From: Tomocerus qinae
Lineage: Eukaryota; Arthropoda; Collembola; Entomobryomorpha; Tomoceridae
Assembly (NCBI GenBank): GCA_020055645.1
Contig: CM034550.1
Coordinates: 21,918,880 to 21,982,879 of the forward strand
Length of the DNA stretch: 64,000 nucleotides
Direction of reading: 5' to 3'
In this document: positions 1 through 64,000 of the stretch, in pieces
Numbering within the stretch: position 1 is the stretch's first letter
Layout of the letters: every line of letters starts with the position of its first letter
Translations under genes and position numbers: made by a program
The notes under the pieces: generated by a model
What the model was told of the DNA's origin: nothing
The model's input: the letters and a program-made list of their open reading frames with translations, nothing else
Databases searched by the model: none

Positions 1-2914
1 GGGGAGAGGTAAAGCACTTAAATGATACATTAATTTCAAGTGTGCACTCAGATGAGCTTTCTTTCCTCTCTCTCTCTGATCTACTCATGTTACATCCTTA
101 TATTAGCCTCTATTCCCACTTTAAAGATGCGATGTGAGATTTAGTTAATTTATGCCATGAGCTGATTGTGAGCTAGAGCGAACTGTGCTTCATTTAATAC
201 ACTATGATGTGGTTCTGCCTCCTTGTGGTTTAAGAGCTAATCACTTTGTCTTTACTTAGACTCTGACATTAATTACTTCGTTGTTGTGTCATTTCACTAT
301 ATTTACTTTCAGATTTATAAGAAAGTGAACGGAGAAATGGGGGAATTAACCCACCGAAAGATACTCTGCTTTTGCTCATAAATAAAAACTATAGCACTAC
401 CTGCCCCTCTCCTATATACTATTCCGTAATGAATATCGTCTATAAAACTTCAACTCTCAGATTGCAAATAGTTTTAGAGCACTAATATACCTATTTATAA
501 GCAAAACGGATTACAAACTGTTGTATTCAGCTTTTATGCTAGTAATTAGTTTAAACTGATTAAGTGTGCATCCGCATCTGGTAATTTCCTTCAAAATTGA
601 CAATTTAGGGCTGCAATTAAGCGTAAGGTTTGTATGTTGATAGTGAATGACTTTTATTAAGTATTTCCAAACGACTGTCTTTGAAGCTATTGAAAGTTAA
701 TAGCTAGACAGAATATCATTTCACTACTTTTGTATCTGTCTTTGAAGTAATTTAAACATAATGGTACTTAATTTACATGGTGCAGATGCAGACAAACAGT
801 TTTGATAAGTGGCTCTAATGAAATTAAGAAGGATGTGGTGTCTTGATGTCAAAAATAGAACAGTTGTGAATGAAGATGTGTTCTTGTGTAGATTTAACGT
901 TGGTAAATGATAGAAAAGTTAGTATTTGTTTGGTACACACATAGATAAATAAACACGTAGGTAAATAGTGTAGGGATGGGTAAAGTAAACGTAGCAAATA
1001 TGTTAACATGTAATCGTAAGTTGTATGAGTCTGTAAAATAGTTAAAAAGTGGAGCGGAGAGCCAGGAGTTTAAGTGTAGGATAAAGGAAGGAAGCTAGTA
1101 AAAGTAAAACTGTCTGGAGCGGCTATGAATTGTGCAAAAGTGTTTCTGTATCGCTTGTGGTTTGGCCTGGCTGGCTACTAAAGAGCCGACATAAATTTCC
1201 GCTCAGCCCTTGACATGACAGCACAATGTATTTCTAAGCACAAAAAATTTGCTAAGAAGAGCGTAATGGTGATCATTAGAGGCGAGCTCTTTAGTCCAGG
1301 TCGTAATTCTGGGCAGTGAAATGAAACAGGAATATGTAGTAAAATAAAATCACATCGCTTTCTCCACTTACATTACTTATAGTACAGCAACGAATTCACT
1401 CAACTCTTTCTTCCCTTTGCATTTTCACTGCAGTAATATTTTAGGGAATTATGGATACCTATATTATATTTTATTGCGTTGATATTCTCGACAGAGATTG
1501 TGTCAGGCAAATAATGACTACAGTAAAAGTGCAACTAAACTACACTAAAGACATGTGTACTAAAATCTTAACTAGTAGCTACCTACTTCAGTACATACTA
1601 ATGTCTACTACCATGTAAATCCCAACTCCTACTACTTTTAAATGGATAGACTATTTTCCCAAGTTTTCACTTCTCTGCTCGTGCAAAAAGACATTTTACA
1701 TTAGAAACATGTATGGATAGACTTTGTATTATGGGAAGACATAACTGTATATTATATACGTATGCCACTTAAAAACTGTACAGACAACTACAATTGGGAT
1801 TGAAGTTAGAAGGAGAGGAAACTGATTGTGATAGAGGCATGCATGTCTTTTATGAGTGTCCGTAGATAGTGCAATTTTGGATTTCGTACCTAGACCATAC
1901 TTTGGCCCTACAGTACTAGGCAGAATCAAATAAAGTTTCTCTATCATTTTCCACAGCCTAACCATTTATGTCCCATCAGACTAGTATAATACCCTACTAA
2001 ACCGTAGCAGAGGTCTTGGAATTATTACGGGTGCAAACACTTCCGCTTTTGTATGCTCAGCCATACGATGCTCTTTATTCTATTCTGACTGTAATAGTAA
2101 GAAGCTAGGTAGTCACATATAAACACTTTTCTCTCCCTTTCTCTGTCGTCCTTCTCCACTATTTCAGACCAGCCTTTCTTCAATTCAACTTGAAATCTTA
2201 CAATAATATTTTATCTTATATTATGTCATTTCGTGTTAAATCTACTATATTCTCTGCAGATACGACTTTTTCTACTTATAGAGGTTGAATTTTTGTACTT
2301 TCAATTCTACTCGAGTTTTTACTTAGATTTGCACACCTATAGAAGGTTTTTCTGCCAACTCGTACAGAGGCATGAAGTTTTTTAATAAGGCATGATGTGT
2401 GGGATTGTACGTAGCAGTTGTAGCAGAGGTGGGACTAAATAGCATTAAGTAGTGGCTAAGAGCAGTAGCAAAAGCTGTTACAATATTACAAGATGATTTG
2501 CTATAAATTTATCTGGGTTTGCTGTCGCTTGTACATGTTCTTGCAGTGCTCTATACTAGGCACTAAATGTACAGTAGTATCAATTTTACATTCTTATTTA
2601 GTATCCTTATAGCATCTTTTACTACTTTCACTTTAATACAGCAAGGAAAAGTGAAATCCTAGTCCGTTTCTCCGTTAAATCAGGTTTATAGAAGTTTTGT
2701 TGCTTTAATAATACTTGATAGCGTAATTGTTTTAGGGAACTCAAGTTTGAGATCCAAGTGATCTCTTGAAATAATTAAGATGTGGGAGATAGTAGTCGGC
2801 TTATAGAAGTCAAGTTACCTGGTAATAAATTGTTGAGAAAAAAATATATGTGAATGTTGGAAATATTTATTAGATGTTTAAATAATAATAAAATTAATGT
2901 TTTTGTTTTTGCAG
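1..2914. other. Upstream dystrophin intron, no gene seen
   Basis: This AT-rich stretch has only short open frames with no recognisable protein. Because the exon at 2915 opens in mid-codon with an acceptor, the stretch should be intron of the long Dys isoform. The preceding exon lies outside the window. Confidence 0.7.
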
Positions 2915-3126
2915 TAAGTAAATTGCGAGAGCATTGGCTGGAGACAAATCACGCAGTGGTGAGTCGTAAGACGCAATTGGAACAATGTTTGTCGGATTCC
3001 ATTCATTGGGAATCACAGCTGAAGGACGTGGATGCCTGGCTGTGCCATATAGAAGCTCGTCTAGAGCAAATGGGCAACGTGCCTCAAGCCAATGACCTCG
3101 TCGACAACCAAGTCAAGGAGCAGAAG
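2915..3126 (+). CDS. Dys: Dys exon, spectrin-repeat segment (long isoform)
   Basis: The acceptor is a T-rich tract ending in gcag at 2914 and the donor is aag|gtactt. The first two bases complete a codon from an exon outside the window; the end is phase 0. The translation has the regular leucine and tryptophan spacing of a spectrin repeat, with LREHWLE closing one repeat and [15 protein letters not shown] forming helix A of the next. An open frame begins upstream at 2854, but it crosses the splice acceptor and is not the start of the protein. Confidence 0.88.
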
Positions 3127-6100
3127 GTACTTTATGTGAATCATTTATTTTTGTTTGTACTTTTACCTAAATTTTACATCAAAGACACTGGCAGTACTTC
3201 TTCCTGAACTAAGACTCTTAATTCTGCATAGGCGCTCTCTCATATATAAAATAAATACATAATAAGTACTCTCTCACTCTTTGCTAAGTGCATTGCTGCT
3301 ACTTGACTAGTTAGTCCGTGCATGGAATTTGTGACTTGTGTCGTTAGTGTCTTTTGTATTCCTTTCTTTTCCTTTTATGTTAATACGTAACCTACTTACT
3401 TTCTGACTACATGTGTTCCAGGCACTCTGTCAGCGTCTATACATATGTATTAGGCCCTGGAACTTGCACTTTGCCTTCAACAGTCCCATTCACCTGAATA
3501 AAATTACCTAATATAGAGTAGTTCAACTTCCCTCTGACTCCCTGCCTTGTAGACATAACATACTGTTCTAATGGCGAAACTTTGAAAATTACATTAAATT
3601 TAATTACGGATTCACAAAATGCTTTCAATTATAGAGTTTATTAAGCACCTTCGTACTTAATAGTGAACTTTCAGCGAATCGTTTCGTTATTATAGTAATT
3701 CTCCTTATACTTTCCCTCGTTATTAATTATTACAGTATTATAGTACTAAAATGTATTTTTATATTGCAGACGGTTCATGTGGAGCTCCACCAGTATAAGA
3801 AACAATTAGAGCAATTCCATCAAATCACTCAACATCTCATAGCTTCATATCAACAAGATGATACATCAAGACTTAAACGGGCGACCGAACAAATTAACTT
3901 ACGATACAATTACTTAAACAATAGGTAAGTATAATAGGTATTTACTGCACATAGCAATTATTTTAATCATCTGTATATAATATTGGAAAATATAATCATG
4001 TAGTATGGAAATCCATGAATCGCCAAACAAATATAGAAAAACTCATTTTAACAAATGTTTGAATTTGATTCTCTAATTATATTTAGACATGCGATTCAAT
4101 CAATTTTAACAAAAACTGTTATATAAATGAATTGATTTGGAATGATTGTATTTGCATATCATTATCATATTTGGTTAACTGTGATTTTAGTGTTGTCTCT
4201 CGTGGCCGGGCTCTTCATGCAGCTCAAGCTTCTATGTCTACCATCGACCGGCAAGTGGAAGCTCAGCTAGCCTGGATCTGCGATCTTGAGAGGGCGCTTG
4301 AAAATGCGGAGAAAGATGCCCAAAGACTTGGACCGAATCCTCCTCGGGACTCTAGCGCTCTCCGAAACACTCTCCAGAAGCTCAAGGTAAGCTCTTGCTT
4401 TCACTGCACATCCGATTCGCTAGGTTGTTCTGAGCGTTGCTCTTCCAAATCCATCTTTACCCAGTCAAAGAGCCACGCAACAGCGTCTGTGAGATTTGAC
4501 TACTGTGAGACAAAGTTATCCTATTTACATAGCATCTCTGACTTCACACGCAATGAATGTGTGCTACGGGAAACTTGTGTAAGTGTACCTATTTGCTTTA
4601 GGTGGTAATAATATTAGTGAATATATAATAAGCAGTACAACTAATGAAATGAGTTTGCAAATTAAAGCTAGTTTGTTTCTTCATCCATCTTGAGAAGAAA
4701 AATTTATGACCGTTTTATATGAGTTTGACATTTAAATTTATTGTTATGACGGTTTCCGTCAATGTCGACATGTTTATGTCCGTATCAATTACCTAAACCA
4801 GTAGATTTTATGATGGCTCTTCGCATATCGTTAGCATTAGCACTTAGAATAATGTGCAAACGTATTATCGACTCTCAGATTTCTATTGGTAGCTTGCTCG
4901 CATGTAAATTGTTTTCTTGCAGCTACACATATACACAGTATCTCTACCTGATGTCAGATTAGTTTTTCTAACTGATTTGCATAATCAGAAGTTATAATTG
5001 ATGTCATTTAATCGTCTTTAATAACTGAATCTGTCTACAACTGTTTTAAACTGATTTGCAAAGCGAGCACAGTAATTTTGTGCACATGCTCGGGATACAA
5101 ATCTGTATCCCGAGCACACTAGGCCAAATGTGCTCGGAATACAGATTTGTACTCCGAGCACACTAAGCCAATCGTGCTCAGGATACAAATCTGTACCCCG
5201 AGCACACCAAGCCAAGTGTGCTTAGGGTACAAATCTGTACCCCGAGCACACCAACCCAACTTACGGGAAGCCGACAGACTGCGGGCAGTGAAGTCAACCA
5301 TAAAAATATATCCCAAACCATAAAAATATATCTTAAACCATAAAAATATATCCCAAACCATAAAAATGATTCTTAAACCATAAAAATAAATCCCAAATCA
5401 TAATAAATAAATCCCAAATCATAATCATAATCATAGTCACTATTTTCGCCTTTTTCTAACCTAACCTAATAAAAACGAATAAAATAAATGATTGGTTGTT
5501 TCAATTTTATTAGGTTAGGTCAAAAAAGAAGCAAATAGTGACTTGTTTTGAAAATACTTGCTTCTTTTTTGACCTAACCTATTAAAATTGAAACAACCAA
5601 ACATTTATTATATTAATTTTTATTAGGTTAGGTTAGAAAATGCGAAAATAGTGACGGGTGGTCCATAACGTGACTATAGTGGGGCTCGGGATTCAGGTTT
5701 CAGGGGTTCGGGGTTCAGGGTTTCGGGGTTCAGGGGTTCGGGGTCCAGGGGTTCGGGGTCCAGGGGTTCGGGGTCCAGGGGTTCGTGGTCCAGGGGTTCG
5801 GGATTCAGGGTTCAGGGGTTCGAGGTTTAGGGGTTCAATAGAAAACCTGGCCGGATAACTGCAGTTTAGCCTATATTTATTATGATTTGGGATTTGGGAT
5901 TTATTAATTATGATTTGGGATTTATTTATTATGATTTGGGATTTATTTATTATGATTTGGGATTTATTTATTATGATTTGGGATTTATTTATTATGATTT
6001 GGGATTTATTTATTATGATTTGGGATTTATTTTTATGGTTTAAGAATCATTTTTATGGTTTGGGATATATTTTTATGGTTTAAGATATATTTTTATGGTT

Positions 6101-9100
6101 TGGGATATATTTTTATGGTTGACTTCACTGCCCGCAGTCTGTCGGCTTCCCGTAAGTTGGGTTGGTGTGCTCAGGATACAAATCTGTACCCTAAGCACAC
6201 TTGGCTTGGTGTGCTCGGGGTACAGATTTGTATCCTGAGCACCATTGGCTTAGTGTGCTCGGAGTACAAATCTGTATTCCGAGCACATTTGGCCTAGTGT
6301 GCTCGGGATACAGATTTGTATCCCGAGCATGTGCACAAAATTACTGTGCTCGCTTTACAAATCAGTCTGTTTTAATGCTTGACATTTCGTCTATAAATGC
6401 CAAAAAATGTTGTCTTAAATCTTCATAATCATTGAGTGTACAAATTGTTTTCCTTGTTGCAACTGGCTGTGCAATTTGGACGAGTTTAAGTACTTTATTA
6501 ATTCATTTTTCAGACTAACGTCGTACATGCAGTTGGTTTATTTGACATTTAGGCTACTAGGGTCGAAAATCATGTTAATTGTTGCTTATTGTAAGAGAAT
6601 AGGGAATAAACTAGGATTTTCATTTGCATAGTACATAAATGTAATACCATCCCCTATGTGATTGTTGGAATTAATTAAGTTTTACCTTTTACAAAGGAAA
6701 TCCGCTTCTATAGATCGTATGTATTGTTGTCAGTGAATAATTGCAAGTATTTTCCATATTTTCTATCAAATAAAGCATATTAAATAAATAATTAACTTAC
6801 TCCTATATACTATGTTACTATATCCTACATGACTTACGCACATCATCTTTGCAGTCAAAGTAACAAATTGGTCGTATTTTTTTGTTTTTGTACTTCAAGG
6901 AGCATTAACTGTAAATTATGTATGTAAGCAATGTAAGGATATGTGTACCTGCAGTACGCATGTATTTATTACATCATAAATAACTTAATTGGAATAGGTA
7001 GGGTAAAGGCTGGACAAATATGTATTAAAACTGGATGCGAAAAGTTGCGAGTTGCGTATTCTTTATACGTTACTTTTATGGTATTTCTTAATGTTTCGGC
7101 CTACATTCCTGCTTACGCAAAACTACAGAATACACAGAAAGAATAAACTCATTGTCAGCACACAAAGTTCATTTAGAGTAAACCTCTGTAGAGGAGCGGC
7201 ATCCTTTTAGGGACCAATAATTGTTCACAATAGGATATCCCTTTACTTCATTGCTCTTTCCAAACGACTCTACTAACGATAGCATAGCATTATAATGTGC
7301 TTAACTTAACGGGACTTGGTGTAAATAATTTAAGAATTCACAACATGACAATATAATAAATTTTAATAGCAAAATAATTGAATAAAACTCAGAGCTTAGC
7401 AAAAACCAGAAAAGTCCTAACACAGCAGGGCTTTATTATTTTGTGTTATTTCGCCTAAGAGCTGTCATACCATGATCCGTCTAATTTTGCAAAATTTACG
7501 ACTTTCCCGTCCGCGAGGGGAGTCAGAAACAACTAAATTTCAAACTGGTATAACCATTACTATAATCATGAGTATTATTTGGTTACATATACGTGTATGA
7601 AATCCATTTTCACATTTTTTCAACTATAAGAATATTGTGGAATTAATTTTAATCAGATGTGAAAGATTCTAAGATGTTAAAGTAGGCGAGATGGAAATAG
7701 TTTTTTGCATGCATGAATCACACGCTGACAATTTTTAGAAAGGCATTCATTTTTTCAACGTTATAATATTATGCAAAATAAAGCACTATGTGCGATTCTC
7801 TTTTTAGTCGCCTGCGAGTACAAAAAATCCAATTACGAAATCTTCTTCCTGGTCCATGCCTATGAATTTATTATAATGTAAACCTCTCAAGTTAACGTGT
7901 CTGCCTGCACCGTTAAAAATGAGGCTGTTTATAGTAACTTTTATTATGGATTGTGGAGTGTCTAATGGTGAACCTGAACTGATTTTTCTCAGCTCTACTA
8001 ATAAGTTCATGAGTAACATGATCCATCTGAATACGCAAATAGTTAAGTAGGTATCTGTAAATGTAAATGAAGGTAATGGTAAAGCTGTTTGGTAATGTAA
8101 TAGTATTGTGGTAAAAATGTTTGCAATATGCATATCGATTTCATTATCATCGTTAGTTTCTGTTTTACTTTGTCACCCGCTGTGTTCATGTACAGTTAAA
8201 CCAGTCGTTACCCATTCAATTACCTTTTCCACTCCCTGCAAAAATAGAGGTGATTACTTACCTTAAGTAAATGGATTTTGGAACTTGACTAACTTCTTTC
8301 GAAAGCTTGGCCTTTTTAGCTTCACGTTCATTTTGTATTCATACAGCCAACTTTATTATCCTACTCTGCTACACTCAAGTGATAAATACTTATTTTAGAT
8401 GCTGTCAGGGACCGATTCCTACGAGGGAATCACTCCTAAAAGACTTTACTCCTAAAGGATTCCTAAAAAGTACTTCTTCCTCCAATGCAATATATTAACT
8501 GATCGTTTTTAATTATTTTAGAGTTACCCTTTATACCACATTTAATCGTGACTATTCGATGGGTTTACAAATCAGTTTAATTTTCAATATCTTTAATGTT
8601 AGTTAACTGTTAAGACAATCTTAAGCTGTTATTGCATGATTAAGTTGGACTGGACATAGTATTAGCTGGCTGTAGGAATCCTTTAGGAGTAAAGTCTTTT
8701 AGGAGTGATTCCCTCGTAGGAGTCGTTCCATGTAATCATTTTAGATACATCTTTTCATACTTAGTAGGTGTACCATACCATAATGCAGTAAACAGTAGTA
8801 CATTTTTCTCTACTGTGACATGTATACTTACTATTCTCACTCTAGGCTATAGAATAATATTTCAACATATCAAATGACATGGCGTTTGTTATCATTTCCT
8901 TCGCACTAATTGTCTTCATGATACATGTACATGTATTAGGATGTGATATCAGAGAATGAGAGCACGTTATATGGCTAATAATGCTTACCTTTGGTATAAA
9001 TCATTTTGCGATCTGACCTTGTAGCAGTGTAGTTAGGTGAAATAATCCTTTCCTTTCCGAGTAACATGCGCATCTATTTTATGCTACATTGTCAATATTA

Positions 9101-12100
9101 ATTGATCTAATTTTGAAATTATCCAATTAGAAAAGGAAGTCAGATATGTTGGTAAATATCCTTTTAGAGTGACACATTCCGAGTACGAAACGTCCTTTAA
9201 TCTATTTTAGTTGAAAATAATATTTTCTCAATTAAAGTTGAATGTAGTAGGTACAAGCTTTGCCGATTTCAAATTTTGTTTAGGTAATATAAATATTCTG
9301 AAGTTATTCAGATGTAACAAGAGCAACTTTGTAGAGCTTGAGTTGAAGTATTGGGGTATTTCGTGGGACGAACAGATTGGCAGCGTATCAAAGGTCTAGC
9401 AAAAGGTCAGAAGTATTTGCTACACTTATGGAGATCGTAGCCAAAACCAACTCAAAGTGTGCAACTGTAATTAAAGCATTAAAACTCATAGCTTTGGTCG
9501 TTAGATCTCTCAATTAAACTAGTTTGTGTATGTTTTCCTTTTAACAATACCGACCTGACATGACGATTTCAAATGATAGTTTTCGAATTGTTAATTACTA
9601 GTAAATAGTAATACCTTTTCCTTGTTACTTGTCATTACTCCTTTAAAAAAGTCAAGTCTTAAGGTGCCTACATGTAATTTGTAGCAAGTTAGGTAACAAG
9701 TTGGAAATGACGAAGTATATAGATCAGAAAAGCCAAATGAACTTTTAAACCAGTTTATCCTCGTTGTACACAAGTATAACATCCTTCGCTAAGTGGATAC
9801 CTATATGCACAACGATCTGTAAGTATCATACGTTGGTGTAGATTTTTCACACTGAAATGTAGCAGGAAAAGATGCTCCCGTTCTCTGACACAGTGTTCTT
9901 TTCTTGCCGTGTCAGGGCCTGTCATATCACATCAAAACCTCGCAAGTGTTGCCAGTGGCTTAGCTAATCTGCCTCTTCTTGCCATGCATCGATGTAGCAG
10001 TTAGTCACTGCTGCCAACATTCTAGCCATAGGAAAGTGGTAAAGCAAGACCGGCAAGATAAAATTGACAATGAACAGATCACGCGGCTAATACCAGCCTA
10101 CTAGGCTCAAGGCTCAAAAGTCTCAACTGATATGGAACGTTTTGACATGTTCCATACAAGTTTACATAAAACTAGTTGTATGCTCTCCTTCCTGTGGAGC
10201 TTATTAATATTAAGATAACTAACGGATATTAGAATGTGTCTGCAATAAATGAATGCAAGTTACAAGTTTATTGCTGTAGGAAGAATTTTCAAAAATCACT
10301 ATAGAATATTTGCTTAACTGTAATGCGCATATTAAGTCTGTGTAGGTTTACTCCTGTATTATCTACTATCCAAAGAGGATTTACCTAGTTTACTTATACA
10401 GTATCTTTTTTAGTTTACATTTCAAAAGAATTCATTAGTTATGCATGTATGTAAGTAACACAAACATATTTTGTGTATTTAGGAGAGCTAAGTTAAGTGC
10501 AGTGCTATCCTCTTCTTTACTGAAGATGCATACACGAATAGTAGTACTTGGTTTTTAAAAAATTGTCTGAACTTTGACTGACAATGTGTTCAGTGGGTGG
10601 AAATTCAGTGTGCAGGGAAGTGAGATTCAAGATTTATTTCATTCGCTCCGAAAATTAGGAAGATATAGCTACAGATGCTGCTGTGACTGTTTATCCGCAG
10701 TAGAGAAGAATACATGTAGAATATGTTAGTAGCTACATGTACTTGTCCTATTTTACTTTTTCGGGTGGAATTGTTTCCTAATTTAGTTTTTGTAAGAGTG
10801 CTATAGAGTTAAGTGTAGCAGGAGAGAAAGTGTTGGGGTTTGATTTGGTTTAAGTGTGTGCAGAATCCGTTTGGCCAAGTTATACTAAACATGTCGTACA
10901 TATGAGTAGGAGCGGAATACATGTTTTTACTTCAATGATACAATGCAGTGTTAAGTAAGTAAGGGAATTCGGTTTACCAAGAGCTACATACCTTAACTAA
11001 GCAATTTATAAGATGCAATTCAAATGTAACGTGCCTAACCAAACTTGAGTATAATACAAGTGGCATAGCTGGGAAAACGAATGTACGTAAGGAACTAGCG
11101 CATGGCCCAAGTAAGTTTACCGGAGGAAACAAACTCTCTCGTCTGAATTACCCGACTCTAGTCTTTCCTCACTTATTCAGCTTTGGGCTCAGTTTCTGTT
11201 ATTTCTCGGGTAGATTTCTAACCCGGAGTAAGTAGTCTCTGTGTTGTTCCTTTCGGTAGTCTTGTCTTCTACCCTCGCTCTATGGAATTTGATACACACA
11301 CGTCTACCGACAAACAGAAATACCCACTTTGTACCTTTCCACTTACTTAGAGCAGGAAGCGAGCTTTACTGCCCTCGTCCTGTATTTTCTTATGGTAACT
11401 ATTCCAAGAGATTTTTTCGGTTGTCATCAACGTGAGCGTCATATCAGTATTATTCCAGCAAAAATTATTTCGTTCCAACTTCTCCGGAATCTTGCTACGT
11501 GCTTCGCTATTGTTGATGGAAAACTCATTCGGTGTGATATGATCCAAAGGAAACTGACATCCCCCTCCTTTTACGTGCGCAATTATTATTAGGTATATAT
11601 ACCTTCTCACTACATATAATACTCAAGAAAATCAGAACTGTGTCCTGTTCTCTTTCCTTCCTGTGAATTGAATTCAACAGAGTGGAGAAAGTGTGCAGTA
11701 ATGCAATTGTTTCGGAATTACTAAGCGGAAGTCAGTGTCGGGGTTTTCTTCTGTAGTGTGGGTGGATAGAAATAATTACTTGGAGGATTGTAAGTTTCTT
11801 TTGATGTGATAGGGACACTTAGCAAGTGGAGAGAAAACAAACAGAACAGGTGTAACTAATTGCCTCGTTTCCTTGAACGGACTATTTGTATATAGATTGA
11901 ATGGACTGAATGAGTTGGTCTTCAGTTGAGAGAAAATTTTTCCCGAGACGCCAATGGTTTTTAGCTCCGATCTGTGAAACAGAAAAATATTATTCTAAGA
12001 AAACCTATATTTGCTATTCGTTAAAATTCAAACGAAATTACATTTGAAAAATCCTTTGTTTACTAGTGAATTGGTTTTCTTTTTTTGTTAAATCGAATCA

Positions 12101-15100
12101 AAGTGAAGTTTTAGAGGAGAACAGGAGAGGAGTTATATTTTGTTTGTTTACAATTTATCGATGCATTCAAGCGTGTCGGCCTATTCGTTCTCACAGTCAC
12201 AATCGGGTTCTGTGAGAAGAAAAGGGCATGAAAGTGAGGGTGGTGGTAGTGAAGGTGAAAGTCGAAGATCACGTCGCAGTTCCTACAATTTTGAACCTGA
12301 AGAAGATTTTCTATCATTGAGTGAGGAATTAGATGGAGACTTCTTTCGTAGTGGTAACAGCAGAGATCGAGCGCGGCCGTTTCATCGTGGACGTAATGGA
12401 CATCACAGTGCTCATCAGTTTTCATCTTTTCGTCTGCCTTCGTCATCGCTTAGTGACTATCAGTTATTTACTGGGCGAAAGCCGCGACCGCTATCTCTGC
12501 CACCGAGTGGTCCTCTCGAATTTCGTGCGAGGACTCTCAATCCACCTGAGAAATCGGATAATGTTCGCAATGGGAATATTTCTTCCTCCAAATTACCCCT
12601 GCCCTCAAGTTACACGCAAAAGTTCCCAGTTAGTTATTCTACCCCTGGCTTGTCATCTCTCTTGTCATCACCAATTAATAATTCCAATAGTTTAAATGGG
12701 AATCCGATTTCTTCTAGGAATTCTCTAAAGAAAAATACAAAATTCGATCCAACTTCATCCTCCTCTTCCTCCATATCTAACAATATCAATTTAAATAGTC
12801 ACTACTCTCTCCCCTATTCCAGTGTTTCTAGTAAAAACTCTCATGGAAATTCTAAAAGAACGAGCTTATACCAGTCGCCCAAGTGTCTTAGCTTTAGTTT
12901 TCATGGGCAGCCATCTAATTCAAATGCCAATGGTACGAACACTAACCATGATACGAATACGAATACTTCTTGCGGAAATCTTTCGAAATCTCTAAGGAAA
13001 TTTAGTCTGTCCGAATTTAGTGCTAACCCACTACCCCAAAGTATCCTAAAAACGAGTACCAGTGCTTTTTTCGCGTCTAATTCGAATTTTGCAACTACTC
13101 CAAACAAATCCAGCCAAAAGAGCAACCGAACGCAATTGACCACTTCAAAAAGCTTTACACATTCCAGTTGCTTCTTTGACGAGTCCAATATTAATAATAC
13201 TCTACCTCGTATGGGGAAGAATGGAGGAGTGTACAAAAGCGATGAACAACTGGCCCTTTTTCTTGATATTCTTGCAACACAGGAAAGATTCGTTAAGGTA
13301 TTTTAGTCATGTCTTTTCATTATTTCGTAGAAGTTTATTTGATCAAAATAGTTATCTTCAAATTGATTTAATTATTATCCTACAATATTAATAGCGGAGC
13401 ACATTTCCGTAAATCTGTATAATACTATAATTCTAGTTGGTAAAAAATAGTTTACTTTAGGGATATTAAGTGCGCACCTAGATTGTAGAAGCGTGTAATA
13501 TGATACTGAAGTTACACAACTTTTCAATTCTACATTTCCTTGTGCTGTCATGTCATACCGAATTCGTCAAAGATTTCTTTAAGATTGCAATCAAGGTTCC
13601 GTGTAGCGATAGGTGTGTGAAATATATTGTGCAAGAGTTGTACAGAAAAAGAAAACAAGTCCATTTGTTTTCGCTTTCGCTTCCTTTAATGAAATTCAAT
13701 ACGATATGAGTTTTCCTCGTTGTTGAAGTCTCCAGAGTTCAGATATCTACTCGTCAGTGCACAGAATACTGAAAATAATCATTGACATAAAAGAGACATC
13801 GTACCCTGCCTTGTGTTTGTATTTTCAATTGTACGTTTTCCTTTTAACACAATCTTAGTACTACAACTTTAACAATGAAGAGGTTATCTTTACTTTGACT
13901 TGTCCGTAGATACGTGTAGCCCGAGTGTGGTATTTTTTTTGTATAAAAAGGAGTACATCAATGTGTTTGTATAGGCAAGTATTAGTATTCTATTCTGAAT
14001 GGCACATGCACCATCGCATCGTGCAGGCGGTGTAATGTTACTGTCGCGTCGTGTCATACCTTTCTTGGGGATTGTAAATGTTCAAGTCAAGATCAGAGAT
14101 GCTGGTGTGCACAAATACGGCAAGAAAATGGTGCCTATGTAGGAATAATGCATTAATAGTTAATATCCTGAGCTGCGACGCACTGCACTCCACAACGACA
14201 CTTGAATGGGGACAGCTAGGACACGGCATGTCACTATACCGCCTCATCACGTAAATTCTAATATAAAAATGTGTTTATATGTGTACATGTGTTAGTAGCA
14301 TGAGGCATGTGTAAGTGGGAGGCACAACGTGCATACGCACACAGGTATATTAATGATGAAAAACTTTGCTACAATAAGACCTTTGTTAAACAATATTGTC
14401 AACTCGAGTAAATGTAGACTTGCTCTTGTCAAGGCTGTCATTCATTTGAATTTGCTATTTTGGGAAGCTGAGCCGGAGCTGGCAATCAACAGAATGAGGA
14501 AGATTCATTCATTTTTCTTTAATTCCATTTTAGTTTATTGTTGAATGTGGATATTGTGTATTCATGCTGAATTGCACATAAATTCAGCATGAAAATGCTC
14601 GCTCTATTTTCATTTCGGTGAGATATTTTGTGTATTTGGCCCAGAATTCTACTGGTCCCCATTCTTTACCATATATAAGACTCTTTTGGTATTCGTACCT
14701 TTAATTCATACAAACAGTAGCGTTTCTCAGAATGTACTCAACTTTGCATGTATACTTTGTACATACTTTGCCATCTTTATTTATCCACAACAGCTTTATC
14801 ACCGACAGAAAGCAGACGCGAACAAAAATTCCTTGAAAATCATTAGTGTGAGTAGGAACATTTTTTTCGTTATTATTTTTGGAATGAGACAACCTCATTT
14901 TTTGGGATGATTGCTCTTCCTCCATAAACATTGTGTTTTCTTCAATGACAGAGCTCAAGAGCTGTGTACATGAATTTGCATGTACTTTATTAAGTAAAGT
15001 TGCCTTTCTGCTAAGGAAAACAATGTATTTATAAACATTTCAATTACAGACACCTCTGAACCTGCTGCATGATAGTATTGTACTGCAGTGTTTATTACTT

Positions 15101-18100
15101 TTTAGACTTGGTGTGTCCAAACACAACGTGCAAAGTGAATTTAAATGGAACCAGTAAATCCTGAGTAGCTAATGTCAAACTTTTCTTTTAAATGGTAACT
15201 AAAAGGAAACTAAGCATACAAATGTCACAGGTAATTTTTTATGGATGCAGTCGGTTTCACAAAAAGGGTGATGATGAAGAAATTATAAAGTAGGAGTGTT
15301 GAATACTTCCTTAGCTATTTTTATTCACACGGAGAGGAATGCAGTGAATTTGTAATGGTAATTTGGTAATTCGTATCCAGTTTATTGCCAAAATAATGTG
15401 CCTGGTTAATTGAAGTGTTACGTTACGTTATAACTGTAATGCAATGTTATTCTTACTCCTTCTGTTGTAAGTATATTAAGTATATTGCCTCTCTGCATAT
15501 TGTACTTGGGTAATTTTGATCCAGTTTCTGAGCTTTTTGTATGTTCATAGGTTTGATATCCCTCCAGAGGAAGAATGGTTATAGTTATCCAGGCAATCCT
15601 ATTCTGAAATAAAAAGTTGCATCGAATTTGTTTCATGTGCATGAAGAATTTCATTTGTGTGTTTAACATAAGACGGTGGATGCAGGGGGAGAGAGAGTGG
15701 AGAAATTCCCTTTTGGTTTATGTCGGTGTTTGGAGGTAGCTGAGTGTGGCTTGAGCGAGTGAATGGAAGGAAGCTGATTGACCGGCTGTTGTGTTGTCTT
15801 GTCGGTAGCTCATGTCTTCAAAGGCATGCAAACATCCCATTGAATCCTTGAAACATGGAGAACAGAGGCTTAGGTACTTTACTTAAGTTACGTGGATTTA
15901 AGTGAGTCAGTCAGTCAGTCCTTTGGCTTGTAAAAGTATAGAGGGAATTGAAATAGAGAAGGTCAAGCAGTAAAATTGTACATACGAGAGAGCACGACGT
16001 AAATACGAGGAGGAGATAAATGTAGAAGAAGACTCATTTCGCGGATGTAGAGAATACTGAAACGTGTTTCCTGCCTTGTTTTGTATGTATGGAAGTATGG
16101 CAGGCTTGAGTTGAGTCGATTGACGGATCCAATTGAATCCAATTTCCGCGTATTATTGAAGATTAGGGTAAACCTCCCCGGAGTAGCCTAGCCTCCACTT
16201 TTCACTGAGAAAATCGATTCGGCACAGCTGGACGGCAGTTGCCTTCCTTTGCCTTTTCTTCCATTCGTTAGACTTTCTTTCGCTCCAGGATTAAGGTGAT
16301 GTGGATGTGATGTCCGTTCTGGATCTGATCGGCTCTCGCCATTCACTCCGAATGGACCCAACTCAACTGGAATTGAGTCCTCCTCCTACCTACCTACCAT
16401 AGCCGCCCCTGCATCCAATATTCACTCTAATACACAATGCGGACCTGCTATGCATATCGGCAGCTACGCATGAATTGGGTTCAATTGGATCTCAATGTCA
16501 ACTTCCTAAATCCTCTATTCTTTTCCTCTTATGTTGATGTCACTTAACTTGACTTTCCTTTGTTTCTTTCTCTTGTCTAAATGTAAGGTTATCTCTGTTT
16601 GCGGGTTCATTCTGACTCTCGCTAAACACATCTCAAGTTTTACGTCTCAATCTTGAATTCCGAAAGCGGGATATCGAACAAAGCTCATATACTAATTTAT
16701 TATCATGCCCAGGATAAATCTTCTTCTAAGAATATGTACATCCAATAAAAATTTAGATAGTAGAAATTGACAGATGTTGTTAAGGTGGGGTCATCTGAAA
16801 TTGTTGCTTTGTATATTTATTAGCGATGATGTTAGGAAGAATAAAATCCCAACTACATACGGTCTTCAGTCGTAACTTGTTCAAACCATTTAGTTCTGAA
16901 AACATGCTTAAAAATATGTTGTGCTACAAATTAAGAAGCGACACACGCTTTAGTAAAACATACGTAATGGTTAGCCGGATAGTAATTTCAGAAGAAACGC
17001 TAGTGGTAATAAAAATAAAAGTGAAGTTTAGAAAGTACCTAAGCATTAGCTGAGTTTATCTGCACAAGAAAAATGAATGAAACTGGATTGAAATGAAGGA
17101 TTGGACGGGAAGGATAAGGGAGTTGAGGGAAAACGATGATGATGATGATGGTGATGATAGATTAAGAGTGACAGGGGGTTAATTAAAGAATGTAAATGCT
17201 AAAGGCTTTTCTCCGCCCAAGATTCTCTTGCTAAGTCTGTAGTATTAATACACCTACTTCAGATATAAATGTGCCACTGATTTTATATACTTCTATTGAA
17301 TCTGGCTTCACGAGCTATCCGCATCGCATGGAATTTAGGTATGTATAGCATTAACTAGGCTTTGACGAGACATACGAGAATGCTGTGTACTAGGTACTTC
17401 TTACTACTATGTAATTATCTTATAAGTTATTAAAAAATTACATGCTCTATTGCTACCAATCTCTTAAATCTCTTCCCGTGATTAATTAAAATGGACTGAG
17501 TTTGAGTTCGGTTTGGGGACGTAATTTATATCCATCGAGCACTAATATTCATTTATCCACTAAACATACAAACCAAGCTATCATTATCGTATTTTTTCTA
17601 CTTCGGCTGCTTTGGGTTTCGAGTAAATAAATAAAAGATGCAATAGTCCAGTAATTTAATTGAATTCTACAAAAGAATTTTTCCCTTCACCATCAGTGGC
17701 TAATATTTTAAGTTCTGAATTATGATTTGATAAGACTAAACAATCTTGATGAATGGATTATGGATTTTATATTGTTTATATATTGTTAGTAGTGCTTATA
17801 CTTATTATCTATACTTAATAAGATGCAAAAATTAATGATAAAATGTTTTTTTTCTTTCCAGGTAAGTCGTGTTATTGAATTGAAGTATCTCTTGCACATT
17901 AGTCGTCACGCTACGTCCCATGAACTACTTGGTTGAATTGCCACTTGTTGCATCATTCGCTACGGACGCCGTTGTTGCGTTGTGTACTTGAGAAACTGCG
18001 TATAACAGACGTTTCCTACTTACTCGTACACACTCTGTGACATCAAACAAGATAGACAGGATTGAAATTAAGAATCTCCTGTTCTCAGACAGCCCTTTTG

Positions 18101-21100
18101 TCCGTATCCAATCACTCCTATCCATATTGGGGATTTCTGTTCAATTGTCTATTCTTGTTCTTGGTGAGCACAGAGTGGAAGCAATGCAAAAACAATGGCA
18201 GCATACATCATGTTACGTGAATCAATGCTATCACCAGGTAATGTATATTATTCCATAATTAATTTGGTTACAGTCATTTGCTAATCCGTTGTGAATCCAT
18301 ACATCATTCTTCTTTTATTATGCATAGAACATCTTTCTCACATTACACCGGCATATATACATAACGTCTATTTACTTGTTTGTACTTATGTATGCATAAC
18401 GTAGAATGGGATTATGTATAATAGTGAATTTTGTTTTCGAACACAAGTTTATCGTTAGTGAATGGAGAAGAAACAATGCGTATCGAATTTTGTCTTGTAA
18501 GGATTGTAGTTTTAAGGAAAGGTGAAAGTTCAAGTAGCAATTTAATGTTACGGCAGATCATTTATAATTTCAACATCGTGTGTACCTAAAGGGTAAACAA
18601 TTTACGAACGAATAACGACGTAAATCAATCCTTAATATCATCTTGTTATTAAAACTTATTTTCATCAACTATGTAGTGATTTGTATTATCAAAGAAATCC
18701 AAGTTGTGTTTACAGATGTAGAACATGTAGCTTGTATATAGGAAATAAATATTTACAATGTTCTTGCGTTATGTTTGAAGTTGTGTAGGGTTGCATTTTT
18801 AATATTGTAAATTGATATTAAGCTCAAGAACACACAGGCGTATTAATAGGTATATAGCTGACTGCAGTAGTAGTAAAGGATATTGTGTCGCTATACGTAT
18901 ACTTGGGTAACAGAGGTTAACATCATTTTAGTAGATGAGTTGACAATGACACAGCATGACACTTGCTGATAAGATAAGATGAAAAGACTTGGAACACTCT
19001 CTGGTTCACTTTGGTCACGTCACAGTCATAGCAGCGTGAAATAAATATTCATCCGGGCTAAAAAGTTGCGACCGTCTGTTTCCTTGTTTCATTTGTGTAC
19101 ACTATGTCGAAATCTTCTTCCGTGAATTTATCCTAGCAGCACTCTTGTCTCCCCATATTTAATATGCTGTAGTAAAATGGAATAAAAGTTGGTAGAGTTC
19201 AAGTTTTATAAAATGATATGTATGTTATAGGTAGGGGTGGAAGAATTGAAGGTTTGTCTAGCAGTAACACTAAGTTGTGATGTAAGTAATAGGTGTAAGG
19301 TACAGAAATAGATGTTGTTTGGAGACGTAAAGTAAAGTAAAGCAGATTAGATGCTACGACGTAGCAGTGTATAAAGTTGTAAAGTGAATTGAATTGCATC
19401 TTGTAAAATGCATAGAGTAAAGTGAGGTAAAGTGAAGTAAAGGGTTGCACTATTATGTAATGTTACTTGAGACGTTGGGTTAGCTTATGTTATGTTGTGT
19501 TATGTAATGTGATGTAATGTAGTGTAAGATAAAGGGGTAGGAGTTTAAATTCATACTTATATAGATACGGGAAGAGGTAGAGAGATATAGTCTTCAGCAG
19601 TGCAAGGAGTAAGTAGGACACAGTGATAATAACATTTTATGGTCGAGTCCCTTAAGAGAAATTAGCATGACAAGTATTTCCCGAACACCTTAACCTCTAT
19701 AATGTAACATAGTATTAGTACAACCTTCTAGTACAAAGTAACTGCATACACACTATCCCCTTCTACACGGAGTTTACTAGTTATCAACACTTTCAGGTGG
19801 AATAGACAAGACACGACGAACGATGTTTAAATGTGAAGGCTAAAGTGAAACTATAGAAGGAAAAGGAGCCGCAGCGCACTCAAGTTTACGACAAAAGTAA
19901 CTCTATAGTCAAGTGCAGTCGAGTGTGTTATGTTGACGTAAAAACAAATTTTAAATTCCGAAAGGGACTTGTTCACTATAAACTCTCTCAGCTTCCAATG
20001 GGATCAGATGAGATGGGAAGAGTAACTTACTCACTTACCATCAGTTCAATTCAGTTTACTCTCATCACATCCCATCACTTTCATTTCACTCTTACTCCCT
20101 CTTATCTTGTACCAACTAATTTTGCCCATAATATTACCGCATGTCGTACTTTATACAAATTCGTATGACTTACTATACAAGTAGAAATGAATCTGATCAA
20201 AATATTAGTAAAATAATTATAGGTTCTATTAAAGTAAGTGTTAATGGAAATATAACAGTGCAATTATGCAAAATAAACGTGGGACATATGTCAGTGATGA
20301 GCAAACAGTTGTGAACAGTATACCAAGATAAAGTAGGTAGTAATAGTGTAAGCATTAGATGTATCTAGGCGTGAGATTGATAATAATAGAGTTTAACATG
20401 GTCAGAGATTTATAGTGTCGGGGAAAATGGAGATAGGTGTTGTATTTTACCGGGAGATTGAATGTAAGTTAAGCAATGCATGTATCTCCTTATCTGTATT
20501 CCAATATGTTATTTGTGTACACAGAGATATGATCAGTAAGTATATAGGTGGACAGAGAAACTTCAGCTTTGCAGGCTAAACGCTGTAATGATAATGATAG
20601 TGAGGCAGGTGTGGTTAGATGTAAGTTAACAGATCACGCACGCACATTCTATTCACTTTTCCATGTATTTCTTCGTACTCTAGTGGAATAATGATGGTCA
20701 CTAATACATTTACCTGACATTGACTTAGCTGCATTAGTATTGTACAATAATGCATTGTATATGCAACAGAAGGTAAAGGTCATTTATTGTTAGTTTGGTA
20801 GTATGGTGCCCATTGTCTGGTTCGTGAAGCCATTTCACATTCATTTCTTTCCAGGTTTTGTTCCTATGATAGAATGACTATGTAAAAAGTACTACTGCCT
20901 TCTTTATGACCATTATGGTAAGGTTATCTCTTCTATGCTCTACTAGGTGATGTATGTAGGTACTTGAGACTTGGTGTTATGAATACATTTCTCATTCACA
21001 TCTACTATCTGCCTTGTTGGCTAAGTGGTTTTGTTCCGTTTATAGTGTTCGTTTATGATTCACAATATCCTTTGCCTCTTACGGAGAGCTTTTCAGTGTT

Positions 21101-24100
21101 ATAAATGTAAGTTTCTGAATTTGTATCTCCAACTTAAACTAATTGTAAGTTGTGTTGTTGTGAGATGAAGTGTATTTAGTTGAGTCCATGGGCCATTTCA
21201 TGCCAAGCCATGCCACGAAGGATCTTCCTATAAATAATTACTCTGTGCTATGAATTTAAAATAAGCAGTCTATTATTCTCTGTATATGAAATGCTTCAAC
21301 TTGAATGCTTTCCTCTTACTCACAAATATTTCAGTACATACATAAAGCATCTATAGTTTAATAAGTGTAAGTCTTGTCTCTTTGCTTCCTCTTATTAATA
21401 GTCGTTAAGAAAACTTGTTGTTGTGTTCTATCATCTGATCTCATATTTTCCTTATAAATATGCATAGTATTTAGGTATGTAGTCACTTACGCATGTCTCG
21501 AATCTAGATTCATCAAAACATAAACAGGAGTGACGGTGTGACATGCCGTCGAAATGAGTGATTACCTTTTTGTTACGTAAATGTGGAATGGAAATGAATT
21601 CTTAATTCAGCACTAGAGAATTACGAAATTTCGTTTGAAGGATTTCTGAGTGTCCAAATGTGTATATTATGTATAGCTATTTTATCTAGCATTTATATAT
21701 GAATGATAATTGTGGCTATTAGCCTTCGTTGTTCGTCTCACCGAGCTAATTCCTATGCAATGCGAATCGTATGTATAATGGCCATTAGATTTTAAATTGC
21801 GTTTGCATTGTACGTAGTATATTTTGTATCTGTTAGGTACGGTTGGTTAGATGAGGGAAGTTGTTTAGTTTATTTATGCTAATTCTCCTCTGTCGAGTCA
21901 ATAATAATATTACATTACTAATACATGCGGGATTAATTTTTATTCATCACTGACATTCATGAATAACGTAGTGAAGCTTTTGCTAATGGCTTTAGCTACC
22001 TTTACTAGCTTCAAGTTTGCTTAGTGAATTGTTTTCGTAGAGGATTAGCGAGCTAAGTAAGTAAGTGAATTGAATTGGCACGGGGATACTTAAGCAAGCT
22101 AAAGACTCAGTAGGAAGGATTAGCGCACAGAAAAGAAGGACTCACATCACGGAAAAATGTATTACAATAAAGAGTAAGTGCCACATTGTATAGTTGGTAA
22201 GCGTGCAAAGCATTTTGATTTGATGTGCTGGCATCCCTTGTATGTGTGTCGGCATACGTCAGCTGAAACTACTAAAACTACCTTAGCGTACATACAGTTG
22301 GCAGTTAGGCTTCGTAATGCTCACATAGTAAAACTGTTGTGCTGATTATGTATGTATGTATGAATGTTGTAGAAGGATTCTTTTCGCATGCAAGGTCGTT
22401 TTGCTTCTCATGTCAGTAGATTGGCACATACTAGTGGTGGCTCGGCTGGGATCCGTCTGGATGGACTGAAAGTCCAAGTCGATAGAAGCAGACCATGCAA
22501 ACATGATAAATTAGCAGGGAAGTGTGTACGTCAAAAATAATTAATATCCTCAATGACATGACACGGAGTTGAAATTCCATAGGTAAACAAATGCGTATTT
22601 CTCGGCTTATTACGTGCACAGATTAGATTTTGATTTGAAATGCCACAAAACAGACATACGTGCGTTAATTTAAATTTCCGAGGAGGAATATCACACTTCA
22701 TTGTGGAAAGTGTTAAGCTCATTAGCCTGCAAGAGATAAGACTGAGCTTGACTTGAGTTTGCATCACTTGGTCTACGCTAGCTGGTTAATTAAGTTAAGA
22801 GGCTTGTTGAGATGAGATATGACGAATATGATAGCGCTGTGCAAGTTACAAATGGTGAATCCTATGGAAATTTTGTGCGTACTGTACCTACGTAGGAATG
22901 TAAATATTTTCGTCAAGCTGTAAACGAAGCTAGGTAGCCCTTGAGCGTGAAAACATACAGCTATGTAGTTGGATTGGATCAGCTACATAAATAAAGATAG
23001 ACGCTGATTGTGTCTGAGTGAGTGAATGTCCGGAAAAAATCATGATGAGTAGCCTATCTGTGGGATTATGATGATCTCGAGTTGAGATGCATCCGGATTA
23101 CTTGACTTGTGTAGCCTTTTTACACAAAGTTCTTTCATGGTTACAGTTAGTAAGGTGTAACTGAATGGAATGTGCGTATATAGAGTTGTATATATCTAGA
23201 CAGACATTAATAACATCTATAGAGACTACAAGTACATTTTGTACGGGTGGTTGGGCAAATTATCCATCCATGAGGTCAGCTTACTTCATTTTACCTCTTC
23301 CTACATACATTTCCCATGCTTACATATTTATATTTATAGAAAGTCTCTAAGGCTAAGTATAAGGTGCGGTTAAAGTAGGTATTTTAAAGTTGTGAATAAT
23401 ATGAATTGAAGTTTAAGGTAGAGAGAGATGTGATAAATCAATGGGCAAGTCAAGTCGCTAGACGAAACCAAAGGAAAACTCCTAACTACTTTGTACATGT
23501 ATTTACGTATAGAAGCCATGGAGAGACTGGCTATAGAGTAAAAATCGGGGAAGGCGCTGCTATGTAAGGGGGTGTTTGTTGTTGTTGTTAGCGGCTATGC
23601 TGCATGGCTTGACATAGTGTAACAATCTAGCAAGCATACTTACAAATGAATGTAGTATCTGTAGTAGTATTCGTGTAGGAAGATAAAGTTTGAGTTAAGG
23701 TATGCCATTGTAAATACTACACACTAATATACTGTACCAATATTACAACTGAAGTTGGTGTTGTCTGCCTTGTTTGTATATGTACATAGGAAAGCATTGA
23801 GAATGTAAATGAAAATACAAAAGGGGGTGAGTTTGTTCCTACTGCATGTTCATGCCTGCATTTTGTCTTTTAAATATTATTTAGATACTCTGTTGTGTTG
23901 TAAATATACAGGACAGTAGTGTATGTGCCATTTAATGGGCAGAGTAACTGCTGTGGAGAAACATTGAGTTTAACATTCACACGACTAGGCAAAGGACTAA
24001 GTAATAAGTTTAGCGGTGTAATATTGAATGTGTAGACTGCAGAGGAGTATCTCTGTAGTATGGTGTGATGTGGTGCAGTGTGATGATGAGATGAGATTGA

Positions 24101-27100
24101 ATCTTTCTTCCTATGCTTTAAATGCTTTACATGGGCTTCCCTCTCCATCTCTTCAGTCAGTTGGAATCTGTTGCTTTAGTTGTGAGCATCATTTCTGTCG
24201 GCAAGGGCAGGGAAACCGAAGTTAGGTAGTCGTCGTTGTGTAATATCGGTAAGTTTTATACGAATGGAACTGACTGAGCTCAAGTGACGTTAAATAAGGA
24301 AACATGAGACAAGGAAAGAATCCAGAAATAAGTGAAGGAATTGCTAAGCTAAAGCAACAAGACATTCTTTATGGCTTCTTCCTGTCCTGCCTGCCACCGT
24401 CCTCTCTTCTTCATTTCATTTGACTAGTCTGTTGTGACTTTGGGGAAATTGCATTCAAATAGTGGAGTGATGATGAGGAATTCTGCAGTCGAAATTATTT
24501 AAAACATCAACACACGCACATACTGTACATACCTACGGAGCATAATACTACACCATGTCTTCCCACTAGCTCTATTCGAGAATCACTTATTTACTTACCT
24601 ACCGCTGCAATATATCACTGCAGAGCTACTGTATCTTATACGCACTCTATTATAAAACTAGAACAAGTTTTTCGTTTTGCAAACAAGTGTACAGACAGTA
24701 GCAGCCATAGTTGTGTTGTTTGTGTGTCTATGTCTTTGTAATTTATTCGTAGCCCTGAATTATGTTTTCCTAAGATTGTTTCGTTCTCCTACTACTGTCT
24801 CCCTGTTTTCTTCGTTTTGTGCCTCCTCTTGTTCAACTTGTCAAAATAATTGGAATTGTTTCGGTCTTATAAACAATTTCTGTCGCTTTGTCTTCTTTCT
24901 GAGGTTTTCGTTATACAACTAGTGCAAGGTAATTCATATTCCAGTTTTTGTTTATTTTCCCATTTTGTCCTTACTGTTTCTTATACGACTACACACACAC
25001 AAGGTTAACGGATTCCTATTTTTTCTCGTTTCGCACACTCTCGTATGGTATACAATTATTTGGCGTGTTTTTGCACTGTTATTTTTCGCATACCTAGAGG
25101 AAATCATTTTTTACTGCGCACTGCTAATAGCAGATTTCTACAATTTATGACATGACACGTTAAATATTTTATCTATTATTTTGGTAACTTCAAATGCCCA
25201 TATTCTTAAAGACATTGATTGTTATAATTAGAGATAACACTTTTTATAGATAGTTAGATGTGTTTTTCTTGTCTCACTACGATTTCGTAATTTTCCATTC
25301 CTCCCAACTTGAGTCACCAGAATTCGTTAAAACAAGGATAGGACATCATTTAACTGGTATTTGGTGAATCGTCTTTTTGAAAATGCGAGATTGAATATAA
25401 ATGAGATAGACGACATGGCTAGTTGTGAGCAATGCTGATAAATTGCAAAGCTCTGAATAATATGTAGTTATTCCATTGAAAGTTCAAGTGTATAGTTCAC
25501 AGATTTGTTGACGCTGCATATAATTTACGAGTGAATGATATATGATAACCAAAACCAATGTAACAAAAACACAAACAAGTATCTCCACACTTGTACTGAT
25601 TCATTCGACCTTTGATAGAAAACATAGAGCGCTTTTCTCTTGTGAGCACATAAAGCAATTCAATTTAATTCAAATCCTGTGATTTTTATTTACATGTAGG
25701 AGAAATGCGAAACTCACTTTTTATAGCACTTGGTATAATAACTACGAGATCTATACAACTTCAAGATTTAAGTGGATAGATATGTAGGATCATAGAATAA
25801 ACAGTACTGTTGTGTTGGGTAAAGTAAGAAAACGTATGTAAAATTTAAGTTTGCACTTGGAGATAAGAAGCCGACAAAATACAAGATAACGAAAAGGATA
25901 ACATTTGAATTTGAAGAATTAAAAATTGAGCTGGTATATGGAGTCGCTAATAAGTAGCACTGTTTACATTTAAGTATGGATTGGGCCGCGCGTCTGCGAA
26001 AGATACTTTTATAGTTTGCTCGATAGAGTTAGGTATTAAGTGTATTTGTGTAAAGGAGACCGCAGAGGACGTCGAGTATTACAATAGAGAACAAAATGCC
26101 TGTTTGGTAGTAGATGTAGTTGGGTTCAATGTACTACTGCCTCTTACTTTACATTAGGTTGCATTACATTACATTAGTTTTCTTTAGTGCTCTTGGTGAT
26201 CTTTTCCTTTCGTTTCCTTCGTTCTTCTTTTGGTTTCTTGAACGTAGGAAAGTAAAAGGAGTCCAATTCAAGTGGATGCATGGAAGTAGAGGATTTGAGT
26301 TTTGAAGTTTGCTCGCTCTCCTTGCATAGACAGACTTTTGCAAGGAACTGCCTGCCTCTACGTATTTGGGTAGAGCAACTCTCGCCGAGCAGGCTGCAAT
26401 GAAATGTTCGCATTGCAATTCAATGTAATGTGGTAATAGTGTAATAGTCAAGTGGAGCGGCATTTGTTCCACCTCATGGATTTGGATTATCATCAATGTT
26501 TCAGGATACTCTGCTAAACTCGTAACATAAGTAACATAATGTAATGTAATAGCAATAGACTGGACAGCGACAGCGACAGCGCTGACTGACCTGCTCTGAA
26601 CTAAACTTTTTCCTTTGAATCTCCGTCGTTAGCTCTTGTCCAAATTCTCTATAAGCTAAACCATTTGTGTATTGTATTAAGTAATGTAGCATTTATATGG
26701 AGTATACTACAAACCGACCACAACAGTAGACTAGACAATACTAGACGTGGCTACGCACACTTAAACTACTTAAAGTGAACGAAACGAAACCAATAAATAA
26801 CATGTAATAGAATAATAGATAATGAAGTCTCCTAAAGAAATTGTTCTTACACTACTACTAGGGTGTTCGCTATACATTGAAGATAGTAAACTATTGTGTA
26901 GCATCCCATCTGATATTAAGAGCTAGAAATACAATTGAGCAGAGACCAAGTGCAAGCCTCTCGTGAGTCTTTCAAACTTTCAGAGTTGAATTTCTCGTCG
27001 TGATTTTTTGGCTACTTTTCCTCACGACTTGGCCGAGATTCCGCAGTCGTAGTCTCTTCATAGATGAAACTGAAGAGATTGAACTTGAAAAGTAATTGTT

Positions 27101-30100
27101 TTTGAAATAATGACACATCATGGCTATCTCTTGTTATAAGTACATCTGCAGTACTAAGTTGAATGTAAATGCGTATAATATACTACAGTAATAATTCACG
27201 TAGAGTCTAAATGTTAAATAAGAAAATGAACAACCAGTTTTACCAAATAAGCTTTTAATATAGGTACTACATGTAATTACATTCAGATAGTTTACTTTGG
27301 TGTGTATACAAAATGTACATAACATGCAGTAGACAAGTAGTAGTAGAGATAGGTAGGTGGATGATTTCCATACAAAATACAAACTGCTTAAACACACCTT
27401 TGATCAAAAGAACGTTATTTGATTATTTTAAACTCGGACAGTAGAGGAGAAGACTGGAGATGAATTGCCCTTGAGTAGAATTACGTTAAGTTACATTAAG
27501 TTGACTTGAGTAGTTTTTGGTGTTGACCCTTGAGTAGATTTTGTCGTAAATTTCCTTGGGGATGACACGTTATTTTCTAAGCTATTGAAGAATGAGATGA
27601 ATACATAGTTTAGACACAAGTGTACCAGGACAGCAAAGACCACACACACGAGTCTCAGGCTTACATTGTATAAGTAAATGCAGTTTCATCTCATTCTGTA
27701 GTGCATTGTGTGTGATGTAAAGCTGTTACATTCCACTATTCCAGATTTTTAAAAGAATACAGTGGGAGTGACTGCTTTGGATTAAACTCAACTGATGTAG
27801 AATGTTGCTATACTTTTCTCGAGGAAACTTTAATTTATTACCATAGACTGTGCAGGGATAGACTCTTAGGCTCTCAAAGTCATATTATTACTAAATTTCG
27901 TATTCATATCCTATCATATTTAGTATCGCGTTGTTTATTCTGTGGCTTACTTACGGTTTTTCAGGATTTAGTGTAAGCTAGCGCCTAGTGTTGTGTATTG
28001 TATGAAGTAGATTGCTAAATGTGTGCATTATAGTTGTTGTGGGAGTTAAATTGTTAGAAACATAAAAAATTTTGAAGGATTTGTGTTCTCTTCTCTTGTA
28101 CGCTATGGACATTTATTTCCTCTTCTGCCTACGGGCCAAGCAGGAGGCTGCTCCTTGTATTCTCTACCTCTTCTTCTCTATTCCTTTCATATAGGCATTA
28201 TGTAACAAAAAAATCGAATTTCAAACTTCCTATGCGTTCTTGCGTAGGTACACACGTCGCAATCCATAATGTCCGCTAACCTAGTGCTATAAGCAATAAT
28301 GTATAAATACGGAAAAGACAATTCAGTTTATTAGCTTCATCCTTGTTGTAACTTGTCTTCCATAAGTACCTCCATCCTCGTAAATAAATGAAGATTTGAT
28401 TTGACAGCTTTCCAGCTTGTTTCATTTGATGTGATGATTCCTTACATAGCAATTATTGAGTTAAGTTACTCAACTTTCTGTACAAGTAGGAAAATCCCTT
28501 GTCTCAACCTTCTCCTGGAGTTCATCTTTAAACTTTATTACTGCCAATTGAGAATGGAAAAGAGGAGGTGGAATTTCCTTAAGTGGATTTGGCAGAACAA
28601 CTAATATTTAATTTACTACATTCAAGATTTTCATCTTATGTTGTTAGTGTGGCTTTCAAGATAAGTTGATAAGGACCACTCAAGAAATTAAAGTCACACA
28701 GGAAGAAGTTGTTAAGTAACCCGAAATCATGTCAGAATTTCATGTATACCTCATCCTTCCTTCTCCAGCTGTAGAGTAGTATATTATATAAGTCTATCTT
28801 CTATGTGCTGCTGCCCTAAAACAATGTATTATTTGCATATTCGAAATATTTGTTTCTTTCACATTAGGAACCCTATTGCCGGTAAAGCATAGTTAGGGGC
28901 TTGTTCCGTTTTGAAAAATATTCACTGTAATAATATTTATATTATAAACAAAGTTTTAGATTTTGTCTGTATTAGGATTCTGTCATTTTGTTGTTGAATT
29001 CGGAGTCGAATGTGTAGAAGAAAAAGAAGGTTAAGAAAAAGGGGAGAGGTGACTTAAGGTGAGATGGAGGACGGTAACATAATAAAAGAAAGCTGGAGAG
29101 AATATTCAAGTGTTGTTGTGTGCGTTTGTATTAAATCTGTAGATATCTGAGTATAACGTGTGTGGAAGTAAGCCGAGCATAAATAGTCATTAGGATCCCT
29201 CCCTTGTTGTTTTCTGTTGTGCTATGGTATGCATTCGTCTGGTAATGTGTTAGAAATTGACTAGACAGGCAATGCAGATGAAATGAGGCAAAAGACTGTT
29301 TAATGTTAGTAGGCATTATATCTTCATATTATATAGCATTGTAAACGAGACTTAAAGTTGCTTTGAATGCCCTGTGAATGTGCTTTTATGTAGATGTCTC
29401 ATTTAAGCAGTAGTGAATGGGCAAAGGTGACGAAAGACAAGATGCATGCGTATCTAGACTGTAATACTGAATTGTGGTCCTTAACTTTTGTGACTGAAGC
29501 TGATGTAACTTTCAACAACTGGAATCTTCTATAGGCAACTTAAGTCACTCTGTAATTGATGGAAATGAGTTGGGAAGGTGTTGGATGAAGTACTGTTGAG
29601 CATTGTGTGCGTTGCCTTGCGATATGCTCTCTAGCAGATTAGTAGCTGCAATCACATACAGGCCTATCTGTAATATGTAAATCTATTCACACGAAAATAC
29701 AAGAGTTTTGTAAGGAGGGCCCATTTATTACTCTCTGCGTCTACTAATGCTAATGCTAGACTTGGCATTTATTCATCGGCTTTGCCTCGAGGTCAGCTTT
29801 GGTCTTCATATTCCAGTCGGGCTTGTTTGGTTTAGCTCAACTGTGAATATCCGTCAAGACACATGTCATTTAATTCCTATATGGCTCTGATCTTGGTGTG
29901 GTATGAAAAATATAACTATAATTACCTCACCTTTGTGATGTCACCTGGCTGTGGCTTGGCTTGCTTTCGGTTCGCTTACTTACATTTACATCGTCTGCCC
30001 TTGTACATCCATTTGACTTTTGTGTGGACGTGGAATTTGCCCTGGATCCACAGACTCACTATAAAAACCAATAAATACAGTACAAATAAGAACACACAAA

Positions 30101-33100
30101 TGATCTACATGAAAACAATGCTATTTACTTATATATTTTATTACACACAACCTAATAAATACTGGTTCTTATTACGTAGGCAGAACTGATGTAGATCAGA
30201 TTTATTTCGGTTCACTTGCCTATAACGTGATTACATAGGTACAATACTTGCACATTTCTACTTTTGTCAGCCTGCATATTTATGTTCTATTATAAAGTAT
30301 GCCTGCATTAAGGTTTCTTCAAGAAGTCAATTATCGTTCTTACAAATTTTTATTGTTTTGTTTTGTTCAAGGAAAGCAATTAGTCATCCCACGTATTAAT
30401 CTGTCTGTTTAACATTTGCCATATTTTTTTGTTGTGCGTAATCTTTGATGCTTTTTTGGCACAGCAAAGACCAACAGCTGGGCAATTATTGTCGATTTTT
30501 CATTTGCAAATATATTTATAATTTATTTCGTATGAATAAATGTAGAATAATTTTTTAAACTCACGAATGATGGAGTAAAGATATTCCATGTAGATTTCGC
30601 GATGATTACATGACTACGTAATATTCCTGTCTTACGCTATGTAAATCGCATAAATTATGTACGTGACTGACTAATTTTCTTTATTTGCAGTTTGTGGTAA
30701 TGTTCAATGAAATCTGACTATTTAATATTTAAGCTGTGTGTGGGTACCAATACTTGTGTATTTACAGTACTGTTATAATAGTAAATATTACATAGTAGTA
30801 GATTTTTAGTATGACTGGTATTAATAGGAAGGTGAAGAAAAGTAGTATAAAAAATGTATGGCTTTGTAAGGAGTGAGTGTTTTGTTCTATTGTGTTAGTT
30901 TTGAATGTGTAGGTAGTTTGTCTATATTGTAGTGTAAGATGATATTTGTGTGTGATAAGATAGGATGAGGTTGTCCTTATCAGTGGCAGTGTTCTAGTGC
31001 GGAGAGAAGGTAAAGAGATCATGACACGTAAAGCCGGGTTTGAAATATAGACCTCCTTGCAATCACAGATATGTGCGACATATATGGGCAACTGTGCATA
31101 GAAACCAATCCAAACTGATTTCCACAATGCAATCCAGGAGAAAAAAAGGTTCAGTGCAACTGACGATAACATTACCTGAATGGGAACCAAGTGAATGAAT
31201 GGGGATGATTAGGTAGAATTTTCATAGCCTTTGGTAGGCAAGTACCTCCAGACACTTAGAGCCATACAAGTCCTAGCTCGATATCAAGATACTCTGACTG
31301 AACTGAATTGCTAACTAAATACTCTTCTTCATTTTCTCCTTTTCCTTCACATTAACATTTACAAATACATTAGTGGCCCATTCTTCCTCCTTGACTTGAC
31401 TATTTGACTGGAATGGAATTCAGATGCGAGCCTTATCTAATTTATATGGTAGAACTCTTTAGTTGCGTAAGATGAGCGTATAATGCAAATTTTCATCTTG
31501 TTACGTAGGAGGATAACCAAATTGTTTTTCAGTGCTGTAAAGCTCACCTGGCTCTGGTGTGGCTTCTCTTGACTTGACATGACTGTGTGAGAAAAACTTA
31601 TTTTCTAGTGCTTTCCATTTACAGTACACTTACTGTTTGATTACGAGTGAGTTGAAGCAGTTTCTTCGACTCTCTCATGATAAATTGGGGGAAGAAGCTG
31701 TAATACATATTTACTAGTGTGTTGGTTGGAGGAGAAGCACGTGCAAACAATTCATTGCCCTGACTTCACTTGGTTTTGGCTTTGACTCGCCTGTCTTGTC
31801 TATGTCATGCGACTTAAACTATCGAACGTACTCACTACAGTCCAGTGTGCAATATAATTGTAGTAGCTGCTAGGATGTTGTTGATGTGAGGTATATTAAT
31901 GTAATAGTCGTGAAATGAAGCAAGACGTATCTCCATGTAGAGACTAAGGAATAATTTTAATGTATGTGTGAGCATATTTCCTACTGTTCATCAAAGTTGC
32001 CTCCCATTTGTCTACGAGCAAAAACCAAATAAAGTAGTCAGTCGAGTCATAGCAAGCCAAACCATTAACTAAGTACATACTGACTTATTATTAGTTGTTT
32101 CTATTATGGTTGTACGATCATTATTGCATGTATTCTCCTTCGTGTACTGTGTTAATGTGTTACTGTACTCACATTACATTATTATTATTACTTATAGTAC
32201 TTATTGTATTGTCATGTTCTTATTTCCCTTTCTCTATTAGTTTCTATTTCTATTTGCCATCTAGCATAATTTGCTCAAGTATGTACTTGCAATTTAGAAA
32301 GAGAAACACAGACACAAGGGCTGGGCGAACTTAAAGTAAATACAATGACACTGTGCACTCCATGCCAGAGCCAGACTCAGGCCAGACCACCACGTGTGAG
32401 GTTCCTTATTACTCCTATTTGGCTTATTTCTCTAGATTACTTATAGATAGTGATGCTAAGGTATATTGCATTTATGTGCTTACACGATTCGTAATGGCTC
32501 TCTGAAAATGTAATGTATCTCTAGATGGCTTTTTGATTGTGGATTATAGAGATAAGTTGCACTATAACATGTAAATAATCTCTGTTATTGCATTCTAATT
32601 CATGCGGGTCGTGCAATAATGTCCTGTCCTTATGCTAAGTTAATTTCCACTCGTACTCGTTGTCCTTTTAGGATAAGTAGGATATTATACAAATATCCCG
32701 TATATCAATACCAGACCTTACTCGTGTACTTGTTAATCGACTCGTGCTTTGTCATGTGTTTCTGCTACCCAGACAGATATGTACATTGATAAAGAAGAGT
32801 TCATGCTCATGACATGGGTAAGTAGATGATGATTGATGTAAAGTCACTCTCATACTGCCTGCAATAGAATAATATAAACATAGAAAATGTGAATCTCTAA
32901 TTTATCCAACCGAATGTGAAGGGATTATTATGTAAAGGATGTACTGATGTGTATTATTGTCCTATCATTGTTTTGCCGACTTACTACCACTTGCCCATTG
33001 TCATGATGGCTACCTTCCTTTCCTTACTACGGCTTATACAATACTGCTTCCTGCATTATTATTGTAATAGAATACCCTGACTAGTAACAACAGTTCGTAG

Positions 33101-36100
33101 AGGTATGCACAAAAAACTTACACGTAAATTAATGCCATATTTGAACTCACTACAGGCAGTTATATACACGTATGTCTATATTCTCCTTAATTCTTCAGTT
33201 AGAATGAACGTGTCGTATTGAAAATGAGATTGAGCTTTTAATATTTCTTCCTATTCAGCTGTCGTGTAATACTTTGTGATTTCGTTTTGCGTGGCAATCC
33301 CAGCTGATGGATAATTTAATGGTTGATTGTTTGCGAAGTCAGCTTTTCACTAGAGTTCAAAGGTGGAGGTGATGTTAAAGTGTGTACAATTAAATGGAGA
33401 ATAAGCTACGGTAGTTATAATTTACCTATGTAGTATTTCGCAACTATCTCTGAACAATGCTAGTACTTTGCATAGTCATTATAGTTGAAATTGTGTGCTA
33501 ATTTACAGATTCCTTTGTACAGCTCTGCCATTGAATTTAAAACTTTTGAACTTACAAAATATTTTTAGCTATATAGTGAGGGATTGCCAATCCTTGAGTC
33601 GACTAGTAAAACTTGTATTAAGAACATACAGTGTAGGAAAAGAAGTTTTAGACATTATAAAAACTATGTATGTATGGAAATGTTCATGAAATGGTGACCT
33701 ACCTTTTCTTCTCTAATCGCTAATAATTAATGAGCAAGTCATCCCATTGGGTATAACGGATCTTTTTATAATATAGTTATATCTTTTTGCAGAAGTAGGA
33801 AGAATTTTATATTATTTGTATGTGCATATGTACAGTAATAAAGCAAGTTATAGACTTACAAGGGTAGGTTCTTACTAGTTTAGGTTCAAGTTCCTGTGTT
33901 GCAGATTCCATATGGTTCCACCTAGCTAGTCACTTCGATATACCTACTGCAACTCAATTCGCAATATTTCTAATCCAAAATTGTAGTAAGTTTTTTGCGG
34001 TAGTACGTTACTCTTGTTATATTAAGATCCAGTTCCATATTGTATAGTGGAAGCGTAAAAAGGTAACCAAATCGCCTTTTTTACAGAAGGCTTACCTGCA
34101 TAGTTCATTTGCATTCTTCATGCTTTCCGCTTTATCGTGCTGCTATTTTGGAGTGAAACGTGGAAAGGTTAGAAGTGGAGTAAAGGTCTGGAATTATTTC
34201 GACGTGAAAATTGAATTGAATTATTAAATGGGAGTGAGTAAAGTGAAGTAATGTCAGGTAAATAAAAGAAAAATAACCGAAGCTGAAGCGTGTATGTGGC
34301 TACCTACGGTGGAGGTACAAGGAAAATGCTAACAAGAAAATGTGCATAAGGATATGTTATCAGATAGATAGATAGATAAAATTTGTTTTATACGAGTCGT
34401 GCATTTCGGTCGCATTCCAAGTCATAATGCTGTGAAGAAGGCTTTTGTTTATAGCAGTGAATGGAAGAAGAGTTGAAGTGGAGCTGAAGGTGAATGTGCC
34501 TCTGAGTGAGTGATTGAGTGAATGCCAGTCTGGATATGGTTCTAATAATATAATACAACTCTTCTGTTGTGACCATCATTCTGTGCAGTTACTTTCTAGC
34601 TTTGCAGTACCCACTGAAATGGTTTACTTTGTATTTCTTCATATGGCCAAAGACAACTAAACCGTCAGAATATTTCTTATCAGGTTAAGTGTTCTGAAAT
34701 AAAATTGCTGACTGATGTGATGTGATGCGATCTGAGTTGATAACAGACTAGATTGATAGCTTCATGTCCACTTTGTCTGCAAAGTTTACTTACACACAAA
34801 ACCACCTCCACCATGCTTACCAACAATTTCTATTATGTGCACACTATTATGTACTACTCCTTCAAATTATGGATTTTTTTATGCAACTCACTTGACTCTT
34901 AATTCCTTTTTTGTAAAATAATATAGTTCTAGACACTGTGTGCATATTTCACTTCCTTTTATAACAGTATTGTCGAAAGGAATGAAGTCTTACATATAAA
35001 CAAATATCCTAAAGCTAGTTCGTACTCCGCTACTCATACCATGTGTAGGTTTTGTATCAGTAAGAGGTTATAATTATGTTTTAGGCTTAGATATATTATG
35101 TAGGTAGTACTTCCAATAAGCTGCATAGGTGGATTGGTGTTCGATAATGATGCTTGGTCTTTCTTGTCTGTCACTGTGTGGATTGATCTTTAAAATTCTG
35201 AAAGGGAAAGAAAAACACAAGTGTTTAAAATGTGAGATGTGTTTTTTTCTTTCTTGGAACGTAAATTTTTATTATAAGGACAGAGACTATTAGTATTTGA
35301 TATAGAATAGTGTAAACAAAGGTATCGTAAATATAGGAAGCCCAAGGCAGAGAGCTACCTGTTTCAGTTAATGATGATATAATGTTAAGGTATGTTCGAG
35401 ACGCTCGATTAAGTAACGTAATCGACGTACTTGAATCGTTGAGTGGATTGAGATGAATTTCACTGATAGAATTTGATAGAGCATGCATCAAATAGATGGA
35501 TGTGAGGTAAGGATGTATCGTAAGGTGTATTATGTGTATACGTGACAAGACAAGGTTGAACCTACCATTCAATACTTACGGTGCAGTGCTGAGTGCACGG
35601 TGCAGTGAGATTTCGTTGATGCTTTGTTGTGTGGCACGTATCTTGTCAATTGACATCTTATTGTACTCTATGTATTCATTTATGTCTGGATTTTCTTTCC
35701 TGCTCCAATTACCTGACGCTTATTTATGCTTTCACAGTTGAAAATGGCTTCATCCAGAATGCTTACTGAATACTAAAGTAAATATGCTCCATTTACATGG
35801 ACCTGTATACTTTTCTTACTTTTTAATGAACGAATACGATTGCAGTGTGACCCGGCTGTTACCTTCTATTGATGCAGAATGTAGTATATATTGAAGACTC
35901 AAAAAAAGAAGAATTCAGCCTAACATCTAATATGTATAATATTAATTTTAAAACGGAAAGATGAAAATTTTTCCAGATGACATTTCTTCTGTTAATTACT
36001 ATTTATCATCAATCAATATAAATACATTCATTCTTCATGCATTATAATTTGTTGATCCTTGGATTGTATTTTACTGTATTTTTGGACACTGCTATGCTTA

Positions 36101-39100
36101 AGCCCTATGGCCCAGTTACTTTTGCACATCTCTGTATTTATCAATCAATATAAATACATTCATTCTTCATGCATTATAATTTGTTGAATTGTATAAATTG
36201 TGATTTGTATTTGACAAAATTACTTTTCCCTGCTATTTTGATTGTTTTTCTGTTTGCTAAAAACGATAGTTGTGCGTGGAGTAGATAAAAAGGGAAATAA
36301 AGAAATTATCATTATTGCTGTTCACGTACGTATAAATATGTAAGTGATGAAGTGGGAAGGTATAGCACGGTCCATTCCAGGTTTAAACTTTTTTAAAGAG
36401 TATTCACTTTTTAGTTTACGTTTCCTGAATAGACTGAAGTATAATCGTGAGAGAAAAGTAGGTTACACGATAAAGTTGAAACGAATGTGAGTAACACATT
36501 TACATGTTTTGTGTTTTGCGCAATCAATGTTTATTTTCATGATGGAAGCATGAATATTATTATAAAGCAGTTCTCCATAAATGTTGGTATATAATTTGTT
36601 CTATCACTGAATGAACTGTACTTACATTAATACCAAGTTAATTGAATTAACACCCAGAACGCATTAAATCCTAAGTAATAAGTAAAGGTTTGGCAGAACG
36701 TGTGTTCTATTTTAGGCAAGGCTACAGAACTAAACGGCTGTGTAGAACCATTTTAAAATTTCGGTTTGAGAGCTGCATGGGTCTGAATTGAAAAGGATGT
36801 CAAGCCAGACAGCATGAGGGAATGTGAATCTGTTAGTAACAATCTACTTAAGCAACGCTCATGCCTCGTTTGGTTTAGGTGGATCCGTCCCTTAATTTCT
36901 GTTAAAGTAGGAGCTAAATGCTTTCCGTCTTTAGTAATGCAGTGTTTGTAGGCTTTGGCTCATTGTAACATAAGTATAGTTTAAATTTTAATACCCGTTT
37001 ATAGGATAAAGGATGTTTTAAATTGGAATAAGGTAGGTAGTTGATGTATGTGAAGTAGGAAATAGTCGTTGATTGTCTTGTCATCACTTCAGTTTCACAT
37101 TGACTTGACTCCACATCTCGTTTCTATATTGTCTTTTCTGTTTATAAATTGTGTTGTACACTTGAGCAGCTTAATTCCCATAGCTGTAGCCATATCTTGT
37201 AGATAGGGGCGAAATTATAGAAGGCAATTGTGTCAATTAAATGTTTGAGAGGATTGCCACGAGAATTAATGAAATGAAGGTATATCCCGAAAATTAATGT
37301 TTTAATTGCACCTAATAGGAAATAGATATATTGTACGGTGGGTAACCAATATCTACTATAGACACTAAGATGACTAGAGTAGGTTGTTAAACTTGTGGTT
37401 TAGCAGTAATAATAATAGTGCTATATAAAGTGTAGCTCTGTAATAAAGACAGAAATTGCTGTATACAATGTGTCTGTAATTTAAGGTTTATATCCATTTT
37501 GGTTAGGAAATGTGTGGACAGGGTAGGCTAATTAATTAGGTAATCAATTAAAATGCAGTGAGTGAGAAGAGAAATAGATAGAGTTGTCGCTTCCATTCCA
37601 CAACGTAGGTAATCGTGTATTTCAGCAGAAGTGTACAGTTGTATTCAAGAGAATAAAATAAAGGAGAAGCTGGCTAGATGGAAAGATAGAAAATTTGTCT
37701 CAGTCTCGTGTCTCTCCTTGTGGCTTCCGCTTGGGTTGATTTGAGTAGACATGTTAGTATAAAGTATTATGATGTTGTGATGCTCACTTTTAGTAAAGTT
37801 GAATGTAATATTGCAGGAGTGTGTATGTATGTACATTAAATAAGACAACTGTATGAACAAGTCTAACGTTACGCCAGCTTAAGCTCGAGATGCAATGAAC
37901 TAGGAATGGAAATACTGTTCTTGAGGTAGGCAATGAAATAAATGAAATTTACGATGTTTTTATGAGCTCCCTCTTCCACTGAATGTCTTGGGAAGTTTAA
38001 CTGTCGTGTTTTGTCGTGTAGCAGACATTTCCCTCTTTTATATTAGTTAACTTGAGTTTATTGTTAGTTTAGTTACTTCTTATATAATTGTGGAGCTCCA
38101 CTAAGAAATGCATGAGAGATGATAGAGATATTTCTCAGTGTAAAATAAAAGGTAACCCAAGGCCAGACTTGAGAAAAACGTAGAATTCCATTTCTGATTC
38201 AGGTAGCAACACATTTCATAAAGATACATGTATGTACTTACTACCTAATGGACTGGCACTTTTATAATATAGCTTCCACTTCTACTGGAATGAACATTAT
38301 AAGTATATCAACGGATGCAGCATATGGACGAATAAAATAGCTAAAGGTACATTTGCTCAAGTGAAATTATATTTTACGCTCTACCCCTTTTCTCACTAAG
38401 ACTCAAACAATTTACGAACTCGACAACGTAGGACTTAGACAAATATCAAATATCTGCAAATTCTGGGAAATGCATTCTGCCTCAACGAAACTATGTTCAT
38501 GTTACATTTATGCTGTCTTCAACAAAGCTCTTTGCATTTCGGGAATGAAAATAAAGGAAAAACTTTGTTTTGTCATTTTGGTGTGAATCTAAAGGGGCTT
38601 AACAAAACTATGTAACTAAATTAAGAAAGAATCCTTATGGTAGTTTTAGTGTAAGTGTAAGTAGATTCCCATGTTCAGAGATATTGAGTGGCTACTAATA
38701 CATTATGTAATCTGTAATGTGTGATTAAATATGTTCAGTAGGAATTCAAGCTAAACTAATTTAGTGGAGTAAATTAGTCTATTCCACTCTCGTTTTTATA
38801 TTAAAATATTTATCTACATAATGAGTGTCAAAGGTTTGGGATAGTACCAAGAGGATAATTGATTTTCTTTGCCGAAAGAAAAGTGAAAGCACAGAGTAAA
38901 ATAGAAAAAGAAAGCAGCCTTTGATTTTTGTATTTAGTTTGCAAAAGTTTCTACATTGCTGAGAGAGTTGGAGTTGGTTTGAGTAATGGGACGTGATCGA
39001 TAAGACCTTTGAGGTTTTCTAAAGAGACGACTCGTAGCACAATACAGCCAAGTAAAGTATCAATGTCTCTAAAAGCAGTATGAGTACATACTCCAATGAG

Positions 39101-42100
39101 GAGGTCTATGCTATTATATTCACTATTCATTTGAAAGGATGAGAATAATTCATTCATTATAATCTGTTATTCAGCTAAACTGAGTTTATTAAGGAGAAGA
39201 AAGGCGAAACCAGTATAGAAGACATCAGTCAGCCGAAAAGTCAGCAGCTAAATTAATCCATTTTGGAAAAGAATGGATGGTTTTATTAGAAAATGTGTGA
39301 TTTTGGAACATAATACGGGCAACAATAGGCTTCTGAACGGAATCAATTATTCACTCCCTCTGCTTCATTTTAGCAAGAAAATTTAATATGCATAATATTA
39401 TGTTTCCAACTTTGCCTGCAACCGTTTTTACATTAATTTAGTCGCATATGGATTTGTTAGGCTCGCAGTATTTGGAGATTACTATGTCGTGGCTTCCTTG
39501 AGTACGTGGCTCATGTTTCTCTTTAAAACTCGTTTTATTAGTTTTCTGCTAACTATTAACTTGCCTTGTCTTCTCTGCGGCAGGCTTCACAAATGATGGC
39601 TCACTATGATTATATAGGTAACTTAAGATTTCCGTTGCTTGGGTTTGTCCAAAGAGATGACACCCTCCTGGCCAAACTGAGTTTGCCAAAATGATTTTAT
39701 GACTTTAACGGAAATTCAAACAAAGGTCGGCTGTAAGTAATTCGTGTCTTGTTTGCGGTTTTTGTTTCTTCAAAATGGTCAGGGTAGTAAAATCCCTTCC
39801 TTGCTGTGTATTGTAATAAATGAAAATAATGAGTTGGTGCATATGGTCAGTTTGGTCCTTACATGAGTAGCGTCGTTTCTTTGTGCTCCATTGATTGTCA
39901 ATTGCGGTTGTACAATTGAGAGATTTAGATAGAACATGTTTTCTGCCTCAGTTAGGTTTGTATGGAAAGAAAGGAATGCATAAATTAGACAATTTCGATG
40001 ACTTGGCTTATTGGAGTCGCAAGGTTGAACATGGATCATCAAACAGTTACTAGATTCACGTTTGAATGTCAGTTGTACAAACGAGCAATAAAAAACAAAT
40101 TCGCAACGTATGCAGGTAGTTAGGCATAAGAGTGTTTATCACGCAATCCACATAAACTCAATTGGGAGTGCCTTCTATAATCAAGTGCTCCATTCACATT
40201 TTCTTTTCTTCTTGTCACGTACTACAATATTAATGGCATTCTAAACAACTAATCGAATTATTTCTTGTTGTTTGCATGTCGTGGTTGGTCTCAACATAAC
40301 CGAATTGTAATTATGACTTTATTACACTTGAATTGAAAATCAATCTCAAAGTCACATTTACTACCTTATGATGTAACATTACTTCATGTATATAGAATCA
40401 GTATTGCAAAAAATAACAAGCGAAAAAGGAGATATAATAATTTTTTGAATTTCTTAATGCATCTGATTAAATGGAGTTCTACCACCTTATATAGTCATCT
40501 TATAGTGTACAGTACTATTAATTGTATTTTTTCTGACAAATATTCATAAACTGAAATGTTAGAGAAGGAATTATGAAATACCAAATCGTTATCAGTTAAA
40601 TGTCCGTGGGTGCAGTTAGTAGAGTATTCGTGTAAGGATTTATGTTTGGTACATGTCTTTATTGACATTCTTTGACAGAACAGGATGAGAATGACACAAC
40701 TTTATGATAATAATGTCAGTGTGAGCTGTTACTCCTTATATAGATTACATAGAGTAGACGATGGGTTAACATAGCGGTTAATTTTTTCAATGGGAAGGAA
40801 ATTGTGATTTGTACAGTACAGTGGAGTGTGTATGATAGGAATCATTTCTGGTTCTGGTTTGGATGGAGGGGGTGTAATTACTTTTGCTCTAATGTAGCAT
40901 TGTGTGTAACACTTGAGCTCATTTCCGTTCTGAGATTGCTTTCCCTCAATTACAATGCAACTGTCAACTCAGCATTGCTCGCTCTTATTGTGACTTATTA
41001 CTACAAACTGCTATTATCGAATCTATCTAAAATATTTGGCTAGGCCTTTTGTGCTGGATTTGTACTTGTGTGTGTCAATTCTCAGTGGCCTGTCACTTAA
41101 CATTTGCTCGTGCTATTTGACCTAGACAATTTATTACTGAGGGAATACTTGTTGGCTACAGCATTACTAAATTACAATTACATTAACAGCAGTAACAAGT
41201 ATATAGTAGTAATTGATACGTGATGTTATCGTGGTCTGCATTTAGTAATAGGAGAAACACGATATACTGTGTATACTAATTCAGATGTAATTTGCACTTG
41301 TTTTGGCATGTTAAAGCGTAGATGTTATCTGTAATGCAATTAAACTACTTATTATTGTGATAATGTATTTGGTAGTGCTGTCGGTACGAGTTGCAGATAG
41401 ATAGTCATCATTGTAATTGTACTACTATGAGTGACACATAATAACTATCACTGTCTGTCCATGAGATGCAAGAGAGAATAATTATTTTTGCCATTTTCAT
41501 TAAATTACCTTATCTCGTTAATTTTATCATTTCCTTCAGTCGTCGAGAGACAGAGTGTTAAAAGTTGAAAATGTTCCTAAGTAATTTACATTTGTCGTGT
41601 TAAACTTTGATAAGGCCATGTCTACCTACGCCTAGCCTTAGAAATATCCCAACATAAGTGAGTGGCTAGTTTCATTTAAAAAACGGCGTGTAGTAGTACT
41701 TATCTCAATGTACTTTAGGTATGTACATGTGTACGTAGTTAACGTAAAGTCGGTAAAAAACAAAGCAAGAGTGTGAAATTTGAACAAACTGTTCAGCTAT
41801 GCCAAGTAAAGTAAAATAAAGTCAAGTCAGTCATAATCTCTATCTGCATCTCTCGATTTAACTTCCCTCTGTTTCGTTGGCATTTATTTTCCGTATCTAA
41901 ATGTCCGTTCTTCTCATTTACATTTTATAATCTAAAGCTAGGGTTGAGTACTAGGAGCAAAAAGTCTTGAAACGAGTACCTCACTTTATACGCCTTGTAT
42001 AAACAGACAGAATGGTCAATGTTTTATCCTGAATTCCTCAAGTTTACTTTTATTCAGGACTCACTGCTTAAAATAATGCATAATAAGTATGTGAGCAGAT

Positions 42101-45100
42101 ATAGGAATTTCATTAAACGTTGAGCGTGTGAGAAAAAATGTAGCCAACGTATCAAATCAAATGCATCAAGTAGAATGGAATAGGAAATCATCTAGAGTGG
42201 ACGTCCGTGTAAAATTGAAAGACCACGAGCTATCAAATAGGGCTGGGTACACCGGTCCCTTTACATTTCTTCACAATCAGAAAGTTAAATTTTTATGCCC
42301 AGGCTCTGAGGCTTCTTTTCTCTTTGACCTGCCCGAACTTTTTCACTAGAGATGGAAAAACAATAAGAAAAAAGCAATCGTTTCGGTACATTTTGATTGC
42401 ACGAGATTTATTTCGTTACTACCTTAAAATGCGTAAACCTTATAGGGGGCAGAACTGTGAGTGTTAAGATAAAATGAGAATTTTTACACCAAGTAATTGT
42501 ATGTGGGATAGTAAGGGAGATAACCTTCTCTACATTCCATATAAATAGACAGATACAAAGCTAAAGCTGCATTTCATTCATTCAGTCGTAGAAATACATC
42601 TCGGAGAGTTGAGCTATATAGAGATTAGAAAATGCACGGAGTAGTAGTTGAACAAAAAAATCTCTTTCCTCTTGGCTTTGGCTCCTGATAGCATCTGACA
42701 GTTAGTATGGAAATAAGTATTTATTTTCTATCTGGAGGTCATAGTGCAAGTGGAGAACAGAACGTTCCCTTTCCACTCCACATCCAATTCAGATACGCAT
42801 TTTTGTCGTTACGTCATAAGCACTACTTTCTCACCAAGTTTGTCTCTCCTTACTATCAAGATAAGTGATAAGAGGGAAATGAATGGTAAATGAAGGATGA
42901 GTCTAACTTGGCGTTACATTTGCTTTACATAATGTAAGTCGTATTTTAAATGTGAAAACGAGGCCAAGCAGGGAGGCAAACCCAGTTGCCTTAAAAGCTT
43001 AAAAATTTGACAAAGAAGACGCGAGTCAAAATAAGACAGTAGATATGTACTAGTAGCAATGCTCTAGCGATAAAACAGCAATGAAATCAAAGACTTAGGC
43101 TGTTTTCCCTATCAAATCTCTATTTTTAGATTTTTTCGTCAACTTCTATATTTGGAGGATCCGATGGGCTGCTTTGAATTTGTTTTGCTCTGTTTCGCCC
43201 TATGAATTGCAGGGTTGAAAGTCAAGTATACGTATGTTTAAGTAAATCCAACGCATATGTGTGTGTACTGAGGATAAGTAAGTAAGCAAATACAAACCAA
43301 GTGGCAGACCAGACAGATTGCTTTCCTTTTCGACTGCTTTCCATGAATATAATATAAATGACAAGCAAAGAAAAGAAGACAGCTACTGAAGACCAGGTTG
43401 CACGAAAACACGAACCGTATATTCAGATATGTATATGATCAGCTTACTAGTAGTGTAATAATAAGCTGCGCTGTCTCTATTCAAAATGTTTTCTTTAGTT
43501 TACATTTATCGCTAGTTTAGGAAAATGCACACTTATAGGATGTTCGTGAGTTATATCTTGGAACAGAGGTGCCTACTCCAGAATTTGTACATTAGTAGGT
43601 AATAGTTAGGCATAATGAGTACATCCTCTCGTAAAATCTTTCAAGATCTTGTGTAAATGTATATACAGTGAATGTATAGTAGCGTATTTTCATTTGAATG
43701 CCTATCTCCACGAGGAGAACGAGTTGTTGACTAAAGTATGATGACGAAAGGAAAGAAAAGGCAGAGGAAGAAAAAGAGTTTTTCCACTGTCTGAATCAGA
43801 ATCAGAATTCAGTTGGGTCTGTCTCAGGATGCAAAAAGAGAATAATAACAATGCTGAAGAGAACTGAAGCTCTCTTAACCTTCCTTTAGGATTGGTGCCG
43901 CTTGTGCGTTAGTTAAATTGTAAGGAGGTGCGTGGCGTGACTTCCCATGGTTTGTTCTTCCTTTCTTCGTTTTTTCATTCCGGCTTTTTTTCGGCTCTGT
44001 CGTGACGCTGTGTACACACGGTCTGAATATGAGCTTCTGCTTCAATCTGGTATGTCTGGAATGGAGCGATGATGGAAATGATTAATGAATGACACCCACC
44101 AAACTAAGAGCAAACTGTTTTTACCTCCTTCACAAACCTACTTTATATTTACACATTTCAACATAAGTGAATTATAGGTATACAAGAACTATTTTAACAT
44201 CTACACATACGTTTCAAATGGCTTGAGTGGAAGCCTTTTTACTTCATTTATGGAAGTAAAATGATCACTTTACTTGCAATTATCAAGGATAGTGTTATGT
44301 TCATTTTAGGATAGTATTTTTAACACCCCGCCGAGCGGTAAAAAATATTGCGATACAATTTCTATATTTATATAGAGACACTTAGATCTTCAACAATCCA
44401 CTTTCTTGTATTAAATAATAATTATGTCTTAAAAACAAATTTTGTCGGTGTGAATTGTGATTCATATATGGCACCAAGCCAATTTTTTTGAAATCCGTCG
44501 CATTTTTCTTTGGACTGCGTAGCTATTTTTTTCTTCAAAGACGGGAACGGCAAACATTTCCAGAAGAGGAAGTAAAAACTTAGTGTAAAGAAGGGATGTT
44601 GAAATGTAGGAATTTGTTATGCTAAATGGTATCCTATCAACAGTCAAGTCAAATTAAGTTACGATAAAATCTCTGTTTAGATAAATGCGTTTAAAAGGGC
44701 GATAGGAAAGCGCGAGAAAATGCATGCATGCTTAAAGTACAGATATAGGCAAAAGACAAATTTTGTACAGAAGCTGACTTTTACTATTCATTCTGAAATA
44801 TGTAACATTGAGTGTACACCACATGCAGTAAAGTAAGCACGCCTCAAAACAATATTCTCTTATTCACATTCCAGCTAGCTACAATTTTGTGTGCATGTAT
44901 GGATTTGGTATTGTCGTGATTGTGAATATTTTGCAAGGATTTTCAAAGAAAATGGATGCAATTTGTTAGGATAAATTGCAATTGCATGAGAAAATGTTTT
45001 GTTTTTGTGTGACATGTAAGAAGTTTATAGTAGTAGAGTGGCCGTAAATGAGTTGATGTTCTGTGCTGTAAATGTGTTTGATTTAAGAGTATTTCTGGCT

Positions 45101-48100
45101 GGACGGACAGGAGCCATTTGATTAACGTGTTAAATGTCGTAGAAAACGGGAGAGGCACGTGTGTCAAATGTTCATGACACTTATCGCGTATGTAGGGAAG
45201 GGAATAAGGCAGACACAGGCGTATCATTCAGGACAGGTTTTGTGGAATAGCGAGCGTTGATTTTGTCACATGCTCCTAACTCTAACTAAAGCACTTGTTT
45301 AATCGTCAGTATTATTGGAGTATTCAATTTGATGCAATGGAATCTATTATGGCTGAAATTTGGTAGGTATATCTAAATTGTGGTATTGTTTCGGCATGTG
45401 AGACATTCAGCATTGTTCAGCAGACATTACGATGTAGTTTAATAGAGTAGAGCTAGCTGGTGAGGTTGCTACGAGGTAGGCAGGGCAGGGGTGAGTGAGG
45501 GAGTCTTGTTTGGGAAATGGAGTTATTGGGTGAAATTTGTGAAAATGTGATAAATCATTCGGGTGTGGTATTATGGAATGGCATTCTCTCTGTAGTTCTG
45601 TTAATAATATTTCATCGGCTAGACCAGACTCGAGCAATAATAATTGTAGGAACACAGGAGAGCAGGAGCTTAGCCGAATGGCTCCATTCTTATCCAATCT
45701 GGACTTAAATACCAACTTGAATTGATTATTTACGGTTCTTTGTTAATTCCTGTCGGGCCGGTCCACGCTGTCATCATGTCATGTCATTTACTCACAATGA
45801 TTCATCTTGAAACAATGCTGTAATTGTAATCTATGTCACACTCTCATTCTAAATTCGTTTCAATTCGATACGTTGACAAAATTTATCTAAGCGTAAATGG
45901 GAATTTACTGATTGAATACCTGTGAACTACACTCAGGTAGTTAAACAATAAACACCTCCACACTCCATACTCGGAATTTAATTTTGAATTACATACATAC
46001 ACAGTGTTACGTAAATGGGTAGTGTTTTGTCCCGTGTCCACCAAACCAATTTGATGGCTACAATGTAGCAAGCTTGTCCGTAAACTGATAAAGGATTACG
46101 AAACAATATTACGAGTTAAAATTCTAGAGAGAAGGTAGATGAGTAGAGTATAGACACTCTTGTCGGTGTATCTAGACTGCAATAATTTGTTATTACTTGA
46201 AGTTATTCGGGATTGATGAAGTCGTAAAATGGAATGTACAATTTAGTCTGAGCTTAATGTATTATTTAGTTGATAATGTGTCGCCGGAGGCTACAATGCT
46301 TCACAAGTCCGTTTCACATTGACTTCTCTGTAGCGTTATCTTTTTTCGTAAATAATAGGTGTCTTGCTGTTTGCCCTGTATTCGTGGTGTATATTGTGTG
46401 ATTAAATTATATAATGAAAGATTAACAATTCATTTCATTCCTACTTATCACGTCATGATTGCGTTGTGCTATATTAAGTTTTCTGTTCTGACTACTTCAT
46501 TTAAATACTATGCGGCGTTGTAGACTAAGGTTATAGTGTCAAGGCAGTCTATTACATTAGAAACAGGTGGAGAACAATATTATACTATTTTTAATACCAG
46601 GAAAGTAAAGTAGTCAAGTCATGGAAAATGGACCAGTGAGATGAGCGATAGAAAGATATAAGTACCTGTGGACTGAGGCATTAACCGAGACGAGAAACTT
46701 CCTGCTGAGCTAGTTTAATTATTCCGACATTTCATTCTCCATTTGAATTCATTGAGCCCGAGTGCTTTTCTCTGAGGCAGATCCAATCCAAAGCCTGAGA
46801 TGGCTAGTCCACTCCATTCCAGGTTATTAAATGTAAACTAAAGCTAAACTGTGGGCATTAGATGGAGGAAGGCGAGTGTTTGGAGCCGTTTGAGGTTGCT
46901 CCCTCCAGGGCTCTTTGATTAATTGTTATTTCAATCATTTCTGATTTTACGACGGAGGTTAACTTCAGTTCAGTCAGGTAAACTCAAATGCAAAGAAACT
47001 ACTTGAGCTTGTCTTGTCTTGTCTTCTTCTCATGCAAATTAACTGGTTATCTTGACGGGCGGATTGTTTTTATGGGGAGCCACAGATTTCTTACATTCTA
47101 CTTCATCTCAATGAGTCGCTGTTGACTTGAATGCTAAATATCTCGAACTAGGTCCCGTTCTCTGTAGACATTTCTCTACTGGCATTTCGACATACGCTCT
47201 TCTGGCATACACACCTATTCATTCCACTCTTGCCTTTTCTGTTGTTTAATAGCTTTTGCTATGTGATTTGATGATTTTTTCTAAACTACTGTACATAGGT
47301 AGGTAACTACTTTTCCATGTAGTTAGATTTACAATTTACAATGCGTGGGTTTGTTTACTACGTGGTTTACGCTGAGAGAATGCAGGCGAAGTAAAAGATA
47401 CCGTATGCTGTACAATATGTATTTCCCTTATCTTGTCAAGTGACTTATGGAGAAATGAGATTCTTTCTTCGCTTAAGGAGACAGTAGGAGGTGCCAAAAC
47501 AAGTCAAAACTAAGACAAGACACTGTAACTAGCAACTTAATGAATTTCCTCTACCCCTTGCGTCTTTTTCGTGTTTTCCAAGATGTAATCTTGCATTATT
47601 ACAGATACTATGTGTTATTTTGCTTTATTTTACTCTTGTAAAATAACTGAGAGTTGAAGAATGCATGTCAAATTCAACATGGCCTACCTACTGCATACGT
47701 ACGATTCATGCATTAATGGCTGAGAAGCTTTAAGACGATATCCTTGTATTAGATTATGTTTTGTTTACGCTTAGTTAGTTACGTGGAGAAGAAACTGCGA
47801 AAACCCAAGAGCCAATACCAATTTAAGGAGATTTTTATGACACACACTTTCTTTAGGAATATACATTATTATGCAATGCTCTAAGCGTGTGTGCTGATGT
47901 TATGCTAAACTTTTATTTGATGCAAAAATGGCATGTAATGAAATGAACAGAGAAGCGTCTGGACTGACTTTGCTTTGGTTTCATTTGCTAGACATATTTG
48001 GTCAAGTTTTTATGAGAGATTTCCTAAATATTCATCGTGGATATACGTACTTACACGTTAACAAGTTAATATGCCTATCTACTACGCAACGCTTGTAATG

Positions 48101-51100
48101 TCAGACTGAGATAGAGCCACACGTGCTCTTATTATACACTTATACAAAGGTATCCGTGCATATGGTAGGTAACTTACACGCATTTAGTATACAAGTTGTA
48201 AAGATTGTGAGAAAAATAACATAACAAACTGCTGGCTGACTCGACTTGAGTGAGTGAGAGCTGGGAAATGGATTTATAGCACGAAAAATGGGACAGGGCC
48301 CTAAAAATCCGTATGGCAAACTCCACGCTACAGTACAAGTATCTGTAGTACATTAAATAGGTATGTATCATAAATTTGGAAAGCAGAGGAAATGATAGGA
48401 CATTAATATAACGTGTAATATCACATTCTTTATAGCTCCGCCTGTATCAGATATGTCTTATTATAAGTCCTATAGTCCTCATTTGTAGAAAAGAGTCGAA
48501 ACGAGAAAAAATAGTTCGCGTGTGTAAAGTAATAAGAACAGATTTTATGGTGGTTACTGACTTGACGTTAAAAACGAAATGATTCTTTTCTTAAGGAGTT
48601 TATTTGGTTGTGAGAGCTGGAAGAGTGAAGTGAGGTGTCTACAGGCAAAATCCGAAAAAGGCAACTCCGACGAAGCATTACTTTACCTCAACGATGATTT
48701 GAAAACGAAACTTTGTAAATAGGAGTAATTATTAAATCAGCAGAAAATTCTCGTATTTTCAAGAGTGTCTAATAAGTAAAGTCCTTGAAGCGTGAAAATA
48801 CTAATGGGACAGAGTACCTGGAGGCGAAATTAAGGAAATCTGTTAATTACTGTGGAAGAGTTTAAGTTGAGAGTAATTAGAACTCGAGTTGGTGCTGTTA
48901 CATTATAGTAGTATCAGAAACGAAAACGGAACGAACGAAACGACTAAACGAAAGACTAATTGGGTATAAGTATTTATAATGAGGACGTGGAAAACAGAGA
49001 GACATTAAGCTGGAGATATTTGAGTAGAGCAGGAGGACTTGACTGTGGATTGTGATGAAGAGGAGAAAGGGGATTTGAATATCATTGTGGACAATTGGGC
49101 TAGAGTGAGAGTGGAAGGACTCGAGTGCACTGCCCGATGCATGAGTTCCACTGTTGAGATCACGTTTTGCACGAGGGAGGGGGTCTCCCCCTCCCTACCT
49201 CGAAAGTTTACACCCCCGCCCGGACAGCCCGTCCAGTCCTCCAGAAAATCAACCCCTTTCACCTCCAGACAACAAGAACGGCGAAGAATGCATCGCCCGA
49301 GCCATCCCCGTACCCCTCCAGTTGAAATTCTGGAACTGGGGCCACGGCAGCACCTCCAAGTATTTCTCAGGGACGCAAGTCATTGTTACTCATTTCCAGT
49401 CACATGGCCCTTACCGGGCACGTGTTCATTCTCATTCCGACGACTACGACGAAACGGACGACGCGACAGCACATCGACGCTCTGATGTCGATGTCGACGA
49501 TAGTGCTTATTTTTCCAGTACGAGACTACCCGGGAGTGTTCAGCCGCATCACCCTCAACAATCTTTCTCCTACTACGAGTATGTGCCACCTGAGCACTCT
49601 AACGGGGATACTCCATCCCCGCCCTTACTTCCTGTTTCCGGATCTTATTTCCAGTATCCACGTCCCGATGTGGAAATCCCGCCCGGGTCTTCACACTCAA
49701 CAGCCACACTGCCGTTTCTTCTCGCCGAATTGTCATTGTCGCATTCCCATTCGCCGACTGTGTCCACTTCCACTGCCATTTCTAATGTTTACGCAAGGAG
49801 CACGCCCACTCCGCCTGTTTATACCGAAACCGGTGTTGAAATAGTTAATACCACTACATCAGCATCAACTGCAGATGTCAACGTGTATGAAACCAAAGAG
49901 CCAATTTTCTACCCGGGCATTAGTAGTTTTAGTTATCTTAGTTCTAGAGGAAACTTGAGGAATTCCAGAATTTCCGCTGATCTCAATCTCACCACTACTA
50001 GTACCTATCCTAGAGGAATACTTGTCAGAAGTTCAGCCTCAGCCCTCGCTGTCGCTTCTCCTACATACACTAGAAATCCAAGAGGAAGATATTTGCCTGG
50101 CTATGTCCATCTCCCCAGACGGGCTAAAGTTCATGGAGGAAGGGGAAAGCCTCACTTGGATCGACAGCGAAGACATTTCGCACAGGATTGGTTTCTCGGA
50201 GATCCTCGTGTTCAGCAAACCTTACGACAAGTTGGCATCGATGAGTTGTCAATACTTCGCAGGGATCGCAGAATCCGGATCACTTGCTGCCGCGAGGATG
50301 CCCGCTATATTTTCCTTGTTTTCAGAGTCATTACCATGCTCAAGAATTTCGAAGAGGTTTCATTTTTTATTTTATTGCATTTGTATCCGAAATATTCCTT
50401 TAAAAGGGTTCTGCATATAAGCTGGTATAAATTTCAACTACTAACTGCCATGATATAGCATATAATATTTTTTGGTAAAATGCATCTTGCATATATCACC
50501 TGCATTTCATGGGACGTATTTTGTGACGATGATTTAGCTGTAGTTATGTATTATATAGTTTATTTATTTATTGTAATTAATTGTAATTTGGGGTCGATAT
50601 AGGAATTACAAACTGAATTGGAAAGTCATGCAGCAACTGTTGCAGCTCTCGGAGGTTCGGGTCGATCCGTTGCCTCCGGAATGGATCGACCTGAAGACGC
50701 TGCAGCTTTGATGCAGCGACTTGATGAAATGAACCAGCGATGGCACGCACTTAAGCAACGATCTATGGCCATAAGGTACACTTAAGATTAAGCTAATTTT
50801 TCAAAATATAGATCTTAAACTCAAAAAATGCAATAAAATTGGACTACTGTAAAATTTTCCCTAAATTGTTTATAGGAATCGATTAGAAAGCAATACAGAG
50901 CATTGGCAAGCCCTTCTTTTCTCCTTAAGAGAACTCATCGATTGGGTGAAAAGAAAAGACGCTGAATTATCAGCCCTTGGGCCCTTAGCTGGAGATGTGG
51001 CTACTCTACAAAAACAAATTGTATGAAAATTTCTTTTCTAATTTGGGTTGGTTTGTAACGCAGTATTCAATGAGTTGTTGTTCTATTTAGGATGATCACC

Positions 51101-54100
51101 GCTCGTTCCGAAGACAGTTGGAGGCCAAAAGACCAGTAGTTGAGACTAATCTAATCAGTGGGAGACAACACGTAGCTAACGAGCCTCCTGTATCAGATGC
51201 TAGTGATAATGAAGGTAATTTCCCGTTTTTGTAAAGATTTCCAGGTAGCTACGCCAAACAATTGTTGTAGCTTGTATTTTGCATAATACAAAGTTAAGTT
51301 TGGTCACTAGACTCAGAAAACTTATTTTAGCGAGTAGTTGACAATTTTCGTAGTCTTTAGAAATCAGAAAGTGTTACACATTTCGTTAGGAAAGAAACGT
51401 GAATGTATTATTCTTTTGAAAAGAGTTTCGTACGCGGAATTTGAGTTTTTTGTGGTGTTGTTGTATACAAGTATATTTTGTTGCATTGTGTAGTTGAGTT
51501 TAGGTACATACATAAGTAGGTACTATTGTGGGACTAGGAAAGTAAAGTCGGTTTGGCCTTCTTTTCTTTTCTTGAGTTTCGTTGTAAGTTGTTTCTTTCC
51601 CTTTCTTCGTCGTCAATGTCAAGTGCAGGCGTATCATTTAATAGCTCCCTTTAGTTTGACTTGCACATCAACATCACCCACGAAAAAGAAAATCAGACAG
51701 TGCGGAAAAACGGAAAGAGATCCCAGATTTGATTTTTCTATAGGTCCTTACTTCATATAGTTGTTTGTTAATCGTATCGTAAAACTTAATGGTGAATTGA
51801 ACGTGGCCAAAAGGTTAATTCAAGCTCAGTTTCTATATTACACGTTCTGATGGATAAATGGTACTTTTCTATTCCATACCAGTTACTGTCTCATGTACTT
51901 ATAACGTTCTGTCGCAACAAAAATACGTGCTCTTGCTTTAGCTTTACCTACAATTATACTACTCATGGTATTTGTTGTAGGCTTAGTTTAAATATGGAAA
52001 TATTACTTGATTACATTGTATATGAACTGAAAATCTATATAAGTATACCATTTACTATTGAGAGCTTGATCATTTTATTTATTTCTGTGAATTTTGTCGT
52101 TTTTCTATAGCTTTTCACAGTTTAATCTCTTGGGTCAAGAGTCTTGATCTTGATTTGTAATATTATATCAGTTTGTGTTTTGTTCATAGTGCTGGGTTGG
52201 GATTTGACTCAAGAGAATCCGTTTGTAATCCGTAGTTGATCTTTTAGTGTGTGCAGTTTATACGTGTGAAGCAGACGGAGTTGTATTAAGAAATGGAATT
52301 TTGGAAGGAGTAGAGTAGGAAAGGAAAGAGTGAATGGGGTATTTATGTTGGTGAAGTGAGAACTCCATTGATCGTTTCATATTTCATGCTAATGCAGATG
52401 TAAAGAGTCCAACTCTCATTATACTAATGGGATAGTATGGAAAAGCCTCTCGAGGGAGGGAATTTCATTCACTCGAGATTCTTAATAGTAGATTTATGGC
52501 GTACTCAGCATATCCACCAAAGTTCTTAGGATTAGAATGTATTATATGTAAAACAATTGCCACGAAGCTATGCACACAGCTACTTATGCTTACTATACAA
52601 ATATAACTGTTATTTTATTGTTATTATTACTGCAGCAGAGATTAGAGGGGAAATGTAGTTTTGGCACCCGCTTTTCTTCATCGTACTTTATAGTGCAGTC
52701 CAGATACAAGAAATTGTAGAAAGCATAATATGCAATAAATCCTGCTACCTACTGGATGGAGTTGCTTACAAATAAATGAATTCGTTTTGTAAGCAAAGCT
52801 AAAGATGCATTAAAAGATTAATAAAGTGGTTTTGCGAGTGATGTATCTTTATGGATGAGAATATGTACAGGAGTAATGGATTTGAATATCATTATTGGTT
52901 ACTGAAGATGAAGTTGTATAGAACTTTGCTTTGAGTGATACAACGCGAGTGTTTAATATTGATCTCTTTGTGAATGTTGATCTTTATATGAATTTCAGCC
53001 GTAAGAGATTTTGATGGAGATGTAAGAGGATTCCGAAATGCGGAAGCAGCCGCGAGAGAGCTTACCAGAAGTATTCGCAGGGAAGTAGCTAAATTGTCGG
53101 AGACGTGGATTACCCTTTTAGGTCGATCTGACAATTGGCAAGTCCGCCTGGAGGAAACTATCACGGTAAGTTTTTCCAGATACTTCATGAATACACAATA
53201 TTTATGGACTACTATTTTTATGCTCTTTTTGAAATTTCAGCGGATGAAAGGCTTTCAGCAAATGTTGGACGATGGATCAGCACGTCTTGCTACTGCCGAA
53301 GCGATTAAATCTCGATGGCCGACAATTGCGGCTGCTGCTGACAAATCAACCCTTCTGGATCAGCTCAAAGTATGCAATTTGTAATTTTTGGCAACCCCAG
53401 TGGTTATTTATCACTTGGAAAGTTTGCAAAACGTGTAAATGTTCTAGATTAAAATGTAATTAGGATTTTAAGTATGGACTGTTGTTATTGCAGACATTCA
53501 GAGAACACATCAGCTCGACGCAAAGAGCCGTCAACGACATAAATGAGCAAGCGGGTATTCTTGCTTCGACGAGTGTCGTGTTGTCAGGGACGAATGTGAG
53601 TCGACTGGACGACCTCAATGTAAGACTGAAGAATCTTCAACAGAATGTAGAAGAACGCGAGCACGAGTTGGCCACTATGGCTGGGGGTGGTTCTTCAGTC
53701 CCATCAGTCATTGCCGTCATCCCGCCCTCCAGTAAAGCGTCTGTCGACCCGCCGTGGGAGCGAGCTCTCACTCCGGCCAAAGTGCCTTATTACATCAAGT
53801 GAGTTATTATTGACAGAGCACTACGGCTTGTAATTTCCCTCACTTCTAAATCATTTCCATCGTAAATGTCATCATTTCATTTTCGATTTTGCATAATTTA
53901 TTCTCTTTTCCTTGTTATTAACAGAACTCACTTGAGTTGCACTATTATCTACACCACTAGGCCACTTTACTGCTTTCCTATACCATCATTATACGTTCAT
54001 AACGGAGAAATAAATAGCTTTGTCTAGTAATAGTAATTGAGATACAAACTGCTTTCTTAATGCAGTCATGATCTCTGAAATCCTTACCTTTCTAATTATG

Positions 54101-57011
54101 CACAACGATAAGATAATGTTCAATTCCAGATTGCTTTATGACCATTTTAGTAAAGAAACCTGGTAATGATATAGCAAAAATTTGTTGATTACAAAACTTG
54201 TGTCTTACAAAAGTTGATTTTACAGGTACTTTTTGTTTTCTGCAAAACATTCATTACTTAAGTTTGTGAATCTAATGCAAATTATTTTCTTTGCTTTTTT
54301 GCAGTCATGAGACGGAAACAACGCAGTGGGACCATCCACACATGTCAGAACTTTTGAATTCTCTCACGGAGTATAATGAAGTACGCTTTTCTGCATATCG
54401 GACTGCGCTCAAACTACGGGCGGTACAAAAAGAAATTCGACGTAAGCACATTAATTATTTTCCAATTGCCACGTACAGTTTACACTTTTAATGAACGACC
54501 ACGCTAATACGAAATAGATGTAATTAGGCATGTATTTAATTTATTGATTACAGTGGATAGGCTTCCATTAAAAAGTGTGATTGATACTTTCGACTCATTG
54601 GGGCTTCGAGGTCATAATGATCGGTTGTTGGATGTGCCCGATATGATTTCCACTTTGAATACGTTGTATAATAACCCACAACAAAATTACGGTACCCTAT
54701 CATCAACATCGGGAAAAGGCGGAGCCGCAGCCCAACAAAAAGCAGAAGCCCCCATTAATATCCCATTTGTCACGGACATGGCGTTGAATTGGCTCTTGAA
54801 TGTTTTCGATAGCCAAAGAACAGGACAGATTCGTAATCTCTCTTTCAAAATTGGCATTGTACTTCTCTGTAAAGGGCCAATGGAAGACAAATTTCGATGT
54901 AAGCAATTTGCACTGCTTTTTTGATTACAATATGATTATTTATTAGAATTCTTTAAACAATTGTTTGCATTTTTTCTAGATCTATTTCGTTTAGTAGCGG
55001 ATATGACTAAGCAAGTTGATCAAAGAAAACTTGGTCTCTTGCTTCATGACTGTATGCAGGTAAATTCAGAACCTCCATTTTCTTTCTATTAAATGAATTG
55101 TTTCTCTAAATTCTCTAAATATGCAATTTTATGTAAATATAGATTCCAAGGCAGTTGGGCGAAGTTGCTGCGTTCGGCGGCTCAAATATTGAGCCATCAG
55201 TACGCAGTTGCTTTGAGAAAGCTGGGAAAGATAAAGTGACCATCGAAGTAATGATATATCTTCATTTTCGTAGTTTTAAAATATTTTAATTCAGCAAAGT
55301 TACTAATTATGTTTTTTGACTTATACCAAGGCTGCCAATTTTCTGGAATGGGTCAAGCAAGAACCTCAAAGTTTAGTTTGGCTTCCAGTTTTACATAGAA
55401 TTGCTGCTGCGGAGGGTGCCAGACATCAAGCGAAGTGTAATGTTTGTAAACAAGTCCCTATTTTAGGTCTTAGGTAAAACATTTAAATAAATTGTTTTTT
55501 TCCCAAATCAAAAAGATTATCTTTGACTAGATGCAATTTGTTGAAATGATGGTAAGAGATGTTTATTTCTATTGTTTACCAGGTATCGGTGCTTAAAATG
55601 TTTTAATTTCGACATGTGTCAGAAGTGTTTCTTTAGTGGTAAGAAAGCGAAAAATCACAAACTAACGCATCCCATGCAAGAGTATTGTACAGAGGTAAGA
55701 TTCGAATTGCAAAATACAACCGATCATATTTTTTAACTTTACATATTTTGGCATGTGTGTTAATTTATTTTTAAAAATTTAGTCAACCTCGGGAGAAGAT
55801 GTTCGGGACTTTACACGGGCACTTAAAAATCGTTTTAAATCTAAAAGATCATTACAAAAGCATCGTAAATTGGGTTACCTGCCTGTGCAAACAGTACTGG
55901 AAGGGGATATGTTAGAATCCCCTGCCCCATCCCCACAACATTCCTTATCACCAGATATCCACTCCCGAGTTGACACTTATGCAACTCGCTTAGCGGATGT
56001 TGAGATCCGAAATAGAAGTAATTCCACACCCGACTCGTAAGTTACTAAATAATTTTTTCATTACTATATTTGTCTCCATTTTGCCAAAACTGATTCAAAA
56101 ATGACAATTCAGGGAGGACGAACATAGTCTCATAGCTCAATATTGCCAATCGCTGACAAGAGGCGATGGAGTGATTCCACGAAGTCCGATACAAATTGTG
56201 GCAGCAATAGATGCTGAGCAATCGGAGCAGCTCGAAGCAGTAATACGGGCATTAGAAGAGGAAAATGCGACCTTGCAAGCAGAGTACGATCGTCTGAAAT
56301 GTAAAACACAAAACAACGGTCACACAACAACTCCTTCAGACGATCCTAATTTTGAAAAAACGAACGGAGGGGGGCCAGGTGCTAACAATGGGACCTCCAC
56401 CACTGGAAGCGGTCGAAATATTTTCTCTTCAATAGATTCCAACGAAAACAACATATTAGCTGAGGCGAGATTGCTGCGACAACATAAAGGACGACTCGAA
56501 GCAAGAATGCAGATTTTAGAGGATCACAATAGACAGTTAGAAGCACAATTACAGCGATTGAGACAATTACTAGATGAGCCGAAGCCAAATTCTCCGTCTA
56601 AGACTGGAACACTTCAAAGTAAATCGGTTGTGGCTGCAGAGCTCGCAATGGACTCTCCACTGCCTCAAAGAGCTAATGGTCATTTTGATACACCTGGTGG
56701 TCAGTATTCTCCTATTTATCGAACATCGGTGAAATAAATATAGAATTTACGCTAACATAACATAACTGTGGGATATTGTAGGGGGACAATGGCACCAATC
56801 GAATGCACAATACCTAGACGATGCCCGACCACCTCCTCCTACACCCGGTTATGTTGCTGCGACGGCTAGTGTTGAAGATCTTCTTCATCGAGCTGGAGAT
56901 TTAGGAAAGGCCGTTGGAGATCTCGTCAACGTCATGACAGACGATGAACATGAAGACTCTCCGGAGCAAGATTTCATTCAAAGACCTAATTACGATCGAC
57001 CGAATCATTAA
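2915..57011 (+). CDS. Dys: Dystrophin gene, 5'-partial (gene-level entry, introns included)
   Basis: Dystrophin links cortical actin to the dystroglycan/syntrophin/dystrobrevin complex at the plasma membrane. Exons for the long isoform are 2915-3126, 3770-3924 and 4191-4386, then 50603-50775, 50876-51020, 51091-51214, 52999-53165, 53241-53369, 53494-53798, 54305-54441, 54554-54898, 54980-55059, 55143-55247, 55331-55473, 55583-55694, 55783-56036, 56113-56699 and 56782-57011. Every junction is GT/AG and the frame is kept throughout. Domain order is spectrin repeats, WW, EF-hand region, ZZ finger, paired coiled coils and C-terminal tail, which is the dystrophin/utrophin order. Dystrobrevin is excluded because it lacks a WW domain and spectrin repeats. 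The actin-binding N-terminus must lie left of the window. The common part from 50603 to the stop is 1011 residues. Two extra long exons in the giant intron suggest internal promoters, as known for Drosophila and vertebrate dystrophins. Confidence 0.96.
3770..3924 (+). CDS. Dys: Dys exon, spectrin-repeat helices B and C
   Basis: The acceptor is atattgcag|acg and the donor is atag|gtaagt. The exon starts in phase 0 and ends in phase 2. It encodes helix B ([16 protein letters not shown]) and the start of helix C ([16 protein letters not shown]), which continue the repeat opened in the previous exon. It has no start codon and no in-frame stop. Confidence 0.87.
4191..4386 (+). CDS. Dys: Dys exon, spectrin-repeat junction before the giant intron
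   Basis: The acceptor is gattttag|tgt and the donor is ctcaag|gtaagc. One base completes the previous codon and the end is phase 0. It finishes helix C ([13 protein letters not shown]) and opens the next helix A ([15 protein letters not shown]), then a short loop to NTLQKLK. The next compatible exon is at 50603, about 46 kb downstream, where the repeat resumes with [10 protein letters not shown]. Confidence 0.88.
4387..5049. other. Start of the giant Dys intron
   Basis: This intron sequence follows the donor at 4387 and runs to the mobile element. Its last nine bases, CTGTTTTAA at 5041-5049, are the left copy of that element's target duplication. The 11-mer ACTGATTTGCA at 4970-4980 also matches the start of the element at 5050-5060, which may be chance. 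Confidence 0.6.
5436..5542 (-). repeat. Fold-back core module, left copy (inverted)
   Basis: The module is bounded by GTCACTATTT at the left and AAATAGTGAC at the right. It contains CTAACCTAACCTAAT near one end and TTAGGTTAGGT near the other, which are inverted telomere-like TTAGG words. It is the reverse complement of the copy at about 5552-5655 and of the copy in the nonA intron at 62073-62180. Confidence 0.8.
5552..5655 (+). repeat. Fold-back core module, right copy
   Basis: The order is a CTTCTTTTTTGACCTAACCT start, an ATTGAAACAACC body, a TTAGGTTAGGTTAG word and an AAATAGTGACGGGTGG end. It has the same orientation as the module at 62073-62180 and differs from it by scattered substitutions. 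The left boundary is less sharp than in the other copies because the GTCACT start is replaced. Confidence 0.75.
5681..5837. repeat. G-rich minisatellite inside the fold-back element
   Basis: About ten imperfect tandem copies of a unit of about 15 bp of the type GGGGTTCGGGGTCCA lie between the core module and the right arm. The open frame through it is only the repeat translated (VRGPGVRG-type) and is not a gene. Confidence 0.85.
5871..6030. repeat. 21-bp AT-rich tandem repeat
   Basis: About seven copies of a unit containing ATGATTTGGGATTTATT run into the right arm of the fold-back element. The left arm holds only about two matching units (near 5381-5420), so the array has expanded on one side only. 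Confidence 0.8.
6376..8391. other. Giant Dys intron, no gene seen
   Basis: This AT-rich sequence has only short open frames lacking homology I can recognise. No RNA gene was identified. Confidence 0.55.
8401..8737. mobile_element. Short inverted-repeat element (MITE-like), 337 bp
   Basis: Terminal inverted repeats of 65 bases (8401-8465 and 8673-8737) align without gaps, with about 6 mismatches, all in the outer 19 bases. The inner 46 bases are identical. A perfect 9-bp duplication, ATTTTAGAT, flanks it at 8392-8400 and 8738-8746. The arms contain repeated CTCCTAAA words, and the central 207 bp have no coding capacity. It is a non-autonomous DNA transposon. The duplication length matches the two larger fold-back elements in the window, but its ends differ from theirs. 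Confidence 0.82.
8747..12103. other. Giant Dys intron and region upstream of the alternative first exon
   Basis: No convincing coding sequence is visible. The last several hundred bases should include the promoter and 5' untranslated region of the isoform starting at 12161. I see no TATA box or initiator strong enough to name a transcription start. Confidence 0.5.
12161..13297 (+). CDS. Dys: Dys alternative first coding exon (short-isoform N-terminus)
   Basis: The ATG at 12161 is the first in its frame, and an in-frame TGA lies upstream at 12104. The frame is open for 379 codons to the donor gttaag|gtattt and ends in phase 0. It therefore joins in frame to the exon at 50603, giving a 1390-residue protein. 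Most of the exon encodes low-complexity, Ser- and Asn-rich sequence with basic patches (RRSRRSS) and a run of Ser near residue 200, so it is probably disordered. The last 20 residues ([16 protein letters not shown]) look like an amphipathic helix. That helix would continue into [10 protein letters not shown] of the next exon and complete a spectrin-repeat helix A. Drosophila Dys has large isoform-specific first exons, so this arrangement is expected, but I recognise no domain here. Confidence 0.8.
14561..14593. repeat. Perfect 13-bp hairpin
   Basis: TTCATGCTGAATT is followed by a 7-base loop and its exact reverse complement. The stem is too short for a typical microRNA precursor. It may be chance or a small regulatory palindrome. 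Confidence 0.6.
17132..17161. repeat. (GAT)n microsatellite
   Basis: This is a short imperfect GAT trinucleotide run in intron sequence, interrupted by GGT. Confidence 0.8.
19300..19540. repeat. Degenerate GTAAAGT / GTAATGT low-complexity tract
   Basis: Repeated short words (AAGTAAAGT, AGTGAAGTAAAG, then TTATGTAATGTGATGTAATG) fill this stretch without a fixed period. It looks like a decayed simple repeat. The minus-strand open frame through it reflects the repeat and is not a gene. Confidence 0.6.
34361..34380. repeat. (GATA)n microsatellite
   Basis: This is a short run of GATA tetranucleotides in intron sequence. Confidence 0.8.
36001..36187. repeat. Near-perfect direct repeat pair, about 50 bp each
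   Basis: Positions 36001-36055 and 36136-36187 share ATTTATC, then ATCAATATAAATACATTC and on to ATTTGTTGA, differing by a three-base indel. About 80 bp separate the copies. It could be a local tandem duplication or paired ends of a small mobile element; no longer similarity is visible outside the copies. Confidence 0.85.
49145..50356 (+). CDS. Dys: Candidate Dys alternative exon with unresolved start
   Basis: This frame is open for 404 codons after a TGA at 49142, in sequence visibly more GC-rich than the surrounding intron. It ends at gaagag|gtttca in phase 0, so it can join the exon at 50603 in frame. The encoded sequence is rich in Pro, Ser, Thr and Tyr up to about 50100, then mixed basic sequence ending [12 protein letters not shown]. 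No ATG occurs in this frame before the final residues. Either an upstream exon splices in (a good acceptor, catttccag, ends at 49399 in phase 0), or translation starts at the ATG at 49141 in the neighbouring frame and a one-base shift follows. A perfect GC hairpin at 49174-49196 sits exactly where such a shift would be needed. I recognise no domain; placement in Dys rests on position, strand and splice phase. Confidence 0.5.
49174..49196. repeat. Perfect 10-bp GC hairpin with 3-base loop
   Basis: AGGGAGGGGG, loop TCT, then the exact reverse complement. It lies 33 bases after the ATG at 49141. Such a structure can cause base-count errors in sequencing or influence translation. Confidence 0.9.
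50603..50775 (+). CDS. Dys: Dys exon, first exon common to all isoforms
   Basis: The acceptor is gatatag|gaatta and the donor is ataag|gtacac. It starts in phase 0 and ends in phase 2. Spectrin-repeat helices are clear: [13 protein letters not shown], then a Gly/Ser loop, then [16 protein letters not shown] with the conserved tryptophan. Three upstream exons (ends 4386, 13297 and 50356) all finish in the phase it accepts. Confidence 0.92.
50876..51020 (+). CDS. Dys: Dys exon, spectrin repeat
   Basis: The acceptor is gtttatag|gaatcg and the donor is caaatt|gtatga. It encodes the repeat linker and helix A ([19 protein letters not shown]) with the two tryptophans usual for spectrin repeats. It continues to [12 protein letters not shown] and ends in phase 0. 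Confidence 0.92.
51091..51214 (+). CDS. Dys: Dys exon, spectrin repeat helix B
   Basis: The acceptor is ctatttag|gatgat and the donor is gaag|gtaatt. It encodes [18 protein letters not shown], a typical helix B, and ends in phase 1. The next compatible exon is at 52999, about 1.8 kb away. No further coding exon is evident in that intron. Confidence 0.9.
51215..52998. other. Dys intron, about 1.8 kb
   Basis: No exon or RNA gene is visible. Short open frames at 51494-51760 and 51850-52110 lack splice sites and protein-like features. Confidence 0.6.
52999..53165 (+). CDS. Dys: Dys exon, spectrin repeat
   Basis: The acceptor is aatttcag|ccgtaa and the donor is tcacg|gtaagt. It encodes [20 protein letters not shown] and ends with [10 protein letters not shown]. 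The regular spacing fits helices B and C plus the following linker. It ends in phase 0. Confidence 0.92.
53241..53369 (+). CDS. Dys: Dys exon, last spectrin repeat, first half
   Basis: The acceptor is aatttcag|cggatg and the donor is ctcaaa|gtatgc; both ends are phase 0. It encodes [20 protein letters not shown] and [20 protein letters not shown]. The pattern parallels the human segment just before the WW domain. Confidence 0.92.
53494..53798 (+). CDS. Dys: Dys exon, end of spectrin rod and first half of WW domain
   Basis: The acceptor is ttattgcag|acattc and the donor is catcaa|gtgagt. It finishes the last spectrin repeat ([20 protein letters not shown] and [20 protein letters not shown]). 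A Ser/Pro linker follows, then the WW domain opens with [15 protein letters not shown]. The first WW tryptophan is about residue 713 of the 12161-initiated isoform. The WW and EF-hand unit binds the PPxY motif of beta-dystroglycan in known dystrophins. Confidence 0.96.
54305..54441 (+). CDS. Dys: Dys exon, second half of WW domain and linker to EF hands
   Basis: The acceptor is tttttgcag|tcatga and the donor is ttcgac|gtaagc. It completes the split Asn codon and encodes [13 protein letters not shown], the second half of the WW motif (second Trp about residue 735), followed by [18 protein letters not shown]. This linker is nearly invariant among dystrophins and is the strongest single identifier of the gene. 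Confidence 0.97.
54554..54898 (+). CDS. Dys: Dys exon, EF-hand region 1
   Basis: The acceptor is gattacag|tggata and the donor is tcgat|gtaagc. It encodes the first degenerate EF-hand module, with [20 protein letters not shown] and [13 protein letters not shown] matching the conserved dystrophin sequence. A Gly/Ala/Gln-rich insert ([17 protein letters not shown]) sits between helices where vertebrate dystrophin is shorter. Confidence 0.96.
54980..55059 (+). CDS. Dys: Dys exon, EF-hand region
   Basis: The acceptor is tttctag|atctat and the donor is atgcag|gtaaat. It encodes [17 protein letters not shown] and [10 protein letters not shown], conserved across dystrophins. It ends in phase 0. Confidence 0.96.
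55143..55247 (+). CDS. Dys: Dys exon, EF-hand region 2
   Basis: The acceptor is aatatag|attcca and the donor is tcgaa|gtaatg; both ends are phase 0. It encodes [20 protein letters not shown] followed by RSCFEKAGK, almost identical in pattern to vertebrate dystrophin. Confidence 0.97.
55331..55473 (+). CDS. Dys: Dys exon, end of EF-hand region and start of ZZ finger
   Basis: The acceptor is taccaag|gctgcc and the donor is cttag|gtaaaa. It encodes [20 protein letters not shown], then [17 protein letters not shown]. The CNVC pair supplies the first two zinc ligands of the ZZ finger (about residues 985 and 988). It ends in phase 2. Confidence 0.97.
55583..55694 (+). CDS. Dys: Dys exon, ZZ zinc finger
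   Basis: The acceptor is tttaccag|gtatcg and the donor is cagag|gtaaga. It encodes [18 protein letters not shown], then [18 protein letters not shown]. With CNVC from the previous exon it has four Cys pairs or partners (CxxC, CLKC, CQKC) plus the His pair of a full ZZ finger. Vertebrate dystrophin, as I recall it, has SLKH in place of CLKC. The ZZ finger helps bind beta-dystroglycan. Confidence 0.97.
55783..56036 (+). CDS. Dys: Dys exon, segment after ZZ finger
   Basis: The acceptor is aaatttag|tcaacc and the donor is gactc|gtaagt. It encodes [20 protein letters not shown] and [18 protein letters not shown], diagnostic of dystrophin. A Pro/Ser linker follows, then a helix ([15 protein letters not shown]) in the region that binds syntrophin in vertebrates. 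It ends in phase 2. Confidence 0.96.
56113..56699 (+). CDS. Dys: Dys exon, paired coiled coils
   Basis: The acceptor is gacaattcag|ggagga and the donor is cctggtg|gtcagt. It encodes a first coiled coil (about residues 1150-1181, [20 protein letters not shown]), a Gly/Asn/Thr-rich linker, and a second coiled coil (1232-1274). The second contains [20 protein letters not shown], nearly identical to vertebrate dystrophin. These helices bind dystrobrevin in known orthologues. It ends in phase 1, matching the last exon. If not spliced, the frame continues to a stop at 56735. Confidence 0.95.
56700..56781 (+). other. Dys: Last Dys intron, 82 bp, with possible retained alternative C-terminus
   Basis: The intron runs from g|gtcagt to ttgtag|gggg. 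When retained, the frame adds about twelve residues ending YRTSVK and stops at 56735-56737. When spliced, the protein gains a 76-residue tail. Alternative C-termini by 3'-exon choice are known in vertebrate dystrophin; here it is inference from the open frame. Confidence 0.55.
56782..57011 (+). CDS. Dys: Dys last coding exon
   Basis: The first two bases complete a Gly codon and the frame runs to TAA at 57009-57011. It encodes a Pro-rich stretch ([12 protein letters not shown]) and a helix ([18 protein letters not shown]) ending in an acidic tail. An open frame on the opposite strand overlaps its end but is not supported. Confidence 0.88.
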
Positions 57012-60000
57012 CAAATTATGTATTACTAAAATAATTTGTACCATTATTTCCTCCACCGTATCTTCAGAACAAACCAGACCGAAACAATAGAGATTGTCTC
57101 CAGTTACTATCATCCGTATTCTTAGAACTTTAATTTCTTTACGTTTGTCTATAGATTGTTTTAGCTTTTCGAGTTTCTTCTGATTCCTCTTCCGTTTTGA
57201 TGTTGTCACACTCATTTATTCGTGTTCGTCGCTGTCATAAGTTGATATGACTTTATTTTTGTTTTTACTATTTTATTTTCACTGAGTGAATAGGAAAGAA
57301 TTAGTTATATTTATTATAGACCTTACTGACAATATGATTTAACTACAGTAGTGCAGTACAATTTATTTTCGAGTTGTTTCCAGTGACAGAAAAGTAAATT
57401 AGATATTATAGATTTACCAACTGCCAAATGTCCTGATTCCTCTTTGTCGTAGACGTATTCAACTGTTATTGATAGTACTTTAGTACTTACTACTATACAT
57501 ACAAGCTTTACTATTATTTACTATGATACATTTTAAGATGGTGTCATTGTATCTTTATTTCACTTAATATAAAATGTGTTCAGCCCAAGTACGTAGAACA
57601 ATGTTTGTCATTTAATAAGTATGTTTTGGTTTCTCTACTATTTATTTTGCAATATAATTTAGTTATTTCCGTTACTTACACTTACAACTTAAACTACCTT
57701 GCAATTGATACAGGTACTTTGCAATTTTACGTATTTTTACGCATACCTATAGGTAGACTAAGTACTTGAATACTTTAAGGACCCTATCCAGAGCACTTTT
57801 TATATTGTAATTTTAGCGAAAGCGAATTTAAAGTACAGAACGTAAACGTAAAGTGAGATTACTCAATGAATTAACATTATGACGTAATACATTATCTTTG
57901 TATTAAAAGATTAGAATGAGAGAAAAAGAATCAGTTGCAAATACCATATCATACAATTATATATCATGCATACAGAAATACAAATACATACCTAATATTG
58001 TGCCCACTTGCGGAAACAGCACATTAACCTTGACCGATTCGACTAACTCCATGCCACTTAAAGGTCAAGACACACAGGAATCTACTGACGTAGGTTTCCG
58101 GTAGTTCAGAAGGATTCTATTTTATTTCCAGTGTTTTTAATTGTTCTACTAGTAATATTTAGTACTTTCTGTCATTTTCGATGGACCATGCAGAGCCAGA
58201 CAGACCAATCCTAAAATGTTATCATTCTTACTACGATACTAAAATAGTTAATCGCAAACCTACTCTACTATTTCCTTAGTATTATTTACATTACACCATT
58301 TACATACACATTACAGTGAAGTACATACCGAAATAAATGCCTAATGTATAGAAGACAACAGGTAGATATTTTATTGGGAAGTAGAAAGTGTCCTTTAGGT
58401 AGGTTATAATATTATGTATCCTATCCTGTCTCCAATAAGGACTCGAAATGACAGACAAGTATTTACATGACGTAATTAGCGGTAGTCGGTAGTGTACCTT
58501 AGGATAGGGAACTGATTAATCATCATCAAATATCAAATGAACGTAAACTTCCGGTGACAGACATGAAATTTCTGGATTTCCTCGTGACTAAATCTATAAG
58601 GTATCTAGCTGTAGATCTACTATATTGTAAGCTAAAATGTGGACATGCTGTGTATGTAGACAAAACGAAAAAGCCAATTTTTATGCTTTTTTGCGGTTCG
58701 AGATGTATGTGTTGGAAAACCTAGTTTTTCGTATGGAAACGTATTTATTGTCGTGAACGTGCAGAGTGAGATGAAAATCATTATTATAATCCAAGAGTAT
58801 TGTTTTGCGTCAATTTCTTTTACAGGCCCTATAGTTTATCGGAAATGATTAACCTATTTTGAACATTTTTCTGCCCGTAATACTGAACTGGATCAACCTA
58901 GATACCAAAAATTATGTAGCATTAAAATAATTATTATCTTGTAAGTGTACTTTATGGTTGTCTATTTAAATTAAGTGTCAAGTCAAGCCATAATCCAGTT
59001 CGCCTTGAGATTTACTCTAATTGCATTTTGAAAGGCTATGTTTAAGAATTCTATTTACAAATTGTTACTTATTTGGGTAAATACTACTATTTTACTCTGC
59101 CGTTGTGTTGTGATGTGAGATTCATTTTTCCTAAGTAATACTTCTATTGCAAATTACTCTTATCTATGTGAACACATCTATATATACTACTGTTTAACGT
59201 ATTAAGTAGGTACTTTATGTTTAATAACGATACTGTTAATGAAAAGCGTGCGTACAGCTAATTCCTACCACTCTATGTTAATATCTGTGTAAGTACTAAG
59301 TACTAAATGTGTATTGTTACATATAAACATTATTAAAAAACCTAATTCCTACTTCTGCCATGTCAGGCAGAGTAAATATCAAAAAATCTGCAACATATTA
59401 CCATGTATACTAATCTATGTAAAAAGTATACTTATTGTTAATAAAATTACTAGAGGTAGACATAACGAAATGTATGTAGGTCATGTTAAATGTTATGTAT
59501 AAACGAAATAACCGAACTAAACAAAGCACTAAAATATTACTAGAACTAATAAGTGGAAATTAATGTTACTACTGAATTCTTATTGTTAGTTATGCTATAC
59601 AATAGTTATTAAGTAGGTAGACTTAATTATTAGGTAGCTAAGGTTTATGTAGATATGTAAACGAAACGTGGAAAATAAAACTGGAGTACTGCTGTCTTTA
59701 CCTAGTTTAGTAAAGCAAAATTACCATTGTAATTGTAAGTTAATGTAAATTGAGTGACATTAGGTAAAGCAGTCAAGTACAGTGGGTGTTGAATAAATAA
59801 AAGTAGACAAAAATAATGTTTTGACCCGAAATACATTTTTAACCATGCTTGTATCAGATTTGCATTGTTACTTACTATGTGGGTATACACCAAGTACATC
59901 TTTAAAATGTACGAATATAATTGATTTTGGTTTGATATTGACACGAAACCTTAATTTTATGTATTTTCAATTTACCAATTCATTTCATAAAGGTGTGAAA

Positions 60001-61356
60001 GTACATTTTCCTAAAGATCATTGGGCTGTACAAGAAATTAATAATATTTCCTAAAATAAACAAATGCATGGACTTTCATGAAAATTATGCATGCAGATTG
60101 CAATACAATGCACAACAATCCTAACAAAGCATTCCTATAATTTGCAAGTTTTCTTTAGAGGTAGAGACATGGCTTGCTTGGTCAATCACGTACACAGATG
60201 CAAGCACCACCATTTAGAAAGAAGAAGGACGAATCGCTTATGGAAATTGTGGCGACTGCTTCAGCGTGCCGATGCCGAGTGCTTCAGCATTCACTATTTC
60301 ATTCCATAGTCCACAAAGCCAAGTATAAAGTAAGCTACAAACCAACTGGCATGTAATAATAGTTGGAGTCTTCTTGGAGCTTTGCTGAGTTGTGTAGGTA
60401 GAGTGGAGAGAGTGGATGGAGAGTAGGTGCCTAAGAGAGGAGAGACAGCGGCGTTTATATGCATAAGCAGGCAAAGCAAGACAGTTTACTGAGAAATCTA
60501 AGAGAATTTTCAGTTCGAGTTTGGCGTTGCTTTTGTACAGGGAAGAAGTTGGAGAGCGAGTGGATGTGAATGGAACTAGGCAATGCTCGGTGTCTGTAGC
60601 ATTTTCAGCCAACAGCCAGCCATGTCATTGATTTATCATCTCGCTCCATAGAATCAAAAACTCAAGCATCCAGACACGACACAAATCCAACTTGTCACTT
60701 CTTGTGGGCTGCAGCATCCATTCCAATCCAAAATCGTCCAGAGGAGTTCGTCACTCGTTCCACAGTCATTACAAATTTAGGTATTTTTTACTCGTTTCAT
60801 CTTTTATATTCCATTTTTACTGGTACATTTTGTAATTTTGATTTTATTTGCTACGAAGAACTTATTTAATACTTACAACTCCAATTCCAAAGCAAGTACG
60901 AAGTATTGCGCATTGATTGACTCAGATTTGTGCTTAGTGTTTTTAGACTTAACTGGTCTCGATTTTATGACCCTTTGTTTCGATTACGATTGTTAATCAG
61001 CATTGACAATTGAGTTGTGAGTTTTCTGAATTCATTCCTGATTGAAGATACTTTACGTTCAGCATTACAAATAACATTTTTTAATAATAAATCTAATCTT
61101 AAAACTGGGGCGGTCGGGCTGTTTGGATGTTGGACGCAGTAATCACAAAACAAAAATAGATAATAATAAAATTGCAATTTCAATTAATTACAAGTTGTCG
61201 TAGGTCGATAGTTTCATTACTTTCATCATTCATTTCAACTCAATAGGTGATAGGTGTAAACATTCAATGTTGTAGTTGTAGTTGAGCGTTAATGCCGATT
61301 TTCGCTGTAAAAGGTTGAATTTGAGTAACTGATTATAAACATTTTACGAATTTTAG
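57012..61356. other. Dys 3' region and nonA 5' region, no gene supported
   Basis: The Dys 3' untranslated region starts here but its end is unclear; AATAAA words occur at 58332, 59674 and 59792. Positions 60365-60780 are less AT-rich, contain tatatgcata at about 60453 and an arthropod-type initiator TCAGTT at 60510, and end in a donor-like tttag|gtattt at 60780. They could be an untranslated first exon of nonA. That is inference. Confidence 0.45.
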
Positions 61357-61404
61357 CCAGATACTGGCAAAGGGATCATCATTGAAGTCAAAACTGAAGT
61401 CGCA

Positions 61405-61528
61405 ATGGCCCAGACTAAAACGGAGCCCAAAGTCATGGAAATTGACTTAACAAGGGATAGCGAAAGACAAGGCGGTGGCGGCGGTGGGAATAATAATAAT
61501 CGTGACCGTGGTCCAAAAAGAAAACGTG
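61405..61528 (+). CDS. nonA: nonA exon, N-terminus
   Basis: The ATG at 61405 is the first Met in frame. The frame is open upstream to a possible acceptor at 61355-61356 (aattttag|ccagat), so an upstream coding exon cannot be excluded. If the donor-like site at 60780 is the partner, an in-frame TAG would close the frame just before it and confirm this ATG. It encodes KTEPKVMEIDLTRDSERQ, a Gly/Asn run and a basic PKRKR patch (possible nuclear localisation signal). The donor is cgtg|gtataa, phase 1. Confidence 0.8.
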
Positions 61529-63923
61529 GTATAATGCACTTTCATACATTTTCTTCCATATTTAATGTTTGCCCGCATAATTCAGCACATCAACATTTCG
61601 TTACATTGTTGATTGTTACGTGCGCCGTTATTTGATCAGCTGACTGGTAGCTGGTAGGAAATTCCTTTTATCAGTCGAATTTCATTACTTTTTTATTGTT
61701 GTAACTTCATTTCACAATTTTTTGGTGTCGTACGTTATGTTTTTTAGCGATCCTTTCGGTGTAGTGTCAAGTGTTTAGAAGAGTGGAAACATTAATTTTA
61801 TAGGCGGTTTGGGTTGAATTTAGACAGCGGTACCTCGTTACCGTTGTTACCGACGTTACCGTTGTTACCGCCAATCGCCAGCGGTAACACATCAGTAGCG
61901 GTAACAGCGGTAACAGCGGTAACAAGGTACAAGCACCACCGGTAACATCGGTAACGACTGAATGCATTTTCGTTACCGGTTGGGTTGCTGCAAACGGGAC
62001 GCAGTAAGCAATTCTAAATTTTTTTCCCAATGCAAAATCGTACTCAAATTTTTCTAAATATTTTCAAAACTAGTCACTATTTGCCTCTTTTTTGACCTAA
62101 CCTAATAAAATTGAAACAACCAAACATTTATTATATTCATTTTTATTAGGTTAGGTTAGAAAAAAGGCAAAAATAGTGACGGGTGGCTTAAAAAGTGATT
62201 AGTGATTATACACTGAAGAGTAAATTTGTCATTCTTACATTGGGAAAAGAACTTGGAAAAATTTGGGTACGATTTTGCATTGGGAAAAAAATTTAGAATT
62301 GCTTACTGCGTCCCGTTTGCAGCAACCCAACCGGTAACATCGGTCACGAAAATGCATTCAGTCGTTACCGATGTTACCGGTGGTGCTTGTACCTTGTTAC
62401 CGCTGTTACCGATGTTACCGCTACTGATGTGTTACCGCTGGCGATTGGCGGTAACAACGGTAACAGCGGTAACGAGGTACCGCTGTCTAAATTCAGCCGG
62501 CGGTTTGATTGAGAAATACAAAAAATGTTTTAATGGAATTGTGTGCTAATATTTTTTATTAATAGACCTAATTAATGCTTTCAGGTGGTGGCCCTTCAGG
62601 TCCAGGAAGAAATTCATTTATGGGACGAGGAGGAGGTGGTGGTGGTGGTGGCGGCATGGGTGGTGGTCACTACAATGACCGAAGAAATTTTCACAACTCA
62701 AATGATGGTTTCGATGGTCCAATGAATAAGAAACAGAAAGTTTTGTCGCCAGATGTGAGTAGTTTGGTTTTATTTTCTATTCAAACATTCAGGATGTATA
62801 TGCACGTGATCGTAATAATTGATGGTTGACTATTTTTATTTTAGCAACGAATCATGGAAAAAATTCGTTCTCTCCAAGGACCTTCTGCTGATTTACCTCC
62901 TAAGAAATTTGAAGTGAAAAGATTTCTTGCAAACACTAGACTATATGTTGGTAATATCGCTACCGACTGTAGTGAAAATGAACTAAAGGAATTGTTTGTC
63001 GCGTATGGAGAAATTGACGAATTGTTCGTCAATAGGGAGAAAAACTTCGCCTTTCTTAAAATGGTTAGTTTTGTATTATTTGCTGAGGCTAAATGAAATA
63101 TATTAAACTAAATTAAAATGTTTACTAATTTACTCAAAATGATGATACAACGGAATTACCGTTTGAAACCAATGAAAAACGTTCTGTGGCTGCTATTTTT
63201 AGTTCTGATTGAAATTATTTATGCAATATATTAGTGTTTTTATAAATATAGGGTTCTTGACAACTTTTGTTTTTGTTTTTTAAGGATTTTCGAACAAGCG
63301 CTGAGAAAGCTCGAGCAGAACTGGACCAAAAGAATATCAAGGGTCGCCAAATCAAAGTCCGGTTTGCACCAGCTAATGTGCGAGTAAAGGTTAAGAATCT
63401 AAGTCCCATGGTCTCAAATGAGCTGCTTGAAATTGCGTTCTCCGTTTTTGGAGATGTAAGTTTAAATTAAGAATATCTAATATATATTCTATTTAAAAGT
63501 AATTAAAATGATGATCAAAGGAATTACCGTTTGATACTCGTGAAAACGATATTCTTTGGCTGCTTTTTGTATTCTGACAATTGTATTTTATAATTTATAG
63601 TCCATTTTGAATAGTTGAATGGAACCCTGAGAAAACTGTTAATGTTATTTTTGAATAATTTTTAGATTGAGCGGGCACTTGTGTTTGTTGACGAGAAAGG
63701 AAAATCTCTCTGTGAAGGCATTGTTGATTTCACTCGTAAAAATCACGCAATGGCAGCTCACAACTATTGCCAAAATAAGGCTTACTTCCTAACAACGGAA
63801 TTACGGCCGGTTATAACTGAGATTGGAGAAATGTATGAAGCTGATGAGGGGTTATTGGAAATGAATATCCCCAAAAGAGAATTCAACAAGAATAGGGAGC
63901 TGACGTATTACAAGGCTAGAGAG
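61405..63923 (+). CDS. nonA: nonA/NONO-family DBHS RNA-binding protein, 3'-partial (gene-level entry)
   Basis: DBHS proteins (Drosophila no-on-transient A; vertebrate NONO, SFPQ, PSPC1) are nuclear RNA/DNA-binding dimers acting in transcription, splicing and retention of edited RNA. Exons are 61405-61528, 62585-62754, 62845-63063, 63285-63455 and 63666-63923, all GT/AG and in frame, and the gene continues past the window. The visible 314 residues contain a basic, Gly-rich N-terminus, RRM1 (RNP2 LYVGNI at 131-136, RNP1-like KNFAFLKM at 164-171), RRM2 (from about 204, with VSNELLEIAFSVFGD) and the start of NOPS (LTTELRPVITE). VSNELLE-AFSVFG and LTT-RPV are hallmarks of the family. The coiled coil must lie beyond 64000. 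Two introns carry snoRNA-like sequences and the first intron a fold-back element. Confidence 0.93.
61812..62498. mobile_element. Fold-back DNA element in first nonA intron, 687 bp
   Basis: Terminal bases 61812-61830 and 62480-62498 are inverted repeats with one mismatch (GGTTGAATTTAGACAGCGG type). A perfect 9-bp duplication, GGCGGTTTG, flanks it at 61803-61811 and 62499-62507. Arms of about 245 bp pair with each other and are built from short tandem GGTAACAGC-like units. The centre holds the same core of about 107 bp found twice in the element at 5050-6366. No transposase is encoded. Long open frames through the arms (61767-62030 minus and 62226-62549 plus) are mirror translations of the repeat. 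Confidence 0.87.
62073..62180 (+). repeat. Fold-back core module, nonA copy
   Basis: Bounded by GTCACTATTTGCC and GGCAAAAATAGTGAC, which are inverted repeats of each other. It contains GACCTAACCTAAT and TTAGGTTAGGTTAG, and matches the modules at 5436-5542 (inverted) and 5552-5655 (direct). The two host elements have different termini, so the module is older than, or moved between, the elements. Confidence 0.85.
62585..62754 (+). CDS. nonA: nonA exon, Gly-rich segment
   Basis: The acceptor is ctttcag|gtggtg and the donor is cagat|gtgagt. It encodes a Gly-rich low-complexity run (MGRGGGGGGGGGMGGGHYND), then PMNKKQKVLSPD with a basic patch. Gly-rich N-termini are typical of insect nonA. It ends in phase 0. 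Confidence 0.9.
62845..63063 (+). CDS. nonA: nonA exon, RRM1
   Basis: The acceptor is attttag|caacga and the donor is aaaatg|gttagt. It encodes a linker, then most of RRM1: TRLYVGNIATDCSENELKEL, then FVAYGEIDELFVNREKNFAF. It begins and ends in phase 0. Confidence 0.95.
63134..63212 (+). ncRNA. Box C/D snoRNA, U54/snR77-like, copy 1 (nonA intron)
   Basis: Box C ATGATGA lies at 63139-63145 and box D CTGA at 63205-63208, closed by a TCAA/TTGA terminal stem (63134-63137 and 63209-63212). An internal D'-like TTGA at 63163-63166 follows GGAATTACCG (63152-63161), which is complementary to the invariant 18S rRNA CGGUAAUUCC. The fifth-base rule places methylation on the first U of GGUAA, equivalent to yeast U578 and human U627, which are guided by snR77 and U54. 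A second complementary piece, GGCTGCT (63188-63194), pairs with the adjacent AGCAGCC. Box D ends 76 bases before the 3' splice site, a usual distance for intronic snoRNAs. Confidence 0.85.
63285..63455 (+). CDS. nonA: nonA exon, end of RRM1 and start of RRM2
   Basis: The acceptor is ttttaag|gatttt and the donor is gagat|gtaagt. It encodes DFRTSAEKARAELDQKNIKG, RQIKVRFAPAN, then RRM2 opening with VRVKVKNLSPMVSNELLE and FSVFGD. Both ends are phase 0. Confidence 0.95.
63501..63581 (+). ncRNA. Box C/D snoRNA, U54/snR77-like, copy 2 (nonA intron)
   Basis: Box C ATGATGA is at 63508-63514 and box D CTGA at 63574-63577, with a weak AATT/AATT flanking stem. The guide GGAATTACCG (63520-63529) and D' TTGA (63531-63534) have the same spacing as copy 1, so the predicted 18S target is identical. 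The accessory GGCTGCT (63558-63564) is also kept. Other positions have diverged, which is the pattern of a duplicated functional guide. Box D ends 88 bases before the 3' splice site. Confidence 0.83.
63666..63923 (+). CDS. nonA: nonA exon, rest of RRM2 and start of NOPS
   Basis: The acceptor is tttttag|attgag and the donor is agag|gtatgt. It encodes IERALVFVDEKGKSLCEGIV, completing RRM2, and YFLTTELRPVITEIGE, the opening of NOPS, then NKNRELTYYKARE. It ends in phase 0; the following NOPS and coiled-coil exons are outside the window. Confidence 0.95.
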
Positions 63924-64000
63924 GTATGTTTTTACTTTGCTATCATAATAAAAGCATAATTTTATAGCAATAGCCGAGTTTCTTAATAGCCTCTCCACTG

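Follow-up and report, generated by a model that had tools for sequence, protein, structure and literature searches.

The introns of a nonA-type gene of Tomocerus qinae raise the question of whether they encode small nucleolar RNAs (snoRNAs) for the 530 loop of the 18S rRNA, and whether the presence of such guides in a gene of this kind has a meaning of its own. We analyzed a stretch of 64,000 nucleotides (the window), and some searches covered the 9,021 bases downstream of it or the whole genome. It is very probable that three introns of the gene each encode a box C/D snoRNA equivalent in function to snR77, HBII-135, and snoR77Y; the three would guide the methylation of U582 and provide a redundant dose.

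Three predicted snoRNA copies in consecutive introns

A preliminary description had placed two tandem snoRNAs in successive introns, with the same arrangement of box C, guide, box D', and box D. One pattern fits both of them, and it fits a third copy in the next intron too (Table 1). The anatomy and place of the first two (63139–63208 and 63508–63577) had thus been read correctly; the number had not, as there are three.

The order common to the three copies is box C (ATGATGA), 5–6 nt, the guide GGAATTACCGT, box D' (TTGA), 5 nt, and box C' (RTGAAAA), followed after 8–10 nt by T+GGCTGCT (TGGCTGCT) and after a further 9–10 nt by box D (CTGA). From box C to box D the span is 70 nt in each, and the gap between D' and C' is exactly 5 nt every time, though its letters differ (AACCA, TACTC, and ATGTA). 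Boxes of the RUGAUGA and CUGA type stand near the ends of all three. The internal boxes D' and C', likewise present in 3/3 copies, are both degenerate with respect to CUGA and RUGAUGA; internal boxes of C/D snoRNAs often are. The conserved C' box was absent from the elements that the preliminary description listed. A 4-bp, A/U-rich terminal stem could be read by eye in each copy. The 70-nt cores, folded for minimum energy with the stems excluded, did not take a C/D form.

Table 1. Coordinates of the snoRNA copies, their elements, and the host exons and introns (window positions; those past the window end are window-equivalent)
Feature	Position	Strand	Remarks
snoRNA copy 1	63134–63212	+	Layout pattern match; includes 4-bp terminal stem UCAA/UUGA, by eye, around boxes C/D
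Copy 1 box C, ATGATGA	63139–63145	+	Layout pattern match
Copy 1 D' guide, GGAATTACCG(T)	63152–63162	+	Pairs with 18S 579–588; predicted methyl target U582
Copy 1 box D', TTGA	63163–63166	+	Layout pattern match
Copy 1 box C', ATGAAAA	63172–63178	+	5 nt past D'
Copy 1 putative extra-pairing element, T+GGCTGCT	63187–63194	+	GGCTGCT pairs with 18S 571–577, adjoining the guide site
Copy 1 box D, CTGA	63205–63208	+	Layout pattern match
snoRNA copy 2	63501–63582	+	Layout pattern match; includes 4-bp terminal stem AAUU/AAUU, by eye
Copy 2 box C, ATGATGA	63508–63514	+	Layout pattern match
Copy 2 D' guide, GGAATTACCG(T)	63520–63530	+	Layout pattern match and 18S pairing
Copy 2 box D', TTGA	63531–63534	+	Layout pattern match
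Copy 2 box C', GTGAAAA	63540–63546	+	5 nt past D'
Copy 2 putative extra-pairing element, T+GGCTGCT	63557–63564	+	Layout pattern match
Copy 2 box D, CTGA	63574–63577	+	Layout pattern match
snoRNA copy 3, box C to box D	64083–64152		Layout pattern match; beyond the window end, in the following intron
Host exon	62585–62754	+	Reads through into the DBHS protein
DBHS host exon	62845–63063	+	Translation and domain search
DBHS host exon	63285–63455	+	Translation and domain search
DBHS host exon	63666–63923	+	Translation and domain search
Host exon	64233–64419	+	Past the window end
Host intron with copy 1, phase 0	63064–63284	+	76 nt from box D end to 3' splice site
Host intron with copy 2, phase 0	63456–63665	+	88 nt from box D end to 3' splice site
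Next host intron, with copy 3, phase 0	from 63924 (window part 63924–64000)	+	80 nt from box D end to 3' splice site

Predicted target in the 18S rRNA

At the 530 loop, the 18S rRNA of this genome reads CCAGCAGCCGCGGTAATTCC, and the partner of the guide in it is CGGTAATTCC, positions 579–588. The fifth nucleotide upstream of D' TTGA is an A that lies opposite U582 of this 18S; the rule that the methyl group is placed at the fifth nucleotide was taken from PMC8162545. The predicted site is, by this rule, the U beside the decoding-centre G, equivalent to U578 of yeast, which agrees with the site first proposed. In E. coli numbering, this U and G are U531 and G530.

The guide duplex, taken apart, had a computed energy of −17.7 kcal/mol (11 pairs). 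Among the matches listed for each copy, the guide site was the best 18S complementarity. Copy 2 had two rRNA-side matches outside the 18S with 10 Watson–Crick pairs, equal to the guide, but out of guide register. Of the three rDNA places that we looked at, two contain the target word, and the third is interrupted at that point.

Stable RNAs of the C/D class are bound by fibrillarin, Nop56, Nop58, and 15.5K. Each snoRNA would be freed from its intron after splicing of the host pre-mRNA and would form a C/D particle, in which the D' guide, paired with 18S 579–588, would direct fibrillarin to 2'-O-methylate U582 beside the decoding-centre G. The three copies would come from duplication within the host gene and would be redundant in dose.

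Known guides for this site and Rfam matches

Equivalent sites and guides are Um578/snR77 in yeast, Um627/HBII-135 in humans, and Um580/snoR77Y in Arabidopsis (PMC3511168, Table 1; PMC8817022, Table 1), and Um571/CD21 in Dictyostelium (PMC8817022, Table 1). Um575 in Neurospora and U588, with HBII-135, in chicken are on record too. Sites common to yeast, human, and Arabidopsis served in PMC3511168 to predict those of the last eukaryotic common ancestor.

In the cmscan search, copy 1 matched snoMe28S-Gm3113 at 22.9 bits and then snoR77Y at 17.9 bits (second among the snoRNA rows), both below gathering. The best match of copies 2 and 3 was snoR77Y (23.8 and 25.7 bits, respectively, over the whole model and below gathering); copy 3 also matched the Tetrahymena RNA TtnuCD7 (25.6 bits), whose consensus carries the same guide word as the copies. 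The gathering score of Rfam snoR77Y (RF01178) is 52 bits and was reached by none of the three (17.9–25.7 bits), so we class them by guide and target and not as members of RF01178. There were no gathering-level Rfam matches in the window, which holds copies 1 and 2, and this includes human HBII-135 (RF00571), also named SNORD65, and yeast snR77 (RF01181). Below gathering, neither RF00571 nor RF01181 appeared at the copies among the best matches of each clan. RF01178 had no match in the whole genome at E 0.001, and the control genomes likewise gave none, which makes this blank uninformative. A tRNA scan of the window found none. Matches of miRNA type within 61827–62495, all below gathering, lie on foldback DNA and were not taken as miRNAs.

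The host gene

The predicted host protein matched Pfam RRM_1 in two stretches (7.9e-25) and NOPS (3.1e-12). Its best solved chain was SFPQ (6.7e-58), and its best solved relatives were SFPQ, PSPC1, and NONO. By these domains the host is a DBHS gene (nonA/NONO/SFPQ/PSPC1) of nonA type, and the earlier naming stands.

C/D assembly is reported to work best about 50 nt upstream of the branch point (PMC8162545). If the branch point is placed some 25–35 nt from the 3' splice site, the box D ends, at 76, 88, and 80 nt from the splice site, fit this optimum.

No nonA or DBHS gene was found as a snoRNA host in titles and abstract openings, whose coverage of the literature is incomplete and does not establish the host as undescribed. 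Words beginning with nonA were also absent from the main texts of PMC13228274 and PMC4430873. Neither the host nor the tandem copies are exceptional, since the intronic location of snoRNAs across eukaryotes is not evolutionarily stable (PMC3511168) and 59.5% of the human C/D families with at least two expressed members have all of them in one host gene (PMC8178906).

Conservation of the copies and their decay in a paralogous gene

We compared the elements and the spacers of the three copies, scoring gap columns as mismatches. Elements matched at 40/41 positions between copies 1 and 2, 41/41 between 1 and 3, and 40/41 between 2 and 3, and spacers at 21/34, 23/29, and 20/33, respectively (Fisher p = 1.3e-4, 3.6e-3, and 5.3e-5). 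The one difference in the elements is an A/G in C'. It had been proposed that only the words complementary to the 18S are kept and that the rest has drifted. The constraint on the rRNA-pairing words and the drift of the spacers are borne out; the drift is uneven, and the C' box is kept too.

A second DBHS gene occurs on the minus strand of contig C1. It is stop-free in the four exons compared, and over 277 codons of these exons the pairwise dN between it and the host gene of the window (C5) was 0.058 and dS 0.358 (dN/dS about 0.16). This fits purifying selection on both DBHS proteins; the ratio is pairwise, covers four exons of the C1 gene, and does not assign selection to one branch. The snoRNAs fared differently in C1. 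In the first matching intron, a relic of copy 1 keeps D', C', box D, and the flanks, but its box C is altered, and the start of the guide and GGCTGCT are gone. In a relic of copy 2, in the second matching intron, the guide is split by a 99-nt foldback insertion that is flanked by AATT at either end; GACTGCT takes the place of GGCTGCT, and 10 nt separate the end of box D from the 3' splice site. Copy 3 was not found in the third matching intron.

The C1 relics of copies 1 and 2 each resemble their own counterpart, from which we infer that these two copies predate the duplication of the DBHS gene. At 13 unconstrained positions, counted by eye and post hoc and compared without an outgroup, copies 1 and 3 differ at 6, and copy 1 and its C1 relic at 0/11 (Fisher p = 0.016). 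This hints that copy 3 may also predate the gene duplication and have been lost from C1 afterwards.

Boxes have been lost in the duplicate gene from introns that can still be aligned, the kind of loss that the preliminary description had looked to as counter-evidence; the snoRNAs are whole in C5. Such a pattern is as expected if one source of the snoRNA suffices, and the decay in C1 speaks for selection on the C5 copies. An alternative is that not all three copies function as snoRNAs and that the rest are duplicates on their way to decay. C/D families often have redundant members, and decay of these very snoRNAs is seen in the C1 paralogue. We nevertheless consider this doubtful, because each C5 copy keeps every element with the one A/G difference in C' and all three have the box D end 76–88 nt before the 3' splice site.

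Predicted pairing of GGCTGCT with the 18S rRNA

Besides the guide, GGCTGCT pairs with AGCAGCC at 18S 571–577, next to the guide site. For G578, between the two, a G-U pair is possible either with the U that follows the guide or with the U that precedes GGCTGCT, and with this pair 18 adjacent nucleotides of the 18S are covered. Taken apart, the duplex of the extra element had a computed energy of −13.6 kcal/mol (7 pairs). With 9–10 nt between GGCTGCT and the downstream box D, the element is not in the register in which box D would place a methyl group. We therefore read it as a putative extra pairing that adjoins the guide site, in preference to the role first proposed for it, in a second methylation guide. 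GGCUGCU would pair with 18S 571–577, and with the G-U at 578 a run of 18 consecutive nucleotides would be held.

It is quite unlikely that each RNA has another methylation guide at box D, independent of the first. GGCTGCT does pair with the 18S, and in copies 1 and 3 the fifth nucleotide before box D falls within a weak match to the 28S (11 pairs with three G-U and 10 pairs with two G-U, respectively). That nucleotide, however, lies outside the GGCTGCT duplex; none of the best 18S matches (at most five per copy) was in the D-box register, and copy 2 had no in-register 28S match among the matches listed, the 28S scanned being a partial sequence. We rejected a second D-box guide on these grounds, the 28S matches of copies 1 and 3 being weak and the best 18S matches out of register.

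In dinucleotide shuffles, some 7-mer that pairs with the 20-nt flank in the 18S occurred in 539, 746, and 1016 of 20,000 (2.7–5.1%), and GGCTGCT itself in 209, 320, and 530 of 20,000 shuffles of the C'-to-D segment. At the 2.7–5.1% rate, the extra element is persuasive by its retention in all three copies and not from one copy alone. In both the snoR77Y consensus and the fungal Afu_300 consensus, UGGCU stands a short way ahead of box D, so the extra pairing may be old in part.

A bolder reading is that the RNAs are bipartite clamps on 18S 571–588 that would methylate the decoding centre and also help it to fold, with the UGGCU part as old as the guide (from the plant and fungal consensuses), and that after the host duplication one gene copy kept the guide duty and the other the protein alone. 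We put this forward as a tentative idea that probably goes too far.

Relation of the snoRNAs to their host

The preliminary description had seen in this locus a tie between an rRNA modification and a splicing-factor gene. The evidence turns against it: the C1 paralogue, with its low dN/dS, has lost the snoRNAs, and snoRNA intronic location is unstable (PMC3511168). With the compared exons of C1 open and its snoRNAs broken or missing, guide and host protein look separable, which speaks against a necessary tie of the rRNA mark to the function of the splicing-factor gene.

The snoRNAs might instead act in cis on the splicing or expression of the host, the rRNA match being secondary. The host protein belongs to the RNA-binding proteins and is a relative of the splicing factor SFPQ, and intronic snoRNAs that act on their host have been reported (PMC11028025, PMC10324135). 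This is highly improbable here, since the conserved words are rRNA-pairing words and C/D boxes, and the C1 paralogue, with four exons open and a pairwise dN/dS of about 0.16, indicates that such a gene can do without them.

Rarity in the region and in the genome

The full layout (box C, guide, D', and D) occurred three times on the plus strand and never on the minus strand of the window and the 9,021 bases downstream. The 15-mer of guide and D' (GGAATTACCGTTTGA) had three matches in the 334 Mb of the genome (three forward and none reverse), all inside 959 bases, where they fall in successive introns of a single gene. As a control, the reversed 15-mer also had three matches (one forward and two reverse), so the argument against chance is the clustering in one gene and not the count.

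Looser patterns gave more matches. The guide followed by NNTGA matched six times in the genome (reversed control, nine); three matches were in the host gene, and for the other three a box C was missing from the preceding 50 nt. TGATGA followed by the guide matched 13 times (reversed control, two): three in the host gene, eight with one identical 34-nt sequence, and two single ones. None of the 10 outside the host gene was in the guide+NNTGA set; the neighbourhood was inspected for the two single matches. A BLAST search with copy 1 returned the three copies and nothing else, and with copy 2 the relic on contig C1 as well. Chance or repeat-derived similarity without an RNA gene is a negligible prospect: five of the eight generic C..D skeletons in the region lie elsewhere than the three copies, but the full layout is confined to three places of the region and the 15-mer is found nowhere else in 334 Mb.

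Comparison with known systems

With three intronic snoRNA genes as the preferred reading, a widely conserved guide for the decoding centre is placed in a DBHS gene. The C1 paralogue serves as a natural control, in which the compared exons are open and the snoRNAs broken, and it suggests that guide and host protein are separable. The constraint on the guide, the boxes, and the extra-pairing element is visible inside one genome.

The target U is the same as for yeast snR77, human HBII-135, and plant snoR77Y (Um578, Um627, and Um580). With the plant snoR77Y consensus, the copies share the guide word GGAAUUACCG before D', the C/D anatomy, and UGGCU before box D; D' is UUGA here and CuGA there. Unlike snR77, HBII-135, and snoR77Y, the guide occurs here in three copies, in three introns of one DBHS gene. 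In fungi, the gene is in the snR78–snR72 cluster (PMC3596301), and in chicken in intron 4 of the mRNA CR391615.

In SNORD16 and SNORD68, looping of the snoRNA lets another part of it reach the rRNA close to the guide duplex (PMC6124571). The putative extra pairing is alike in having a second rRNA-pairing stretch near the guide duplex, and is known here from sequence alone; this stretch lies 1 nt from the guide site and abuts it if the G-U at 578 forms.

As in the human C/D families with a single host, the copies are spread over different introns of one host; here the host is a DBHS gene, and a paralogous host has lost its copies. A guide for this site of the decoding region is known from yeast, plants, and humans, and the genes predicted here, classed by guide and target, would be a tandemly repeated guide of snR77/HBII-135 type in DBHS introns.

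Dispersed rDNA sequences

In the Tomocerus qinae genome (G000), 18S rDNA is dispersed over contigs C1-C5, for example at loci L005-L010. A search with an 18S 5'-end probe gave 30 matches on these five contigs, and nearly the whole probe was covered in 28 of them. Two of the copies, L005 and L007, were compared across a 3.1-kb stretch, of which 1.5 kb lies upstream, and showed 98-100% identity per 100-base block.

One dispersed 18S copy (L009; C5, - strand) has an interruption of ~0.8 kb between 18S positions ~569 and ~612. It coincides with or adjoins the 530-loop site that is the predicted target of the snoRNAs in the DBHS introns.

The 28S probe (111 bases) yielded 164 candidates in the same genome; 31 of the 40 scored matches span only its first 77-81 bases. 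These short matches have a nearly common end point, as if the 28S fragment had been carried or cut there by a mobile element.

Foldbacks and repeat-like matches

Farther upstream in the DBHS gene, one intron contains a large foldback with GTTACC-rich arms (table). In the DBHS paralogue on C1 (L028), the intron matching window positions 63456-63665 carries a 99-nt foldback insertion within the guide of the copy-2 relic, flanked on either side by AATT.

The pattern TGATGA..GGAATTACCG had eight identical 34-nt matches on C1, C2, and C3, six of them paired with ~7.6 kb between members; the eight look like termini belonging to a repeat family. The region also holds five further generic box C..box D skeletons, picked up by pattern alone (table).

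Foldback arms and generic box C..box D skeletons
Feature	Window position	Strand	Details
Foldback arms	61812-62498		133 nt (97%), 93 nt (95%) and 50 nt (92%)
Skeleton	23068	+	pattern alone
Skeleton	35371	+	pattern alone
Skeleton	36344	+	pattern alone
Skeleton	43738	+	pattern alone
Skeleton (one in region)		-	pattern alone
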